A stretch of DNA of 64,000 nt from an uncultured Chthonomonas sp. Lineage in GTDB: Bacteria; Armatimonadota; Chthonomonadetes; Chthonomonadales; Chthonomonadaceae. Below the pieces are notes generated by a model. It did no database searches. It saw nothing but the letters and a program-made list of their open reading frames with translations, and had not been told where the DNA came from. Location of the stretch: assembly GCA_903859705.1 (NCBI GenBank), contig CAIONQ010000009.1:1-64000 (forward strand), in the 5' to 3' direction. The translations under genes were made by a program, and so were the position numbers. Positions 1 to 64,000 of this stretch are shown here, piece after piece (position 1 is the first letter of the stretch; every line of letters starts with the position of its first letter).

Positions 1-139
1 GCTGCAATATTAGAACTGTCAGCACAAAAGGAGCTATGGGGATAGCGGTAGGCGCGAAGCAAAGCGACATAGAGGCGCCTGCCAGCGCCGCTATGAGTAA
101 CCGTGGCCAGAGTTTAAGAGTGTGTATCTTTAAATCCAT
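1..139 (-). CDS. lnt: Apolipoprotein N-acyltransferase, N-terminal fragment (runs off window)
   Basis: Forty-six codons are visible from an ATG at 139 to the left edge. The translation is a short basic start followed by two hydrophobic stretches separated by a Phe-Ala-Pro turn (around residues 29-30), the pattern of the first two membrane segments of Lnt, which adds the third acyl chain to outer-membrane lipoproteins in the inner membrane. The start overlaps the end of tsaC by 26 bases in another frame, which points to translational coupling. Only the N-terminus is seen and no catalytic residue (Glu-Lys-Cys nitrilase triad) is in the window, so the call rests on the hydrophobic pattern. Another polytopic membrane protein is possible. 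Confidence 0.6.
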   Translation of the reverse strand, partial: MDLKIHTLKLWPRLLIAALAGASMSLCFAPTAIPIAPFVLTVLILQ

Positions 140-1202
140 ATAACGAAGCCCGCCCCAGCCTGTCTCGAATTGCCAGCCAGTCATCATCATCAGGCGGTAT
201 CTCGGCAACTATCCGATGAACCTTTGCCGCATCCATGGTGTGCAGGGCCGCATAAAGCTGTTCGGCATAGCCCTGTGGTGAATCTGGCAGCATTTGTACC
301 AGCAGTCCTTCTTCAAAATCCGGTAATGTTCTGTAGCCGATGTATCCGACTTTCGTTTCCTCAGATAGTGTTATGTACCCACGGTTAGCTTCAGTAGATA
401 GTTTGCTGAACAGCTTTGCCAACCTTTTTTGAACGTTTGCAGCATTAACGAGAATTAGCGGCGATTGCGGTGCATAGTGGCGCAAACGAATGCCCGGAGT
501 GGCCAGGTCGGAAACTTCCTCTGAGTGTGTTCCGTCGCTGCGGCGAACCGGGCCAATCACTGCCTCTATTTCCGCAGGTGAAATTAACCCTGGGCGGAGA
601 ATCATTGGCCCATCAGAAGTGATTGCGATTACGGTGGACTCTATCCCTCCCAAAGCTGGCCCACCATCCAATACTGCTGGAATTCTGCCATCCAGAGTAT
701 GCAGAACGTGCTCTGCGGTGGTTGGCGATATCTTTTCGGAGCGATTTGCGCTGGGTGCAGCCACGGGCACACGGGCTGCGCGCAGCAGAGCAAGCGCCAC
801 GGGGTTGGAGGGCACGCGCAACGCCACCGTAGGCTTGCCTGCCGATACAATATCTGGAATTTTTTTAGAACGTGGCACAACAATGCTTAGTGGCCCGGGC
901 CAGAAGGCCGCCGCCAGCGCTTCGGCCTCTGGTGGCCACCGGGCAGCAAGAGCCTGTGCCTCTTCGGTGGAGGATGTATGTACAATTAGTGGATTAGAAG
1001 AAGGGCGCTGTTTGGCAACGAAAATAGTAGAAACCGCCATAGAATCCCGCGCGTTGGCGCCCAGCCCATAAACGGTTTCTGTTGGAAATGCCACAAGCCT
1101 TCCACGCCGTATAATGCTGGCAGCCTCTTCGATGGCACCCGCGTCCGGATGGGCGGCATCGACGGTAATAACCTGAGTTTTAAATATTTCTGGCAATGCC
1201 AC
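114..1202 (-). CDS. tsaC: L-threonylcarbamoyladenylate synthase (YrdC-Sua5 type)
   Basis: Makes threonylcarbamoyl-AMP from threonine, bicarbonate and ATP for the universal t6A37 modification of ANN-decoding tRNAs. The YrdC domain occupies about residues 15-205, with the PTETVYGLG substrate strand (40-48), KQRPSSNPL (64-72) and the APSAN nucleotide motif (148-152). A TPGIRLRHYAP linker (235-245) leads to a C-terminal Sua5 domain, so this is the long Sua5 form (362 aa) rather than short TsaC. I chose the GTG at 1202 because GGAGG lies five bases upstream and it follows the preceding stop by 28 bases. An in-frame start at 1295 would overlap the upstream gene. It overlaps lnt at its 3' end. Confidence 0.93.
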   Translation of the reverse strand: MALPEIFKTQVITVDAAHPDAGAIEEAASIIRRGRLVAFPTETVYGLGANARDSMAVSTIFVAKQRPSSNPLIVHTSSTEEAQALAARWPPEAEALAAAFWPGPLSIVVPRSKKIPDIVSAGKPTVALRVPSNPVALALLRAARVPVAAPSANRSEKISPTTAEHVLHTLDGRIPAVLDGGPALGGIESTVIAITSDGPMILRPGLISPAEIEAVIGPVRRSDGTHSEEVSDLATPGIRLRHYAPQSPLILVNAANVQKRLAKLFSKLSTEANRGYITLSEETKVGYIGYRTLPDFEEGLLVQMLPDSPQGYAEQLYAALHTMDAAKVHRIVAEIPPDDDDWLAIRDRLGRASLYGFKDTHS

Positions 1203-1230
1203 CCACCCTCCGCCAATTGCCTGAAAGGTT

Positions 1231-1785
1231 TCAGGGCTTGCGCTTCCACGACATAGAGTGAAGGCTAACCCATTTTCCCTCTTTGTTCTTGCCAAACATG
1301 GTTGTTACAAGCGTACCATCTTCTTTGAGCTCATCGGAGAAGCGGTATTTGCCGTTATCACCGGTCATGCCTTCAAATTCGCCGTTCAGCACGTTTCCGG
1401 AAGCAGCCACAAGGCCCTTATAGATTGTATCATGCCCGTGGAAGTCGAGATAATATACCTTTTTTGCGGAGGCATCCCATCCATAAAGGGACTCCATGGG
1501 GAACTCTTGCGGGGTGCCGATGGCGGCGCGGCCGGTGCCCCTGATCGCTTTGCCGGGTACACGCCACTCATACTTCAGTTCTGCTTTGAATGCACCGGTA
1601 GTTGCCCATGTTCCACCAACCATCTTGCCGAACAGCTTCATGGTAGCCTCAAAGCCCGGATCGGTGGCGGGACTTGCATCCTGGGCATGGGCATTTGGAT
1701 TGCCCGCTATGCAAACGAGAAACGTCAGCACACTCAGCATGGTGCCAATGAGTTTTGTTCTATGTTTAATTACTATTGTATTCAC
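1231..1785 (-). CDS. Secreted DUF1579-like protein
   Basis: A 184-residue protein with a cleavable signal peptide: basic start, hydrophobic core at about residues 13-29 and an AHA-Q cleavage site near 33. The mature part has the layout of DUF1579/lipocalin-like proteins: an early Gly-Gly-x-Trp, a central Gly-Trp-Asp followed by a Lys-Lys-Val-Tyr-Tyr strand, and a final Ser-Met-Ser-Trp strand, suggesting a small beta barrel. The GTG start at 1785 is preceded by AGGAG and comes two bases after the stop of the ArsR-AHSA1 gene, so the two are translated together. Function is unknown. The family assignment is by pattern only. Confidence 0.6.
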   Translation of the reverse strand: MNTIVIKHRTKLIGTMLSVLTFLVCIAGNPNAHAQDASPATDPGFEATMKLFGKMVGGTWATTGAFKAELKYEWRVPGKAIRGTGRAAIGTPQEFPMESLYGWDASAKKVYYLDFHGHDTIYKGLVAASGNVLNGEFEGMTGDNGKYRFSDELKEDGTLVTTMFGKNKEGKWVSLHSMSWKRKP

Positions 1786-1787
1786 GT

Positions 1788-2639
1788 CTATTCTCCTGAA
1801 GTAGTACTGCCACCCGGCACCGCGTAACAAATGCCCTTTTCTACATAGTTCTTGAGCGCACCCTCCATAAGGCCGCGTGCCCCTTTTTGGAACAGGCGCT
1901 CTGTTTCTTCGGGAACATCTCCCCAGAATGTTGTGGACTTGCGGTAAATGCACCTATCCGGATTTTCAGCATCCGGGATTACAGTCTGAACGTCGTAACA
2001 GTTGAACCCACGGTACATAACTCCCGGGCCAGACGATGCAAACTTCTTCCCGGGCTCCCACCACACAATAATGCCGTGGTATGCTCCCGCGCCCTCTCCC
2101 CAATCCTCCAGGCAGCGGCCGCCAACAAATGGTTCAAATACCATGCGCCCGTTCGGCCGAAACCGATGTGGCCACCAGGAATCCATGCCGATGGTTATGG
2201 CATCGAACACAGTTGCAGCGGGCGCCTCTATGGTAACTTCTGTTTCGATTTTTACAATTTTGCCCGCCTGCATTGCTCCGGCGGATGGGTCGATAAACGG
2301 CATTGTTTCTGCTCCCTGATGTTGCTTCTCCGCAAAGGCCTTGAGCTGTAGTGCGGTGCCAGCGGCCCTATCTGCATGCGGGTTTACCCAGCGCTCATAG
2401 ATCATTCTGAGCGGAACCGGGTTGAGGTAGTTGTATCTGTTTCTGCCCTCGCGCCGAACCAGAATAAGGTTTGCCTCTTCCAGCACACCCAGATGCTGCA
2501 TTACTGCGTACCGGCTGAGATCTGGAAAGTATTCGGTTACCTGGCCCGTGCCCATTGGGCCGCGCTGCAGCAGATCCAGAATCTGCCGCCGCACGGGGCT
2601 TGCCAGCGCTTTCCATACATGTTCAAGATCCAGCTTCAT
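1788..2639 (-). CDS. ArsR-family repressor fused to an AHSA1/SRPBCC domain
   Basis: Two domains in 283 residues. Residues 1-90 form an ArsR winged helix (KALASPVRRQILDLL at 10-24; recognition helix around SRYAVMQHL). Residues about 128-270 form an AHSA1/SRPBCC fold, opening with TEVTIEAPAATVFDAIT and rich in Trp. ArsR proteins usually sense metals or small molecules; the START-like cavity suggests a hydrophobic ligand as inducer, which is inference. I see no Cys metal site in the HTH part. It heads a run with the DUF1579-like gene, tsaC and lnt. A 24-bp palindrome sits directly before the ATG, so autoregulation is likely. There is no Shine-Dalgarno, so the mRNA may be leaderless. Confidence 0.85.
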   Translation of the reverse strand: MKLDLEHVWKALASPVRRQILDLLQRGPMGTGQVTEYFPDLSRYAVMQHLGVLEEANLILVRREGRNRYNYLNPVPLRMIYERWVNPHADRAAGTALQLKAFAEKQHQGAETMPFIDPSAGAMQAGKIVKIETEVTIEAPAATVFDAITIGMDSWWPHRFRPNGRMVFEPFVGGRCLEDWGEGAGAYHGIIVWWEPGKKFASSGPGVMYRGFNCYDVQTVIPDAENPDRCIYRKSTTFWGDVPEETERLFQKGARGLMEGALKNYVEKGICYAVPGGSTTSGE

Positions 2640-2640
2640 G

Positions 2641-2664
2641 ATATGTTACAATAATATCACATAT
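2641..2664. promoter_or_regulatory. Palindromic operator candidate for the ArsR-AHSA1 gene
   Basis: Imperfect 24-bp inverted repeat with 6-bp perfect outer arms (ATATGT ... ACATAT) and further matches inside, starting two bases upstream of the ATG. Its size and AT-rich dyad fit ArsR-family operators. On the minus strand it contains TATTAT, a possible -10 element, so a bound repressor would block transcription. The position where a ribosome site should be also suggests a leaderless transcript. Confidence 0.45.
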
Positions 2665-2707
2665 TTAACCAGCATTGGACAGAGTTGGCAAAATGATGTG
2701 TTTTGAG

Positions 2708-4012
2708 TCAGCGTTTGGAGCGGAAGTGCGATTCTGCGAAGGCTATGTAGGTTTTCCAATCCTCCAGCAGAACGTCGTGCTTGCCCTGGCGAATCCAATA
2801 ACCGATTTTGCCAGGAACAAAACCCGGGGCCCCTGGCCACTGAGTTGAGCCAACGCCATCCCCACCGAGAAGCCTGTAAACAGGATCGGCTGCTACGGCT
2901 GCAAGAAACTCGCCTTTTGGATCAGACCATCTATCTTCCACGGCGCTTGTTATCAGAACAGGCCGGGGAGCGATGAGCGATATGAGCTCATGAGAGTCTA
3001 CCGGCATGGCATCCTCATTTTCGCTATATTTTGCGAAATTGGGGCAAAACCAGTGTGGGAAACGGCGTGCCAGATCACCCACAGTTTCTCCAAAGATCCG
3101 TTTGTTGAGGGCAGCGCCCCCTGCCCCAGATTCATTCGAGATTACCAGGGCAATGCGCTCATCCTGTGCTGCCGCCCAGAGAGCAGCTTTGCCAAGGCGG
3201 CTGTGGCCCTGTATCGCAATTTTCTTAGCATCTACTCTGGGGTTAGTGCCCAGGTAATCCACACAACGGCTGAGTGACCACGCCCAGGCGCCTACCGTGC
3301 CCATTCGGGAGCCACCTCCATTTTGGAAGGCCTTTATAGCAGAGCGATACCCGAGTTTGTCTCCGCCCGGATAGTCTGGCTCAACATCCCCGTACCCGGC
3401 GGTAGCCACCCCAAAGCCATGCTCCAGGGCGTAATCGTATGGCCAGGAGTGGCTGTTAGAGCCCCGCATACTCTCGGCGGGCAGATGCTCTTTCAGCTGA
3501 ATTCCCAGGCCGTTTACCCAGTGGTGTGGTAGTGGGATATCTGCTTCCTCTGTGGTGGCAAAGTTGCCATCAAAGCTCAGTGCGAGGATTATAGGCACTT
3601 TGCCTTTTACATGATTGGGAAGGTAAATCAGCAGCTCGGTCTGCGGTCCATCCTCTTTGCCGGTATACAGCAGCGCCACGCGCAGCCTCGTGGCTTTGCC
3701 TCCACGGGCATCCTTCTTCTCTTCTCTCACAACAAAGCGCATGGCCTTCGGTTTGCCAATGGGAGTTTTGCCGAACCACTCGTTTTCGCACAATCGAAGT
3801 ATTTCAGGGCGACGCTTTTCACGCCAGGTTTGCGCATCCAGTACGGGAGAGCCGTCTTCGCATACGAGTGGATCCGGAAGAGTGTACGGTGCAACCTGTG
3901 CCTCATCCATTATTGTTGCCCTCTTTGGTGGTTGTGCCGTGGCAGGCAATATGGCAGCGCACAGCAGAGCAACGGGAAGAGTACGGAGTGCACTTTTCAG
4001 CATTACAGACAT
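2708..4012 (-). CDS. Secreted glucuronoyl esterase-like alpha/beta hydrolase (CE15)
   Basis: A 434-residue exported hydrolase with a signal peptide (hydrophobic core residues 11-24, cleavage after ATA). The nucleophile elbow GHSRLGK (269-275, Ser271) is the CE15 form seen in bacterial 4-O-methyl-glucuronoyl methylesterases, which cut the ester between lignin alcohols and glucuronoxylan. NESG follows at 293-296 and a candidate catalytic His412 lies in the C-terminal QGKHD motif. AAGGAG is five bases before the ATG at 4012. It follows cdsA in the same direction after an 81-base gap, so it may have its own promoter. The substrate could be another uronate ester. Confidence 0.82.
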   Translation of the reverse strand: MSVMLKSALRTLPVALLCAAILPATAQPPKRATIMDEAQVAPYTLPDPLVCEDGSPVLDAQTWREKRRPEILRLCENEWFGKTPIGKPKAMRFVVREEKKDARGGKATRLRVALLYTGKEDGPQTELLIYLPNHVKGKVPIILALSFDGNFATTEEADIPLPHHWVNGLGIQLKEHLPAESMRGSNSHSWPYDYALEHGFGVATAGYGDVEPDYPGGDKLGYRSAIKAFQNGGGSRMGTVGAWAWSLSRCVDYLGTNPRVDAKKIAIQGHSRLGKAALWAAAQDERIALVISNESGAGGAALNKRIFGETVGDLARRFPHWFCPNFAKYSENEDAMPVDSHELISLIAPRPVLITSAVEDRWSDPKGEFLAAVAADPVYRLLGGDGVGSTQWPGAPGFVPGKIGYWIRQGKHDVLLEDWKTYIAFAESHFRSKR

Positions 4013-4093
4013 CTTGTCTCCTTTAAGGCTGCGGGACCGCCCTTAACCCCCGCTGAGAAGTTAATAGTAAAACCCTGATCTGGCGGCTGGTTG

Positions 4094-4996
4094 CTACGGC
4101 GCAAGGCCCACCACGAGGCGCAGAAACAGATACGCGGCGGGTGCTGCGAATAGCAGGCTATCAAACCTATCAAGCGCACCGCCATGCCCGGGCATTAGCT
4201 TGCCAAAATCTTTCAAGCCCAGTTCCCGCTTCAATGCGCTTTCAAACAGGTCGCCCAGTGGGCCAAAAATCCCGGCAATAATCCCCACACCAATACCTGC
4301 TATGGGCGGCAGATGAATCCACCTGCCAAATAGCCCGCCTGCAACTACGGCGCCGATAAGGCCACCCAATGCACCTTCAATGGTTTTGCCGGGTGAGAGC
4401 TTAGGGGCGAGCTTGTGCTTGCCTATTGCACGGCCCGTGAAGTAAGCAAACGTATCGGTAGACCAGATGCAGACGGCGACAAACAGCATTATCCAGGCAC
4501 CGCGATCGGCCTCTGGAAAGCTGCCAACAAGCACGCGCCCGGCCACACCGCGAAGCAGCAGAAAACAGCTAAAGAGGCCACCGAGATACCAGAACCCAAT
4601 TTTGCCGTAAAAGGCTCGCATCCAACCCAGCCCGCGCCCGGTGTTCCAGGAAGCAAGCACAATACCTATGCCGAAAATAACCCATGCAAGTAGCACGGCA
4701 GCCCAGATGGTAAGCTGCGAGCGAATATCCGACACAGACGCAACATAGATAGCAGGAACCAGCGCAAGGCTGATCATCGCAAGTGCGGCATTGATGGGCT
4801 CGAACACCCTGGCAAAGGGCTGCCAAACGGTGGGAACATCCTGCGGTAAAGGAACAGATCTTTGCCCGCCAACAAACTCATGAATGGCAGCTGCGGTAAG
4901 CACTGTAACCGCCACAGCAAATGGCAGAGTTCCCCAGAAACATAGCGCAAGAAACAGGCCGATGCCCAGTATGGCGCTGATAATACGTGTAATCAT
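4094..4996 (-). CDS. cdsA: Phosphatidate cytidylyltransferase
   Basis: Integral membrane enzyme (300 aa, about eight hydrophobic segments) that makes CDP-diacylglycerol from CTP and phosphatidic acid, the branch point of phospholipid synthesis. The conserved core is visible: a Ser-Thr-Asp-Thr-Phe-Ala-Tyr segment, then GRAIGKHKLAPKLSPGKTIEG, then the C-terminal KLMPGHGGALDRFDSLLFA signature with the metal-binding Asp residues. The ATG at 4996 overlaps the stop of the upstream MFS gene by four bases (ATGA), so the two are coupled. Confidence 0.95.
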   Translation of the reverse strand: MITRIISAILGIGLFLALCFWGTLPFAVAVTVLTAAAIHEFVGGQRSVPLPQDVPTVWQPFARVFEPINAALAMISLALVPAIYVASVSDIRSQLTIWAAVLLAWVIFGIGIVLASWNTGRGLGWMRAFYGKIGFWYLGGLFSCFLLLRGVAGRVLVGSFPEADRGAWIMLFVAVCIWSTDTFAYFTGRAIGKHKLAPKLSPGKTIEGALGGLIGAVVAGGLFGRWIHLPPIAGIGVGIIAGIFGPLGDLFESALKRELGLKDFGKLMPGHGGALDRFDSLLFAAPAAYLFLRLVVGLAP

Positions 4997-6297
4997 GCCT
5001 CCAACTCCAACGCTCGCGCATCCACCTCAGCTGGCGCTCTTTCCACCTTTACAGCTATTAGAAAGCAAATTGCCACCAGTACGCACAGGCTGCACACTAC
5101 AAAAATGCGCCTGTAATTTCCCGAGTTTACTAACATGCCCGTTACAATACCGGTGATTGGTGTGGCGATAGAGAGCGCTGTAGACTGAAGGCCGGTGTAG
5201 AAACCAACCTCCTGACGGGGCACAAGCTGATATAGCAGAGGGTAAGCTGCCGCAAATTGAGCGCTGTTTCCCAGCCCCGCGATCATCATTACCAGTCGGA
5301 TTTGATCTAGAGAGTTCACCCATAGCCCGAGTGCAGATGCGGTGGCGATTAAGGCTAAGGCCAGCAGAAGAATAGGGCGCGGCCCAAATCGATCGACAAG
5401 TTTCCCGAAAGGCACCACGCACAGGGCAGTAACTGCCACCAGGATGAGAAATACCTGAAGCGCCACATCATCCTTGCAATGGCCGATGGTTTTGATAAAC
5501 ACCGTTAGAAACGGGAATACCGCCCCAACGCCAAGCCCGGAGAAGAAGCTTACAGCCAGTGCACAACGTGCCTGCTTGAGTACCCACAGGCCATCGATTG
5601 CGGTTCTAAGGCTGGCAAAGTTATTGACATGAATTTTACCGGCGGTATGGGCGGGTACTTCTGGCTCTTTAACACAGAGCACAGTAACCAATGTGGTTGC
5701 CATCATAAGCAGGGCACATACCAGAAACTTTGCTTCCAGCGTGATAGTAACCGGCCCAAGATGCGAAGGCAGCACCAGCAGTGATACCTGCCCAAGCAGA
5801 AACACAAACATAGAAATGCCCGTAACGCTTCCGCGCTGATGCTCTGGAGTGATATCCGGCATGAGTGCATTGTACGGATCCTGCGCGATATTGAAGGTTA
5901 CCGTAAATAGAAAGATACACAGCACCATCATCAGCAGGCGTGTGTGTTCCGGAAGATGCGCGCACAGTGGGGTTAGAATCAGGAACAGGGCAGAAATTGG
6001 AATGGCGGTAATCAAGAAGGGGCGGCGGCGACCATATTTGCCTCTTAATCTATCACTGGCAGCACCTACCAGCGGCTGGATGATTGCGCCTTCAAAAGAG
6101 TGCGTACTTCCGCCGAGGCCTATGATAACGTTGTTCTTAGTGAAACGTGCGAGGAAGAGAGAGAGAATTGCATTGTTGAGCGTGTAGAACGCGCCATAGC
6201 CAAAGTTCGCGATGCTATACGCGAGGGCCCTTCCGAACGGCAGATCTGGCTGCGACGTTGAGCTCTGGGGCGATGCACCGTTTTCGTTCAAATCCAT
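4993..6297 (-). CDS. MFS transporter of the GPH/sucrose-carrier type
   Basis: A 434-residue protein with about twelve membrane segments. After the second helix comes SDRLRGKYGRRRPF (about 82-95), the loop typical of glycoside-pentoside-hexuronide and SLC45-like sucrose carriers; a related loop (GKLVDRFGPRP) opens the second half. It probably imports a disaccharide or glycoside with protons, which would fit the secreted glycan enzymes here, but the substrate cannot be read from sequence. It starts 15 bases after the nucleotidyltransferase gene and ends in a four-base overlap with cdsA. Confidence 0.85.
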   Translation of the reverse strand: MDLNENGASPQSSTSQPDLPFGRALAYSIANFGYGAFYTLNNAILSLFLARFTKNNVIIGLGGSTHSFEGAIIQPLVGAASDRLRGKYGRRRPFLITAIPISALFLILTPLCAHLPEHTRLLMMVLCIFLFTVTFNIAQDPYNALMPDITPEHQRGSVTGISMFVFLLGQVSLLVLPSHLGPVTITLEAKFLVCALLMMATTLVTVLCVKEPEVPAHTAGKIHVNNFASLRTAIDGLWVLKQARCALAVSFFSGLGVGAVFPFLTVFIKTIGHCKDDVALQVFLILVAVTALCVVPFGKLVDRFGPRPILLLALALIATASALGLWVNSLDQIRLVMMIAGLGNSAQFAAAYPLLYQLVPRQEVGFYTGLQSTALSIATPITGIVTGMLVNSGNYRRIFVVCSLCVLVAICFLIAVKVERAPAEVDARALELEA

Positions 6298-6312
6298 CCC
6301 TCCATTACGTAA

Positions 6313-7092
6313 TCAGAAAGCTTGCTTAATCGCATACTGATACTCTTCCAGTAGATCGATATCAAATCCCAGAACAGGGTCTACATCATGTACTGCGGCA
6401 CCACGACAATGCAGAATACTGGAAGCCTTGTTCACAATATCTGTGGTGCTGAGTTTGCCAGCAGCGTACTTAAGGGCTGTTTGCAGGCCGATGAGCCGTG
6501 CCATCTTAAGGTTGCTCTTCCGGGCGGCAAATACGCTTTCAAAGTGTGCACGTCCGGCGCGCATTGCGTCCACATCCACCAGGAAAGCGCCACCCAGGCG
6601 AAAATAGCCATCGGCAAGGCGGCTATCGGTGCGAACCAGATCCGGGTAAACCACCTCGAACGGTTCACGACGCACCAGGGGTACACAGATATCTGCATCT
6701 GGTGGGCAGAGGTTGAGCAATTCGTACAGTGAGGATGCATTAACAAACGGCATGTCTGTGGTAACGATCAGTGCTTTCCGCGCTGGATCCTCGCCAGATT
6801 GCAACCAATCGATGCCCTTAAAGATATTCTCAGGGCCACTGTTGCCTTCCAACAGGGAGGCATCTGCTCCGCATGCCCGTGCCTCTTCAAGCGTTTCTTC
6901 CGGCCCGATTACAACCACTCGGCCAGGTTGTGGCAGGGCTTTGAGTGCCTTGATAGTGCGTGAAAGAATCGTTTCACCACCAAATGGGATCATCGCCTTA
7001 ACGGTGCAACCTGCAACCCGGGCATATTCGCCATGTATTCTACCGCCAGCTGGCAGTACCGCATCTACGTTGCCATATACTAATTGGGTCAT
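6313..7092 (-). CDS. MobA-like nucleotidyltransferase
   Basis: A 259-residue GT-A-fold nucleotidyltransferase (NTP_transf_3). It has the nucleotide loop LPAGG (13-17), a conserved Lys at about 33, and the metal-binding strand VTTDMPFV (TDMP). MobA enzymes transfer GMP to molybdopterin, but relatives make CDP- or GDP-activated alcohols and sugars. The LPAGG loop lacks the extra Gly of classic MobA (LAGGxSxRMG), so a role in molybdenum cofactor synthesis is unlikely. It is first in a run with the sugar-type MFS gene and cdsA, which hints at carbohydrate or lipid head-group activation. Confidence 0.72.
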   Translation of the reverse strand: MTQLVYGNVDAVLPAGGRIHGEYARVAGCTVKAMIPFGGETILSRTIKALKALPQPGRVVVIGPEETLEEARACGADASLLEGNSGPENIFKGIDWLQSGEDPARKALIVTTDMPFVNASSLYELLNLCPPDADICVPLVRREPFEVVYPDLVRTDSRLADGYFRLGGAFLVDVDAMRAGRAHFESVFAARKSNLKMARLIGLQTALKYAAGKLSTTDIVNKASSILHCRGAAVHDVDPVLGFDIDLLEEYQYAIKQAF

Positions 7093-7229
7093 ATTACGCT
7101 CTCTGTTCGTTTTTACCCGGTACTATTCCTGTAACGCGGTAATCGCAGGGGCGCGGCCAAAACTTGTGCCCGTGCAATAATCTATAAACAGCAATACATC
7201 CCTGTGCGTTTCGCATTGGAGACAGACTG

Positions 7230-10200
7230 GTGATAAAAGTAACAAATCGTGGCGCGAAGAAGCGCCTATCTGGTGTGGCTGTTGCCTGCGCAACCCTGGT
7301 ATCCGCAACCATAATTACTGCCGGATGCCATAGAAACAACGGTACAGATACCGGCACCGGTAGCGGAACCTATGAAGAGAAGGCCTCAGCGCTTACCATA
7401 GGCACCATAGCCCTGGAATCTCGAGATGACAAACATGACAGGCCATACCTTACAAAGCTAACCCAGCTTGCCCCCGAGGAGCCAGCCGGTTGGGCAAACC
7501 TTGGCCTGAAAGAGCTGCGCTCCAATAACTTGAAAGCGGCAGCTGATAACTTTGAGAAAGCACGTAAGCTTGCACCGGATAATGCCGACATAGAAAAACT
7601 GCTTGCGGTGCTTGCCGATCATCAGAACGACCAGGTTGGCGCAGTAAAGCATGGCCTGCGTGCGGTACAGCTTGCTCCCAACGACCTGCGGGCACGATAT
7701 GCCCTGGCGCAGGTGTACTCCAGGCAAGGCACCCCGGAAGCAGATGCCGGTTACCAGGAGCAGCTTACGGCAATATTGGAGCGTGAGCCCACCAACATGC
7801 TTGCCCAGCTTGAACTGGCAGTTGCCGGGGCGCGGCGCGGGGATAAAGCCGCGCTCCAAAAAGCCACAGACCTGCTGGCACAGCATGCTCCCGCCTTTGA
7901 TACTCACCAGGCAACCTACTTCCAGCAATTAAAAGCTGCCGTTGCTGGTCCAGACCCCAAAAAGGCAATGTTGCCGGCTCGTTTCTTGCAGAACACCCTT
8001 GTGAAAGACCTGGCGCGCGCAGATGCATTTAATACCCTGACCCGGCCCGAAAAGGAGGGAGTGGGAGACCCGCTGCGGCAGTTTGTAAAGCTTCCGCCAA
8101 TCAGCGGCAACCCTGCAGAGCCCGATGCTGCAACAACATTCACGCCTCAGCCAGAGGGAACCGGCCCGGCGGCACTCTGGAGCGGCTCGGTTTGGATTGA
8201 TGGCGATGGCAATCAGGCGAATATCACCCTGGATGCGGCCGGTGCGCATGTTGCTGGAAAAACAGCATCCGTGCTGAAGTTTAATCCTGGCGCAGACCCC
8301 TATCCAGGTGCTGTTCTTGCGATGGATGTGAACTACGACCTGCGCACCGATATCGCCCTTGCCGGCCCCGCTGGCTTCAAACTGTTTACGCAGAACAAAG
8401 ACGGTAGCTTTGCGGATGCCACAACCGCAATGAAGTTGCCTGCAGCCGTAACCTCAGCACCGGCCACAGGGGCCTGGGGCTTTGATATCGAGGCGGATGG
8501 CGACCTGGATATAATTCTGGGCGCTGCTAAAGGCGCCCCACAGGTGCTGCGTAACAATGGCGACGGCACCTGGATGGTTACGCATCCATTTTCAGGAATA
8601 GACGGTACGCTGGGCGTTGCCACTGCCGATCTGGATGGAGATGGCAGCCCGGACCTGCTTATGATAGATGGCAAGGGAACGCTGCATCTGTTTGCAAACG
8701 ACCGTGGTGGCACATTTCATCAGCGAACACTGCCCGCCCTGCCAGCACCCGCAGCCGCAGTGGCTTCGGGTGATATCACTCGAAGGGGCACTGTCGATTT
8801 TCTTGTTCTGCTCAACGACGGCTCTATAAAGCGGATTTCCGACCATGGTTACGGTACTGCACTGGATGTGACGGATACAGCAAAGTGGTCCACTCCGCCA
8901 GCCGGCATGAAGCCCGGGCATGGTGCCCTGCTGGTTGCGGATCTGGACAACAACGGCGCGCTGGATATTGTTGCCTCTGGGCCAGGTGCCACTGCTGTGT
9001 TTATGGGTGATGCGCACACTGGATTTGTGCCGTTGCCTACTCCCATTGGCGGGCAGATTCTTACACTGGCCGCCCCAAAATTGGGCGGAAGATACGATCT
9101 GGCCGGGCTTTCTGCAACCAGAACCTCTACCCGGTTTGTAAACAGTGGAAAAACTGCTTACCACTGGCAAGACCTTCGGCCACATGCCGACCCTTCAGAA
9201 TTCGACAAGGTGAAGTACGGCGATAGGCGCATAAACGCCTTTGGGTTTGGCGGAGAAGTAGAGGCACGCGCCGGGCTGCTTTACAACAAACTTCAGATAG
9301 ACGGGGCCGTTATCCACTTTGGCCTGGGAGATAAGAAATCGCTGGATGCAGTGCGTATTCTGTGGCCAAATGGAGACGTGCGCGGCGAGTTTGCCGATGA
9401 GCTAAAGCCAGACCAATCTCTGGAACTGCCGCACCGCCTACACGCATCCTGCCCATTCCTATTTACCTGGAATGGCTCAAAGATGGCGTTTGTTACAGAC
9501 TGTATCTGGCGCTCTGCCCTTGGCCTGAAGATCAATGCTCAGGACACTGCGGGAATTGCGCAAACTGAAGACTGGGTAAAGGTGCGTGGCGACCAGCTTA
9601 CGGCAGACGCAAATGGCGAGTACGATATGCGCGTTACAGCAGAGCTGTGGGAAACGCACTTTTTTGATCATCTATCGCTAATCTCTGTTGACCACCCGGC
9701 AAACACCGAAGTATATGTGGATGAGCGTTTTGCCATACCCCCACCCCCACACAGGGTGTATGTTACTACCCCGGCCCAGCCTGTGAAGAAGGCAGTAGAT
9801 GACCGTGGCACGGATGTAACTGAGCTGGTTCGCGCCAGAGATTTGAAGCATGTGGATACATTTGGGCGTGGTAACTACCAGGGCGTAACGCGGGATCACT
9901 ACATAGAAGTGGAACTGCCTGAGGCCGCACCGAATGGGCCACTCTTCTTGATTTGCTCTGGCTGGATCCACCCCACAAGTAGCTCTATCAATGTTGCACT
10001 TGGCCAGAGCCACGAGGCACCACCCAGCGGGCTTCAACTAGAGACGCCCGATGCTGCTGGTAAGTGGAGCGTTGCCAAACCGGGCCTTGGATTCCCGGAG
10101 GGCAAAGTGAAAACCATTCTGATAGACCTGAATGGCGCTTTTAAGCCGAATGCACCGCGCAAGCTGCGGCTTAGAACCAACCTCGAAATATACTGGGATT

Positions 10201-10736
10201 GCATACAGTGGGCAGCACCAACACCAACCGCCGTTACAAAGCAACAACACATCGCGGCATCTTCGGCCGAACTGCAGTACCGTGGCTTCTCAGATATTAA
10301 GGCCGCAGATAACTCATCGCCAGAACTTCCGGCTTCTTACGACGGGCTGATTTCAGAAGGGCGGATATGGCGCGATTTGGAAGGCTATTACACCCGATAC
10401 GGCGATATTAAAGAGCTGTTGGAGAAGGTGGACGACAGATACGTTATTATGAATGCTGGCGACGAAATTCGCATGAAGTTTAAGGCGCCGCAAGTGGCGC
10501 CAGGTATGGTGCGGGATTTTGTGCTGGTGGGAGATGGCTGGGTGAAAGACGGTGATTTGAACACCACCTTCTCAAAAACAGTGATGCCCCTGCCCGCGCA
10601 CGACATCTCGGATTACAGCCACATTGCTGCACGCCTTGAAGACGACCCGGCTTACAAAAAGCATCCGACAGACTGGCAAAAGTACCATACGAGGTATGTG
10701 CAGCCCGTGGAGTTTGGCCACGCGCTGCACCCTTAA
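7230..10736 (+). CDS. Large lipoprotein with TPR, FG-GAP repeats and ASPIC/UnbV domain
   Basis: 1168 residues. The start has a basic N-terminus, a hydrophobic core and a lipobox-like ITAGC (Cys33), so it is probably a surface or periplasmic lipoprotein. Residues about 60-210 are TPR-like helical repeats (for example EEPAGWANLGLKELR). Residues about 350-640 hold FG-GAP/VCBS blades with calcium-type loops DxNxDxRxD, DxEADGDLD, DLDGDGSPD and DLDNNGALD. An ASPIC/UnbV segment (about 665-735: FGFGGEVEARAG, then AVRILWPNGDVRGEF) follows. The last 430 residues are beta-rich and I do not recognise them. The start is GTG with GGAGA ten bases upstream. Proteins of this type (CRTAC1-like) are thought to act in adhesion or binding. 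Confidence 0.85.
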   Translation: MIKVTNRGAKKRLSGVAVACATLVSATIITAGCHRNNGTDTGTGSGTYEEKASALTIGTIALESRDDKHDRPYLTKLTQLAPEEPAGWANLGLKELRSNNLKAAADNFEKARKLAPDNADIEKLLAVLADHQNDQVGAVKHGLRAVQLAPNDLRARYALAQVYSRQGTPEADAGYQEQLTAILEREPTNMLAQLELAVAGARRGDKAALQKATDLLAQHAPAFDTHQATYFQQLKAAVAGPDPKKAMLPARFLQNTLVKDLARADAFNTLTRPEKEGVGDPLRQFVKLPPISGNPAEPDAATTFTPQPEGTGPAALWSGSVWIDGDGNQANITLDAAGAHVAGKTASVLKFNPGADPYPGAVLAMDVNYDLRTDIALAGPAGFKLFTQNKDGSFADATTAMKLPAAVTSAPATGAWGFDIEADGDLDIILGAAKGAPQVLRNNGDGTWMVTHPFSGIDGTLGVATADLDGDGSPDLLMIDGKGTLHLFANDRGGTFHQRTLPALPAPAAAVASGDITRRGTVDFLVLLNDGSIKRISDHGYGTALDVTDTAKWSTPPAGMKPGHGALLVADLDNNGALDIVASGPGATAVFMGDAHTGFVPLPTPIGGQILTLAAPKLGGRYDLAGLSATRTSTRFVNSGKTAYHWQDLRPHADPSEFDKVKYGDRRINAFGFGGEVEARAGLLYNKLQIDGAVIHFGLGDKKSLDAVRILWPNGDVRGEFADELKPDQSLELPHRLHASCPFLFTWNGSKMAFVTDCIWRSALGLKINAQDTAGIAQTEDWVKVRGDQLTADANGEYDMRVTAELWETHFFDHLSLISVDHPANTEVYVDERFAIPPPPHRVYVTTPAQPVKKAVDDRGTDVTELVRARDLKHVDTFGRGNYQGVTRDHYIEVELPEAAPNGPLFLICSGWIHPTSSSINVALGQSHEAPPSGLQLETPDAAGKWSVAKPGLGFPEGKVKTILIDLNGAFKPNAPRKLRLRTNLEIYWDCIQWAAPTPTAVTKQQHIAASSAELQYRGFSDIKAADNSSPELPASYDGLISEGRIWRDLEGYYTRYGDIKELLEKVDDRYVIMNAGDEIRMKFKAPQVAPGMVRDFVLVGDGWVKDGDLNTTFSKTVMPLPAHDISDYSHIAARLEDDPAYKKHPTDWQKYHTRYVQPVEFGHALHP

Positions 10737-10746
10737 GCGAAGCAAG

Positions 10747-12060
10747 TTAGATGGCCGCTACTTCGGTAGCGGCCTCTGGCTCTATCTCATAACGCGCGAT
10801 TCGGCCCACAAGTTCACCGGTAATCCTTGCAACAACATGGATTCCGTCCTCCAGGTACTCTGCTGCCGACACTCTGCCGTACTCATAGCATTGCGCCACC
10901 AGTTCGCTCTTATCATACGGAACCACAACATTGATAGGCTTTAGCAGGGCCTCCATGGTTGTAACAACATGTTCAACCAGGTTGGGGATGCCATCACCTT
11001 TTGTGGCAGATATATAAACCGAATTCGGTGTGCTGAGAATGAGATCTGTAAGCCGGTGATGGTCGTCCACCAGATCACATTTATTAAATACCGTTACCAT
11101 GGGCTTGTTGCCTGCGCCAAGATCTTCCAGCACATCCAAAACGGCGCGCATCTGCGTTTCCATATATGGATGGCTTACGTCCACCACATGGATAAGGAAG
11201 TCCGCTTCTATTGTCTCTTCCAGGGTTGCTCTGAACGCTGCCACCAGGTGTGTAGGCAAGTTTCGAACAAATCCTACCGTATCTGTTAACAGGATTGCCC
11301 AGCCATCTGGAAGCGTAACCCGGCGGGTTGTAGGATCCAGAGTTGCAAATAGCTTGGGATCGGCATACACCCCGCTGCCAGAGAGCGTGTTGTGCAGGGT
11401 GGATTTACCAGCGCTTGTATACCCAACAAGCGCCGCCGTTGGAAACGGAAGGCGTTTGCGTTGTGCGCGCTGCTGCTGGCGTGTGGCCCGAATTTCTGCC
11501 AGCTGTGCTTCCAGATCTTTGATGCCGTCTCGTACTTTACGGCGGTCTGCCTCAAGTTTGGTTTCACCAGCACCACCACGAACGCCGATGCCACCCTGCT
11601 GCCGTTCAAACTTGGTGTAAAGGTTGCCAAGGCGCGGGAGCAGGTACATTTGCTGTGCCAGGGTTACCTGAACTTTACCTTCCCGAGTTTGAGCGCGCTG
11701 GGCAAAAATATCCAGGATAAGCTGCGTTCTATCGATAACGCGGCACTTCACCTCTTCTTCCAGGTTGCGGGCCTGTACCGAGCTCAGTTCCCCATCCACA
11801 ATCACGAGATCTGCATTTGTATCGAGAACGGACATATGCAGCTCTTTGGCTTTTCCGGAACCGATATATGTTTTTGGATCTGGATCATCACGATTCTGGT
11901 GAATTTCCCCAACTACGTCTGCACCGGCAGTCTCTGTTAGTGCGGTCAATTCCTCCCAGGCGTAAGGAAGCATCAGCTCATCTGGCTCGATAGATACGAG
12001 GATGACGCGTTCTCTATCTGTAATATCCTGGTTGTTAATTTGCTTCGCCATATTCTGCAC
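10747..12060 (-). CDS. hflX: Ribosome-associated GTPase HflX
   Basis: A 437-residue HflX. The N-terminal domain carries the family signature of glycine-rich GSGKAKEL and an RDRTQLILDIFA-like helix; the linker has GGIGVRGGAGETKLE. The GTPase domain has G1 GYTSAGKST (about 213-221), G3 DTVGF, and G4 NKCD. HflX splits stalled ribosomes during stress. The start is GTG at 12060 (GGAG four bases before it) or ATG three codons later. The last codons form a strong UUCG hairpin shared with the convergent lipoprotein gene, whose stop lies ten bases away. Confidence 0.95.
   Translation of the reverse strand: MQNMAKQINNQDITDRERVILVSIEPDELMLPYAWEELTALTETAGADVVGEIHQNRDDPDPKTYIGSGKAKELHMSVLDTNADLVIVDGELSSVQARNLEEEVKCRVIDRTQLILDIFAQRAQTREGKVQVTLAQQMYLLPRLGNLYTKFERQQGGIGVRGGAGETKLEADRRKVRDGIKDLEAQLAEIRATRQQQRAQRKRLPFPTAALVGYTSAGKSTLHNTLSGSGVYADPKLFATLDPTTRRVTLPDGWAILLTDTVGFVRNLPTHLVAAFRATLEETIEADFLIHVVDVSHPYMETQMRAVLDVLEDLGAGNKPMVTVFNKCDLVDDHHRLTDLILSTPNSVYISATKGDGIPNLVEHVVTTMEALLKPINVVVPYDKSELVAQCYEYGRVSAAEYLEDGIHVVARITGELVGRIARYEIEPEAATEVAAI
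10753..10774. terminator. UUCG hairpin between convergent genes
   Basis: A 9-bp perfect stem (GGCCGCTAC / GTAGCGGCC) closed by a C(TTCG)G tetraloop on the plus strand. It lies just downstream of the lipoprotein stop and inside the last codons of hflX. No T-run follows, so it is either a weak intrinsic terminator or a 3'-end stabilising structure. Confidence 0.5.
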
Positions 12061-12271
12061 AGATCTCCAATACGCCGTTCACTTCGGTGCTCGGCCCGCT
12101 AAGTAAAACAATACTATGCCGTTATGCTGCCCGGCACGGCCTTACAGGGCACTCAGGAACTTATCGCTCGGGACTGGCTTCCTGCTCAAATGGTGCCGAT
12201 GTGTATGTCATAGTGTATCACGACTTCCTGTGTGCTGTTACTATCCCTGCCTATCGTAAGGAGGATTGCAT

Positions 12272-13186
12272 ATGTTTAAGGCGGTTTTGCTTGCTGCTAT
12301 ATTCACTGCAATATCTGCATTAATTTCAAAGGCAGATACAAGCGAAGGGTGGCAGCGCTCGCCGGATGGCGAAACAATAGTGCTTCCCTTCCTACATGCG
12401 CCCTACCCACACAGCAGCCGAGCCGATGGCCACGTGTATCAGGGCAAGATGTACGACCGGGAAGGGCACTATTTGGATAGCTCTGTGGGCATATTCATTC
12501 CCGCAGGGTTTGTGCCCGGCAAGGACGTGCATTATGTGGTTCATTTCCATGGCTGGAACAACAGTGTTGCCGGTGCGCTGAAACAGTACAGGCTACGAGA
12601 GCAGTTTCATGAGGCCGGTTTTAACGCTGTATTGATTGTGCCTGAAGGCCCGAAAAACGCTCCTGATTCTGGCGGCGGCAAACTCGAGAATGATCCAGGC
12701 GCATTCCGGCTATTGATTGGTGAAATCACCGACTATCTAAATACTGAAGGCAAGATCCATACGCATAAGGTTGGCAAGATTGTGCTCTCCACACATTCTG
12801 GGGGCTATGCTGTGACCGGTGGGATTTTGAAACTCGGTGGATTAACAGACCACATTACTGATGTTCTCTTGTTTGATTCCACCTATGGTTATCTAGATCA
12901 GTTTGCGGGCTGGATATCAGAAAGGAAGGGACGCCGGTTGTTTTCTATTTTTACAGAACATCTGGCACCGGAAAACTACACGCTCATTACTCAGCTTCAG
13001 AAGCTGAATACAGATTTCACAGCCCGGTTGGATACAGACATGACAGACGATGGCTTAAGAAAGAGAGCCGCCCTGATATTTCACACCACCACGATTGAGC
13101 ACGATGAGATTATGCAAAAAACAAACCTGTTTGCACGGCTATTGCGTACTTCTGTATTGCCTGCGCAGAGTGTGAGAGCCGACTAA
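12272..13186 (+). CDS. Secreted alpha/beta hydrolase (esterase-like)
   Basis: A 304-residue exported protein with a signal peptide (residues 1-21, cleavage near SKA). An oxyanion-type HFHGWNN loop (91-97) precedes a nucleophile elbow THSGGYA (Ser176), giving a typical alpha/beta-hydrolase order; EHDEIMQ near the C-terminus may supply the catalytic His. The family is not clear: it resembles uncharacterised esterases rather than a CAZy family. The ATG at 12272 is preceded by AAGGAGG (12258-12264). A TTG two codons earlier is ruled out by spacing. It is divergent from hflX and convergent with the next gene, so it is probably monocistronic. Confidence 0.7.
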   Translation: MFKAVLLAAIFTAISALISKADTSEGWQRSPDGETIVLPFLHAPYPHSSRADGHVYQGKMYDREGHYLDSSVGIFIPAGFVPGKDVHYVVHFHGWNNSVAGALKQYRLREQFHEAGFNAVLIVPEGPKNAPDSGGGKLENDPGAFRLLIGEITDYLNTEGKIHTHKVGKIVLSTHSGGYAVTGGILKLGGLTDHITDVLLFDSTYGYLDQFAGWISERKGRRLFSIFTEHLAPENYTLITQLQKLNTDFTARLDTDMTDDGLRKRAALIFHTTTIEHDEIMQKTNLFARLLRTSVLPAQSVRAD

Positions 13187-13201
13187 GCTCCCACGCTCTG
13201 C
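13165..13201. terminator. Hairpin between convergent genes
   Basis: A 15-bp stem (one G-U pair, one mismatch) with a 7-base loop covers the stop codon of the hydrolase gene and ends ten bases before the stop of the minus-strand gene. Its position between tail-to-tail genes fits a bidirectional terminator, although no long T-run is present. Confidence 0.5.
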
Positions 13202-13211
13202 TGGCGAATTG

Positions 13212-14528
13212 TTATTGAACGTTAATACCAGCGACGATATCGCCCTTGCTCTGGCCGTCTACGTAATACCGCAATCTATCTATGCCATCTTTGATCTTGG
13301 ATGGATCATCAATTGCCTTGCCTCTATCATCCTTGCCATCGGGCCCTACGCTGTAGAGAACGTATGTTGCGCCTTTGTTGATGTAGAGTAGGGTACCGTG
13401 TAATGCAAAAGGATCGGCAGGTACCTGCTTAACGTATGGTCCCACTAACTCATTCAGGCTTGCCGGGTAGGCGTGATGATCGAGATTGTAGGCATGCAGC
13501 GCAAGTTGCATCAGCAAAAGGCCATCAAATGCCCGGGTTTCCTGATCTTTGAAATCTGCCTGAGAAAATACCGGGCAGATTATCGATAAGAATGGGTCTT
13601 TTGGTGGCTTCATCTCGCCGCAGGGACCAGGAAATGCATCTTTATGCATTTTAATGTTTTCATCCATATACGCCGCATAGTTATTGATAACCGACTGTTT
13701 GCTGTGTAACAGCAGATACGCACGCATCATCATAGTGCTGCTATCTTGAACCCCTGTTTGACCAAAGAGACTCCCAGCATTGCGCTCATCTCGGAAGATT
13801 TCGACGAGGCCATTAATCGTCATGTACTTTTCTTCCGTAAGAGTATCAGCAAAGGTGGTTTTCTCTGACAGGATCTTCTCCAGGCGGTTTACTGCCGCTT
13901 TTGCTTCCGATGCTGAGAGCTGATCCACGGCTTTCTGAAGTGGCTTTCGGCCAATAGCCTCGCAGGCGATCCCGACCAATTCACCAATAAGTATAGTGCC
14001 CCGCGGCACTTTAACTCCAAGATGCATTGCATCTAGCGCACTGTTCACAGCTGCCGCTGGTTTGTGCTCTTCTGCGTTTATGGAGCTCTCAAGGCTTAGA
14101 ACCCGCGCCAGGTTTCGGTATCCAGCGAGGTAAGGAAACTGCGTGAACAGAGATCGAGGGCTGACATCCATGTACTCATAATTCAATCCCTGGCGGAAGG
14201 TAGCAAGTGCCTGGCGGTTCTCTTCAACAAGTTTGCGCTTTTCTTCCAGCGAAACGGGCACATCTTTCTTAGACGGTGAAAGCGCCGCAGATATTTTCTT
14301 ATCATCAACCAGCTGTTTTGTTGCTGTTATGAATGTATCGAAAGCATTGGGAGAAGGTAAAACACGGGGCGGCACTTTTACAACCGGTGGGGCGCTGTTG
14401 TGCAGCCAAACCACCAAGACCAACAACACAATGGTTACACATCCGCCCCCACAGCATGTGCCGACAGATGACTTTCGGCGCATCTGCTCCTCTGGCCCGG
14501 CTTCAGGTTTCGTACCGCGTTTTGTCAC
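13212..14528 (-). CDS. Membrane-anchored protein with pseudopilin-like C-terminal domain
   Basis: A 438-residue protein. A charged N-terminus (about 28 aa, with a CCGGGC Cys cluster) is followed by one membrane segment (about 30-46) and a long soluble region. I do not recognise the middle (about 60-330, mostly helical). Residues about 335-400 resemble the C-terminal domain of type II secretion major pseudopilins (GspG): a long helix QLALHAYNLDHHAYP, then SLNELVGPYVKQVPADPF and a Tyr-Ser-Val-Gly-Pro-Asp-Gly-Lys-Asp-Asp end. No prepilin peptidase site (GFTLIE) is present, so it is not a pilin. Such proteins are common in Armatimonadota, Planctomycetota and Verrucomicrobia. Role unknown. Confidence 0.65.
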   Translation of the reverse strand: MTKRGTKPEAGPEEQMRRKSSVGTCCGGGCVTIVLLVLVVWLHNSAPPVVKVPPRVLPSPNAFDTFITATKQLVDDKKISAALSPSKKDVPVSLEEKRKLVEENRQALATFRQGLNYEYMDVSPRSLFTQFPYLAGYRNLARVLSLESSINAEEHKPAAAVNSALDAMHLGVKVPRGTILIGELVGIACEAIGRKPLQKAVDQLSASEAKAAVNRLEKILSEKTTFADTLTEEKYMTINGLVEIFRDERNAGSLFGQTGVQDSSTMMMRAYLLLHSKQSVINNYAAYMDENIKMHKDAFPGPCGEMKPPKDPFLSIICPVFSQADFKDQETRAFDGLLLMQLALHAYNLDHHAYPASLNELVGPYVKQVPADPFALHGTLLYINKGATYVLYSVGPDGKDDRGKAIDDPSKIKDGIDRLRYYVDGQSKGDIVAGINVQ

Positions 14529-14735
14529 AAATGATCTCCAGATTGTTCCCTCAACGGGAGAAGCTAACAGACTTGCCTGTTCTAAACATTACCCCATAGA
14601 GTGGCACGCGGTGTCATTTATTTCACACCTTTCTGGCTGCAATTAGAACGCCATACAGGTGTTTGTGCCACCATATGTAATTGTATTGGAAATTGTTTGC
14701 TGCCCACAGTTTGTACGGGAGCTTACATCATACTT

Positions 14736-16010
14736 ATGGCCAACCAACACTTTAGATTGCCTCTGATACTCAGACAGTTTTTGGGATTAGTTATCTGGCT
14801 AATTGCCGGTGTTATTTCGCGACCCGTATATGCGGGGGGCCTACCGCCAGAAATACCCGAGACATCACGCGCCGTGGTTGCGGGTGCAAATAACTGCACA
14901 CTTATTACCATCGATGCACCCACAAAGGGCCTTCTGCTTATACCTAAGGATGTACGCTCCAACTCTGACACGCGCTATCACCGAGCATACCGTTCCGCAA
15001 TCCACGTGTATGTTTCTGGCAAAGGGTTGCCTGACGGGCCTGCAGATGGCTACATAGAGCGGTTTATTGTATATGGCACCGAACCTGCAGCAACTCCGTT
15101 TATGGTAAGCGCCGCGAAGCTTCTGCTTATCCTGTGGGGTGAGGCATGGGGCCACTTTCATCGGGATCACCCTGTTGATACTCCTGTAGTGCAGGTATGG
15201 ATGGATCCTTTGAAAGCCCCGGGACTATCTGCAGATGTGGCGGGCGAGCAGTTTAAGAACCAGATCTACTTTTACAGCATTCTAACCGAGCGACGTCCGA
15301 TTGAGTGGTGCCGCGAGATAGCCCATGAATATGGCCACTTTTCATTGCCTGGCATCTCAGGCTATACCGAGCCCGAAGAGTGGGCGAATGGGGTGCTTGG
15401 AGAACGAGTTTACACAAACTGGCTACAGCAGGATGTAAAGGCGGGTAAAGTAAAGCCAACCGAGCTGCCAATTGTTTCCCCCGCAGACTTAGATGAATAC
15501 GCTGCGAAACAGATAGTACCGGTGATAACCCTAATTCGCGATGGGGTAACCCGTGAGGCAATGCGGCGCAAAGATACCATTGGTATGGACACATACACGG
15601 GGCTGGCTCTGTGGATCGACTCCATTTATGGCAGCCAACAGCTGTTTTCAGCGATGAGCTACACTGTGCCAAAATCTGCCGGCTTGCTTTCTGAAGGTGA
15701 AGACTTCCTGGACGGGTATATTCAGAGTATAAAGAACACTGAAAAACAGGAGCTTACAATCTCACCACTGGTGGCATTGCCAGACCGCGCCACATGTACG
15801 GTATACCTTGAACCGGGCACTTATCGGCTAGTGGCCCGCCCCGCAACTACCGCATGGCAAGCACAATTGCGCAGCATCTCCATCAAGGGCACAGCATCTG
15901 AGACCGCCCTCAGAGTGCCCGCAGCAGGCTGGTACCGCCTGCAACTTCACTTTGCAAGCCCGCTTTCAGAGCCGGCAGCCGTTTCCATCATCAAGTCGCC
16001 TACTCAGTAG
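14736..16010 (+). CDS. Putative secreted zinc metallopeptidase (HExxH)
   Basis: A 424-residue protein with an N-terminal hydrophobic segment (about 8-30, ending VYAGG) that looks like a signal peptide. It has one HEYGH zinc-binding motif (197-201) in a helix (EIAHEYGHFSLP); nearby acidic residues in YTEPEEW (about 210-216) are candidates for the third ligand, as in gluzincins. I do not recognise the family, and the C-terminal 90 residues look like a beta-sandwich. The start is uncertain: ATG 14736 has only a distant GGGAG, but in-frame starts further up give an unlikely Cys-rich leader. It lies 16 bases upstream of pyrK in the same direction. Confidence 0.62.
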   Translation: MANQHFRLPLILRQFLGLVIWLIAGVISRPVYAGGLPPEIPETSRAVVAGANNCTLITIDAPTKGLLLIPKDVRSNSDTRYHRAYRSAIHVYVSGKGLPDGPADGYIERFIVYGTEPAATPFMVSAAKLLLILWGEAWGHFHRDHPVDTPVVQVWMDPLKAPGLSADVAGEQFKNQIYFYSILTERRPIEWCREIAHEYGHFSLPGISGYTEPEEWANGVLGERVYTNWLQQDVKAGKVKPTELPIVSPADLDEYAAKQIVPVITLIRDGVTREAMRRKDTIGMDTYTGLALWIDSIYGSQQLFSAMSYTVPKSAGLLSEGEDFLDGYIQSIKNTEKQELTISPLVALPDRATCTVYLEPGTYRLVARPATTAWQAQLRSISIKGTASETALRVPAAGWYRLQLHFASPLSEPAAVSIIKSPTQ

Positions 16011-16026
16011 GCACAAAGCAATTGCC

Positions 16027-16887
16027 ATGATCATCGAACCAGAGAAAACCTCGCCTTGTATTTCACACGCGGCAAATGTTGTGGAACAGCGTAACGTACG
16101 GCGCAATGAGTTTGAGATAGTGTTGGAAGCTCCGGAGATTGCGAACGCAGCATTGCCAGGGCAGTTTGTAATGGTTGTTACAGGCGAGGGTTATGGGTTT
16201 GAGCATCGGAGGCCATTTAGCCTGTTCCGCGCCGACCCAGAAACTGGCAGGGTAAGCATCCTTTACCTTGCTCGTGGCATCTTTACCCAGGATCTGGCGC
16301 AGAAACTGCCGGGAGATAGTGTTCAACTGTTGGGCCCGCTTGGCACACACTTCGATACGCGGGCTGATGAACGCATTGCTATAATCGCCTCAGGCGGCAT
16401 TGGCGCGCCGCCTCTTTGCTTTCTTGCGCGCAGGTTGTTGGAGATGCCACAACCGTTGCGGCCTGAGCGCGTGATAGCAATTTGTGGTGCCAGATCATCC
16501 GATTACCTGGTTGGGGTTACTGAACTTTGCTCGCTGGGTGCGGAAGTAGACATTGTTACAGATGATGGATCGGAAGGTGCGCAGGGAACTGTGCCAGAGC
16601 ATCTGGAAAGGCTGCTGAAACGCTATCCTGAAGTGACTGCTGCGGGAGTGCGTGTTTACGGTTGCGGCCCCATGCCGATGCTGCTCGCACTCACAAATGT
16701 GTGCGAGCGTTACGGGGTTACCGGCCAGATATCGATTGAAGCCCCGATGCATTGCGGCGTAGGACAGTGCGATTCTTGCCTGATACCTGTGGTTGGCCGA
16801 GATGGAAAAGGGCCCATCCGCGCTTGCGTGGATGGACCCGTACTGCCAATTGGAACCTATTGTTGGGAAACGCCCGCTACTCCATAA
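16027..16887 (+). CDS. pyrK: Dihydroorotate dehydrogenase electron-transfer subunit
   Basis: A 286-residue iron-sulfur flavoprotein. It has an FAD-binding barrel (RRPFSLFRADP), an NAD-binding domain (SGGIGAPPL ... YGCGPMPML) and four cysteines for a [2Fe-2S] centre: C243-x4-C248-x2-C251-x15-C267. PyrK passes electrons from the class 1B PyrD flavin to NAD in pyrimidine synthesis. No pyrD is in the window, so it is an orphan here. The ATG at 16027 is 16 bases after the zincin stop; the Shine-Dalgarno is weak. Its 3' end overlaps the convergent glycosyltransferase gene by 11 bases. A related ferredoxin-reductase subunit is the alternative. Confidence 0.85.
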   Translation: MIIEPEKTSPCISHAANVVEQRNVRRNEFEIVLEAPEIANAALPGQFVMVVTGEGYGFEHRRPFSLFRADPETGRVSILYLARGIFTQDLAQKLPGDSVQLLGPLGTHFDTRADERIAIIASGGIGAPPLCFLARRLLEMPQPLRPERVIAICGARSSDYLVGVTELCSLGAEVDIVTDDGSEGAQGTVPEHLERLLKRYPEVTAAGVRVYGCGPMPMLLALTNVCERYGVTGQISIEAPMHCGVGQCDSCLIPVVGRDGKGPIRACVDGPVLPIGTYCWETPATP

Positions 16888-18142
16888 ACTCGGAGTAGAT
16901 TTCGTGCACTTTGTTGGCGGTTTGCTCAATAGTAAAGTGCTGAAGTACCCGCACTCTACCACGGAGGCCCATGGCCGCTGCAAATGCAGGATCGGATAAC
17001 AGGCGTTTGAGAGCATCTGCCATAGCCGATGCATCGGCCATTGGAACCAGGATGCCCGTAATACCATCCTCTACAATCTCAACCACACCTCCGCCGCGCG
17101 TTGCAATTACTGGCTTGCCGGCAACCATGCCTTCGATAACAACCTGGCCAAATGGCTCGCCCGTGGTGCTTGCATGCACCAGAACATCCAGTTTACCCAC
17201 ACGATCGGGCACATCCGTTACATAGCCTGTGAACTCAACATTCTCCTGAAGCCCCAGGTCTATCACCATCTGCCGGATAGTTTTCTCATACTCATCTTCG
17301 CCAAACATGGCAGATCCGATAATTTGGAACTTCGTTTTTGGAAACTGCTTTACAACAATTGAAGCGGCCTCTATGAAGATATGCTGCCCTTTCCAGGGGC
17401 TTAATCGGCCAATGAGGCCGATAAGTGGCGCGGCATCTGGCCCTGTTTTGGGCGACATTGCGTGCTCGGGAATACCATCATGCACTACTCGTAGCTGCTG
17501 ATTGGTAGACCCAGAGTGAACAACGGCGGAGCGAACCGCTACGCCTGTAGAGAGCGTATCCATGGTTGCCTGGGAGTTGGCAATGATATAATCCGGAATA
17601 ATGCGGCAGCCGGTACGAAACAGCGCCGTAGCAACTGGTGGCAGGTAATCATCCGCGATACGATCTCGAACATGCCAGATCACCGGCACGCGCGCCATAC
17701 GGGCAGCGATACCGCCAAGCACATCTGCCTTAAGTGAGTTGGTATGGATTAGATCTGCGCCACGGGCTTTTAAAAGGCGAGCCAGCTTAAAAGTGTAAAA
17801 CATGCACTTGACGGCGGTAAGTATCTTAAGCAATGCACCGGCGCTGAGGGAATCTTTACGCGTTTCCAGTACCGATTTATCCAGCGGCAGGATGTGGACT
17901 TCTATGTTGCTATCGGCGAGCTTCTTGGCAAGTGGGCCATCGGTTGCCAGAATAACGATAGGCTGGTAGCGTGTTTTATCAAGGGCTGTGATGAGATTGA
18001 ATAAAGCAATCTCGCCGCCGCTCATAATGGCCGTGTGATCGAAGTACACAATATTGGGGCGATCTCCACCATTCGGCTTTCGCCGTTTAATGGCTGGAAC
18101 CGCCATCTGCACACCATGCTCATTGTTACCGCTCGACTGCAC
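16877..18142 (-). CDS. Glycosyltransferase family 4
   Basis: A GT-B enzyme of 421 residues, last gene of the polysaccharide locus. The donor-binding half has IGLIGRLSPWKGQ and the E-x7-E site EPFGQVVIEG; the acceptor half opens with SGGEIALFNLI. The start is probably the GTG at 18142, seven bases after GGGAG. An ATG 12 codons further in (MAVPAIK) is possible. It follows the next gene upstream by about 80 bases, so it is likely the same transcript. Donor and acceptor sugars cannot be predicted. Its end overlaps pyrK by 11 bases tail to tail. Confidence 0.85.
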   Translation of the reverse strand: MQSSGNNEHGVQMAVPAIKRRKPNGGDRPNIVYFDHTAIMSGGEIALFNLITALDKTRYQPIVILATDGPLAKKLADSNIEVHILPLDKSVLETRKDSLSAGALLKILTAVKCMFYTFKLARLLKARGADLIHTNSLKADVLGGIAARMARVPVIWHVRDRIADDYLPPVATALFRTGCRIIPDYIIANSQATMDTLSTGVAVRSAVVHSGSTNQQLRVVHDGIPEHAMSPKTGPDAAPLIGLIGRLSPWKGQHIFIEAASIVVKQFPKTKFQIIGSAMFGEDEYEKTIRQMVIDLGLQENVEFTGYVTDVPDRVGKLDVLVHASTTGEPFGQVVIEGMVAGKPVIATRGGGVVEIVEDGITGILVPMADASAMADALKRLLSDPAFAAAMGLRGRVRVLQHFTIEQTANKVHEIYSEFME

Positions 18143-18222
18143 AATAGGTCTCCCGAAGTTCACACACTTTGGTTCCGATGCCTTAATTGTAAGGCACGTT
18201 TCATACTATTTGCGAAGTGCTG

Positions 18223-19368
18223 CTATTTACCCTGTACTGTACGCTGGTAAATATTAGCCATTCTGTTTGCTACTCGCTGCCAGGTGTAGTTCTCTTCTAC
18301 AGTGGCTCGCCCCGCCAGGCCCATAGTGCGGCAACGCTCAGGGTCTGCAGCAAGTTCACAAATGGCAGCCGCAAGCGCTGCCGGGTTGCGCTCCTCAAAC
18401 ACAAGTCCGCCATCGCCAACAACCTCCGGGATGGCTCCAGAAGTGGACCCAATAACGGGAGTTGCGCAAGCATGTGCCTCTATGATGACACGCCCGAACT
18501 GTTCTTTCCAGCTTGCGGTAGTGCGTGAGGGCAAAACAAGTGCATCCATGGCATTCATTACCACTGGCAATTCACTTAGCGGCCGTGCAGGCAGGAACGT
18601 AACGCGACTATCAAGCCCATGTTCCTGTACCTTTTGTTTTAACGGCGTTTCGAACGATCCGCTACCGAGAAACAGTAAATTGACTTCTGGCGGGCACTCT
18701 TTGAGCGCTTCCACCATATCTGCAAGGCCCTTTTCTTCAACAAGCCTGCCAATATAGCCTGCAGTAAAGCCCTTTAGCCCCAGCTTATCGCGACACTCTT
18801 GCCTGTTGGCGGGCCTAAACAGTTCCGCATCTACCGCATTGGGCACTACCTCTGCGGGGCCAGAATAGCCTTTGGTACGCAATACCTCTATGGCCTCTTT
18901 GTTTCGTCCGATGGCGAAATCTGCATGCTTCAGCGTGTAAGCTCTGAACTTTTCAAACGGCCCTGGCAGCGACTTATTGATGTTCTGCTCGGTTTCGCTG
19001 ATGATCTTTGTTCCGGGCAACAGACGATCGCGCAGATAGCAGGTGTGTGCGCTCACCAACCCCCACGGTTCTTCCCATAAATCTATAACATCCGGCTTGA
19101 AACTACGCAGTATGGATGCCAGCTCTGGATACCAGTGCATATAGAATTGCGCAGGGCCAACCCATGGCATGGCTACCTTACCGATATGGCAATCGAATTT
19201 ATCTGGCGATGGTATATCCGCCTGCCGCCACTTGCCGTAATGCCGCCATCTATCCGGGATGAGTACTTTGAGCTCAATATCCGGGTGGTGTGCCAGATTC
19301 ATCGCCTTGGGCTGTCCCTCAGTTTTGCTCTGACAGGTGTGCGATATGAGAAGTACTTTTAGCTTCAT
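18223..19368 (-). CDS. Glycosyltransferase family 4
   Basis: A 381-residue GT-B enzyme with acceptor-side SHTCQSKTEGQPKAMNLA, donor-side AGYIGRLVEEKGLADM and E-x7-E site EQFGRVIIEA. The DLWEEPWG stretch (about 97-104) fits a subgroup with an extra acidic loop, though I cannot assign a substrate. The ATG at 19368 overlaps the stop of the preceding gene by four bases (ATGA), so the pair is coupled. It has no close paralogue in the window. Confidence 0.88.
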   Translation of the reverse strand: MKLKVLLISHTCQSKTEGQPKAMNLAHHPDIELKVLIPDRWRHYGKWRQADIPSPDKFDCHIGKVAMPWVGPAQFYMHWYPELASILRSFKPDVIDLWEEPWGLVSAHTCYLRDRLLPGTKIISETEQNINKSLPGPFEKFRAYTLKHADFAIGRNKEAIEVLRTKGYSGPAEVVPNAVDAELFRPANRQECRDKLGLKGFTAGYIGRLVEEKGLADMVEALKECPPEVNLLFLGSGSFETPLKQKVQEHGLDSRVTFLPARPLSELPVVMNAMDALVLPSRTTASWKEQFGRVIIEAHACATPVIGSTSGAIPEVVGDGGLVFEERNPAALAAAICELAADPERCRTMGLAGRATVEENYTWQRVANRMANIYQRTVQGK

Positions 19369-20486
19369 GACGTAAGCACCCTGGTGTAAAGTTGGATCAT
19401 CTCGTGCGCCATGCGCTGAGCTGTAAACTGGCTGTTATATCTGGCGAGCCCAGCAGAGGCCATTATTGCCATCTCATCTGGATTGTTGACGAGGCCACTT
19501 ATTGCTTTGGCGAGAGCCGCCGGGTCGGCTGGAGGAACCAGAATTCCGGTACTTCCGTTCACTACAATTTCACGCGGACCGCCGGCATCGGTACAGATAA
19601 CAGCTTTTCCAAGCGCCATAGCCTCAATAACTACCAGGCCGAACGGCTCTGCCAGGCTGGGAAGCACAAATAGATCACACGCGGACATCAGGTTCAGCAC
19701 ATCATCTCGGAACCCGAGAATATGGATGTAAGCCTCAGCTCCAAGAGCCTGGATTTCAGACTGCAGCTGTTCTCGCAGTTGTCCTGTTCCGGCAACAGCG
19801 CAGAATATTGGCTTATCTGGCCTGTAGGCGGAAGAGATGGCCTTGATGAGAGTAGATATATCCTTCTCTTTTTCGAGGCGCGCTGCACAGAGAATAAACA
19901 CGGAGCCATCTGGCACGCCGAGGGCTTTACGTACTTCTGTAGCCTGTAGGAATGCCGAAGTATTGATAGGTGGCATTCCGTTGTGGATAGTGGTTACTCT
20001 GGATGCAGGCGCTTCGTTGCGTGCAACCATGGCATCTCGCACTGCATCTGAAATGGCTACATAGTGACTGAGTTTGCCGCTAACCCATCTGTGTGCGGCA
20101 GCAAATATCACCGCTTTTGGCCCTTTACGCGCCGCATGATCTGGTTGAAGGAAGTGCTGCGTGGCAACGGCCTTGCCCTTTTTTGCTTTTGTTACTGCGA
20201 GAGCGGCTGAAAGCATTGTGCGGCCATTGTGAGCGTGGATGATATCAATTTCGCCAGATTTCAACAGTTCCGTGAGGCGACTAATTGCGGCCTTATCGAT
20301 GAGCCCTTGTTTTTGAATAACGATATGCTGAATACCGCCTGCAACTGCCTTCTCCTCTAATTTTGAAGGAGTGGGGCTGGCAATAGCGGCTTCTACGCCG
20401 TTGGCTTTGAGGCCATTGGCAAGATCGAACATATGTCGTTCGGTGCCTGCAAAAACATCTGCATCGCTGAATAACAGAACACGCAC
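19365..20486 (-). CDS. Glycosyltransferase family 4
   Basis: 373 residues. The N-terminus MRVLLFSDADVFAGTERHMF is a typical GT-B opening, which is why I start at the GTG at 20486; AAAGGAG is 13 bases upstream. The longer open frame (to 20516) adds ten residues without a ribosome site. Donor-site motifs are ILCAARLEKEKDI and EPFGLVVIEAM. The order NGLKANGVEAAIA ... IDIIHAHN suits a family that takes lipid-linked glycans. The stop overlaps the next start (ATGA). Confidence 0.87.
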   Translation of the reverse strand: MRVLLFSDADVFAGTERHMFDLANGLKANGVEAAIASPTPSKLEEKAVAGGIQHIVIQKQGLIDKAAISRLTELLKSGEIDIIHAHNGRTMLSAALAVTKAKKGKAVATQHFLQPDHAARKGPKAVIFAAAHRWVSGKLSHYVAISDAVRDAMVARNEAPASRVTTIHNGMPPINTSAFLQATEVRKALGVPDGSVFILCAARLEKEKDISTLIKAISSAYRPDKPIFCAVAGTGQLREQLQSEIQALGAEAYIHILGFRDDVLNLMSACDLFVLPSLAEPFGLVVIEAMALGKAVICTDAGGPREIVVNGSTGILVPPADPAALAKAISGLVNNPDEMAIMASAGLARYNSQFTAQRMAHEMIQLYTRVLTS

Positions 20487-20534
20487 GGCTGGTAATCCGC
20501 TCCTTTCAAACATCAACCGGGGGTAAGTACGCGG

Positions 20535-21671
20535 TTATCCGCTGCAGCTCTTTAATACCTGTTCGTATTTCTCCAGTATGCGATCCCACCGGTATGGCTC
20601 CACGCTTTCGGAGATTGCCTTAGGGCTTGCATGTTTGCCTTCCAACAATAGTCGCAGGTTAGCAGAAACCTCTTCCAGATCGGTTGGATCATCCAAAAGT
20701 TGACCTGTAGCGCCGTGGTTCACGGCAATAGAGGCTCCTGCCAGGCGGCTGGTAAGTACTGGGAGGCCACATGCCATTGCTTCTACTATTACCAGCCCCC
20801 AGGCCTCGTACTTTGTGGGCAGTGCAAACAGATCGGAGGCTGAATAGTAATCGGCAACCGTGCTTGTTGGCCCGGTCCAGTGTACGCGCCCTTCCATACC
20901 CAGGCTGGCAATCTCCTCTATATAGCTGGCTGGGTTTAATCGGCCCACAGCTATGATGTGTATGGGTGCATCTTTCATTGCGGCTGAAGCACGCAGCAAC
21001 GGCGCAAATCCCTTGCGTTCAAGTTCATTCGCCACAAAAGCTATGGCCATGTCATCTGGTTTTAGGCCAAGCTTTGCGCGCATCTCATCTCGTTGTGCAA
21101 ACCGTTTCTCTACTGAGAACTCAGCAGGCGAATACCCATTTGCAACTATCTCAATGTCCTCTTCTGGCACATTGTAGTAGCGCATTATGTCCTGCTTTAC
21201 ATCCTCGGTAAGCGCCAGTACTTTGCGGTACCCACCAGGAGACAGTCGCTTTTTTTCTCGGTTCAGTATGAATGGATGTGCAGGGTTCAACCGCTGCTTA
21301 ATTCTGGCTTTGAGAGTGTTGCCTTTGCTGATCTCAATCCAGGCGCGGTGAACACTTGTCATCCAAACAACGCTATCCGGTGGTGCCGTTGCTCCAAATC
21401 CGGCAACAACATCGGCCCGTGGTGAAAGCGCTGCAATGCCAAGGTGCGATTCTTTTATGAAGTGCCGCATTCTGGGTATGTAGTACTTGGAGTTGGATAC
21501 AATACGGTGTTGGATAACGCGAGGATCGTACATGCTATCGTCGCTATCCCAGTCCATTGCGAAGGCATGTGTTTCGTGATTGTTGTGGGCCAGATAGTTG
21601 GCGCTCTCCAGCATTACGCGCTCTACGCCCCCGCGCCTGTAACAACCTCGAAATGAGATAGCAACCCTCAT
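20535..21671 (-). CDS. Glycosyltransferase family 4 (paralogue A of a tandem pair)
   Basis: 378 residues. Shares FxGCYRRGGVERVMLE at the N-terminus and EAWGLVIVEAMACGLPV at the donor site with the next gene upstream (21720-22859), and also KQRLNPAHP, so the two are a tandem duplication. GGAG lies eight bases before the ATG. The gap to its neighbour is 48 bases on each side, as if the spacing had been copied with the genes. The shared motifs at both ends suggest they kept donor specificity and may differ in acceptor. Confidence 0.88.
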   Translation of the reverse strand: MRVAISFRGCYRRGGVERVMLESANYLAHNNHETHAFAMDWDSDDSMYDPRVIQHRIVSNSKYYIPRMRHFIKESHLGIAALSPRADVVAGFGATAPPDSVVWMTSVHRAWIEISKGNTLKARIKQRLNPAHPFILNREKKRLSPGGYRKVLALTEDVKQDIMRYYNVPEEDIEIVANGYSPAEFSVEKRFAQRDEMRAKLGLKPDDMAIAFVANELERKGFAPLLRASAAMKDAPIHIIAVGRLNPASYIEEIASLGMEGRVHWTGPTSTVADYYSASDLFALPTKYEAWGLVIVEAMACGLPVLTSRLAGASIAVNHGATGQLLDDPTDLEEVSANLRLLLEGKHASPKAISESVEPYRWDRILEKYEQVLKSCSG

Positions 21672-21719
21672 CAGTACAACTCCAGATATTCAGAAAGATA
21701 CGATCGCGGTGATTGGGCA

Positions 21720-22859
21720 CTACCCTGCGAAACGCTGAAGTACGTGTTCGTACATCTGCAGCACATGCTCCCACTGATAGCTTTGCACGCTGGCTGAAAT
21801 TGTCTCGGCTCCGGCATGTTTGCCTGAGATTTGGTGCTTCAACGCAACCGCTATCTCTTCCGGGTTACCAGGGTCTTCCAACAGCGTGCCTGTTTCGCCA
21901 TTCTTGATGGCAATTGAGGCTCCAGCCAACCTGCTAGTTACTGCAGGCAGCCCACATGCCATTGCTTCTACTATTACGAGGCCCCACGCTTCGTAACGAG
22001 TGGGAAGGGCAAACACATCGGCTGCGGCATATAAATCTCCAACGGAAGAGCTTGGGCCCACCCACACAACCCGACCCTCCAGGCCATTCGCCCGAACCAG
22101 TGGTTCGCAGGCTGCAGGCAGGATATTACCCACCACCAGAAGTTTCACCGAAGGGTCTCTGAGCAGACCAACAGCGGAAATGAGCGGGCGAAGCCCTTTA
22201 CGCTCAATTTCGTTTGCCACAAACACTATTACGCAATCGGATGCGGAAAACCCGAGGTTAGCTCGCATTTCTGCACGGCGGTTTGTGCGGCAATGCAAGC
22301 CGAACTCCTCCGGAGCGTATCCGTTTGGGATTACTGTTATATCCGAATCTGGCACGGAGTAGAATCGCTGAAGGTCTGCCTTTACTCCAGAGCTCAGAGC
22401 AACCACATGTCTGTATTGCTTTTTAACAAAGCGCTGTTTCTCGAGTGCCAGGATAACCGGGTGAGCCGGATTAAGCCGTTGCTTAATTCTGGCCGACATG
22501 CTGCTGGTTTGGCGGCTTGTTTCTATCCATGCTCTGTGGACACTTTGCATCCACAAAATGCTATCTGGCGGTGCTTCTATGCCAAATCCGGCAAGAACAT
22601 CTGCACGTGGATTTAACTGGGCGATATCGTTACGGGAAGTGCGAATGAAACCTGCCAATCGAGGCAGATAGCCACGAGCGGAAACGGCCACATCGTGGCG
22701 ATTGAGGTGTGGGTTAAAGAGGGCAGTATCGGTATCCCATTCCGATGCAAAGGCGTGGGTTTCATGCCCACGCTTTGCAAGGAAGTTGGAGGTTTCGAGC
22801 ATTACTCGCTCAACCCCCCCGCGACGATAACAGCCAGGAAATGCGATGGCTATCTTCAC
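21720..22859 (-). CDS. Glycosyltransferase family 4 (paralogue B of a tandem pair)
   Basis: 379 residues if started at the GTG at 22859, which aligns with the start of its paralogue (20535-21671); a further GTG at 22886 would add nine residues. Same GGVERVML opening, KQRLNPAHP loop and identical E-x7-E block EAWGLVIVEAMACGLPV. The ribosome site is weak. It lies directly after the O-antigen ligase-like gene, 57 bases away, in the same direction. Confidence 0.86.
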   Translation of the reverse strand: MKIAIAFPGCYRRGGVERVMLETSNFLAKRGHETHAFASEWDTDTALFNPHLNRHDVAVSARGYLPRLAGFIRTSRNDIAQLNPRADVLAGFGIEAPPDSILWMQSVHRAWIETSRQTSSMSARIKQRLNPAHPVILALEKQRFVKKQYRHVVALSSGVKADLQRFYSVPDSDITVIPNGYAPEEFGLHCRTNRRAEMRANLGFSASDCVIVFVANEIERKGLRPLISAVGLLRDPSVKLLVVGNILPAACEPLVRANGLEGRVVWVGPSSSVGDLYAAADVFALPTRYEAWGLVIVEAMACGLPAVTSRLAGASIAIKNGETGTLLEDPGNPEEIAVALKHQISGKHAGAETISASVQSYQWEHVLQMYEHVLQRFAG

Positions 22860-22916
22860 GATGCACTCAGCGTTGGCCAGTGCCACATGTTATAGGTTTC
22901 GACAATTTCCACCGCT

Positions 22917-24281
22917 CTACGCAGCATCCTGTGCCTGCGCAAGCTTTTGCTTGATGGCGCGCATCTTCTTTCGACGGGCCTGCATGATATATATACGTAG
23001 CTTGGTGAGGCGATCTTGCTCATGGAAATAAATGCGGGTAGAGATACCGCAGCACCCCCATGCCACTAACAGTGGCCCACGGCTCCAGTAGTGGTCTACC
23101 GCGCCATGCATAATTTTGGCGAACAGCAGCGCACCTCCGAGCACCAACATGGAAAATCGAGGGTCGGAGCGATCTACAAATTTCTGTGTTCGAAACAGCA
23201 TTATCAGCGTAATTAAGTGAACCATAACAAACGCTACCAGGCCCTGCACACCCGTTTCTGCCAGGGTAATCCAGACTACATTGGTTGCGTCCATCTCCTT
23301 ACGGAGTGCCACTCCAACTCCGAAAATCGGGCTTTCAGCGAACTTATTCTGGGCAAGCGCAATGGTTTCGTACCGTGCGCTAATGTTCTGTCGCTTTGAG
23401 TCAAATGAGGTTGCGTAGTCTTTCTTATCATCTGGCAGGAGCATCCAGAAAACTGCAATCAGCGGAACGAGAAGCAAGAACGACTGCAAAATGAACTTTA
23501 TTTTGCCGCGCGTGCCAATTACCACAAAGTAGCCTACCAGTGCTCCAAGCCACGATCCGCGAGAAACGGTAAATATCAGCCCACCGGTCATTAAGCACAG
23601 CGCAGTAAGCATTAAGCCTTTGCCCATGCGCTTCTTTTGTACAAGAAAGAGTTCGGTTCCGATAACCACACCCATGGTGAGGGAGGAACCGACTCCGTTC
23701 TTGTGAAGGCCGAACATATAAAATGAACCTGTTGCGAGGCCGTAACATGATAGAAAAACACAGGTAACCACGTTCATGTACAGACCGATGGTAAGTAGCT
23801 CAACCTTTTTAACAAAGTTGCCAAATACGATGGGCGCCATCATGAAGTACAAGGACATTTGCAGCAAAGAAGTTAGGGCCGCATCTGACCAATTTGCTAA
23901 TGAAGAAGACACACAAATAGCGAAATATATAAGGATGGCGTTGAAGTACGGCCCGCGTTTGGCTTCGCAGTGTTTCATGATCAAACGGATCACATAAACT
24001 ATGAAACACATAAAGAGACTGAGCTCGCCGAGGGACAGCTTAAACGGACCGAGCCCACTCGAAACATCGTTCTGGAATGGTGCCAGGCCGAGTGTGAGTG
24101 CGAGCCCCATGTGCGGATATTTCCAGCAGATGCCAATCATGCTGACCAAAAATATGAGGGCAAGTGCACCGATTGGCTCCTCCAACGAGAGCACCGCACC
24201 ATAACCCAGCACAGCTGCAACGAGGGCTATTGCGAGGGTAGCGGCAACGTCTTTGCCAATTTTAGGGTTGTTTTCTTTCAT
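22917..24281 (-). CDS. O-antigen ligase/polymerase-like membrane protein (Wzy/WaaL)
   Basis: 454 residues with about eleven membrane segments and one long hydrophilic periplasmic loop (about 270-345) containing RQNISARYETIALAQNKF and ESPIFGVGV, the arrangement of the Wzy_C/WaaL family (PF04932). Such proteins polymerise or ligate lipid-linked oligosaccharides on the periplasmic side. A highly basic C-tail (QARRKKMRAIKQK) is unusual and is probably cytoplasmic. It sits 15 bases after the GT2 gene. It is the only polymerase candidate in the locus; no Wzx flippase is visible. Polymerase and ligase cannot be told apart by sequence. Confidence 0.82.
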   Translation of the reverse strand: MKENNPKIGKDVAATLAIALVAAVLGYGAVLSLEEPIGALALIFLVSMIGICWKYPHMGLALTLGLAPFQNDVSSGLGPFKLSLGELSLFMCFIVYVIRLIMKHCEAKRGPYFNAILIYFAICVSSSLANWSDAALTSLLQMSLYFMMAPIVFGNFVKKVELLTIGLYMNVVTCVFLSCYGLATGSFYMFGLHKNGVGSSLTMGVVIGTELFLVQKKRMGKGLMLTALCLMTGGLIFTVSRGSWLGALVGYFVVIGTRGKIKFILQSFLLLVPLIAVFWMLLPDDKKDYATSFDSKRQNISARYETIALAQNKFAESPIFGVGVALRKEMDATNVVWITLAETGVQGLVAFVMVHLITLIMLFRTQKFVDRSDPRFSMLVLGGALLFAKIMHGAVDHYWSRGPLLVAWGCCGISTRIYFHEQDRLTKLRIYIMQARRKKMRAIKQKLAQAQDAA

Positions 24282-24296
24282 TCAATATCCAGGTTA

Positions 24297-25268
24297 CTAA
24301 ACTGTTTCGCTGAGAGACCGCCACTGTGTTGCCTGACGGATAAATAGTTTACCGTGTAGTCTTGCCTTCGCACGTGCTGAAGTTCGCTTGCCTGGAATTA
24401 GAGATACTCCAGACCACAGCACCGCCCGAATTGAGCATCCAACGATCATAGCCAGGCGCACCAGAACCATACCGGCAATGCCGTGATGTTTTCGCTGGTA
24501 AATGTCCAGGCTCTGAAAAAAAGTTTCAGATATCTTTGCAGACTCCGCTTTGCCGCTTGCGCCCCCAAGATGTGTTACCTGAGATCCCGGGGCGAAAATC
24601 ACCTGCCAGCCATGCTCTTTGAACGTCTTTTGCCAGTCTGTTTCTTCCTGGTACATAAAGTAGCGTTCATCAAAGCCGCCAGCCTTCTCATAGGCCTCAC
24701 GCCTTACAAGCATGCAGGCACCAATTACCGAATCTACCGCGCACTCGGTATCGTGAGCCCACTTTCTGTAATCACCCAATGCAGATCGGGCAGGCAAAAG
24801 CGAGGAGAGCCAGAGATTCTCCAACCAAGCTCTTAATGGAGATGGAAAACGATAGCAGCTAATCTGTAACGATCCATCCTGATTGAGAAGCCGCGGCCCA
24901 ATCACTCCGGCTTCTGGATGCCTATCCATGCACTCCAGAAGTGCCGAAATGGCACCGGATAGCGGGAATGCATCGCTGTTTAGAAGCAGAAAATACTTAC
25001 CGCGCGCATCCTTCATTGCCAGATTGTTTGCGGCACCAAATCCAGCATTGCGCGGATTAGGGATAGCATTCACCAGAGGAAACGCTTCACGAATGGCCTC
25101 GATGCTGCCATCTTTAGATGCGTTATCAACTACGATGACTTCTGACCGATCAATGCCTATTGGTTGGAGATCGCGGTACAGAGTGTCGAGGCACTGCAGA
25201 GTCATTTCCCGAGTGTTATAGCTGACGATAATGACGGATATCAGACAAACATTACCATCATCACCCAT
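24297..25268 (-). CDS. Glycosyltransferase family 2, rhamnosyltransferase-like
   Basis: 323 residues. A GT-A fold with SVIIVSYNTREMTLQCL at the N-terminus, VIVVDNASKDGS (nucleotide-binding Asp) and LLNSDAFP in place of the DxD motif, followed by the acceptor-side YFMYQEETDW. This matches WbbL/WcaA-like enzymes that often add rhamnose, which would fit GDP- or dTDP-rhamnose supply; the gmd-rmd genes are seven kilobases upstream. CAGGAG lies seven bases before the ATG. The C-terminal 60 residues are hydrophobic then basic and may associate with the membrane. Confidence 0.85.
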   Translation of the reverse strand: MGDDGNVCLISVIIVSYNTREMTLQCLDTLYRDLQPIGIDRSEVIVVDNASKDGSIEAIREAFPLVNAIPNPRNAGFGAANNLAMKDARGKYFLLLNSDAFPLSGAISALLECMDRHPEAGVIGPRLLNQDGSLQISCYRFPSPLRAWLENLWLSSLLPARSALGDYRKWAHDTECAVDSVIGACMLVRREAYEKAGGFDERYFMYQEETDWQKTFKEHGWQVIFAPGSQVTHLGGASGKAESAKISETFFQSLDIYQRKHHGIAGMVLVRLAMIVGCSIRAVLWSGVSLIPGKRTSARAKARLHGKLFIRQATQWRSLSETV

Positions 25269-25561
25269 TCAAATGCTCCTGCAACGACTATTGCCCCACG
25301 TTGAACATGGTTTTCACCTACAACCGTCTGCATTGGTGTGTATTACGTGCAAACCGAAGTCTATTATACCTGCCGTTAACCATCCCACGAAACCCTCTGT
25401 AGCGCTGAAGCAAATCTACAGATAGTGGAGATACCTATTGCCTCTTATCGGGCATTAGCTAAGTGAGGCTCGTGAATATAACTTCAGTGGGCTTCTAGCC
25501 CCCTGCGCCGTATGATCAATACTCATCGTTACCACATTATACGAAGGATTCAGGGCGACCA
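25269..25561. other. Gene-free gap inside the polysaccharide locus
   Basis: 293 bases between the GT2 start and the acyltransferase stop. I see no credible reading frame, hairpin or repeat. It is one of the few wide gaps in the locus and is where a promoter for the downstream GT2-Wzy-GT4 run should lie; a minus-strand AT-rich patch near 25365 (TATAAT-like) is a possible -10. Confidence 0.4.
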
Positions 25562-26722
25562 TCACATGCCCAACTTTGCTTGAATTGAACGAGTCCGCGC
25601 CAGTGCTGGCATCTCGAGGTATTTGTGTGAAACACCTGCAAGCGCAACAATCCCCATAACAGCCCCGGTTACAATAAGCCAGAATACCGACTGAGACAAT
25701 TCGGCGGCCGCCTTTAGTCCAACCACTCTGGTCCATAAGAGGTAAAGGCAGATACCGTGTATCAAATAGATGCCATAACTGACATCACCCAGCCAGCGCA
25801 CTGCTCTGTGCGTAAGAATGCCCCATAATGAGTTTCCACAGGCAACACATGCAAATGGCAGACTGAGCAAGAGGGCAAAATATCGGCTAACGGGCATAGG
25901 TGCCTTCAATATCCAGGCAACAATAAAAACCAGCATAGCTACCGACGACACGTTAGAGCGGAGTATACGGACTATTCGCGGGTTTTTAGTGCAATATATG
26001 GCCAAAAAGCCGCCTGAAAATGCCGCCACTTGCATAATACGAACCCGAAATAACAGTTTTATGAGTACGATTGCGCCAACTGCCGGAGCGATAATTACGG
26101 TCGGGACTTTCTTACGAAGGGCCACCGCTACCAGTGGAAGAGAGAAGTAAAAGATCCATTCATAAGTGAGCGACCAGGTAACACCAGCAACTATTAGAGA
26201 AGTGTGCACAAAACCATTAATATCTGGGTCCCCTAAAAAGAACATCCACCGCAATAAACTACTCAACTGGGATCGGAGGGCAATGTGGGTGTGTACGCCC
26301 ATAATTGCGAACACTACCACAAACATAACCATACAAACCATGTAGTACAGCGGAACAACGCGCAGCACTCGGCCAATATACAAACGTGCCCAGTCAACAG
26401 GTGTATCATCGTTGGCTGCCAGGAGTTTGCCGGTAAATAGCAGGGCAGTTATCATAAAGAACACGGATACACTGGCCGGGCCAAGATATACAAAGAGTTT
26501 AGGCACACCAGGAAATCCCCAATGCCCTGTCTTGATGTACATGTACCAGAGGCAGGAGTGATGCATAACGACAAAGAGTGCAAGCAATCCACGTAAGCCA
26601 TCTATTGCATCGTAGCGGCCAGGCACCAGGGAGACAGGAGCCCGGCGAGACCCTAAGAAACCTACAAAAAATGCGGCCATTAAGATTAAGACAGCACCAG
26701 CAAGTGCCGAAGGCAAGGACAT
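25562..26722 (-). CDS. Acyltransferase 3 family membrane protein (OafA-like)
   Basis: 386 residues with about ten membrane segments. The N-terminal block RYDAIDGLRGLLALFVVMHH carries the family Arg and His, and a second short block SVFFMITALLFTGKLL follows, both typical of acyltransferase 3 proteins that O-acetylate surface sugars. I use the ATG at 26722 because GGAG is six bases upstream; a TTG four codons before is too close to that site. The gene has a 293-base gap on its downstream side and a 229-base gap upstream, so it may be a separate transcription unit inside the locus. Confidence 0.88.
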   Translation of the reverse strand: MSLPSALAGAVLILMAAFFVGFLGSRRAPVSLVPGRYDAIDGLRGLLALFVVMHHSCLWYMYIKTGHWGFPGVPKLFVYLGPASVSVFFMITALLFTGKLLAANDDTPVDWARLYIGRVLRVVPLYYMVCMVMFVVVFAIMGVHTHIALRSQLSSLLRWMFFLGDPDINGFVHTSLIVAGVTWSLTYEWIFYFSLPLVAVALRKKVPTVIIAPAVGAIVLIKLLFRVRIMQVAAFSGGFLAIYCTKNPRIVRILRSNVSSVAMLVFIVAWILKAPMPVSRYFALLLSLPFACVACGNSLWGILTHRAVRWLGDVSYGIYLIHGICLYLLWTRVVGLKAAAELSQSVFWLIVTGAVMGIVALAGVSHKYLEMPALARTRSIQAKLGM

Positions 26723-26951
26723 ATTGATCTCCAAACAATATTGATCCCTAATTGCTGGATCAGGATGAGGAGCAGCGAAGGTCAGTTGGCGTAGGGAAAG
26801 TCTGAACTACAAGTGGTCAACCGACCAATTCTGCGATGTCACTAATTATACCTTTGTGCTCAAGCCGGCCTTCAAGATCGGGATCATCACTTGGATGGCA
26901 AAAGTGCGAATTGTGGAAGTAAGACTTTTTGTCCAGTTGCAGCCACGGATT

Positions 26952-28124
26952 TTATCCACCTGGATTAGGTGGGATTGCAGTTATAGACTCAATTATCGCC
27001 AGAACACTATCAATTCTGCTCTTCCACGAATGCTTACGTGCCTCAGTTCGCCTCTTCTCAAGCAGGGTTACATCCTCATTCAGAGATTCAATACAAGCTG
27101 CAAGGAACTCATCTGGCGAAGACGCGATTTTTACAAGCTCCGGGTAGTCCCTGAAGCCCGCGACCGGGGTAGCTACAACCGGTTTGCCCGCAGCGAGGTA
27201 TTCCCAAAGTTTTATTGGATTAAGGCTCTCGGTAAATGCCGAAACAACATGCGGGGTTATGCATACATCGAAGGCACGCATAAACTCCGGAATGCGGCGA
27301 TATGGCACGCCACCTGTAATATGCACCCTGCCTGTGTTTTTAAGCCGCGCCTGCTCTTCTGCATTTAAGTGGCATGGGCCTACCAGGGCAATACTGCCAT
27401 GTTGCATTGAGGTTGCAATCTTCTCTACCAGCGCAACATCGACTCGATCACGATGGATGGTGCCCGTGTAGCCAAATACGGGATGCTGCCAGTCTTTCGC
27501 CTCGGGAGGAAGGACTGCCAACGTATCCGTTACAGAAGCATAGTGCTCAGAATCAACTCCGTTGGGGATTAAATGAAGCGACGTAGCCATGGTCTTCTTC
27601 ATCTCATATAGCCGCTCGGAGCAAACAATTACGGCATCTGCTCTGGCGCATAGCTGGGAGTCTTGTTGAATTGTGAGCTTCTTAAGGGATTCTGATTGTG
27701 TAAGTGTTGTCCAGTCATCGGTAATGTCATAGATCACGGCGCTTTCATTCAGGTGCCCGGCAAGGAACACGGCTGAATGCGGGTTAAGCCACAGTACAGG
27801 ATTTTTGAACTGCATCCGGGTGACGTGACGCTTTACATGCCGTAGGAACGCCATTTCATTTATTTGGCGAAATGCCGCTACGCTATTTGGCAAGAACTTG
27901 CGTGGGCGCGTAAATGTTACCTGGGGCAGTTCCTTAATTGCGCAGGTGTCATCAGCAAAAATTCCGCTGAACTCCCGACGACGGACCTGATTCGAAATAT
28001 CTCTTGGCAACCCAACGAAAAGGATGCGGGTTGCAGGATCTTTCTTAATGAACTCTGCGCACAGAAACTGATTGCGGCGCCATATTTCGTCCCAGTTTTC
28101 GAGAGATACGAATATCAGATCCAT
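26952..28124 (-). CDS. Glycosyltransferase, TuaH-like GT4
   Basis: 390 residues. It opens MDLIFVSLENWDEIWRRNQF rather than with the usual GT4 glycine loop, and contains YDITDDW and LCARADAVIVCSERL, the pattern of TuaH/GtfA-like enzymes that act on teichuronic or exopolysaccharide chains. The donor site is ESLNPIKLWEYLAAGKPV (E-x8-E). AAGGA is seven bases before the ATG. It lies ten bases after the next gene upstream. It is the most divergent GT4 in the window. Confidence 0.82.
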   Translation of the reverse strand: MDLIFVSLENWDEIWRRNQFLCAEFIKKDPATRILFVGLPRDISNQVRRREFSGIFADDTCAIKELPQVTFTRPRKFLPNSVAAFRQINEMAFLRHVKRHVTRMQFKNPVLWLNPHSAVFLAGHLNESAVIYDITDDWTTLTQSESLKKLTIQQDSQLCARADAVIVCSERLYEMKKTMATSLHLIPNGVDSEHYASVTDTLAVLPPEAKDWQHPVFGYTGTIHRDRVDVALVEKIATSMQHGSIALVGPCHLNAEEQARLKNTGRVHITGGVPYRRIPEFMRAFDVCITPHVVSAFTESLNPIKLWEYLAAGKPVVATPVAGFRDYPELVKIASSPDEFLAACIESLNEDVTLLEKRRTEARKHSWKSRIDSVLAIIESITAIPPNPGG

Positions 28125-28134
28125 AGCTCGGTCC

Positions 28135-29358
28135 TTACATCTCTACCGTGGAAACGGGCGGCGTTTCACCAAAGAGGGCCTGGTGTACGAGTTTGTACTG
28201 GTTCTTCCATGATACTTGCTCTGCCCGGGCACGGGCACGGAGGGCAAGATCGCGGCGCAGTGCGGGATCCACTAATAGCTTCTCCAATTGATCTGCCAAC
28301 TCATCAGAATTGGGAGGATTGAAGTACAGCACGGTATCCTGGCCCACTTCAGGAATCCCGCCTTTGCGGGAGGCAACAACAGGCAGACCACATGCCATGC
28401 CTTCTGGAACAATCAATGGACAAGGATCTTCCCAATTAGAGGGAGCGCAGAAGATAGTTGCGCTGCGGTATTCGTTAATAACTTGAACCCGATCCTGAAA
28501 GGGCACAAACACAACCCTATCTCCAAGCTGATTGGCTAATTCACGTAAATTACGTTCAAATGGAGATAGGTCGGCTCTAGCATTAAAGCCTGCACTGCCT
28601 ACAATTCTAATCTCGAAATCTAGCCCTTTGTTTGCGAGGTTAACAGCCGCACTGAGAAGCAGGTTGGGCCCTTTATCGGGAATTACTCTGCCCACAAACA
28701 GTATACGCGGACGTCCTTCAGGAACAGTATCTGCTGGTCGAAACATATCCGTATCGGAACCATTGTGTACGGTAAAAAGTCTGTCATCTTGCTTACCAAG
28801 CTTCTGCTGCAATTCATCTTTAATGTAACCACTGCAGCATATTACCCGATCAGCCCCTTTGAGTGTTCGAACTGCTTCAGAACTAGTGTAGCTGGCAAAG
28901 AGGCTATTTTGGCAGTAAAGTGCTACGATTGCCCTGGGGCACTTCTCGCGAAATACGTTCATTGATGCTGGTGAGTTGTAGGCTACGATGGCTCCGGTGT
29001 AATCGGCGTTAAGGGCTTCCAAAGCCGGGCGAACGGTGCGCCGGATGTTGGCTCTCCCTAATCCGATTCTTCCAAGGGCAATATCTATTGCTTTTTGTTT
29101 TTTGGATGGCAATGGGCCGAATGGAACCTCAATACACTCACCCACAGGATAATCGTGCCGCGTGCCTTTACCTACAATGACCCTCGATTGCGCACCAGTT
29201 TGTACATGCCAGCGAGTCATCTGGTAAATAACTGTAACGATAGCACTTCCGGTAGATGGGGAATAGTGGTCGCCCGGCGTCGGCAGATGCGTGATTGTCC
29301 GGTCCACAGCAGTATCCAAAATGCTCACCTTTCTCTCAATGCTATGCGGTAAGTGCAT
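28135..29358 (-). CDS. Glycosyltransferase family 4 (paralogue A of a second tandem pair)
   Basis: 407 residues from ATG 29358, or 397 from a GTG at 29328. The shorter start matches the paralogue (29410-30597) better: both then read a few residues and then HLPTPGDHYS. Other shared blocks are RVICxS, CAPSNW and CGLPxVASRxGGIPEVG. The donor site is EDPCPLIVPEGMACGLPV. GAGAG upstream of the GTG is the only ribosome site. The HxPTPGDHYS opening replaces the common GGxx loop and may bind a specific acceptor. Tandem duplication is clear; substrate is not. Confidence 0.86.
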   Translation of the reverse strand: MHLPHSIERKVSILDTAVDRTITHLPTPGDHYSPSTGSAIVTVIYQMTRWHVQTGAQSRVIVGKGTRHDYPVGECIEVPFGPLPSKKQKAIDIALGRIGLGRANIRRTVRPALEALNADYTGAIVAYNSPASMNVFREKCPRAIVALYCQNSLFASYTSSEAVRTLKGADRVICCSGYIKDELQQKLGKQDDRLFTVHNGSDTDMFRPADTVPEGRPRILFVGRVIPDKGPNLLLSAAVNLANKGLDFEIRIVGSAGFNARADLSPFERNLRELANQLGDRVVFVPFQDRVQVINEYRSATIFCAPSNWEDPCPLIVPEGMACGLPVVASRKGGIPEVGQDTVLYFNPPNSDELADQLEKLLVDPALRRDLALRARARAEQVSWKNQYKLVHQALFGETPPVSTVEM

Positions 29359-29409
29359 CCTGTTTCAGGATGATCGAATAATACCGCCGTGTAAAATACA
29401 ATCTGTACG

Positions 29410-30597
29410 TTAAGAAAACACTTCTGCGTACAGTTTCGCATACTGGTTCTCCCAACGTATCTCTTCCGCGCGTGCGCGTGCCTTACTGGAAAGGTACCTT
29501 CGATGGTTTATATCCACAAGCAGATGATCGAGTTGGTCGGCAAGCCCGATCACATCCGGCGGATCAAAATACAGCACAGAGTCTAAGCCTACTTCCGGGA
29601 TTCCTCCCCGGCGTGAGGCTACCGTAGGCAGGCCGCAGGCAATGGCTTCTGGCACAGTAAGTGAACAGGGCTCATCCCAGTTGCTGGGTGCACAGAATAT
29701 ATGTGCAGCACGGTACTCTTGCAATATTGACTCTCGATCGCGAAAGGGTACGAAGGTCACCATTTGTTGTATGGGAGCAGCCAGGCCCCTTAGTTCCTCT
29801 TCATACTGTGTTAGTGGATCAGCAGCATTGAAGTTGCTGCTTCCAACAATTCGAATGTGAAACTTTCTACCCCGGTTCACCAGCTCCTGTGCTGCGCGTA
29901 GCAGCAGGTCGGCACCTTTTTCTGGCACAATTCTTGCCACGAATAGGATTGTAGGTTCGGTTGGCTCGCCTTTGGTTGCTACCGGGCAAAACCGAACAGT
30001 ATCTACGCCGTTTACGATACCAACCGCGATTCTCCGATTTGGCGCGAGCCTTTTGTTAAGGCAATCCGCGGTAAACTGGCTGACACATATAATGCGGTCT
30101 GCATGCTGTACCACGCGTCTCACCTCAGCATCGGAGTAGTGCGCAAACAGCTCATTTAAGCAGTAAAGCACGATGCGGCTTCCCGGCGCTCGCTTCCGGA
30201 TATCCTCTAGTATTACTGGCTGATTGTGAACAACAATTGCGGCCGTTGTATCCGTTGGAATGGCATTCACAAGCGGCATAGAAACCGCACGCGTCCATCG
30301 CCTGCGTAAGCCTGCTCTTCCCAATGCCACATCTAATGCCCTCTGAGCTTTAGTAGGCTGAGGCACAAGATCAACAAGCCTGCATACTCCCACAGTGTAA
30401 TCATGCATGGTATTGCGGCCAACGATAATTTCGCTCTGGTGCCCTGCAGCAGCGTGCCACCTGTTGTACTCATAGATTAGCGTGCTAACAGCGCTTCCAG
30501 TTTTAGCCGAATAATGGTCGCCCGGTGTAGGCAAATGTATCAGAGTTCTGTCTGCCAATTGATTGCCTGCCGTTTCGTATTGCACAGAGTCACTCAT
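29410..30597 (-). CDS. Glycosyltransferase family 4 (paralogue B of a second tandem pair)
   Basis: 395 residues from the ATG at 30597, which overlaps the end of the rmd-like gene by eight bases; upstream in-frame starts would overlap it far more. Like its neighbour it has HLPTPGDHYS, IVNGVD, CAPSNW and GGIPEVG, with donor site DEPCSLTVPEAIACGLPT. The coupling to rmd suggests, but does not prove, that it uses the GDP-6-deoxyhexose made there. Confidence 0.87.
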   Translation of the reverse strand: MSDSVQYETAGNQLADRTLIHLPTPGDHYSAKTGSAVSTLIYEYNRWHAAAGHQSEIIVGRNTMHDYTVGVCRLVDLVPQPTKAQRALDVALGRAGLRRRWTRAVSMPLVNAIPTDTTAAIVVHNQPVILEDIRKRAPGSRIVLYCLNELFAHYSDAEVRRVVQHADRIICVSQFTADCLNKRLAPNRRIAVGIVNGVDTVRFCPVATKGEPTEPTILFVARIVPEKGADLLLRAAQELVNRGRKFHIRIVGSSNFNAADPLTQYEEELRGLAAPIQQMVTFVPFRDRESILQEYRAAHIFCAPSNWDEPCSLTVPEAIACGLPTVASRRGGIPEVGLDSVLYFDPPDVIGLADQLDHLLVDINHRRYLSSKARARAEEIRWENQYAKLYAEVFS

Positions 30598-31561
30598 TGT
30601 TACCCACCACACCACGCCAGTAGGAGAGTGTATCTGCCAGGGCATCCTCAGTACTGAGCAGTGCGCGCCAACCCACTGTGTCTCGGATTTTCTGTGGCGC
30701 CCCGGTGGAGCAAGCTATATCTGAGGGACGCAGCCGGCCCAGATCCAGCTCTATGCGCACATTCACCGTACTGCGAGCACACAAGGCCTCCAGCATGCTT
30801 CGCATTGTTGCGGGCTTGCCGGTTGCAACATTGTATGTTTGCCCTGGCACAGCAGCCTTAAGGAGTGCAGAATAGGCGTGGACCACATCTTTTACGTGGA
30901 GCATGTCGCGAAGTGCCTCCAGGTTGCCAACGTGAACCACGGGTGGAAGCAACCCGGCTTCAATTTCTGCAATCTGCTTCGCGAATGCCGGTATGGCAAA
31001 AGCTGCTGCTTGCCCCGGCCCAGTGTGCGAGAATGGGCGCGCGATAATAGCCAGGCCAGAGAACTCAGTGCAAACTGCTTCCATCTTCGCCTTGCTATCC
31101 GTATAACATCCGAATTTGCCGGGTGGTGCGAGCGCATCTGATTCAATCGAAGGATGTTCGGGGGCCGAAGAACCATAAACATACCCGCTGGAGATCATGA
31201 GAACGCGCGCACAGCTATGGAGGGATGCGGCTGCCTGCAGTATATTGCGCGAGCCATCTACATTGGTGCGAAACACGGCAGCGGAATCGGCATCTGCACC
31301 GGAAGCTCTCGCAGCTAGATGTACGATTGCATTGGGTTGTGCCAACTGAACAGCTGAGGTTACCGAGGTTGTATCGGAAATATCGGCACAGTTCCAGCTT
31401 ATCTGGTTTGAACTACCCTGGGCGCTCCACCGCTTTGCTGAGGCCAATTCTTCTGGCCTTACAAGGCCCGTAAGGTGCGTACCGGGCATTTCAATTTGAA
31501 GATGCCTCAGTAGGTGGCGGCCAACAAACCCGTTGGCCCCGGTTATGAGTATACGCTCCAC
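30590..31561 (-). CDS. rmd: GDP-6-deoxy-D-lyxo-4-hexulose reductase (GDP-D-rhamnose synthase)
   Basis: 323-residue extended short-chain dehydrogenase/reductase. NAD(P) loop TGANGFVG (7-14), catalytic YTDSK (Tyr-x3-Lys), and RPFSHTGPGQ, which is the form found in Rmd and related GDP-4-keto-6-deoxymannose reductases. Paired with gmd 28 bases upstream, so together they turn GDP-mannose into GDP-D-rhamnose. An L-fucose synthase (Fcl) is less likely because Fcl has a different substrate region and a longer C-terminus. The start is GTG at 31561 with GGAG eleven bases upstream. Confidence 0.8.
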   Translation of the reverse strand: MERILITGANGFVGRHLLRHLQIEMPGTHLTGLVRPEELASAKRWSAQGSSNQISWNCADISDTTSVTSAVQLAQPNAIVHLAARASGADADSAAVFRTNVDGSRNILQAAASLHSCARVLMISSGYVYGSSAPEHPSIESDALAPPGKFGCYTDSKAKMEAVCTEFSGLAIIARPFSHTGPGQAAAFAIPAFAKQIAEIEAGLLPPVVHVGNLEALRDMLHVKDVVHAYSALLKAAVPGQTYNVATGKPATMRSMLEALCARSTVNVRIELDLGRLRPSDIACSTGAPQKIRDTVGWRALLSTEDALADTLSYWRGVVGNNE

Positions 31562-31589
31562 TCGTGGCAGCTCTCCATCCTACAAACTC

Positions 31590-32567
31590 TTAAGCTTCGC
31601 GCAATCTGCGCTTCCATCTATCAAGATCCGCCACTACCATGCGTTCTATCAGGCCATGAAATGTTACCTGTGGTTTCCAACCAAGCTTCCTTTCGGCAAG
31701 GCTGGCATCGCCAACAAGCAAATCTACCTCTGCTGGGCGATAAAAAGCGGGATCCTGCACTATGTACTGTTTCCAATCCAGGTCAGCCGCGCCGAAAGCT
31801 GCTGCAACCAACTCCTCCACGGAGTGGGTTTCACCGGTAGCCACAACATAATCTTCAGGAGTATCCTGCTGGAGCATGCGCCACATAGCGTCCACATAAT
31901 CGCCAGCAAATCCCCAATCTCGCCTTGCGGTAAGGTTGCCCATGCGCAGTTCGGTGGCCGCACCAAGCTTAATTTGGGCGACACCATCTGTTACCTTGCG
32001 GGTAACAAACTCCAGCCCACGGCGTTCACTTTCGTGGTTGAAGAGAATTCCGGATACTGCAAATAAGTTGTAGCTCTCTCGGTAGTTTACCGTAATATAG
32101 TGCCCGTATACTTTTGCCACGCCGTATGGGCTGCGCGGATAGAATGGTGTAGACTCACGCTGCGGTGTTTCCATCACTTTGCCAAACATCTCACTGCTGG
32201 ATGCCTGGTAAAAGCGAATATCAGGATTTACCAGTCGTATAGCCTCCAACACTCTGGTTACGCCGAGTGCCGTAAACTCGCCGGTTAGAACCGGCTGGTT
32301 CCAACTGGTTGGCACGAAAGACTGCGCCGCGAGGTTGTACACCTCGTGTGGGTTAACGGTTTTTATCACATCAATCAAAGAGTACTGATCCAGCAGGTCT
32401 GCCTGATACAGTTCTATTTTGCCTTTGATGTGGGCTATGCGTTCAAAACTCTCAGTGCTGGATCGGCGAACAATACCCGCAACGCGGTACCCGCGCTCCA
32501 GCAGAAACTCTGCCAGGTATGATCCATCTTGTCCGGTAACGCCGGTTATCAGCGCTGTTTTTTGCAT
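31590..32567 (-). CDS. gmd: GDP-mannose 4,6-dehydratase
   Basis: 325-residue SDR enzyme converting GDP-D-mannose to GDP-4-keto-6-deoxymannose. Features: NADP loop [24 protein letters not shown], the SSSEMFG active-site segment with catalytic Ser/Glu, [10 protein letters not shown] (Tyr-x3-Lys), [10 protein letters not shown] and [11 protein letters not shown]-like [17 protein letters not shown]. These are diagnostic of Gmd. It precedes rmd in the same direction. It is the only nucleotide-sugar synthesis pair in the locus, so other donors come from elsewhere in the genome. Confidence 0.97.
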
Positions 32568-32587
32568 AACTGCCTGCCCCCTGCCAT

Positions 32588-33754
32588 CTATTTTGGTATC
32601 GGCGGCGCAACAGTTTCGCCCCGCTTTTCGGATCTAACTATGTCATACAAACTCAGTAGTCGCCTGCCATAACTCGCTGCCCCGAGATCCTGCTCCATCC
32701 GGATTGCTCCCTGGTTACATTGCTCGCGCATGGCTACTGCATCCTTGACCACTGTCGTTATTGACTCAGTGGGATTCCACGGTGTTCCAGCGCCATATTC
32801 CAGCAGATGCGGCAAGGCTCCAACCTCTTCGGTTGCAATTACGGGCAAGCCGTGTGCAGCAGCCTCGAACGCCACGAGACCCAGCGGCTCATAGAGGCTG
32901 GGAATAACTAACACGTCACACGCAAAATAGAACTGTCTGAGATCTAATACCAGGCCAACAGACTTTATCCTGCCGTTAAGCTCAGGCACTTCAAAGTCTT
33001 CTGTGTACTGACCAGCCAACATCAAGAACGTACCTTCATCACTGGCAACCGCCTTGATTAGCCGACGATACCCCTTGCGTTCATGTATGCCACCAAGATA
33101 TCCCACAACCAGCCCACTGGGTTCGCAGCCAATTGCTTTTGACCGAGCAAGCCTACGCTCGCGTTCGGTAGGAAAGTCTATTTTAGGGAACGCATACGTG
33201 AGCACTTCTTCTTGATTCAGCACTCCATAAGTGCGATGGAAGTCTAGCCTGGTTAATTCGCTATCATACAGCATATGTGTTGCAGGGTTCCAATGCCGAT
33301 AGAAGTAGTCCTCTACGTACAACACACACTGTTCCTGCGCGCGGATGATGGCTGCATGCAGATTGCGTACCCGTGTAAGAGAATTGCGCTCGAATGCTGC
33401 TCGAGTAAGGTAGTGGCACTGAAATATGTCTGCAAAATCGGCTGACTGTGGCTGATGAGCGTGAATAACATCAAACTTACGGTTCCCAAGAGCCTTCTTA
33501 ATGTAGTAACGTGCCGTTACCCATTGATATAAGAACACCTTTTGCGGGACATGCAGAGGCAACCACTCGACGCGATCTCGCAAGGTTTCGTGAAGAAACT
33601 TGGCTACAACGGTGACTTTCCAGCCTGCATCAAGAGCGATAAGGACATCCTGCATGGCTACTCTTGCTATAGCGCTAAATGGGCCAATTGCCTCAAATAT
33701 GATGCAAAGTGTTTTATCTTCACGGGGCGCATCGCATTGTATGTCACCGTTCAC
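32588..33754 (-). CDS. Glycosyltransferase family 4 (paralogue A of a third tandem pair)
   Basis: 388 residues from the GTG at 33754, which has AGGAGG eight bases upstream; a GTG eight codons earlier lacks one. It shares EAIGxxxAIARVA, HxHQPQx[11 protein letters not shown] and LGYLGGxxxRKGYR with the next gene (33833-34969). Donor site [17 protein letters not shown]. The N-terminal half has the Ile-Ala-rich loop [15 protein letters not shown]. It ends 20 bases before gmd. Confidence 0.87.
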
Positions 33755-33832
33755 AGACAGTGCCTCCTGATTCAACACTCAACCCTGGGCTGCTGCCAAA
33801 TTCCCCTAACTCTAGTAATGCTGAGTAGGTAC

Positions 33833-34969
33833 TCATACGGACGCTATTCCCTTGGATGCAAGTACATCTGTGTACACGCTCAGCAAATTACTGCACCACG
33901 CATCGGTAGATACCCGGGATGCCAGCAGATCTGCGCCAGTTTGAAACTGGGCATAGTTAGACACTATGTGTTGTACCAGCGGTGCTACCGGGGTTCCGCC
34001 TTGCCATTCAAGTCCAGCACCGTACTCAATTAGATCCGGCAAATTACCAACACCATTCGATGCAATAACAGGCACACGCCGGGAAACTGCCTCATAAACA
34101 ACCAGCGGGCAGGGATCAAAGTAACTCGGAACTGCCATCACATCACACGCATTGTAAAATTGTGCGGGATTATCAGTCAACCCTACGCACCGAAAACGCC
34201 CCTGTTTTGAGAGTGCAGGCACATCGAATCCATTGGACCTTGGCCCCCCCATTAAAAGTAATATGTTATCAGCGCTCGCCTCAAGTGACGCAATCAGTTC
34301 CCTGTACCCCTTCCTGGGATTGCAACCGCCTATATAGCCTAAAACGGGGCCCGGAAAGTCTGCAAGATCGCCCAGTAGTGCTTTGCGAGCTTCACGCTTG
34401 TCGGTAGCAGAAACAGGTTTTAGCGGCGGCACGGCATTGCTAAGTACCGCTGCATGTTGGGGCGCAGGATAGTTGGCCTCAAATTGCTGTTTTATCATGG
34501 AACTTACATACAGCATGCGTGTTGACTGATTCCAACTTCCATAGTAGCGGTCTTCTGCGCGAAGTACACCCTCTTCTTGCAAACGTTTAGCGGCGGATTT
34601 TACACTATTTATCTCTGTAAAGCATCCTTTAGCCCGGGATATACGTGTTAAAAAGTGGCACTGAAATACATCAGAAATGTGCGCAGCCTGAGGCTGGTGT
34701 GAGTGAACTATATCGAACTTCCGGTTCCCGAGTGCTCGTTTCATGAAATACTCAGCGCTAACCCACTTAACGTAGAATCCTCTAGAAGGCACATACAGCG
34801 GTATCCACTCAACTTTATCAATCAGGGATTCATCTAATCGATTCGCAATAACGGTAACCTTATACCCGGCATTTAAAGCAACCATGACACCAGCCTGAGC
34901 TACTTTAGCAATTGCGTTGCACGAACCAATCGCCTCGCTCAGCATGCAAAACGTGGGCGTTTCAGCCAT
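33833..34969 (-). CDS. Glycosyltransferase family 4 (paralogue B of a third tandem pair)
   Basis: 378 residues from the ATG at 34969, five bases after TAGGAGG; a GTG directly before it would place the site too close. The ATG overlaps the preceding stop by one base (TGATG). HSHQPQAAHISDVFQCHFLTR and LGYIGGCNPRKGYRELI align with the neighbour. The donor site has an Asp, DPCPLVVYEAVSRRVPV, where the paralogue has Glu, so the catalytic pair is D/E rather than E/E; the donor may differ. Confidence 0.86.
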   Translation of the reverse strand: MAETPTFCMLSEAIGSCNAIAKVAQAGVMVALNAGYKVTVIANRLDESLIDKVEWIPLYVPSRGFYVKWVSAEYFMKRALGNRKFDIVHSHQPQAAHISDVFQCHFLTRISRAKGCFTEINSVKSAAKRLQEEGVLRAEDRYYGSWNQSTRMLYVSSMIKQQFEANYPAPQHAAVLSNAVPPLKPVSATDKREARKALLGDLADFPGPVLGYIGGCNPRKGYRELIASLEASADNILLLMGGPRSNGFDVPALSKQGRFRCVGLTDNPAQFYNACDVMAVPSYFDPCPLVVYEAVSRRVPVIASNGVGNLPDLIEYGAGLEWQGGTPVAPLVQHIVSNYAQFQTGADLLASRVSTDAWCSNLLSVYTDVLASKGIASV

Positions 34970-36141
34970 CACTGCCTCCTAGCTCGGCAGGTTTGTGCTG
35001 CATACTCATACACATCCATATATTCTGCCGCTACGTTGCTCCAATCGTACTTTTGAGCACGAATGGGGTTTGCATGCCTCATGGCGGCACGAAGCTCCGG
35101 CTCAGAGGCCATTCTGAGCATCGAAGCCTCCAGTGCATCCACGTCGTCGCGGGGAATAATCAAACCGTTGATTCCGTTTTGCACGGCCTCTGCCGTTCCG
35201 CCAGAATCGGTAGCGACTATCGGTACCCCGGCAGCAAGCGCTTCTACAGAAACTACTGGCAGCCCCTCATGTGCTCGAGACGAAAGCACGAAGAAGCTAC
35301 ACCCAAGAAACAACTTCACTGTATCATCGTGGTTTTGTCGGCCAACAAATTTCACACGGTCACCAAGGCCCAACTCTGTAGCAAGAGCCTCAAGCTGTGA
35401 GCGCTCGGGGCCATCACCGGCAAGCAAGAGATCATGTAACTCAGCGCTTCGGGGATCCTTGACGATGCGGGCGAAAGCCTTTAGCAGGTTATCAAAGCCT
35501 TTTTGGGCTGCATGGCGTCCAAGGGCAAATATGTAGGGCCGGGGGTGCGCATACGGTGTAGATTCAAAATCCTTGCATCGCACGCCGTTTGGCACCACAA
35601 AACCCTTCTTCCCGAAGGGTTGCCCATAAAACTCTTCCCCTTCCTTCAGGGTATGCGCCGAGCAGCCCGTTACAGCATCGGCATGCTTCAGTACATCGCG
35701 CATCATCTTCTGGGCAAACTTGCTGCGCTGAAACACGCGGCTTGCATCCATGGTTAGCTCGCCCTGGAGCGTAACCACAAATGGAACGCGAAGCCGTTTT
35801 GCTGCCCTCAATGCGTAATATGCGGGTGAGCTCACGCACTCAACATGAACAATTTCTGCCTGAAAATCGCCCAGGTCCGCAACCACTTGCCGCAGTGTAC
35901 CAGGGCCGCATAGTACAGCACCACCCATCTGCTTCCAGGTATGTTCGGGCACGCGGCATACATATCTGCGTACGTCCAGGCCTTCTACATCCTCTCGCTC
36001 AGCAAGCGTTTTTGGATACCGATTGGTGGCTATAAGTACACTGTGCCCATCGCGCTTAAACTGCTGAGCAAGCTGCCGAACCAACTCTTCTACACCGCCC
36101 AGGCTGGGATAAAACGCGCTCGGGAATATGGCTGTTTTCAT
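34969..36141 (-). CDS. Glycosyltransferase family 4
   Basis: 390 residues. Canonical GT4: AFYPSLGGVEELVRQLA acceptor loop, IFALGRHAAQKGFDNLL and EGLPVVSVEALAAGVPI donor site, TDSGGTAEAV. The ATG at 36141 overlaps the stop of the preceding gene by four bases, and its stop overlaps the next start, making a tightly coupled three-gene run. Its opening resembles GlcNAc/mannosyl transferases of the PimA/WbdB kind, but that is not specific. Confidence 0.89.
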   Translation of the reverse strand: MKTAIFPSAFYPSLGGVEELVRQLAQQFKRDGHSVLIATNRYPKTLAEREDVEGLDVRRYVCRVPEHTWKQMGGAVLCGPGTLRQVVADLGDFQAEIVHVECVSSPAYYALRAAKRLRVPFVVTLQGELTMDASRVFQRSKFAQKMMRDVLKHADAVTGCSAHTLKEGEEFYGQPFGKKGFVVPNGVRCKDFESTPYAHPRPYIFALGRHAAQKGFDNLLKAFARIVKDPRSAELHDLLLAGDGPERSQLEALATELGLGDRVKFVGRQNHDDTVKLFLGCSFFVLSSRAHEGLPVVSVEALAAGVPIVATDSGGTAEAVQNGINGLIIPRDDVDALEASMLRMASEPELRAAMRHANPIRAQKYDWSNVAAEYMDVYEYAAQTCRARRQ

Positions 36142-37205
36142 GCGCCCCTCTTGCCGAAGCGACGGTCGCGCGCCGCTTGCAGCTCTGCATATACATTCTC
36201 ATACTGATCAACGATGTGATCCCAGGCAAACTCTTGCACTCTTTCTAGCCCCTTTTGAGTCCAGGAAGCCCGTGCTGTACTGTCTTTAAGCAATCCCAAT
36301 ATAGCCGAGCCAAGTTGATCTGGCTCTACTATGGTGCCGTACTTTCCTGCCCCAAGCACTTCTACAGCACCTACATTTGGTGTGGCAACCACCGGGCACC
36401 CGGAAGCCATGGCCTCTATATAGGGAACACCAAAGCCTTCATAGCTGGATGGCAGGCAGAACGCCCACGATCTACGATAAAGGTCTGTTAGTTGATCGAG
36501 CGGTATGCGGTTAAAAACCGATACGCCCAGCATCTCTGGCGCCGATTCGCAAACCATCCATAGGCGTGCATCTGGCAGAGCGGGGCGGATAACAGTATCG
36601 AACGCTTCCATGAGCAGTTTGCCACGTTTGCGGTTGTGGTACGTACCTACAAACAGTATGGTTGGCAGGGCCTCGCGCTCACTGCCATCTGGCGCAGAGG
36701 GCCGAAATGCAGCGGTATCCACCCCGTTCATAATCACATCTTTAAGCCAGGGATAGTATTTAACAGTATTCTGCGATACGCACACCGTGCGATCTGCAAC
36801 CTTTGTGGCCAGGATCTCACTTAGCCCGAGCATAAACATTCGCAACTTACCATTCAGGCTTGGTATGTGGGCCGCCTCGGCAAGGCAACTTCCATGCATT
36901 GTGCGCACGTGGATGGGATATCGGCGCTTACCCCATAACCAGTAATCATCGCCATGAGCATGAATAGCATCAAACCCGCTATAATCCACACTACGCAGCT
37001 TCCAGGCAAAGCCGAAAGTGCGAAGCCGCTTCCCTGGGTTGACTACCACTGTTTTATACAGAGCATCCTCTGGTGGCTGGCAGGGGCTAAACATGGTGAC
37101 GCTGTGCCCGCGACGAGTCATCGCGTTGCCCATATAGTGCGCCTGATACCCGCTGCCAATTTTGCTTTCGCTTGGCAGATAGAGAGATATCATCGCAATA
37201 TTCAA
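36138..37205 (-). CDS. Glycosyltransferase family 4, first gene of the GT array
   Basis: 355 residues if it begins at the TTG at 37205, which has AAGGA seven bases before it and gives an N-terminus MNIAMISLYLPSESKIGSGY; an ATG four codons later is the alternative. The longer open frame to 37304 adds unrelated sequence. It has YQAHYMGNAMTRRGH, HAHGDDYWLWG, FVGTYHNRKRGKLL and EGFGVPYIEAMASGCPV. It is the most upstream gene of the 20-kb array, 212 bases from the aldo/keto reductase, and a palindrome lies in that gap. Confidence 0.86.
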   Translation of the reverse strand: MNIAMISLYLPSESKIGSGYQAHYMGNAMTRRGHSVTMFSPCQPPEDALYKTVVVNPGKRLRTFGFAWKLRSVDYSGFDAIHAHGDDYWLWGKRRYPIHVRTMHGSCLAEAAHIPSLNGKLRMFMLGLSEILATKVADRTVCVSQNTVKYYPWLKDVIMNGVDTAAFRPSAPDGSEREALPTILFVGTYHNRKRGKLLMEAFDTVIRPALPDARLWMVCESAPEMLGVSVFNRIPLDQLTDLYRRSWAFCLPSSYEGFGVPYIEAMASGCPVVATPNVGAVEVLGAGKYGTIVEPDQLGSAILGLLKDSTARASWTQKGLERVQEFAWDHIVDQYENVYAELQAARDRRFGKRGA

Positions 37206-37362
37206 TAGGTAATCCTTGTGTGGTGAAATCAGACCAGTTAAGACAGGTAGTGCCGTAAATATCACGGTTTGATCTGATAATGGAAAGTAAGTACGGAGCG
37301 CCATAAGTGGCGTGGAGAGGGGCGGAGACCGCGACTGCTTGCCTCACCAGTCGTTATACAGT

Positions 37363-37382
37363 ATACCCGGTGTACCGAGTAT
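37363..37382. promoter_or_regulatory. Palindrome upstream of the glycosyltransferase array
   Basis: A 20-bp inverted repeat with 8 of 10 matching positions per arm (ATACCCGGTG / TACCGAGTAT). It lies in the gap before the first GT4 gene, with TATACT and TATAAC -10-like hexamers beside it on the minus strand. It could be an operator or promoter for the array. No regulator is encoded next to it. Confidence 0.3.
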
Positions 37383-37416
37383 GGAAGCGCAGTGAGCCTG
37401 CCTATACCCTACTCAG

Positions 37417-38382
37417 TTAGTCTGCCATGGGGGTGCTGAGTATCCGCATCTCTTCTGGAGTGAGTTGAATATCTGCGGCCTGGCTGTTAAGAGCAACCTC
37501 TTCTGGAGTGGCAGATCCAACAATTGCAAATGTATCGAGGGGGTAGGAGAGCACATAGGCCAGCGCCACTTGAGACACCTTTAGCCCACGTTCGGCGGCG
37601 ATCGCCTTAGCCGCATCCAGGCGTAAGAAGTTCTCTTCTGAGGCGTAGCACTCTACCGCGAGTTTATCGAAATAGCCAGTAAATTCGGTTGTATTTTCCC
37701 TGGTTATTCGGCCAGATAAGAACCCGCCAGCAAGGCTCGACCATGTAAACAGCGGCAGGTGCTGGCGCGCATACCAGGCGCGCTCAGCCGCCTGGGCAGC
37801 GCCAGAAATTGTTACACAGCCCTGCCAGGGCTCTTTTAGCTGCTCTGCAAGAGAGAAATTTGGCGACGAAATAGCGAACGGTATTTGCCCGGTTGCAGTT
37901 GCATAGGAATTGGCTTCCGCCAGGCGTGCGGCGGACCAGTTAGATCCGCCAAAAGCTCGGATTTTTCCGTCCCTCACGTATTGATTCAGAGTATCCACAA
38001 TTGGGCCAACCGGCACATCGGGATCATCACGGTGGAGCACATAGAGGTCCACATAGTCTGTTTGCAGCCGTGCAAGTGTATCGTGAAGATCGCTGCCAAT
38101 GTCATACGGGGTTACACGCTTACGTAAATCGTTGTGATGTGCACCTTTTGCCAGCACAATTACAGAATCCCGGTTTGCACGTGCCTTCATCCAGCGGCCA
38201 ATAAACTTATCGTTGGCACCGCCGCCATATACAGCAGCAGTATCCAGGCAGTTTATGCCGGCCTCCCAGGCACAATCCATCTGGGCAAAACCAACGGCAT
38301 CGTCGTTTACAGCTACCTGCATTGTGCCCTGCACAAGGCGAGATACAGGCGTGTTTATTCCGGGTACGTTTCCGTAGCGCAT
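37417..38382 (-). CDS. Aldo/keto reductase
   Basis: 321-residue TIM-barrel NAD(P)H oxidoreductase. The catalytic tetrad is present: Asp47, Tyr52, Lys79 and His117 (LDTAAVYGGG, VLAKGAH, VLHRDDPD). GSNWS and IVGSATPEEV are the cofactor-site segments. It belongs to the YdhF/YghZ-like group that reduces aldehydes and sugar ketones. GGAG is nine bases before the ATG. It lies 46 bases after the MoaD-like gene, on the same strand. Substrate unknown. Confidence 0.93.
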   Translation of the reverse strand: MRYGNVPGINTPVSRLVQGTMQVAVNDDAVGFAQMDCAWEAGINCLDTAAVYGGGANDKFIGRWMKARANRDSVIVLAKGAHHNDLRKRVTPYDIGSDLHDTLARLQTDYVDLYVLHRDDPDVPVGPIVDTLNQYVRDGKIRAFGGSNWSAARLAEANSYATATGQIPFAISSPNFSLAEQLKEPWQGCVTISGAAQAAERAWYARQHLPLFTWSSLAGGFLSGRITRENTTEFTGYFDKLAVECYASEENFLRLDAAKAIAAERGLKVSQVALAYVLSYPLDTFAIVGSATPEEVALNSQAADIQLTPEEMRILSTPMAD

Positions 38383-38428
38383 ACTTTACTGCTCCAGCAC
38401 TGATGTTATGTAAATCGAAGCAATCGCC

Positions 38429-38734
38429 TTAACCTCCAGCGATTGCTCCGATAATTAAGAACGGCTCATCGCCATCCTGTATTAGTTTCGGTAATGGGTC
38501 GGCAGCAGAAGCCAGTGATACATCTTCTCCACATGCGAAGAATCTTACCATGGCTCTGCGTTCCAGACTAACGGTATCGCGAATTGTGCCTCGTAAAACC
38601 GGGTACCTGGCCTCCAGTTCCGTAAGCAAATCGCCTACGGTTTCAGCGGGCCCGGCAAGGTGTACTTCCACATCGCCCGCCTCCAATAGGCCGGCCAATC
38701 GGCGCAGATGATATGGCATCACTACGCGAATCAT
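38429..38734 (-). CDS. MoaD/ThiS-like ubiquitin-fold protein
   Basis: 101 residues ending in Gly-Gly (AIAGG), as needed for adenylation and thiocarboxylation of MoaD/ThiS sulfur carriers. The beta-grasp pattern is clear: [28 protein letters not shown], and [15 protein letters not shown]. The ATG at 38734 overlaps the stop of the BNR protein by four bases (ATGA); a longer open frame up to 38794 is inside that gene and is rejected. No moaE, thiG or E1 enzyme is nearby, so the classic cofactor pathways are not implied. Confidence 0.85.
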
Positions 38735-39846
38735 GCCAGTGTTTGAACCTCTACCGAGAGCACTGCAGGCAGATCCCGAACAATTGCGTTCCATGTATCC
38801 CCGCTATCTGCCGAGGCGTATACCTGCCCGCCAGTTGTGCCAAAGTACACTCCGCAGCTTTCGTGCCTGTCTACCGCCATGGCATTGCGAAGCACATTTA
38901 CATAGCAGTCTTCCTGAGGAAGGCCGTTGGTGAGTGCTTCCCACTCGTTGCCACCGGTTCGGCTACGGAATACACGCAGTTTGCCTTCTGGCGGAAAGTG
39001 CTCGGAGTCGCTTTTAATTGGCACTACGTAGATTGTTTCCGGCTCATGCGCGTGCACATCTATGGGAAAGCCAAAGTCGCTCGGCAAGTTGCCGCTCACT
39101 TCGGCCCAATCATCGCCGGCATTATCGCTGCGCATAATATCCCAGTGCTTCTGCATAAACAACACATCTGGCCGAGAAGGATGGCATGCCACACGATGCA
39201 CGCAGTGCCCAACTTCGGCGGTGGGCTCTGGCATAAAGTTGGAAACAAGGCCACGGTTGATCGGCTTCCAGCTTTCACCACCGTCATCGGTTCGGAATGC
39301 ACCGGCGGCAGATATAGCTATCACCATTCGGAGTGGGTCTGCGGGAGACTGCAGGATGGTATGCAGGCACATTCCGCCTGCTCCCGGCTGCCATTGGGAA
39401 CCGGTTTTGTGCCCACGAAGGCCAGAGCGCTCATGCCAGGTTGTTCCGCCATCAGTAGACCGGAAAAGAGCCGCATCTTCTACACCTGCATACACGGTAT
39501 CCGCATCATGAATGCACGGCTCTACATGCCAAACGCGCTTAAACTCCCAGGGATGTTGTGTTCCGTCGTACCACATATGTGTGCCAGGTACACCATCGTA
39601 AACAAAGTCTTTACCGATGGCTTCCCAGGTCTTACCACCATCATCGGATCTCTGCATTATCTGCCCAAACCAGCCGTTGCTCTGTGAAGCGTACAGCCTG
39701 TTTGGATTGAGTGCAGAACCCTTTATATGAAAAATCTCCCAACCGGAGAACAGTGGACCTTCAACTTTCCAATCCTTGCGTGCTTCATCCGATGTTAATA
39801 TGAACGCACCTTTGCGTGTCCCAACCAGCACCCGAACTCCATTCAT
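38731..39846 (-). CDS. BNR/sialidase-like beta-propeller protein
   Basis: 371 residues without a signal peptide. Repeated Asp-box motifs ([40 protein letters not shown]) spaced by about 45-90 residues mark a beta-propeller like BNR/sialidase and HCF136-like proteins. It lacks a clear sialidase Arg triad, so glycosidase activity is not supported. AAGGAG is eight bases before the ATG. It is translationally coupled to the MoaD-like gene. The pairing recurs in many genomes as far as I recall, but its function is unknown. Confidence 0.84.
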
Positions 39847-40026
39847 GGAACGGTCTCCTTTTGGATTGGCAAACTGTTGGTGATTTTGAACCTACACACG
39901 ACAGACGGCTTATATTCGCCGCAAGCACCTGGTATACATTCTGACCAGCGTTGCCGATCTCACGTGTTGTGTAATGTTTCTGCCTCTATGTTCCGAGGTA
40001 TCCTTACGTAAAGAAAGGGTCTATCA

Positions 40027-40713
40027 TTGAAGCTCTATTTGATTCGTCACGGCCAATCTACGCATAACGCGAACCTGGATATCCCCCATAACCCCGATCC
40101 ACCGCTCACCGAGCTCGGCCAGATACAGGCACAGGCCACGGCCACCTATTTGAAGACCCAGGGATTGAAGCCAGACGCCACCTACATTAGCCCGCAAACA
40201 CGTGCGCTGCAAACAGCCTACCCTACAGTTTCCCGTTTGGGCCTTCACCCAATTGTACTGCCCGACATATGCGAAACAGGCGGATTGAGAGAGCATACGG
40301 GCCTCACTCGGTCTCAAATTGAAGAACAATTCCCCGGAGTTATCCCTGTGCCGGCGATTACAGAAAAGGGATGGTGGCACAGAGGATTAGCCGATGAAGA
40401 GGAACGCGCATTCTATGCGCGGGCTGAGAGCATGCGGCAGTATCTGATGGATACCTATCTTGGAACAGGCGCCATCGTGTTGTTAGTTACACATGGAAGA
40501 TTTGGCAGCGCGCTTGTCACCACAATTCTTGGGCTAACTCCGGCCGGATACAGCAGGTATCCGTTCGACAACTGTGGCATCACACGCATAGACTTTGATC
40601 CACATGAAGAGGTGGCATACGGGCCGCCACCTGCAGATTTAAGCGTACCACTGGCCGTTAGATTGCGGTTTCACAATGATGTTAGCCATATCCCGCCGGA
40701 GCTGCGAAGTTAA
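40027..40713 (+). CDS. Histidine phosphatase family protein
   Basis: 228 residues. The phosphohistidine motif IRHGQSTHN (His8) is near the start and a second VTHGRFG holds the other catalytic His, as in the phosphoglycerate mutase/phosphatase superfamily. The acid/base Glu is probably in ETGGLREHTG. It is a TTG start with AAAGGG seven bases upstream. It is alone on the plus strand between two minus-strand runs, and ends 14 bases from the Wzt-like gene tail to tail. Substrate unknown; phosphoglycerate mutase proper is unlikely because the second half is different. Confidence 0.87.
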   Translation: MKLYLIRHGQSTHNANLDIPHNPDPPLTELGQIQAQATATYLKTQGLKPDATYISPQTRALQTAYPTVSRLGLHPIVLPDICETGGLREHTGLTRSQIEEQFPGVIPVPAITEKGWWHRGLADEEERAFYARAESMRQYLMDTYLGTGAIVLLVTHGRFGSALVTTILGLTPAGYSRYPFDNCGITRIDFDPHEEVAYGPPPADLSVPLAVRLRFHNDVSHIPPELRS

Positions 40714-40727
40714 TGTGCTGCCACGAT

Positions 40728-41948
40728 CTATAGGAATCGGTGGTTCGACCAGTGCCACTCCCCTGGGTATCGGACACCACCCCCATCCCGGATGATTACG
40801 GCAGGTGTAGAGGGGCCGGGAATTACATCCAGCTGATAACAGCTCCCAATAAAGTCCAGTGCATGGTTTTCGCCAGATCTTGCCCCCACATCCAGCAGAT
40901 ACCGCCCCGGCTGGAGATGCAGCTTATCTATTTGGAGGTCCACGCGCACATCATTCCCGGGCTGTAGATCCACGCGCTCCTTAAGCAGGTCGCTATCAAA
41001 AGAGAGCAGGCGCGTGCCATCCATGGAATTAAGGCCAAGGCCCACAGAAACTCCGTGAACTTCGGCAGAAATATCCATCACCATCGATACGTGCATTGGC
41101 TCTCCATGGCACAACGCAGAACCATGGTTAAAATCGATAGATTTCACGAAAACGGAGCCAGAGCAATATCCCGGCCTCAGGAATCCGGTGAGATCCAGCG
41201 CACCAACGGCAACTTCAGTTGCGGATCGCAGGTACTCATCCACCACCCTATCGGATTGCCCAACCATGTGAACGCGCCCTTTAGCCAGCCAAACAACATT
41301 TTTGCATAGCCCTTTTACGGCGGCCATGTTGTGGCTTACAAATAGAACAGTTCGGCCCTGCTCGGTGGCTACCGAACCAATTTTGCCCATACACTTCTTT
41401 TGAAAAGCATAATCGCCAACCGCAAGTACCTCATCGATGATCATGATATCGGAAGTGAGATGTGCGGCCACGGCAAAAGCCAGTCGAACATACATGCCGC
41501 TACTGTAGCGCTTAACAGGCGTATCCAAAAACTGCTCTACACCGGCAAAATCCACAATCTCATCAAACATCTGCTCTATCTGTGTGCGCCGCAACCCCAG
41601 AATGGCTCCATTCAGGTATATGTTTTCCCGCCCGGTAAGCTCCGGGTGAAACCCGGTTCCTACCTCAAGAAGGCTCGCGAGCCTGCCGTATATATTGATC
41701 TGGCCCGTTGTGGGTTCCGTAATGCGGCTCAATATCTTAAGCAACGTGCTTTTGCCGGCTCCATTGCCGCCTATAACGCCAACCACATCGCCCTGGGCAA
41801 CATTGAAAGACACATCTTTTAATGCCCAGAACTCCTCTGATGTGGTGGAGGTCGGCGTAATGTCGTTCAGGGTGCGGTGCTGGGCCCTTGCGGCGTGCTT
41901 GAGCACATACATCTTGGAAACATCTTGTATCTCAATGGAATGCTTCAT
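40728..41948 (-). CDS. wzt: ABC transporter ATPase for polysaccharide export (Wzt-like, with C-terminal domain)
   Basis: 406 residues. Residues 1-245 form the ATPase: Walker A GGNGAGKST (about 60-68), Q-loop, signature YSSGM, Walker B IMIIDE. Residues about 250-406 form a beta-sandwich matching the Wzt C-terminal carbohydrate-binding domain, which recognises capped O-antigen ends before export. This indicates the ABC (Wzm/Wzt) export route. The permease Wzm is not in the window. The ATG at 41948 has a weak ribosome site; it is 25 bases after the GT9 gene, so it is in an operon with it. Confidence 0.88.
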   Translation of the reverse strand: MKHSIEIQDVSKMYVLKHAARAQHRTLNDITPTSTTSEEFWALKDVSFNVAQGDVVGVIGGNGAGKSTLLKILSRITEPTTGQINIYGRLASLLEVGTGFHPELTGRENIYLNGAILGLRRTQIEQMFDEIVDFAGVEQFLDTPVKRYSSGMYVRLAFAVAAHLTSDIMIIDEVLAVGDYAFQKKCMGKIGSVATEQGRTVLFVSHNMAAVKGLCKNVVWLAKGRVHMVGQSDRVVDEYLRSATEVAVGALDLTGFLRPGYCSGSVFVKSIDFNHGSALCHGEPMHVSMVMDISAEVHGVSVGLGLNSMDGTRLLSFDSDLLKERVDLQPGNDVRVDLQIDKLHLQPGRYLLDVGARSGENHALDFIGSCYQLDVIPGPSTPAVIIRDGGGVRYPGEWHWSNHRFL

Positions 41949-41973
41949 AGAGAGGCAAACATCTCTTTCTGGT

Positions 41974-43065
41974 TTAGCTCGAGCTCAGAGCTGTAGCAAC
42001 TGTGGTGGGTAGCGTAATGCGATCTTCTGCAAGTGGCGTTCCTTGCAATTCGATAACCTGCTGTAGTCCTGCAATCACCTGGTCTGCATCTATCTCTTGC
42101 ATGCAGGCCATATCCGTCACGCCGGTACACTTGTTCCAATACCAGCAGGGGCTGCATAACTGCGTTCCACATACATTTACGTTTGAACTGTAGCCGGATT
42201 GGTGCGGTGCTTCTCGCCCGCCATACACAATAACTGATCGGCACTCCACGGCGCGTGCCAGATGCATCAGGAATCCTACTTGCCCAACGTAGGCGGCAGA
42301 GTTGGCAATAATTGCAGCAGATTCTCGAATGCTGGTTTTACCTCTGAGATCCGTTACGCCAGAAAGCAGCGGTTCCTCTGCGGCACCCAGTTGTATCACT
42401 TGCCACCCGGAAGCCAAAGCATCGGCCACTTGCTGAAACCGCTCCGGGTACCACTGCTTTGTGCGCATAACAAACTTGGAGCCTGCATTGCGCTGGCTGG
42501 TAAATGCGTCTGGCTTCGCCGGGGCAAGGTTGCCAGAGCTCTGTATTACTATCTGCTTCTCGGCCAGCTTGCCCTTGCGCGTCTCTTCCTGTGTGAGTGT
42601 AATGTAGGGTCGAAGGCTAATTTCGCCCTGCAGGCCGGCTACCTCACACATGCGGGCAATTATGTGGTAATCGGCCACATAATCCCGGTCTTCTACCGCA
42701 TTATACTCACCGTAAATGGGGTGTGTTATGGGAGGCATGCCGCGTGTGCCCAGCTGGTTCATGAACTGCTGCTCAAGCGGTAACACAACGGCAACATCGG
42801 AGTTGTGCTCAAATAGGCCGGGATTTCGAGAGAATATCCACACTTTCTTGCCTGTGCGTTTTACACTTTCATGAATAACGGCAGAGCACAAGAGATCATC
42901 GCCTGGCCCAACCCCGTGCCAGAGTACAAGCGCGGGCTTGCCCTGTTTCTTGAGCGATGCAAATGCCCTGCGGCTCACCTCTCGGTGCTGCATCAACAGG
43001 GACGCAAGGCTAAATACGCGACCAATTTTTCCAGGCTGAGAACCGGGCATACAGCAAACTTCCAT
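41974..43065 (-). CDS. Glycosyltransferase family 9 (heptosyltransferase-like)
   Basis: 363 residues. ALVLWHGVGPGDDLLCSAVIH matches the N-terminal GT9 loop (KxxGIGDxLxxTP-like). The donor half has TKQWYPERFQQVADAL and the typical Gly-Ala-Ala-Glu-Glu-Pro loop, and SIRESAAIIANSAAYVGQVGFLMHLA. A Cys cluster at the C-terminus (CGTQLCSPCWYWNKC, then MACM) is common in GT9 proteins of unknown specificity and may bind metal. Two ATGs five codons apart are possible starts. Classic LPS heptose genes are absent, so it may add another sugar. Confidence 0.78.
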   Translation of the reverse strand: MEVCCMPGSQPGKIGRVFSLASLLMQHREVSRRAFASLKKQGKPALVLWHGVGPGDDLLCSAVIHESVKRTGKKVWIFSRNPGLFEHNSDVAVVLPLEQQFMNQLGTRGMPPITHPIYGEYNAVEDRDYVADYHIIARMCEVAGLQGEISLRPYITLTQEETRKGKLAEKQIVIQSSGNLAPAKPDAFTSQRNAGSKFVMRTKQWYPERFQQVADALASGWQVIQLGAAEEPLLSGVTDLRGKTSIRESAAIIANSAAYVGQVGFLMHLARAVECRSVIVYGGREAPHQSGYSSNVNVCGTQLCSPCWYWNKCTGVTDMACMQEIDADQVIAGLQQVIELQGTPLAEDRITLPTTVATALSSS

Positions 43066-43079
43066 CCAGGGAGTGGGAT

Positions 43080-43754
43080 CTATTCCTCCAGAGACACGCC
43101 ACCGATAACCGGCTGAACCATGGTTACGCCAAAATCACGATCGATGGTGAGGCAAGGGTAGCCTTGCTGTCGCAGCTCTTCTACAAAGCGAGGTACGCCC
43201 ATATCGGCACGCTGCCCCGGATCGTTAGGCTGCAAAGACCACAGGGTATCGTGAAAAAGCACGATGCCGAAGGGGCGCATATGTGGCACAAACAGGTCCC
43301 AGTCTCTCTTAACGCCTTCGTAGCTATGGTCCCCATCTATGAACAGAATGTCTATCTTTCTAGTCCAGTCCGCAGCTGCCTCATCAGATTTCTTGCGAAC
43401 AATCTCAACCTGATTGGTAACACCGGCTGCTGCAAGATTTGCACTGATAATTCCATAAGAATCTATGGAACCCTCATCGTTCCACTCTGTGGGTGCATGG
43501 GGATCGATGGCATACAGTTTGCCGGCGCCATTCTCCTTAAGTGCCTGCCCAACGTAACAAGCAGATTTGCCACGTGCTGAGCCAATCTCAACACAAACCT
43601 GCGGCTTTTTGGATTTCACCAGGCTATACAAAAGCCAGGCACAATCGCCAAGTCCAGAACGGAAATCTAAATATCCCAGCTGATCATGCGCATGCGGGGG
43701 CACCTTATTCATTGCCCTGTTAATTGCACGCCCAACTCTGCCAATGTTCGCCAT
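43080..43754 (-). CDS. Class I SAM-dependent methyltransferase
   Basis: 224 residues. Glycine-rich motif I VCVEIGSARGKSACYVGQA (about 53-71), an acidic motif II ending at YAIDPHAP, and the DILFIDGDHSYEGVKRD strand place it with Methyltransf_24-type enzymes, often sugar O-methyltransferases in polysaccharide loci. It is the first gene of the GT9-Wzt run, 14 bases upstream of GT9. In Wzt systems a terminal methyl or phosphate caps the chain and is recognised by the Wzt C-terminal domain, so capping is a reasonable guess. Confidence 0.85.
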   Translation of the reverse strand: MANIGRVGRAINRAMNKVPPHAHDQLGYLDFRSGLGDCAWLLYSLVKSKKPQVCVEIGSARGKSACYVGQALKENGAGKLYAIDPHAPTEWNDEGSIDSYGIISANLAAAGVTNQVEIVRKKSDEAAADWTRKIDILFIDGDHSYEGVKRDWDLFVPHMRPFGIVLFHDTLWSLQPNDPGQRADMGVPRFVEELRQQGYPCLTIDRDFGVTMVQPVIGGVSLEE

Positions 43755-44079
43755 ACATGCCCCAGTTCGAAATTAATAACACGATATGCCGCTGACATAT
43801 CCTCATCACAGAAAAAGCTGTGGCCAACAGTGGCCCCAGATATTATACCGTTTCAGCGTGTGGTGACTGCTGCATGTCATTTTTACGGCATGCGAGCATT
43901 GCCTGCACATAACTTATTGCATGCACTAAACAGCCACATTTATAACAGATTTTGTAACACTCTCTGCCTTACACTTATCGTTAACATCTGCGCCACACCA
44001 CACAGGGTGGCGAGCTGCCAGAAAACCTGAAGTGTGGAGCGAAACACGGGCAAACATCTGCCGAAAGAAGGTAACCGCA
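43755..44079. other. Divergent gap between methyltransferase and multicopper oxidase
   Basis: 325 bases of moderately AT-rich sequence between divergent genes, so it should hold two promoters. I see a short hairpin around 43826-43848 (GGCCA-ACAG-TGGCC) and the promoter listed separately. No coding frame is credible. Confidence 0.5.
43917..43946 (+). promoter_or_regulatory. Sigma-70-like promoter candidate for the multicopper oxidase
   Basis: TTGCAT and TATAAC separated by 18 bases, about 135 bases upstream of the multicopper oxidase start. The match is fair rather than strong. No operator is visible. Confidence 0.3.
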
Positions 44080-45975
44080 TTGGACAGTCTTACTCCTTTT
44101 GTAGACGAACTACCGATTCCAGAAGTTATCGAGCCTGAACAGCACTGTGCCTTGTACCACCTTTCAATGAAAGCGGTGGCTGCGAAGGTTAAACTGCATC
44201 GAGATTTACGCGAGGAAGCCCGCGTGTGGCGGTATGTACCTGCTCGCGGCAAAGTGGTGCAGGCTGGTAAGGGACAAACCTACCTGGGTCCCACTGTGCA
44301 GGTTCGCCGTAAACAGAATGTCCACGCAGAGTGGATAAATAGCATCAAAGGTACCCTGCCATTTTCGGTTATCAAAGCCAATGCAGCAGACGGACTAACT
44401 CCACAGAATGTTCCGGGGCGAGCTGGCGAACTGGCAGAAGCCGTGGACATGGTTAGAATGCAAGCACGCGGGCTAAGAGCCGCTCTAGTAACCCACTTGC
44501 ACGGAGGCAGAACTCCTGCCGATTCGGATGGCTGGCCAGATAATACTTCGCTCACCGGCCAGAGTGCACACTACACCTATCCCAACGATCAAGCAGCATG
44601 TATGCTGTGGTACCACGACCATGCAATGCATGTTACGAGACTAAATGTGTATGCAGGGCTTGCCGGGGCATGGTTGATACGCGATGATATTGAGGATGCA
44701 CTCAAGCTGCCAACGGGAGAATTTGAAATCCCTCTAGTAATTCAGGATCGCAACCTGGATGCTGATGAGAATGGACTCACGGGTCAGCTTTTGCATAAGG
44801 TAGAAGTGAATAATGGCACTGGCCCGGCTGAGTTCTTTGGACCCTACACTCTTGTAAATGGCAAAATATGGCCCAAGCTAGAGGTCCAGAAAACCCTCTA
44901 TCGGTTTAGATTGCTGAATGGCTCCAATGCCAGATCCTACAAACTGCTCTTTATTGATGAAAACGGAGAGTTAATCAGGGATCCGATCGTTCAGATTGGC
45001 TGCGATCAAGGGTTGATGGAGGAGGCCATATCAGTGCCTGCCGGAGGCTTGATTTTGATGCCAGCGGAACGCGCGGATATCCTGGTCGACTTCTCGCAGC
45101 TTTCTGGAAGCATCTACCTCTGGAACATCGCAGAAGCACCTTTTGATAACAGCCTGCCAAGCGAGCCAAGCCTCGCAACCGTTCGTCAGGAGCTTGAATC
45201 TCTAAAACAACATGGCGCCGACACTCCGCCGGCCGACCCAGACAATAGGCGCGTGTATCCGCAAGTTATGCGGTTTGATGTTACGGCTACGGGCACAGGC
45301 TCCGGTTCTGTTGCGCCATCTGGCAAACTCACAACACTTACACCACCGGCAGTAGACGATACTACCCCGGTCCGTTTTATGGCCCTGGTGGAGCACGAAG
45401 GCCCCAACAATCAGGATGCAACCACCATGCTGGTGTTTAGAGAATATGTGCAGGCAACCCGCAAATCCCCAATGCCGATGGGTACCACAGGGCTCGGCTT
45501 TACGCCACCCCATTGGGCTGATAAAACGAAACACTTAAAACTGTACTGTGCCGCTCAGGAGTTCTACGATAAGATAAACTGGTTAGTGCATGCCGGCTCT
45601 ACCGAGGTGTGGTATATCGCGAATTTCAGTGCCGATGCACACCCTATCCATGTGCATCTGGTGGATTTTACGGTGATCGGAGCCTGGAACTGCGATTATA
45701 CAGCAAATCAGCCATTAACAGCCGACGACCTGTTCACTATGGATACCGATATCGCATCAATCACTCCGGGTGCCGAGAAAGTGTTAGATCCGAACGAAAT
45801 TGGCCCCAAGGATACGGTGCGTGTAGAGCCAGGAACACTTGTGGCTATTGCGGCAACGTTTGCACCCTACACGGGCCGATACATGTACCACTGCCACATT
45901 CTGGAGCACGAAGATCACGATATGATGCGCCCGTTTGTGGTGGTGCCAGAATGGGTACCGCACCATGACATGTAG
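44080..45975 (+). CDS. Multicopper oxidase, CotA/bilirubin-oxidase-like
   Basis: 631 residues. All four copper motifs are present: HLHGG (139-143), WYHDHAMH (177-184), HPIHVHL (around 542) and YHCHILEHEDHDMM (around 604-617); the Cys is the T1 copper ligand and the Met at the end the axial ligand. It oxidises phenolics, bilirubin or Mn(II) with reduction of O2 to water. No signal peptide, as in spore-coat CotA: the N-terminus MDSLTPFVDELPIPEVIEP matches CotA. I chose the TTG at 44080 because GAAGG is eight bases upstream and the longer frame adds unrelated residues. No spore genes are seen nearby. Confidence 0.93.
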   Translation: MDSLTPFVDELPIPEVIEPEQHCALYHLSMKAVAAKVKLHRDLREEARVWRYVPARGKVVQAGKGQTYLGPTVQVRRKQNVHAEWINSIKGTLPFSVIKANAADGLTPQNVPGRAGELAEAVDMVRMQARGLRAALVTHLHGGRTPADSDGWPDNTSLTGQSAHYTYPNDQAACMLWYHDHAMHVTRLNVYAGLAGAWLIRDDIEDALKLPTGEFEIPLVIQDRNLDADENGLTGQLLHKVEVNNGTGPAEFFGPYTLVNGKIWPKLEVQKTLYRFRLLNGSNARSYKLLFIDENGELIRDPIVQIGCDQGLMEEAISVPAGGLILMPAERADILVDFSQLSGSIYLWNIAEAPFDNSLPSEPSLATVRQELESLKQHGADTPPADPDNRRVYPQVMRFDVTATGTGSGSVAPSGKLTTLTPPAVDDTTPVRFMALVEHEGPNNQDATTMLVFREYVQATRKSPMPMGTTGLGFTPPHWADKTKHLKLYCAAQEFYDKINWLVHAGSTEVWYIANFSADAHPIHVHLVDFTVIGAWNCDYTANQPLTADDLFTMDTDIASITPGAEKVLDPNEIGPKDTVRVEPGTLVAIAATFAPYTGRYMYHCHILEHEDHDMMRPFVVVPEWVPHHDM

Positions 45976-45994
45976 GCGCTAACAACACTGATGT

Positions 45995-46032
45995 GGGAGA
46001 TGGCATGCAACTCGCGACGCACGCCATCTCCC
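45995..46032. terminator. Stem-loop after the multicopper oxidase gene
   Basis: A perfect 10-bp stem (GGGAGATGGC / GCCATCTCCC) with an 18-base loop, 20 bases after the stop. No T-run follows, so it may be a terminator with weak U-tract or a processing site. Confidence 0.5.
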
Positions 46033-46115
46033 GGGGAAGGAACCTTGCCGCTGCTGCGCGTAGATGCTCGGTAAACCCCTGCACACCTACTCTGGCCCTT
46101 TGGAGGCATCCGGCA

Positions 46116-47129
46116 ATGGCAAATGCGGCAGAAACTGTTCGATCCAGATTTTCAAAAGTACTGTGTGGCGAAATGCCATCCGATCGCCTGCCAGTTTTCG
46201 AGTGGGCCACGTGGTGGGATCAAACCATAACGCGCTGGAGGGGAGAAGGCCTTTCACACGAGCTGGACTGGCTTGCCATAAAGCGCCATTTCGGCCACGA
46301 TATGGATTACCAGCACTGGTTCGGGCAGATGGCCCCTGGGGCAGCCCCCAAACATACAGGCCATGGCGCACCGTGGATTGATTCGGAAGCCGACTACGAC
46401 AGGCTTTTGCCATACCTGTACCCCGATCCTGTGCCATTTAACCGCGATGTGTGGCGCGCACGCGCCGCTGAGCAGGCTGCAGGGGATGCGGTTATCTGGA
46501 TTACTTTTAGCGGTTTCTTCTGGTGGCCACGCGTGCTCTTCGGAATAGAACCGCACCTGTATGCGTTTTACGATAACAAAGACCTGATGCACCGCATGAA
46601 CCAGGACCAGCTGGCTTACATGCGCCGCTGCCTCAACGCATTTTGTGAGGTTGCTACGCCAGATTTTATGACGTTCGGCGAGGATATGTCTTACAACCAC
46701 GGCCCAATGATCTCTAGACCACTATTCGATAAATTCCTCACTCCCATGTACCATCAAATCGTGCCAGAACTAAAGGAGCGCGGCATAACCGTTCTCATCG
46801 ATAGTGATGGCGACGTGGAGCCCCTTATACCATGGTTTGAGGAGGCCGGGCTGGAGGGGATTTTGCCATTGGAACGAATGGCTGGCGTGGATGTTCAGCG
46901 CATACGGGCAAACCACCCGGATTGGATTATGATTGGTGCCTACGACAAAACCGTAATGCATCTTGGAGAAGAGGCGCTACGCGCCGAGTTTGAACGACTA
47001 CTGCCCGTAATGCGCAGTGGCCGCTTCATCCCATCCATCGATCATCAAACCCCGCCCGGAGTATCGCTGCTGCAGTACGAACAGTACATGAAGCTGTTGT
47101 GGGAGTATGCAGAGATAGCGGTTAAGTAG
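46116..47129 (+). CDS. Uroporphyrinogen decarboxylase-like protein (MtaA/CmuA type)
   Basis: 337 residues with the UroD-fold pattern: RFSKVLCGEMPSDRLPVFEW at the N-terminus, GEDMSYNHGPMISRPLFDKF (the URO-D/MtaA active-site region) and RFIPSIDHQTPPGVSL at the C-terminus. Residues needed for HemE chemistry are not preserved, so this is one of the many MtaA/CmuA-like proteins in degradative gene sets, often with methyltransferase or sugar-catabolic partners, not a haem enzyme. ATG 46116 is nine bases after GGAGG. A longer frame from 45993 starts in the upstream hairpin and is rejected. Confidence 0.84.
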   Translation: MANAAETVRSRFSKVLCGEMPSDRLPVFEWATWWDQTITRWRGEGLSHELDWLAIKRHFGHDMDYQHWFGQMAPGAAPKHTGHGAPWIDSEADYDRLLPYLYPDPVPFNRDVWRARAAEQAAGDAVIWITFSGFFWWPRVLFGIEPHLYAFYDNKDLMHRMNQDQLAYMRRCLNAFCEVATPDFMTFGEDMSYNHGPMISRPLFDKFLTPMYHQIVPELKERGITVLIDSDGDVEPLIPWFEEAGLEGILPLERMAGVDVQRIRANHPDWIMIGAYDKTVMHLGEEALRAEFERLLPVMRSGRFIPSIDHQTPPGVSLLQYEQYMKLLWEYAEIAVK

Positions 47130-47140
47130 GCAGGGCTGCA

Positions 47141-47317
47141 GCTGAAAAGCCTTTGTGGAGACCGCTCTGAGCATGCCAGTGCCATATCAGCGATTGCGCG
47201 GCCGACACGTCCACTTCCATCTTGAAATGGATGAAGCGTAACAAACCAGAGGTGAGCCACAGCCACCTTTAGAAGCGGGGCGCAATCTGTGGCCGCTTCG
47301 AACCATTCGCGGAGATT
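47141..47317 (-). pseudogene. Fic-domain remnant
   Basis: A 59-codon fragment. It holds the Fic core: an LREWFEA helix, a PLLKVAVAHLWFVTLHPF helix and the catalytic motif HPFQDGSGRVGRAIADMAL (His at the P-loop; canonical HPFxDGNGR, with Ser for Asn here), then ERSPQRLFS. A normal Fic protein of this type is about 350 residues and continues into an inhibitory or structural region; here the frame runs into antisense of the UroD-like gene after SCSP. Upstream the similarity stops abruptly. I read it as a decayed AMPylase gene, not a small functional protein. It lies between the UroD-like and membrane-protein genes. Confidence 0.7.
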
Positions 47318-47582
47318 AGAGACAATAATCACCGCATATATTGCGGATATTAAACGCACTATTCTCCATGACTGAGATTGCGACTATATTTGGGGCACAC
47401 CGGCCGTTATAGCACCAACACGAATGCACATTACAAATTGGGCGTTCTCTAATAACAGCTTTTGAAAAATTGGAACATTTTATAACGGAAGTTATCACGA
47501 GGCCCTGAGTAGCATTACCACTGTTACCGCAAAAGTAACCCGACAGGACATGTCTGGAACTCCCTGCATCAGGAGGCTCGCT

Positions 47583-48692
47583 ATGGTTACCACACAGAAT
47601 GAGGAACATAGGCCCGGTAAGTTTGCAAAGATTACCCAGGTTGCGGACCGGATGGCGTATCAAAAGTACATTCACTCACGCATTACTCTGTTAACATCGG
47701 AGTGGCCAGCCACAGCCGCAGCGTTAACTGAGCCGTTGCGCACTGAAGCTAATCAGATATTTGAGAGCGTAATCGCTCTGGATGGCAGTGCTACTATGGA
47801 TGATGTATTCAGGCTGGAGAAAACACTTCTTCGGTTTTGTTCCGAACCGGAGTTACGCCGCCGGAGCTGGCAGATTCGATCCGATTTCCGCGATGTAGCT
47901 GGCCAGGCGGGCTACGATGAGTATATGAAAACTCGCCCACCTGATAGTTTAGTGGCCGGTATAAGCATCGAGGATTTGCGCTCAGACTTGCTGCAAATAC
48001 AATCCAGAACCCACGAACTCTACACGGCCCTCGTTGCGCGAGAGTCGGTTAGAAACATTCTTACTATGAGCATGGTTGGAATAGTACTCACTGTAATGCT
48101 AACTGTTATGGGGCTAATAGTTTATCAGATCAAGCTAATTCCACCCCAGATGATGTGGTGGCAGATCAATGGCGTTCATAAGTTTGTAACAGTATTGATG
48201 CTTGTAGTCGTATTTGGCGGTGTTGGAGGGTTTATGAGTGTCCTTCGGCGCCTGCAAAGAGACACGGGCGACAGAGCACATTCGTTGATGGGGCTGTTAA
48301 GTCTCCGGTACGGCTATTGGAGCATCATATCTGCGCCACTTAATGGAGCAATGTTCTCAATTATTCTGCTCTTGCTGTTCACATCAGGATTGTTAAAGGG
48401 TGCTGCTTTTCCGGATATGAGAGTTGAGCCGGCAGCATTTCGTCAAATGAGCGAACAACAAAGAGTGCAGGTTCTTGGGACCACACCCAGGGTGGATAAA
48501 CCTACCAGGAATAGCACGGAACCTATCAGCACCACGGAAGACCCAATTAGTCTCGTCGATTTCCTTTACAATCTTCACCCAATTACACAGAAAGACTATG
48601 CTGCCTTGTTGATCTGGAGTTTTCTCGCAGGATTTGCAGAACAGTTTGTGCCGGATGCCCTCGATAGGCTCGCAGCGCAAGGGAAAAAGTAG
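47583..48692 (+). CDS. Integral membrane protein of unknown function
   Basis: 369 residues. The N-terminal 155 residues are soluble and helical. Three strong membrane segments follow (about 159-181, 200-220, 247-270), then a polar stretch (275-330) and a last amphipathic or membrane helix (about 341-359: LLIWSFLAGFAEQFVPDAL). The ATG at 47583 has AGGAGG six bases upstream. FGGVGGFMSVLRRLQR and the C-terminal GFAEQFVP look like family signatures but I cannot name the family. It is followed by a strong hairpin, so it is probably transcribed alone. Confidence 0.78.
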   Translation: MVTTQNEEHRPGKFAKITQVADRMAYQKYIHSRITLLTSEWPATAAALTEPLRTEANQIFESVIALDGSATMDDVFRLEKTLLRFCSEPELRRRSWQIRSDFRDVAGQAGYDEYMKTRPPDSLVAGISIEDLRSDLLQIQSRTHELYTALVARESVRNILTMSMVGIVLTVMLTVMGLIVYQIKLIPPQMMWWQINGVHKFVTVLMLVVVFGGVGGFMSVLRRLQRDTGDRAHSLMGLLSLRYGYWSIISAPLNGAMFSIILLLLFTSGLLKGAAFPDMRVEPAAFRQMSEQQRVQVLGTTPRVDKPTRNSTEPISTTEDPISLVDFLYNLHPITQKDYAALLIWSFLAGFAEQFVPDALDRLAAQGKK

Positions 48693-48725
48693 CACGCTAA
48701 ATCAGGGGTTCCGTTGTTCACTCTT

Positions 48726-48778
48726 ACAGGGCCTTCACACACTGCTTCGGTATTGTGATGGAGGCCCTGTTGCTTTTG
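48726..48778 (+). terminator. Intrinsic terminator after the membrane protein gene
   Basis: A stem of ACAGGGCCT / AGGCCCTGT (9 bp, perfect) with extra pairing inside, closed around a loop and followed by TTGCTTTTG. It lies 33 bases after the stop at 48692. Confidence 0.65.
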
Positions 48779-48808
48779 CCATCTAATGGTTTCTCATTAG
48801 CCTGCGGC

Positions 48809-48822
48809 GGGTAACATTACCC
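48809..48822. promoter_or_regulatory. Short palindrome just before the GH start
   Basis: GGGTAA-CA-TTACCC, a perfect 6-bp dyad ending one base before the ATG at 48824. It covers the place of the ribosome site, so it may hide it in RNA or bind a regulator. There is no other Shine-Dalgarno. Confidence 0.35.
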
Positions 48823-48823
48823 C

Positions 48824-50245
48824 ATGAAACTCACTTTACTTAATTCAGCAGTCGCTATGCTGGCGCTGGCTGCCATTTCGGGCACCGCTGCCACAACCGG
48901 CGCTCATTCAGATCACAGCCCCCTGCAGCTTCATCCGGATAATCCACACTATTTTCTATTCCGTGGCAAGCCCACTTTGCTCATCACATCCGGTGAGCAC
49001 TACGGGGCTTTGCTGAATTTGGAGTTTGACTTCAATGCCTACTTTGCAGAGCTGCACAAACACGGACTGAACCTGACACGCACCTTCTGCGGCACCTACC
49101 GGGAGGTTCCTGGATCGTTCAACATCACCCAGAACACCCTTGCCCCAGAGCCAGGCCAATATCTGGCACCCTGGGCAAGGAGCTCCGAACCCGGGTACGC
49201 ACTGGGCGGCAACAAGTTTGACCTCAATCTATGGGACCCTGCCTATTTTAAACGACTGCATGCCTTTATGCGGGCGGCATCCGCGGCCGGCGTGGTTGTG
49301 GAGATGAACCTGTTTTGCCCTAACTACGAAGCCAGCCTGTGGCACGCAAACCCAATGTATACGGGCAACAACGTAAACAGTGTAGGCAACTGCCCGCCAG
49401 ACGAGGCGTATACGCTTAAGCATCCAGACCTGCTGAACACTCAACTATCCGTGGTACGGAAGCTTGTGGCAGAGCTCGCCGCGTACGATAACCTTTACTA
49501 CGAAGTGTGTAATGAGCCCTATTTTGGGGGCGTAACGATGGAGTGGCAGAAGAGAGTTATACACGAGATACAGGCGGCCGAAACCGGGATGAAGCATCCG
49601 CACCTTATCTCACTGAATATCGCCAACGGCTCTGCTTCGATTACAGAGGCTGTGCCCGGAGTTTCCATCTTTAACTTCCACTATGCAACCCCGCCAGATA
49701 CCGTTGGTTTGAACTATCATCTGAATAAGGTAATAGGCGATAACGAAACCGGGTTCCGTGGTAGTGCCGATCTCTTATATCGATCAGAGGCATGGGAGTT
49801 TCTGCTGGCAGGAGGTGCTCTTTACAATAATCTGGACTATTCTTTCAGCGTAGCCCATCCCTCAGGAGACCTTTCTGGTTACCATTCACCAGGCGGTGGC
49901 AGCCCCGCTCTCCGCCACCAGTTATCGATACTGAAAAAGTTTATGGAAGGGGCAGACCTGCTGCATCTGCAGCCATCTCAATCGCTGTTGATGGGTGGCT
50001 TACCAGCACAAACGGCCTTTCGCGTGTTGGCTAACCCACAGAAACACGTACTTGTTTATCTACGAGGTGGAAGGCCAGAGAGTATGGAGGTGTTGTTGCA
50101 CTCTGGAAAGTACCACATACAGTGGATAGACCCAGAAGATGGTCACACCATTCAGCAAACCGAAATGCATCATGATGGCGAAATATGCCGGATTGCTGTG
50201 CCCATTTATAAAGACGACGTTGCAGTCAAGATTACCAGAAAGTAG
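48824..50245 (+). CDS. Secreted glycoside hydrolase, clan A (GH5/DUF4038-like)
   Basis: 473 residues with a signal peptide (1-22). The TIM-barrel pattern has a first strand PTLLITSGEHY, a catalytic acid/base in YEVCNEPYF (Glu231 after strand 4) and a candidate nucleophile Glu308 in GDNETGF after strand 7, the spacing of clan GH-A. The C-terminal about 90 residues form a small beta domain. Closest by pattern is the DUF4038/cellulase-like group. Specificity is unknown. It is convergent with the GH32 gene, sharing a terminator. Confidence 0.8.
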   Translation: MKLTLLNSAVAMLALAAISGTAATTGAHSDHSPLQLHPDNPHYFLFRGKPTLLITSGEHYGALLNLEFDFNAYFAELHKHGLNLTRTFCGTYREVPGSFNITQNTLAPEPGQYLAPWARSSEPGYALGGNKFDLNLWDPAYFKRLHAFMRAASAAGVVVEMNLFCPNYEASLWHANPMYTGNNVNSVGNCPPDEAYTLKHPDLLNTQLSVVRKLVAELAAYDNLYYEVCNEPYFGGVTMEWQKRVIHEIQAAETGMKHPHLISLNIANGSASITEAVPGVSIFNFHYATPPDTVGLNYHLNKVIGDNETGFRGSADLLYRSEAWEFLLAGGALYNNLDYSFSVAHPSGDLSGYHSPGGGSPALRHQLSILKKFMEGADLLHLQPSQSLLMGGLPAQTAFRVLANPQKHVLVYLRGGRPESMEVLLHSGKYHIQWIDPEDGHTIQQTEMHHDGEICRIAVPIYKDDVAVKITRK

Positions 50246-50252
50246 AAACCTT

Positions 50253-50282
50253 GAACGCCCCCACCAATAAGCAGGGGCGTTC
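50253..50282. terminator. Bidirectional terminator between the GH genes
   Basis: GAACGCCCC and GGGGCGTTC (9-bp perfect stem, 12-base loop) followed by ATTTGC on the plus strand and preceded by AAGGTTTC on the minus. It lies between the two tail-to-tail glycoside hydrolase genes. Confidence 0.65.
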
Positions 50283-50298
50283 ATTTGCAAACCGGCAG

Positions 50299-52482
50299 TT
50301 AGTGCCAGATGGACTTCAGCTGAATGATCTTAAGCGATCGTATCACAGCTCCTTCAGGAGCAGTTAACCTTGTTTCAGCGTTTGTGAACGCTTTAATTGG
50401 CAGGCGTCGCATCTCATAGGATTTGCCCCCATCCGCGTACACCTCATTCAATGTACGATCGGTAAAGATGCGCGCGCTTTTGCCTTCAAAGCCTGCATCA
50501 ATGCCGTTGATTACCAGCTGTTGTTTACCGGGCTCGGCAAACTCAATCAAGGTTTCGGTTAACTCACCTTTGCACTTTTGCAGCAGCTCATTTGCTTGCG
50601 CCACGGTAAGGTTGATACCGTAGGCTAACTCAGCGGAGCGCAGCGCTTCTACCTCTTTCACAGGGGTGTAGAACAATCGCAGACCGTCCGGAGTTTCGTG
50701 TAGCGTTATTTCATGAGGCAGCGTGAAACCCATGTTCACAATCTCATCAGCAAACTTCTGCTCATAGCTATCGGTTTGTGCCCAGCCAATCTGAATTCGG
50801 CGGCCATCCGGGGCATTGCTAACCGTTTCGGCGGCGTAAAATGCGCCATGTTGCGTACCAAATGGCCCCGCCTCTTTGTGGAATGTTTTGCCATCAAATT
50901 GGCCAATAAAGTAGCGGTTCTGAGCAGCCTGTATAATCCAGCGGCTCTCGCCCGCCTTTCCTGTAACTGGCAATTGGAACATATCTGGGCACTCAAACAC
51001 GGCCCCTCTATCGGGATCAGTGAAGGCTCCTACGCGGGTCCACTGCCTCAGGTTGTGAGATTCGTAAAATGCCAGATTTCGATTGTCGTTTTTATCGCCA
51101 TTGCCGGCCAGCACGGCACGGGTTTCGTCACAGGGCGATTCATCATAAACTACCATCACCCACTTATTCTCTGGGGCAAACCACAGCACTTTAGGATCGC
51201 GGCCAACATTCTTTACCACCGGGTTCTCCGGTATTTCGGTAAAGCTCTTGCCGCCATCCTTGCTGTAGATCAGGCACTCGCCCCGGCCAGTGCTGGTGAA
51301 GGCAGCAAACTGCGTGCCCTTGCCCAGCCCAGCGCTGTTATTGAAATCTACAAACCCCGAACCAGAAAAAGCCATATCCCCAACAGTTTTCTGATACAGC
51401 GCAATGGGCAGCTCCTGCCAGTGCACAAGATCCGTGCTCTGCAGGTGTCCCCAGTGCATATTTCCCCAGAAAATGCCGAATGGGTTGTACTGGTAGTACA
51501 GGTGGTAATGGCCGTTTGCATACACCAGCCCATTGGGATCGTTGTTCCAACCACGCCGGGTGGAGGCATGGAACTGATTGCGATACGGCTGGGAATAATC
51601 GCTCTCACCCTGTGCCTCGGCAACAGTACCGATGTGTATCTTATCAAACGCGGCCCGAACCGTCTCAGGAACTCGTGAGCGCTTTTCTGAAGCGATGGTG
51701 ATTGTTTTGCCACGTAGCCCAAAGGGTTTGATGGGGTAGGCAGCCAGCCAGCTTGCATCGCCGGGCTGTGGCAGCATAACTGTAAAGTTCTGTACCAGCT
51801 TTGTGCCGTTATAAATGCCAAGAACAATGTTTCTGTTATCTTTAGAAACATTCGCAACCGGCACAATCAGATAGCCATCGGTAACTTTGAGCGCCTTTTC
51901 AAGCACGGCGGCTGCAACGGCTGCCTTTGTATCCGATTCTACAATCTGATCAACATTGATATGTCCCCACCCACCGCTGCGCTTATCCACAATCTGTATA
52001 ACGGCGGATTTGCCAACCCAGGCGCCAACATTCCAGCTATCAGGCGCAAGCGTCTCTTCGCCGCCAGCTTCCGTGTTGGTGCCAGTGGCTGTGCGCACTA
52101 CCTTGCCATCTACCAGCAGGTTCATGCACGTTTCATCCGCAAACCCGCCACCGCCGATTAAAAAGTTGATGAACTTACGCTCGATTTTGAACGGAGGCGA
52201 TGTCAGCGTTCCAGTTGGGCCATCACCACCATGATAGGAATTAACGTAGCCATTGCCCTTAAACCCTTCCACCGGCATCTGCCCCGGAAGGGTGCCATGG
52301 GCCGGGCCGCTGCCAAAAGCGGTGCCATCAGCCTTCCATGTGCCATAGCTATCGCCTTCAAAATCAGCGATAACGATATCGGCAGTTTTTGTAGGCTGTG
52401 CCATAAGCGCATTTCCAGATAACAGGAGCAGTGCGAACAGAAACAGGCTGCGTGTGTGCTTGCGCGGGGTACGTGGGTGCAT
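50299..52482 (-). CDS. Secreted GH32 fructan/sucrose hydrolase with N-terminal extension
   Basis: 727 residues. A signal peptide (about 1-28) is followed by a 180-residue N-terminal beta-rich domain (DFEGDSYGTWKADGTAFG to WGHINVDQI) that I do not recognise from fructanases; it resembles glycan-binding sandwiches. Then the GH32 five-blade propeller: WNNDPNGL (nucleophile Asp315), GRDPKVLWF (Asp429), FECPDMFQL (acid/base Glu497). The C-terminal beta sandwich follows. GGAAGG is five bases before the ATG. It likely cuts levan, inulin or sucrose outside the cell; the sugar-type MFS carrier is far upstream. Confidence 0.92.
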   Translation of the reverse strand: MHPRTPRKHTRSLFLFALLLLSGNALMAQPTKTADIVIADFEGDSYGTWKADGTAFGSGPAHGTLPGQMPVEGFKGNGYVNSYHGGDGPTGTLTSPPFKIERKFINFLIGGGGFADETCMNLLVDGKVVRTATGTNTEAGGEETLAPDSWNVGAWVGKSAVIQIVDKRSGGWGHINVDQIVESDTKAAVAAAVLEKALKVTDGYLIVPVANVSKDNRNIVLGIYNGTKLVQNFTVMLPQPGDASWLAAYPIKPFGLRGKTITIASEKRSRVPETVRAAFDKIHIGTVAEAQGESDYSQPYRNQFHASTRRGWNNDPNGLVYANGHYHLYYQYNPFGIFWGNMHWGHLQSTDLVHWQELPIALYQKTVGDMAFSGSGFVDFNNSAGLGKGTQFAAFTSTGRGECLIYSKDGGKSFTEIPENPVVKNVGRDPKVLWFAPENKWVMVVYDESPCDETRAVLAGNGDKNDNRNLAFYESHNLRQWTRVGAFTDPDRGAVFECPDMFQLPVTGKAGESRWIIQAAQNRYFIGQFDGKTFHKEAGPFGTQHGAFYAAETVSNAPDGRRIQIGWAQTDSYEQKFADEIVNMGFTLPHEITLHETPDGLRLFYTPVKEVEALRSAELAYGINLTVAQANELLQKCKGELTETLIEFAEPGKQQLVINGIDAGFEGKSARIFTDRTLNEVYADGGKSYEMRRLPIKAFTNAETRLTAPEGAVIRSLKIIQLKSIWH

Positions 52483-52567
52483 AGGTGCCTTCCAGCAATA
52501 TTGTGTGGCTACAGATCAGGCAAAATCCGGGCAATCTCCTGCTGCCAGGAATGGCAGACATGCCAGC

Positions 52568-54163
52568 TCAGTGCCTGTGGTATAGATAAAAAACGGGCTC
52601 GGCAGAGGGGTGCAGAGGGTCGCGCCAGGTATTGCTCTGCATATATTCGGCCTCGAGGCGCTTGCTTTGCGGGAGGCCCTGCTCGTAGGCAAGCAGGTCT
52701 TTACGCTGCCCGGCACGCAGCAGCAGCCAGTGTGGATGCAGACGCATCCAGAGATCATGATCTGGCTGCGGAACATCGGCGGCGTAGGAAGGCAGCGCTT
52801 CTGGAGAGATAAGGCCGATAACATCGATTATCTGCATTCGGCTGTAGTACCCAATGTAGCCAATTGGCTCCAGCATCAGGGTCTCACCGGGCCGGCTAAC
52901 CTTTGCCATGTATTCGCCGATGGGTATCCGAAGATCCGTTTCAACCTTTTGATCTGCAATCAGAGTTTTCTGAACCCTTGGCACAGTAAAGGCTGCCATG
53001 CCTACGGCTGAAACGGCAAGCACGGTAGTGAGCGATACGGGGGTCCATCGAATCGCTCGGGCGGCACTGGGTGCGAACATTAATGCCAACCCAGTAGTTG
53101 CAGCCAGGTAGTAAACGGGCGTGGGCGGCACAAAATACCAGCCAAAAAGCACCACATGTGAAAAAGCCATGCCTGTATAGTGAAGAGCTATCCAGAACAG
53201 GGGCGCGGCCAACAGCGTTTCTCGCGGCACGGTGCGCTTTTTCCCGCCACGGCATTTCAGAAGGGTATACACCAGGGAGGTAACCGCCATGCCCGCCCCA
53301 ACACCCATAGCCAGTCCAAATGGGTTGTGCAGCATCAGTGTGAAGAACTCTGCAAGATGCGGAAACCTACCCGGTATCAGGCGCCCATAAACCGTGAGTT
53401 TCGCCTTGAGAGACATGGGTATGGGCGAGCCAAAATAGATAGTTGCAAACAGAAACCAGGGAGCCGATACCGCTGCAGCAAGCAGCATGCCCCGCCATGG
53501 CAACAGATCTCGAAGCGGCTTGATTCCCTGCAGTCTGCGCCTGAGCACGGTTGCCACCAGTAATATGATTGCAAGGGCGGCCCCATCAATACGGAGCATT
53601 GCCAGCGCAGCGGCACATAACCATGCGGCCGCCTCCTGCTCTTCTGCCCAATAGCTCCAGGCCGCGATTCCTGCGGCAGCCACCAGGCCAACCTCCATGC
53701 CGCGGGTGGCGGCAGTAAGGTTTACCGGGGCCAGTGCAAGGCACAGCGCGGCTGCCAGTCCACAGCCGGGCCTGCCCATCGATTTGCCAAGTCGGTAAGT
53801 AAAAAAGCCAGCGGCGGCATCCGCACACAACCCAATTAACTTCGCCGAAACTAACCCGCTTATTCCCAGTTTAAGTAGGGCGGCAAGTAGAAGCGTATAT
53901 AAGGGGTTTGTGGTGCCCAGCACATGCTGGCCGGCATTGTATACAAATCCGTGGCCGGCGGCGATGTTTTCGGCATAACGCAGGGTGATGTAGAAATCTT
54001 CTTCGGTCGATTGCGCACGCAGCATGAGGTAGACGCGTACCAGGATGCCAACTATGAGAATAGCGGCCAGCAAGCGGTTCCAAATAGCGGCCCCAGGATG
54101 CAGGCTCTCGGCAATCCTGAGGGTACTTGCTTCTTTGGCTGCTGGCGTGTGCTCGGCACTCAT
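52568..54163 (-). CDS. GT-C-type membrane glycosyltransferase
   Basis: 531 residues with about eleven membrane helices. The first periplasmic loop is EEDFYITLRYAENIAAGHGFVYN, with the paired acidic residues of GT-C enzymes that use polyprenyl-phosphate sugars, followed by LGTTNPLYTLLLA; this pattern matches mycobacterial arabinosyl/mannosyltransferase-like proteins. The ATG at 54163 overlaps the stop of the upstream DUF2993-like gene by four bases and has AAGGGG before it, so I start there instead of at 54220. A mannosylation role for cell-surface glycans is plausible. Confidence 0.78.
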   Translation of the reverse strand: MSAEHTPAAKEASTLRIAESLHPGAAIWNRLLAAILIVGILVRVYLMLRAQSTEEDFYITLRYAENIAAGHGFVYNAGQHVLGTTNPLYTLLLAALLKLGISGLVSAKLIGLCADAAAGFFTYRLGKSMGRPGCGLAAALCLALAPVNLTAATRGMEVGLVAAAGIAAWSYWAEEQEAAAWLCAAALAMLRIDGAALAIILLVATVLRRRLQGIKPLRDLLPWRGMLLAAAVSAPWFLFATIYFGSPIPMSLKAKLTVYGRLIPGRFPHLAEFFTLMLHNPFGLAMGVGAGMAVTSLVYTLLKCRGGKKRTVPRETLLAAPLFWIALHYTGMAFSHVVLFGWYFVPPTPVYYLAATTGLALMFAPSAARAIRWTPVSLTTVLAVSAVGMAAFTVPRVQKTLIADQKVETDLRIPIGEYMAKVSRPGETLMLEPIGYIGYYSRMQIIDVIGLISPEALPSYAADVPQPDHDLWMRLHPHWLLLRAGQRKDLLAYEQGLPQSKRLEAEYMQSNTWRDPLHPSAEPVFYLYHRH

Positions 54164-54801
54164 GCGCGCCCCTTCAGCTGTGGATTGGTGCCGCTCATCA
54201 AGGCGTTCAGGGTTTTCCACTCCAACCGGGCTGTACCCGTTGCTGTGATACGCCCGGGCTCTACACGCAACTCTTGCAGTGAAATTGGTATGGGCGATTG
54301 GGTCAGGTCGATCGTAATCTTCTCGTTTATTGCCATCTCAATCACCTGCACTGCAGCCTGTGGAAGAGACATACCCCCAACCTGGCTCCCGGCACAGGTC
54401 AACTTGATCCGCTTACCATCCACTATTACTGGAGTGGCCTCCATGGCAAAAGGTAGCGCCATAACCGCCTTCAGAAATTGGCCCCGCAAAAGTATTCGGC
54501 CCGAAAGCAGTGCCGCCTTCAAGTTTTTCACGGGCACATCCGGCGGGGTGTGCTTCTCCAGAAGCAAGTTCAGATTAATCTCGCTGATAACCGCACGCAA
54601 GCGCACTTCGCCACATCTAAACGGCAGATCTCCAGGAGGAGGTGTACCGAACAGAACACTGAGATCCGAGGCATCCAGTTGAACCTCATCTATAACAAAG
54701 CCAGGTGCAAACTCCACGCGAGTTAAGCGCAGGCTGGCCGAATCCGCTTTGATGCCCTGAATATCTGGCCCGGCGTACCCCAGTTTGTTATCTGCTGCCA
54801 T
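54160..54801 (-). CDS. DUF2993-like (LmeA family) lipid-binding protein
   Basis: 213 residues. No signal peptide. The pattern of SASLRLTRVEFAPGFVIDEVQLDASDLSVLF with EINLNLLLEK, then long alternating hydrophobic strands and a C-terminal VEPGRITATGTARL, matches DUF2993/LmeA-like proteins with a curved beta sheet that holds lipids. LmeA is needed for mannan chain maturation in mycobacteria, so coupling to a GT-C gene (four-base overlap) is meaningful: the two may work on the same lipid-linked glycan. GGAG is seven bases before the ATG. The family call is by pattern. Confidence 0.68.
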   Translation of the reverse strand: MAADNKLGYAGPDIQGIKADSASLRLTRVEFAPGFVIDEVQLDASDLSVLFGTPPPGDLPFRCGEVRLRAVISEINLNLLLEKHTPPDVPVKNLKAALLSGRILLRGQFLKAVMALPFAMEATPVIVDGKRIKLTCAGSQVGGMSLPQAAVQVIEMAINEKITIDLTQSPIPISLQELRVEPGRITATGTARLEWKTLNALMSGTNPQLKGRA

Positions 54802-54883
54802 ATGTCTGCTCCGAAACTTGCATACTGCCTGTTGTGCATTCGCTTTTGATTAGTGTACCCAAGGCCAGCACTGGGCCGGGGTG

Positions 54884-54947
54884 TACAACTCTACAACTCT
54901 ACAACTCTACAACTCTACAACTCTACAACTCTACAACTCTACAACTC
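54884..54947. repeat. Eight perfect tandem copies of an octamer
   Basis: The 8-base unit TACAACTC repeats eight times without a mismatch over 64 bases, in the 242-base gap between the DUF2993-like gene (minus) and the isomerase gene (plus). Eight bases is not a multiple of three, so it is not coding. It is probably a slippage-prone (phase-variable) element in the promoter region of one or both genes. Confidence 0.95.
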
Positions 54948-55043
54948 TATCATTGCATGCCCTGAAGCAAAGTGCAGGATAACACTGCGGAGGACGTGAA
55001 TTTGCGGATGGGGTAACTCCAACTTATTTAGAGGGACGAAACA

Positions 55044-55892
55044 ATGTATAAGGGTTTAAGCCCATGGGCCGTTGGCGTAAAGCCAGCCAGCCTGGATGAG
55101 GCAATTTCAGGCGCAGTGGCGGCAGGCTTTGGTGGTGTAGAAATCAGCGTTCGCGAAGTGGCAGACCTGGTAGATACCGAGGGCAAAGACGCAGTGCGCG
55201 CCCGGTTTGAGACAGCTGGCATAAAGCCGTGTGGCTTTGGCCTGCCTACCGATTTCCGGAAAGACGAACAGACCTGGAAAGAGGGCCTGGCAGAGCTTCC
55301 ACGTCTGGCGGCAGCCGCAGAGGCTGCCGGCTGTACGCGCTGCAGCACCTGGGTTATGCCCTGCTCAAACGATTTGAACTTTGATGCAAACCGCAGGCAG
55401 CATATAGATAGATTTCGGCCAATTGCCCATATTCTGAGCGATTTTGGCATATCACTAGGCCTGGAATTTATTGGCCCAAAAACCCTGCGAGATAGCCAGC
55501 GCTTCCCATTTGTGCACACCATGGAGGCAATGATTGCCATGGGAGCAGAGATTGGCCCCAAAGTAGGGCTACTGCTGGATTGCTGGCACTGGCATACCTC
55601 TGGCGCAACAATAGACGAACTGCTGGAGCTGAAGCCCGAGCAGGTGGTGTACGTGCATGTTAACGACGCACCGGTTGGCGTAACGCTGGACGACTACATT
55701 GATAACCAGCGTGCCCTCCCCGGCGAAACCGGCGTTATTAACATCGGTGGGTTCCTAATGGCTCTGGATACCATTGGTTATGAGGGACCAATAACTGCAG
55801 AGCCATTTGTAGACCTCTCTGGCCTGGCATCAGACTCCGAGCGTCTGAACCTCATCAGCGCCAGTCTGGATAAGATCTTCGCACAGCGTTAA
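55044..55892 (+). CDS. Sugar phosphate isomerase/epimerase family protein (TIM barrel)
   Basis: 282 residues of the xylose-isomerase-like TIM barrel (AP_endonuc_2). Metal ligands are recognisable: Glu141 (LGLEFIG), Asp179 (LLLDCWHWH), His205 (YVHVNDAP) and Glu253 (TAEPF). Such proteins isomerise or epimerise keto-sugars or inositols. AGAGGG is eight bases before the ATG. It is divergent from the DUF2993-like gene across the octamer repeat. A single product cannot be assigned. Confidence 0.9.
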   Translation: MYKGLSPWAVGVKPASLDEAISGAVAAGFGGVEISVREVADLVDTEGKDAVRARFETAGIKPCGFGLPTDFRKDEQTWKEGLAELPRLAAAAEAAGCTRCSTWVMPCSNDLNFDANRRQHIDRFRPIAHILSDFGISLGLEFIGPKTLRDSQRFPFVHTMEAMIAMGAEIGPKVGLLLDCWHWHTSGATIDELLELKPEQVVYVHVNDAPVGVTLDDYIDNQRALPGETGVINIGGFLMALDTIGYEGPITAEPFVDLSGLASDSERLNLISASLDKIFAQR

Positions 55893-55899
55893 GCTGGAA

Positions 55900-55912
55900 G
55901 CGCCTTCGGCGC
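55900..55912. terminator. Small hairpin after the isomerase gene
   Basis: GCGCC-TTC-GGCGC, a 5-bp stem with a 3-base loop eight bases after the stop. Followed by GGGG rather than T, so it is a weak candidate. Confidence 0.3.
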
Positions 55913-56047
55913 GGGGTTGGGGATTGGGCGGTGGCAGTGATGAAGCAGGCTGCCATCATCCGGGCCGCCAAATAGCGATATGGATACATACCGTGTAGCA
56001 GTACGCTCTTGTGTTTCACCCGAACGGCGAAAGAGGGAGTAACAACA

Positions 56048-57826
56048 ATGGTATCTCTTCAAAAGCGAGTGCCGCATGCTAACACGGTATGTGTGCCTGC
56101 CATTTGTGCACCAAATACTCTGGCGTGGACCGATCATAAAGACGGAAAGATCCAACTCTGCACCTATTCCTATAGCTCTACAACTGCAGAACCAATTTTT
56201 GGCATTGTTCGAGATCCCGGGTTTGAGCCCGCGCCAAATACCTCGCCGGCAGTCGCGTTTTTCAACCTCGTTTGCTATGTCGCCTGGATGCAGAACCCGG
56301 CAGATGCTGGCTTCATTCCCCCATCGGTAGAGCGGCACCAACCGCCCGTTATAGTTTCAGGCTGCTTCAACGGTATTGAGTGGGTGAATGTTGAGCCACT
56401 GTGGGACCCCGCGCTATCTGGCGCTGATGTTTGGGTGGAGGGCTATCAGGGGCCGGCTGCTACTTCTGCTCCTGCACTTACCGCCACAGAGACCGGCCTG
56501 CTTTGCGCCTGGATTGAGCTTGCAACGGATGGATCTGATGCCCTGGCACTGTGGTATGAGGGGCAATCGGTATCTCCGCCACCACAACAGCAAATATTTT
56601 ACGCAATACACAAAGGCGCAACCTGGAGCCCGCGTAAGCCCGTTCCGCATGCGCGTAGCTCCAACACACCAGCCCTGACATTTCATAACAAAACCGTATA
56701 CATGGCATTTGTTGGAGAGAGTACAGATCATGTGTACTATACCGAGTATACAGACCATAGCGGCTGGGCAAAACCTGCGGCCATACCCGGAGTGCATAGC
56801 TCTACGGGCCCGGCATTGACTGCGGATGGCGACGGCAAACTGCACATGGCCTGGGTAGATTCTACAACCGGAAACATGATGCGCCGAGACCGCAATGCTG
56901 GTGTTCTCTGGGACCCGGCAAATCCAGAGAATGGCTGGCACGATCCCATTACGATGCCGGTTATTAAAACAGGGATGTCGCCAGCCCTTGCTGCGCCACA
57001 AAATTCTGGAAGTTCTGCAGTGCTGGCATATAAAGGCAAAACACAGCCAGATATCTATGTAGTTCCGCTTAATTCATTCGACGTTATACCGAGGCCCAGC
57101 CCCAACCTCGGCAGCAGCACTAATTACGAGATGAACGACGGTGGAAAGCCCTTACTGGGTGTAAAAGTTATTCTTGAAATTACTGAGGACGTTGTACTGG
57201 CTTACGATGGCCCCCCACAGGCGGGCCTTCCCTCAGTCACCGGCTTTGCTTTCCAGTTGAATGCCAGATCAGAAGATGGTTACGATGTGTACATGCAGCA
57301 GTACATCTTCCAGATATTTGGAAATGAGCTTCAAAGCAATATCAACAACTGGAATGCAGCAAACAAAGAACTGATAAACCAAACGGTTGGAATATGCTCA
57401 CCACCAAATGCGAATGTACTGCCCGCCGGCACGCGGCTGTTGCTTGAACTTGTGCAGGCCCATGATGGCACTGTAAGCGGAGGTATCTTCAACGCTATGA
57501 ATGCGCATGGGCACTCTCTTGGAACCTGTGTTAATAGCATACACTTGCCTGCAGGGCAAACATCCCCCGTTACAGCAATCCAACTCGACCTGGTTGGGCC
57601 AGAAGATGGCGAGGCAGCAAAACTAATATCAGGCGCAGGCACAATAACCTACATTAGTAATAACACTCTTGTACCCGATCCAAGCTTTCAAGATCCCGCT
57701 ACAGGTAATTTCTGGATAGTAGTAGAGCAGGCCAACAGCCGATACCAGGGCCTGCCCGGATACCCAACAAACACCATAGAACAGAGGTTTGCGGTGGACG
57801 TAGGGCAGCCAATCCACTTCAGATAG
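56048..57826 (+). CDS. Six-repeat beta-propeller protein with an unknown C-terminal domain
   Basis: 592 residues, no signal peptide. Residues 1-340 hold six repeats, each a short hydrophobic strand near a Pro-Ala-(Leu/Val) followed about ten residues later by an (Ala-Trp/Ala-Tyr/Ala-Phe) strand (ANTVCVPAI, TSPAVAF, TSAPALTAT, SNTPALTF, SSTGPALTA, GMSPALAA). That spacing suits a six-bladed propeller similar to sialidase or fucose-lectin folds. The last 250 residues (from FDVIPRPSPN) look beta-rich with an EITEDVVLAYDGPPQ strand; I do not recognise them. GAGGGAG is eight bases before the ATG at 56048. Lectin or hydrolase are both possible. Confidence 0.6.
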   Translation: MVSLQKRVPHANTVCVPAICAPNTLAWTDHKDGKIQLCTYSYSSTTAEPIFGIVRDPGFEPAPNTSPAVAFFNLVCYVAWMQNPADAGFIPPSVERHQPPVIVSGCFNGIEWVNVEPLWDPALSGADVWVEGYQGPAATSAPALTATETGLLCAWIELATDGSDALALWYEGQSVSPPPQQQIFYAIHKGATWSPRKPVPHARSSNTPALTFHNKTVYMAFVGESTDHVYYTEYTDHSGWAKPAAIPGVHSSTGPALTADGDGKLHMAWVDSTTGNMMRRDRNAGVLWDPANPENGWHDPITMPVIKTGMSPALAAPQNSGSSAVLAYKGKTQPDIYVVPLNSFDVIPRPSPNLGSSTNYEMNDGGKPLLGVKVILEITEDVVLAYDGPPQAGLPSVTGFAFQLNARSEDGYDVYMQQYIFQIFGNELQSNINNWNAANKELINQTVGICSPPNANVLPAGTRLLLELVQAHDGTVSGGIFNAMNAHGHSLGTCVNSIHLPAGQTSPVTAIQLDLVGPEDGEAAKLISGAGTITYISNNTLVPDPSFQDPATGNFWIVVEQANSRYQGLPGYPTNTIEQRFAVDVGQPIHFR

Positions 57827-57999
57827 TCGGGCATTGATCGCACAGTGCGGGGCTGAGGTACGGGGCCGGGCATTGGATGATGGGAGTTGGAAAATGCAGG
57901 ATTGAGCTCACTGACTTTCCTCGCGCCTTAACTCACCTCGCTCCCCACTACATAAGCCGCACTGACCTGCCCGGTCGCAATTGTATCTTCTCTCGCGCT

Positions 58000-58401
58000 T
58001 CATACATCAACCAGCACAATGGCATCGAGCTTTAGGCGTTGTGCCAGCTTGCGATAATCATCCGCCATGGCCTGTGCGCCGGCGGCATCGAAGCACCAGA
58101 TTGTGCGCTCCTCACCCTGACATTCGCGAAACCATTGCGATAGAAACCGCTCCGGATGGTATCCGGTGAGTTCCGTGCTTGCGGGCCCCACTCCCACCAG
58201 CGTAGTCGAAAGCCAATCACAATCCGTATATTCTTGAAGTGGCGCAAAGCTAAGATTGGCCAGATGAACCATGTATCCGCGCTTCTGCAGTTCAAAGAAG
58301 ATGGGAAGGCCACAGAATACATCAAAGCCGCCCCCCATACCTGCGATCAACACCGAAGCGCCATCTGGCAGTTGAATGCTGGAAGGCAAATCTAATCGCA
58401 T
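58000..58401 (-). pseudogene. DUF1152 gene, truncated
   Basis: 133 residues from the ATG at 58401 (GGAG five bases before it). The N-terminus has the family core VLIAGMGGGFDVFCGLPIFFEL (Gly-rich loop), SFAPLQ and LKLDAIVLVD. DUF1152 proteins are about 300 residues and continue after DAIVLVD with a GGTDS-type loop; here the sequence reads LVDV then stop, and nothing homologous follows in any frame. So the 3' half was lost. The fold may be similar to a Rossmann-like enzyme, function unknown. It opens the decay zone. Confidence 0.6.
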
Positions 58402-58550
58402 ACATTCTCCAGGGGCGAATTCGAGGACCGGTTGAGCATCGCGAGTCAAGCGGTGCGTATTACTGGTACCGCCTATTTAAGACCAGTATTTGTTAGCCGA
58501 GGGGTTTGTTTTAGCTGCAACACGCCCACATACCATCACCATATGGCAAT

Positions 58551-58979
58551 TTACGACCCCTGCCCCTCTAACCCAAAACGCATTGCTGCTTTCAGTACTT
58601 CCAGGTCTATATCTTTCAGTGCTTTGAACTTGATGCAGTACCCGGTTACGCTCGCTTTTCCAAGCTGTTTTCCGTAGGTTGTTGCCAGGTAGGCCTTATC
58701 CTCAATGCCGAGAACGTATACCGAAATCCCGGTTGTGTTGGCGCTTATGCCAAGCTGGTAAAACTCTTTGCTTTTGCCATCCGCATACTCTATGGTGCGC
58801 AGGCCGTAGCCAATATTGGGGTTGGAGACAACCTTATTGTTGCTATCTTTCCCATCCAGAAACCATAGTTTGCAACCCGGGGCCAACTCCAAAATAGTGC
58901 CGTGCAAAATCTGCATATCGGTACGTTTTGGTTCAGGCTGGCTGTTAATGTACTCGTCGATCTGGTCTGTAATGGTCAT
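58551..58979 (-). CDS. DUF1801 family protein
   Basis: 142 residues. DUF1801 (YdhG-like) pattern: QIDEYINSQPEPKRTDMQILHGTILELAPG at the start, a central YGLRTIEYADGKS strand, and KASVTGYCIKFKALKDIDLEVLKAAMRF at the end, which fits the common DUF1801 end of KKxxxxCxxFKxxxDID. Length is typical (about 110-150). The ATG at 58979 has only a poor ribosome site. Intact although its neighbours are broken. Function unknown. Confidence 0.78.
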   Translation of the reverse strand: MTITDQIDEYINSQPEPKRTDMQILHGTILELAPGCKLWFLDGKDSNNKVVSNPNIGYGLRTIEYADGKSKEFYQLGISANTTGISVYVLGIEDKAYLATTYGKQLGKASVTGYCIKFKALKDIDLEVLKAAMRFGLEGQGS

Positions 58980-59024
58980 AGTAAGTTTCTTATTGTTCGA
59001 TACCTGGTAATTCCTGCCCGCATT

Positions 59025-59618
59025 CTACTGGTTGCCATATTGCTGGGTATGCTGTTCGACGCTCTGCTCGTACGGAATTTCAAGCAGGAACTGCTCAACC
59101 TTACGAACTTCTGGTATGCCTACAAGACGGGTTTCAGTTACGTAGCGTTGACCATCGGCGCGGTAGGAAGCCGTTCGACCGAACACCAGATCGCCCGTTC
59201 CGTTAGCACGCTCTATGCGCTCCAGATCACGGATATCTTCACGCCTGTACGTTCGCACCGATGTTGAAACAAAAGACTTTACAATTAGTAACCTACTATC
59301 GGTAATGCCATAAACGGTGTTAGATGCCCCTATTGCTGCAAGAACAGGTGAGAACAAGAACCCCAAACCCGCCACAACAAATGGGATGGCCATAAACGAA
59401 GTTATCCCAACACCGGGCATCATACTGCCACCAACAGCTTGAGACATGCCACCGGTTACGAAGGCCATCCCACCGAATATTACAGTACACATCCCCAACC
59501 AGAAGACGGCAAAAATTGAGAACGGAATGTACTTCAGGGCCGTTCGCCCGGCATCAGGCTTGCCAGTCCATAACAGACGCTCCCCATTATTCAGTTGTCG
59601 TTCTATATTGGTTTCCAG
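59025..59618 (-). CDS. Bacterial PH-domain membrane protein with a non-AUG start
   Basis: 197 residues if started at a CTG at 59618. The frame extends well upstream of the first ATG (59498): it encodes NIERQLNNGERLLWTGKPDAG and then RTALKYIPFSIFAVFWLGMC, which is the standard beginning of bacterial PH proteins (a GERLLWTGxPxxG opening followed by two membrane helices). Then comes the PH domain (YGITDSRLLIVKS, YRREDIRDLERIER, TGDLVFGRTAS). No ATG, GTG or TTG occurs in frame before residue 39; a CTG with GAGAGG seven bases upstream fits best. A sequencing or mutation change in the start is possible. Confidence 0.62.
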   Translation of the reverse strand: METNIERQLNNGERLLWTGKPDAGRTALKYIPFSIFAVFWLGMCTVIFGGMAFVTGGMSQAVGGSMMPGVGITSFMAIPFVVAGLGFLFSPVLAAIGASNTVYGITDSRLLIVKSFVSTSVRTYRREDIRDLERIERANGTGDLVFGRTASYRADGQRYVTETRLVGIPEVRKVEQFLLEIPYEQSVEQHTQQYGNQ

Positions 59619-59709
59619 TTTAATACCTCTCTGATAGCCATAGATCCTTAGATTACGAGTGAAAAAAGTTATATACCCAATTCTGTATTTGCGCTTATAA
59701 TGTTAGTGA

Positions 59710-59769
59710 AACAGGCGGCTGGTCCTTTTCCCGGACCTACGAGCAGATGCTCCCGTCTGTTGTTTTTTT
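59710..59769. other. Large hairpin upstream of the PH-domain gene
   Basis: Outer stem AACAGGCGG (59710-59718) with CCGTCTGTT (59753-59761), with an inner GGTCC/GGACC stem; a T-run (GTTTTTTT) follows on the plus strand. It lies between the broken DUF3800 gene and the PH gene, both minus. As a plus-strand structure it looks like a terminator, but no plus-strand gene precedes it. It may be a leader structure or the end of a lost gene. Confidence 0.35.
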
Positions 59770-60243
59770 ATTTATGTATTTTCCGAATCCCGCGTGTCTT
59801 TAGATCGGTACTTCTGAATTCCATCGAGACAACCTTTCGCCAAAGTTCATCGATCGGTTTCCGATTTATCGCCGGACGCATGGAATTCAATAAAATGTGT
59901 GCCGTGAGATCTGCGAGCTGTGAACCGGTAGCAGGGTTGCGAGGTCGATGCCCGGAGCGCTACCGTGTTCCGCGTAGTATTGAGCCTGTTTAGCAGTAAG
60001 AAGTTTGGTTGCCTTCATTTCAGACCGCTCTGGCGGTTCTGCTGTCAGAATATGCGTTCGGCGCACGATCCTGCGTTGCTCGTCAGAAAAACCCGTATCG
60101 CGCATGCAATATCGCATCTTTGCTTGAAATACCGCTACAACGAGACCCCGGTAGCGGGTCTCATCAATACCAAACCCACCATAAGCATGGCTGATTTGGC
60201 CGGTGTCATCGGTTTCATAGCTTTCATCGAGAAATATCAGCAT
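59768..60243 (-). pseudogene. DUF3800 gene with frameshift and internal loss
   Basis: The N-terminal part (60243-59887, 118 codons) opens MLIFLDESYETDDT, the conserved Leu-Asp-Glu start of DUF3800 nuclease-like proteins, and carries GGFGIDETRYRGL and SEMKATKLL. It ends at a stop inside the third base frame. In the next frame, over the same region, a second piece reads RPRNPATGSQLADLTAHILLN to KTRGIRKIHK with a stop at 59768. SQLADL is the conserved C-terminal DUF3800 motif. The middle of a normal protein (about 80-100 residues) is absent, so this is a frameshift plus deletion. DUF3800 proteins are RNase-H-like and often in defence sets. Confidence 0.75.
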
Positions 60244-60312
60244 AAAGTTGTCTGCCTCGATTATTGAATGATTACTATGCAGCAGCGGTGATTCTCCTGC
60301 AAACGTTTCAAT

Positions 60313-63300
60313 TTACGGCCAGTATCTATCTCCACAGCGCGGGCACATGAAGTGTGCTGCCCGCAGGGGTTCCACGCTATCGCTAAGTAGGAAGTTGCAG
60401 TGCGGGCAGTAGTAGGCATTGGCACCGTACTCTTCTGACGAGTCTGGCATCATCTGCCCTTTTAGGCGGTACAGGTGCGCAAACAGGCTGGCTGCATTGC
60501 GGCTGGCCTCTGTTTCATACACAAAGTAGGCATCGGCCAGTATAGGATCTCGGCCGAAAGCACGCCGCAATATGCGATCTGCCCCGCGCCTATCTATCCC
60601 CACAAGGCCCAGGCTTCCAAGCGATTTAACACCCTCGGCAAGTGCCGCAACGTACCGTGCCTCTTTTTGTTCGGCTCGGTACTGGCTGATGTGTACGTTC
60701 AGGCACTGCCGCAGTATGCCGTAACTGGAGGATAGCAGGGTCATTACCGCCGAGTTGAAATCCAGCGGAACCCTCGCCTCGGTTTCTGTTACGCCCGCTA
60801 CACCCTGCGGGTAAAACACTCGGAACTCGCTGCCAGCAACCTGATACCAGCCCTCTCGCTTTATCTCACCCCGGTCCGCAGGGTTCCACTCAAAAATGCC
60901 ATCGGCGGGGCGACCCAGCAGCACAAGCTGCAGCCACCACTCCTCAGTTTCTTCTACTCTGCGCGGGGGCACAAGTGGGTCTAGCCAGTTCACATCTCGG
61001 CGGGTATGCCAGAAGTGGAAATCGGTGGCGGCGCCTTCTGCGCTCTGCAGAGCAGTAAGGTCGTAAGCATGGCTGCTGATAACGCCTTCCATCTGCCCGA
61101 AGGTAAAGCCGTGCCTCTCTTGAACGATTAGCAGCCGGAATGGATCGTGGCTATCTGTGATCTTCCCATCGCGGGCAAGGGCAACATCGGTCTCTATCTT
61201 GGCTGCCATCTGCATGGTTCTGGGATCGGTGCGGCTGAGATCCATAAATGCAAGGTTCTGTGCCTGTGGGCGTATTGCGCGCGCGCCCTGCAGTTGGGGC
61301 GATATCTGAGCCCCATGTACCCCGAGGCGCGGTGCGCTGAGCTGGATAACGGTATCCAGATCGGGAACAGACATCTTATCTGCAATATGTACCTGGCCTC
61401 GCAACGGCTCGAAGAAGGCACGGGCACGGGCCTGGATGCCAGCAATAAGATCCTGCGGAATGCACTCCATAGCGGTGGCTCTGCCTGGCCTGGGATCGAA
61501 GCTGCTCTGGCCATCGGCCAGTTTAAGGTCCTGAGCAAGTGCCTCGAGCGGTTTCAGCACATCCCGGCGCGCGGCGGCCTCTTTCTGCACGTCGTCCCAG
61601 CCGGTGCCGCTCTCACCCGGCCACATGGCCTGGCGCAGCAGGCTGTAGTACTCCTCTGTAACCGTACCACGCGCAGCAGGTGGCTCGGCATCAAAGTACA
61701 CATGGCCGTTAACGGTAGGTACATCAGAGCTCATAGCCTTCCAGGAGTCATTTAGCCCGGCTGCTTCCTGGCTAAAGGCAGATTGCATGGCATCCAGTCT
61801 GCGCAACAGAAGAGCGGTGGCATTGCGATGTTTTTCGGCCAGCTGTGGGATCATATCCCGGCGCTGCAAGTGGCCAGCACCCTGAGTTTTGAGCTCGTTC
61901 TTAAGATAATCCTCCAGGGCGCTCAGTACACCAGCCCAGGCCTGCGCAAGCTTCTCTTTTTTGCCGAAGGGGTTATGGCTGTTCTGAATGCGCTCTGCCT
62001 CGGCAAGCGCCTCATCCAGGGTGGCTTTGAGCGATTTCGAATCCTGCCTTAGTTCCGGCAGTACCTCCTGTATGCCGGTGGATGCTGCCTCGAGGCGCTT
62101 GAGGCGCTCTGCAAGCACTGCAGACACAAACGCTGGCCCGCCATCCAGATCAAATAACGACCGGGATACGAACTGCAGTACCTCTGCATCGGTGCGGCTC
62201 AACATGCCGCCAACGCTGTCATCCATAATGCCGGCGAGGGAGGGTGCAGTGCCATCGGCCAGCGGAACGGCCGATTCGGAGGCGGTGAGGCGTGTTTCAA
62301 AATCTCTTAGCAGTTGCCGAACGTTCTCAACACGAGGCGCCTTGCCCGTGCTATCGGTTAAAACGGCATCGCGCAGTGCCTGCGTGCCCAGTTTGTCGTT
62401 GCCCTCATCGGTAAGCCGCTGAAGCAGGCTGTTAAGCTCTGGCTCGCCAGTGCTGCTGAACGCTCGCAGCGCCTCTGAAATTCTTTCTGGCGAGGCCTGG
62501 CTTCTGCACCACGCCTCTAACGCACCCCCCATAAGGCGGGTTGTGGCGGCCCGCAAAATGTGCTCGCCCGGATACTCCAGCGCTGCCATGCCCATGGTGC
62601 TGAACAGAGGGCGCATAAAGCCAACGCTATCCGCCGTTTCCATATTGCCCTTGGCATCTACATCACGCGCTGCGATGGCACCGCCCGCTGGGCCGGATGC
62701 TGCGGCCAGGTACTGACCAATCATAACGTTAAGGCGGCGCACGTCCGCACCTTCGGGTCCGCCAGGCATCAAAACACGGGTGATAACGTAAGGCTTTTCG
62801 GTTCTGCGAGAAGGACCATCGTTGCCGGGCAACTTCTGCAACCAGGCCGTGCTCTCAAGCTGATAATGGTTCAACTCTTTGAGGGCGTAGTAGGCGTTCT
62901 TTTTGTAACGTGCAGCTTTTCCGCCAGTTAATTGTGGGTGCGGCACGGTGAAGATTGCCTGGCAGTCTATTCCATCTCCGTACCATTCTCTCAGAAGGTA
63001 GCCCATATCGGCACAGGCACCACTGCAGGTACCGCCGCAAAGCGTACCAACCACATACACCACGGTATCGGTATGGATATCCACTTTCAGATCCGAGCGG
63101 CCAAGCTGATCTGCAACGGATTGGGGTGTAAGCTGCTTGAGGGCAGATAGCTCCGCCATAGAGCGGCGTTTGAGCCGATCGTAAGTGGCAGATTCCGAGG
63201 ATGTGGACGAGTGAAACACACAAAGGCGACCCAGCATGCGCAGGTTGCCCGCGCCAGCCGATGGGTTGTCGATGGCTCGAAGGCTCTGGCCATCCTGCCA

Positions 63301-63567
63301 GTTGTAAAAATCGAATTCGGCACCTGCCGTGCGCGGTGCGTTGAGGTAGGGCGCGTACTCTTCGCGGCTGATGCCAGCGCGGATAATACGATCTCCCAGG
63401 GGGGAATCTGGCTGTTCGGTTTCCACCACCAACAGGCGCACCCAGGAGGCTTTTTCGAAGCCGCCAAACTGCCAGGTGAGGTGCTCTGCAACGGCTTCAG
63501 CAACCTCTTTACCTGTTGTTCCAAGTCCCAGGATAAAAGTTCTACGGATAGAAAGCGTCTCTGCCAT
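60313..63567 (-). CDS. Tubulin/FtsZ-like GTPase with C-terminal zinc ribbon (Tubulin_2 type)
   Basis: 1084 residues. The N-terminal 300 residues have a GTPase layout: glycine loop FILGLGTTGKEVAE (11-23), LLVVETEQPD, and the tubulin/FtsZ signature GTLCGGTCSGACADMG (174-189, canonical GGGTGSG, here with a Cys substitution). The central 500 residues are helical, with coiled-coil stretches (about 470-620). The C-terminus has a CPHC (1054-1057) and CPRC (1075-1078) zinc ribbon. The ATG overlaps the stop of the upstream gene by one base (TGATG), with AAAGG eleven bases before. Pfam Tubulin_2 (PF13809) fits best. Cellular role unknown. Confidence 0.78.
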   Translation of the reverse strand: MAETLSIRRTFILGLGTTGKEVAEAVAEHLTWQFGGFEKASWVRLLVVETEQPDSPLGDRIIRAGISREEYAPYLNAPRTAGAEFDFYNWQDGQSLRAIDNPSAGAGNLRMLGRLCVFHSSTSSESATYDRLKRRSMAELSALKQLTPQSVADQLGRSDLKVDIHTDTVVYVVGTLCGGTCSGACADMGYLLREWYGDGIDCQAIFTVPHPQLTGGKAARYKKNAYYALKELNHYQLESTAWLQKLPGNDGPSRRTEKPYVITRVLMPGGPEGADVRRLNVMIGQYLAAASGPAGGAIAARDVDAKGNMETADSVGFMRPLFSTMGMAALEYPGEHILRAATTRLMGGALEAWCRSQASPERISEALRAFSSTGEPELNSLLQRLTDEGNDKLGTQALRDAVLTDSTGKAPRVENVRQLLRDFETRLTASESAVPLADGTAPSLAGIMDDSVGGMLSRTDAEVLQFVSRSLFDLDGGPAFVSAVLAERLKRLEAASTGIQEVLPELRQDSKSLKATLDEALAEAERIQNSHNPFGKKEKLAQAWAGVLSALEDYLKNELKTQGAGHLQRRDMIPQLAEKHRNATALLLRRLDAMQSAFSQEAAGLNDSWKAMSSDVPTVNGHVYFDAEPPAARGTVTEEYYSLLRQAMWPGESGTGWDDVQKEAAARRDVLKPLEALAQDLKLADGQSSFDPRPGRATAMECIPQDLIAGIQARARAFFEPLRGQVHIADKMSVPDLDTVIQLSAPRLGVHGAQISPQLQGARAIRPQAQNLAFMDLSRTDPRTMQMAAKIETDVALARDGKITDSHDPFRLLIVQERHGFTFGQMEGVISSHAYDLTALQSAEGAATDFHFWHTRRDVNWLDPLVPPRRVEETEEWWLQLVLLGRPADGIFEWNPADRGEIKREGWYQVAGSEFRVFYPQGVAGVTETEARVPLDFNSAVMTLLSSSYGILRQCLNVHISQYRAEQKEARYVAALAEGVKSLGSLGLVGIDRRGADRILRRAFGRDPILADAYFVYETEASRNAASLFAHLYRLKGQMMPDSSEEYGANAYYCPHCNFLLSDSVEPLRAAHFMCPRCGDRYWP

Positions 63568-64000
63568 CAGGATCGGCTGCCTTTCTGAACCTCAAATACC
63601 ACTTCAAAACGTGTCTTTTCGCCGGTATCGGCCGCCTGCACACGGCATAGTACGCGCTTACCGGGGGATGTGCTGAGCTTGTGCCCATTGCATTTATCGG
63701 CATCGGTACCCTGAATCTCTACAAATTGATAGCTTCCTTCGGCCTCTGCCAGCAGGCTCTTATCTGCGGCAACCTGAATGCGTGCAATAACCACCGCATC
63801 GCCGGGAAGGGCCGGTTGCGTGCTGCCATCGGTTGGTGGAGATAGATCGATAAGGCGTGCCTTCCCACCAGGATCTTTGAAAAGCGCCCAGGCGCTTGCA
63901 GCAGTAAGGGCTGGAAAAGCAAACTCATCAGGCCCCACGGAGAAGCGAGCCACGCCCGGCACCGCCGGGGATGCTGGCGGCGCGGCGGTTTTAGGCCCGG
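63567..64000 (-). CDS. Unknown gene upstream of and coupled to the tubulin-like gene (runs off window)
   Basis: The frame is open to the right edge (144 codons). It begins with a Pro/Ala-rich linker (GPKTAAPPASPAVPG), then a domain of about 125 residues with FSVGPDEFAFPAL and strands ending RFEVVFEVQKGSRS. The apparent GTG start at 63962 is inside this linker, so the real start lies beyond the window. The linker suggests a multidomain protein, such as a vWA or protein-kinase product, as often precedes Tubulin_2 genes as far as I recall. A CNGHKL motif is too short to call metal binding. Its stop overlaps the next ATG (TGATG), so the proteins work together. Confidence 0.65.
   Translation of the reverse strand, partial: GPKTAAPPASPAVPGVARFSVGPDEFAFPALTAASAWALFKDPGGKARLIDLSPPTDGSTQPALPGDAVVIARIQVAADKSLLAEAEGSYQFVEIQGTDADKCNGHKLSTSPGKRVLCRVQAADTGEKTRFEVVFEVQKGSRS

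Follow-up and report, generated by a model that had tools for sequence, protein, structure and literature searches.

An FtsZl1-family tubulin-like GTPase encoded in a conserved five-gene operon of an uncultured Chthonomonas

The window analyzed here, the whole stretch of 64,000 nucleotides of contig C9 from an uncultured Chthonomonas sp., encodes near its end a protein of 1084 residues that a sequence-only reading had taken for a relative of the tubulin-fold GTPases distinct from the cell-division FtsZ. To which family does this protein belong, with which partners is it encoded, and what might they do together?

The tubulin-like protein and its family

Residues 12-347 matched PF13809 (Tubulin_2) with an E-value of 1.4e-36 and 126.9 bits against the Pfam gathering cut-off of 27, and a genome-wide profile search retrieved this protein as the only PF13809 match. 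Orthologues were aligned over the full length with identities of 76, 52, 51, 49, and 43%. The protein is a member of the FtsZl1 family (FtsZ-like 1; Pfam PF13809 Tubulin_2), which was named in 2010 by Makarova and Koonin (PMC2875224), and hence is not new as a protein. It shares with FtsZl1 as described there the family, the size (~1050 aa), the N-terminal FtsZ-like domain, the helical middle and C-terminal part, and the vWA/OmpA neighbors, whereas the window's clade has an additional C-terminal zinc ribbon and a CGGTCSG loop compared to FtsZl1 as published. Tubulin_2 proteins had been called poorly described, and in the papers searched we found no experiments on any member of the family and no tested role since its naming; the description is partly right, given the naming in 2010 (PMC2875224) and the conflict-system reading of tubulin/Hsp70/vWA neighborhoods in 2020 (PMC7159879).

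In a profile-profile comparison, as the sequence-only reading had suggested, the N-terminal region matched FtsZ with a probability of 88% (E=3.1e-6), while the controls remained below 1%. The AlphaFold model of residues 1-400, built from three sequences and of low confidence (mean pLDDT 46), had as its best PDB matches exclusively tubulin, CetZ, TubZ, and FtsZ chains (Z of 11-13). PDB sequence searches using the 1084-aa protein and the profiles A1, A2, and A3 gave no significant match. The profiles and the low-confidence model thus point to a tubulin-like fold for the N-terminal domain, and the claimed kinship with tubulin-fold GTPases was confirmed by the Pfam match, the nucleotide loops, the FtsZ profile, and the PDB matches of the model. 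The T1-like and T4-like loops were kept in the alignments of relatives (Table 1). A single Cys had been noted in place of the canonical Gly of the signature; the substitution is present, but there are two of them. C177, at the first signature Gly position, is common to many Tubulin_2 proteins, and C181 (TCSG) is a mark of the clade that is also present in Deinococcus; as L057 has Gly at this position, it is not clade-wide, and the altered GTP use that had been suggested for the Cys is a conjecture.

The only PF00091 match in the genome was a 432-aa ORF on contig C105, the canonical FtsZ, in agreement with the claim that the window protein is not the division protein. Its N-terminal fold and nucleotide loops resemble those of FtsZ, tubulin, CetZ, and TubZ, whereas it is two to three times as large as these proteins and has no link to division genes. 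No FtsZ_C or Tubulin_C domain was recognized in it.

The helical center and C-terminal zinc ribbon read earlier from the 1084-aa ORF were found again in the full-length model and the alignment. The full-length AlphaFold model, built from two sequences, had a mean pLDDT of 35, and its sole confidently predicted parts were helices at ~393-430 and ~500-565 (block pLDDT 63-86). Three of the four ribbon Cys were invariant in the seven-member clade (alignment A1); at the second position, the window protein, L032, L034, and L058 have Cys, whereas L038 and L057 have Gly-His instead. Similar Cys pairs were observed at the protein ends in L062/L063 and Deinococcus. The segment 60313-64000, to which the protein had been assigned, holds its gene together with the 3' part of its upstream neighbor, which extends to contig position 65012.

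Table 1. Positions of the tubulin-like gene, its features, and the upstream gene in the window
Feature	Position	Strand	Basis or remark
Tubulin_2/FtsZl1-family gene	60313..63567	(-)	1084 aa; last operon gene; PF13809 match and full-length orthologues
N-terminal tubulin-like GTPase domain (predicted), residues 1-347	62527..63567	(-)	Pfam 12-347; FtsZ profile match; model of residues 1-400
T1-like nucleotide loop FILGLGTTG, residues 11-19 (LGLGTTG, 13-19)	63511..63537	(-)	alignment of 28 family members
T4-like signature loop GTLCGGTCSGACAD, residues 174-187	63007..63048	(-)	alignments; Cys at two canonical Gly positions (C177, C181)
C-terminal zinc ribbon C1054, C1057, C1075, C1078, then conserved end RYWP	60334..60408	(-)	alignment A1
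Upstream vWA-like (VWA) gene, C-terminal part	63567..64000	(-)	full gene at contig C9 63567-65012, 481 aa

The operon and its counterparts in related loci

The gene order of the operon is Hsp70-like ATPase (HSP), GrpE-like (GRPE), zinc-ribbon/propeller-like (PROP), signal-peptide/vWA-like/TM (VWA), and tubulin (TUB), with the remaining genes past the window end at contig C9 65038-69655. The HSP/GRPE and GRPE/PROP junctions are ATGA, and VWA/TUB is joined by TGATG, which is the one-base overlap from which coupling to the upstream neighbor had been read. A downstream scan for promoters and terminators found nothing.

The PROP protein may be a propeller, a distant or weak match with scores below the Pfam cut-offs. 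The VWA protein was predicted to comprise a signal peptide, a periplasmic vWA-like domain whose MIDAS is degenerate, a single TM segment, and a beta-rich tail in the cytoplasm. None of 13 members of its family had a Pfam vWA match, and the family profile compared directly with vWA gave a probability of 12.9%. The same profile matched homologues in the same operon slot (L111/L054), which have an intact DVSGS MIDAS, with 94.6%, and these matched vWA with 63.8%; through this two-step profile chain, we accepted the upstream gene as probably vWA-like, at the level of a distant match. The MIDAS Asp is missing in the protein and in its whole subfamily. The NCBIfam family SrfA was considered for this gene and dropped (E=0.012, 15 bits against a cut-off of 150).

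The complete HSP-GRPE-PROP-VWA-TUB order was also found in L002, L034, and L038, and GRPE-PROP-VWA-TUB was found in L100, with different genes beyond the block. Across 55 related loci, 81 of 82 partner genes lay on the strand of the tubulin gene (HSP 20/20, GRPE 8/8, PROP 16/16, VWA 16/17, MotA-like MOTA 11/11, and OmpA-like OMPA 10/10). GRPE and PROP were always upstream of it, MOTA and OMPA always downstream, and HSP was upstream in 14 and downstream in 6 loci; VWA was likewise always upstream, and the pairing with the upstream gene, for which the genome context of PF13809 members had been proposed as a check, recurs in relatives. The whole partner set appears together in one locus, L104 (HSP, GrpE-like slot with PF01025 at E=0.001, PROP, VWA, small TM protein, TUB, MOTA, and OMPA). 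None of HSP, PROP, VWA, and MOTA was present in 11 of the 30 loci with enough flanking sequence on both sides, and thus, Tubulin_2 works in other settings too.

MotA_ExbB was matched by six of the 11 members of the MOTA family. The G, G, and T of the GLLGTV motif are invariant in this family, and a long coiled-coil tail accounts for most of the PADLOC ZorA matches. The OMPA proteins have an invariant Asp16 where the single TM segment begins, followed by a peptidoglycan-binding domain. A MotA-like protein with a long coiled-coil tail and an OmpA protein with one N-terminal TM segment and a conserved Asp are also features of Zorya ZorA/ZorB (PMC11890865); in contrast to Zorya, a tubulin-like GTPase adjoins the motor genes in the relatives' loci, and no Zorya effectors were seen there. 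The vWA-tubulin-motor version was carried on Deinococcus plasmids.

The window operon itself lacks a ZorA/ZorB pair, of which its relatives carry distant look-alikes. No MOTA/OMPA pair lies beside the window gene, and its genome has no long MotA-type protein, only short TolQ/MotA-type channels. In a quick tree with long branches and signs of transfer between families, the window's clade, whose basal member L057 retains MOTA and OMPA, was sister to clades having both. With gene absence read from draft genomes, it seems that this clade has lost MOTA and OMPA, the motor pair.

A proposed membrane-anchored machine and competing explanations

Family membership, operon conservation, and the domain identities (distant or weak for vWA and propeller) were shown by these comparisons. 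We propose, at about an even chance of being right, that the tubulin-like GTPase is a subunit of an inner-membrane-anchored NTPase machine encoded by the five-gene coupled operon, and we infer its topology, assembly, order of action, and motor loss as follows. The VWA protein, with its signal peptide, periplasmic vWA-like domain, single TM segment, and cytoplasmic tail, would act as receptor and anchor, and the tail would govern the assembly of the GTPase into an oligomer or filament. Assembly would occur via the long helical C-terminal part and the zinc ribbon, while the Hsp70-like ATPase, the GrpE-like exchange factor, and the zinc-ribbon/propeller-like adaptor would serve loading, release, and turnover. 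In relatives, a MotA/ZorA-like channel and an OmpA/ZorB-like partner that binds peptidoglycan would be attached to the same machine; as the motor pair belongs to the relatives' operon, the ancestral machine probably drew its power from ions flowing across the inner membrane or sensed this flow.

The operon setting is new, and a link between a tubulin and a flagellar-stator-like motor was not found in the papers searched. In the main text of the 2010 paper, the partners mentioned are vWA, kinase, GTPase, and OmpA proteins; Hsp70/GrpE and MotA-like proteins are not among them (PMC2875224). More tentatively, FtsZl1/Tubulin_2 could be the partner, on the cytoplasmic side, of an ion-driven stator anchored to peptidoglycan, with ancestral GTPase, Hsp70/GrpE, vWA, MOTA, and OMPA forming a single machine in which ion flow, contact with the wall, and tubulin-type assembly are connected; the window version would be a derivative that kept the ATPase, GTPase, and receptor and lost the motor. 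If true, this would answer a puzzle raised in the published reviews of the 2010 paper, namely how a cytoplasmic FtsZ-like protein works with OmpA proteins (PMC2875224). The conserved operon gives a concrete, testable picture for FtsZl1, with proteins, interactions, and a cultured bacterium. Such a coupling, if real, would represent a novel type of bacterial inner-membrane machine and would bear on the kinship of tubulin-type assemblies, Zorya-like motors, and chaperone-run conflict systems.

A conflict or defense role, in line with the filament-based conflict or signaling system suggested by the sequence-only reading, is rather unlikely. In response to an invader, the GTPase would assemble and serve as an NTP-dependent scaffold or effector, as in the tubulin/Hsp70/vWA neighborhoods read as GTPase-centric conflict systems by Kaur et al. 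(PMC7159879), or part of a Zorya-like sensor of envelope damage, which the relatives' coiled-coil MotA-like protein and OmpA partner recall. Tubulin, Hsp70, GrpE, and vWA are all listed as components by Kaur et al., and the window operon is similar to those systems in the tubulin with a C-terminal helical domain, the Hsp70 and GrpE, the vWA with TM, and the zinc ribbons. As presented in that paper, tubulin and Hsp70/GrpE are non-overlapping themes around DO-GTPase and GAP1 (PMC7159879), whereas they share one operon here, in a genome where DO-GTPase2 (PF19993) and GAP1-N2 (PF20013) were both absent (controls positive, that for PF19993 in C. glutamicum); no Pfam GTPase was found among the operon neighbors. 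Plasmids of Deinococcus, Meiothermus, and Thermus carry family members, of which one adjoins brxL, and PtuA and type IV restriction genes lie near some tubulin loci; a patchy distribution is no proof of defense. PADLOC at 1e-10 matched 91 families in 110 flanking genes and eight in 110 control genes, and most of those listed were redundant PtuA models on three proteins. For the operon proteins, PADLOC gave no model marking a known defense system, and no nuclease or toxin effector was found in the conserved gene set.

Cytoskeletal membrane remodeling, in which filaments of FtsZl1 would give the inner membrane its shape or make it bud and would have vWA and OmpA proteins as their partners in the membrane, was proposed for the family in 2010 from genomic context (PMC2875224) and agrees with the predicted inner-membrane anchor of the operon. 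We consider it unlikely, as the OMPA partners resemble MotB/ZorB beside a MotA-like channel and not outer-membrane barrels, which indicates an ion-driven or sensing complex rather than vesicle formation.

Envelope transport or secretion, with Hsp70/GrpE readying a substrate moved by vWA and, in relatives, by the ion motor, is improbable. Hsp70, GrpE, and ion-driven stators are all known to supply force, which fits such a role. Profiles of named families recognized no conserved pore, secretin, or substrate gene in the surveyed loci. Transport had been proposed by a reviewer of the 2010 paper (PMC2875224).

That the window version is a degenerating remnant that lost its function, as the motor pair missing in the clade, the missing MIDAS Asp, and the adjacent DUF3800-like remnant might suggest, is highly improbable given five intact coupled ORFs, an Asp absent from the whole subfamily and thus not decayed in this copy, and full-length identities of 76 to 43% among several genera and families, in which the nucleotide loops and zinc ligands do not vary, a pattern that needs purifying selection.

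Genes around the operon

A methyltransferase gene upstream overlaps HSP and was rejected as an operon member because in relatives it did not accompany the operon. It gave the only PADLOC match near the operon, to the methyltransferase-type mad2 model. In a viral collection scan, a phage origin of the tubulin-like gene was without support; the one match resembles host DNA beside a provirus. The nearby decay zone of defense genes described in the sequence-only reading proved weak: a simple motif scan of the window found no Fic motif, the DUF1152-like ORF had an E-value of 0.031, and the DUF3800-like start comprised 118 aa without a Pfam match. This DUF3800-like remnant adjoins the operon region.

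A tubulin-type protein distinct from the division FtsZ

The genome-wide search identified a single PF13809 gene in the 6.2 Mb draft genome, located on contig C9 (79138 bases, of which the window covers 1-64000). Its product belongs to the FtsZl1 family, which is already known (PMC2875224), and the closest named orthologue in the searched set, from an uncultured Chthonomonas MAG (Armatimonadota), was 76% identical. The canonical FtsZ was found separately on another contig (PF00091, E = 1.2e-52), confirming that the gene does not encode the division protein, as the sequence-only reading had argued.

Three tests agreed with the proposal of a tubulin-type protein. The T1 and T4 loops were kept in alignments of 28 relatives and of the seven-member window clade. 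The N-terminal profile of the family matched one made from 30 FtsZ sequences of related genomes with 88% probability (E = 3.1e-6, 146 columns), while unrelated control pairs scored below 1%. An AlphaFold model of residues 1-400, built from three sequences only, was poor (mean pLDDT 45.9, pTM 0.50); its best PDB chains were all of the tubulin superfamily (Z-scores of 13.0 for gamma-tubulin, 12.9 for CetZ, 12.2 for bacterial tubulin, and 12.0 for FtsZ), and Foldseek likewise listed tubulins and TubZ (E about 4e-4). As its confidence is low, the model backs the tubulin fold and not active-site details; a tubulin-like fold is supported by these predictions.

In the loop GTLCGGTCSG, Cys occupies two canonical Gly positions. 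Many other Tubulin_2 proteins share Cys at the first (C177). At the second (C181), Cys occurs in most of the window clade and in Deinococcus, and L057, a locus of that clade, has Gly; judging from this distribution, the Cys positions are an inherited mark. The C-terminal zinc ribbon noticed at first reading was borne out by conservation of its Cys ligands: C1054, C1075, and C1078 are invariant across seven aligned tubulins, in which the second ligand is Cys or a site within a Gly-His context. Other Tubulin_2 proteins likewise finish in similar Cys pairs.

Partner genes of the tubulin operon

Four genes lie upstream of the tubulin gene on the same strand, running past the window end. Counted from the Hsp70-like end, the first two junctions are both ATGA, the third is a short gap of about 25 bases, and the fourth (between the vWA-like and tubulin genes) is TGATG; this arrangement suggests translational coupling.

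Features on contig C9 and in related loci (L-numbers)
Sequence	Coordinates	Strand	Feature
C9	56009-57826		605-aa protein of lectin-like appearance with PALT-type repeat segments; no Pfam match
C9	59887-60243		DUF3800-like N-terminus (MLIFLDES), ends after 118 aa; no Pfam match
C9	60313-63567	-	Tubulin_2 protein, 1084 aa (Pfam Tubulin_2, residues 12-347, E = 1.4e-36)
C9	63567-65012	-	481-aa protein: signal peptide, vWA-like domain, TM segment, beta-rich tail
C9	65038-66444	-	468-aa protein: N-terminal zinc ribbons, propeller-like repeats
C9	66441-67103	-	GrpE-like protein, about 221 aa
C9	67100-69655	-	851-aa protein: zinc ribbon and Hsp70/actin-like ATPase
L034	981-2360		GrpE-like protein, 459 aa, apparently two tandem GrpE-like heads
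L064	14052-19024		Deinococcus actinosclerus plasmid: operon-like block continuing beyond the OmpA gene
L065	8995-13285		Deinococcus radiophilus pRadio2: Tubulin_2 gene in two parts, interrupted by an IS630-family transposase gene
L067	3730-13381		Thermus oshimai plasmid pTHEOS01: TROVE protein, vWA protein, Tubulin_2, hypothetical protein, brxL
L103	6768-8504		Second protein of vWA type, its MIDAS clearly recognisable as DASRS, between tubulin and Hsp70-like genes
L200	7896-11297		Tubulin_2 gene on IMG/VR contig IMGVR_UViG_3300031452_000003

In the Hsp70-like family, 11 of 19 members matched PF00012 (best 1.3e-65); the window's member was below the threshold and carries SIDFGTRNT, EPIAAA, DSGGGTTD, and YVGGT, correctly placed. 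The window's GrpE-like protein fell below the Pfam cut-off (E = 0.024), the G011 member of its family was above it, and the profile comparison gave 95%. Direct profile-profile comparison of the window's upstream family with vWA was weak (12.9%). Homologues in the vWA operon slot of two other loci (L111 and L054) keep a DVSGS MIDAS, matching vWA at 63.8% and the window's vWA-like family at 94.6% over 332 columns. The MIDAS Asp is gone from the window's subfamily, with FATGH in place of DxSxS. The propeller assignment is weak (PQQ_2, 0.036 in Pfam).

Conservation of the locus and the motor pair

Seven family profiles were run on every six-frame ORF of 57 loci, and positions relative to tubulin were mapped in 55. 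Matches lay on the tubulin strand for Hsp70-like (20/20), GrpE-like (8/8), propeller (16/16), vWA-like (16/17, the exception being a weak match, E 5e-4), MotA-like (11/11), and OmpA (10/10) families. The Hsp70-like to vWA-like block is upstream of tubulin (Hsp70-like in 14/20), and the MotA-like and OmpA genes are downstream in every case. Where sequence was sufficient on both sides, at least one of the Hsp70-like, propeller, vWA-like, and MotA-like families was present in 19 of 30 loci; the profile search found none of the four in the other 11, so other Tubulin_2 settings exist. Plasmid pTHEOS01 presents a different setting, adjoining a BREX gene. The L200 gene, which shares 57% identity with an Armatimonadota group, has genes resembling those of replicative helicases and repressors a few kb away, and its region is probably host DNA adjoining a provirus.

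In the OmpA proteins, a single N-terminal TM that carries an invariant Asp precedes the OmpA domain; MotB and ZorB share this plan. Six of 11 MotA-like proteins matched PF01618, with the G-x-x-G-T motif kept. Those of the relatives have long coiled-coil tails in common with ZorA (PMC11890865); PADLOC ZorA matches to them were weak and mostly in the coiled coil. L104 appears to carry the whole set, its GrpE-like gene being in the right slot and below cut-off (E = 0.001). Deinococcus plasmids carry vWA-like, small TM protein, tubulin, MotA-like, and OmpA genes. The Tubulin_2 gene is whole in three other Deinococcus plasmids, in contrast to pRadio2. The L064 block extends past OmpA to a leucine-rich-repeat-variant protein and to a fusion of a protein kinase with SH3 and beta-helix repeats.

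No long MotA-like protein was found in the window's genome, only two short TolQ/MotA-type ones. A quick maximum-likelihood tree was built for 54 tubulins, its evolutionary reading being limited by draft contigs and long branches. It gave strong support to the window clade (L057, L032, L002, L034, L038, L058, and L100). The clade's first branch, L057, and members of the sister group have the motor pair; loss within the clade is the simplest reading. The families were mixed in the tree, which suggests transfer between them.

Comparison with described systems and possible function

The text of PMC2875224 names vWA, kinase, GTPase, and OmpA neighbours of FtsZl1 and proposes membrane remodelling; in it, a reviewer asks how a cytoplasmic FtsZ-like protein works with OmpA proteins. 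In the main text on DO-GTPase/GAP1 systems (Kaur et al., PMC7159879), tubulin and Hsp70/GrpE are separate themes, and MotA, TolQ, and ExbB were not found. The defining GAP1-N2 and DO-GTPase2 were absent from the window's genome (control positive), and thus the operon falls outside such systems as defined; it may work like one. The main text of a recent stator-relatives study does not mention tubulin or FtsZ. The setting is novel as far as the main texts of the openly licensed papers searched go.

The identity, fold, operon, and partners of the tubulin are supported. The vWA-like protein would anchor the machine at the membrane, the tubulin-like protein would assemble GTP-dependently, and Hsp70/GrpE would turn over the assembly. 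A defence role is possible but unproven: the operon proteins received no PADLOC assignment, and the comparison of tubulin-locus flanks, where PADLOC reported PtuA and type IV restriction genes, with control regions was not decisive. The DUF3800-like ORF directly after the tubulin gene is probably a remnant.
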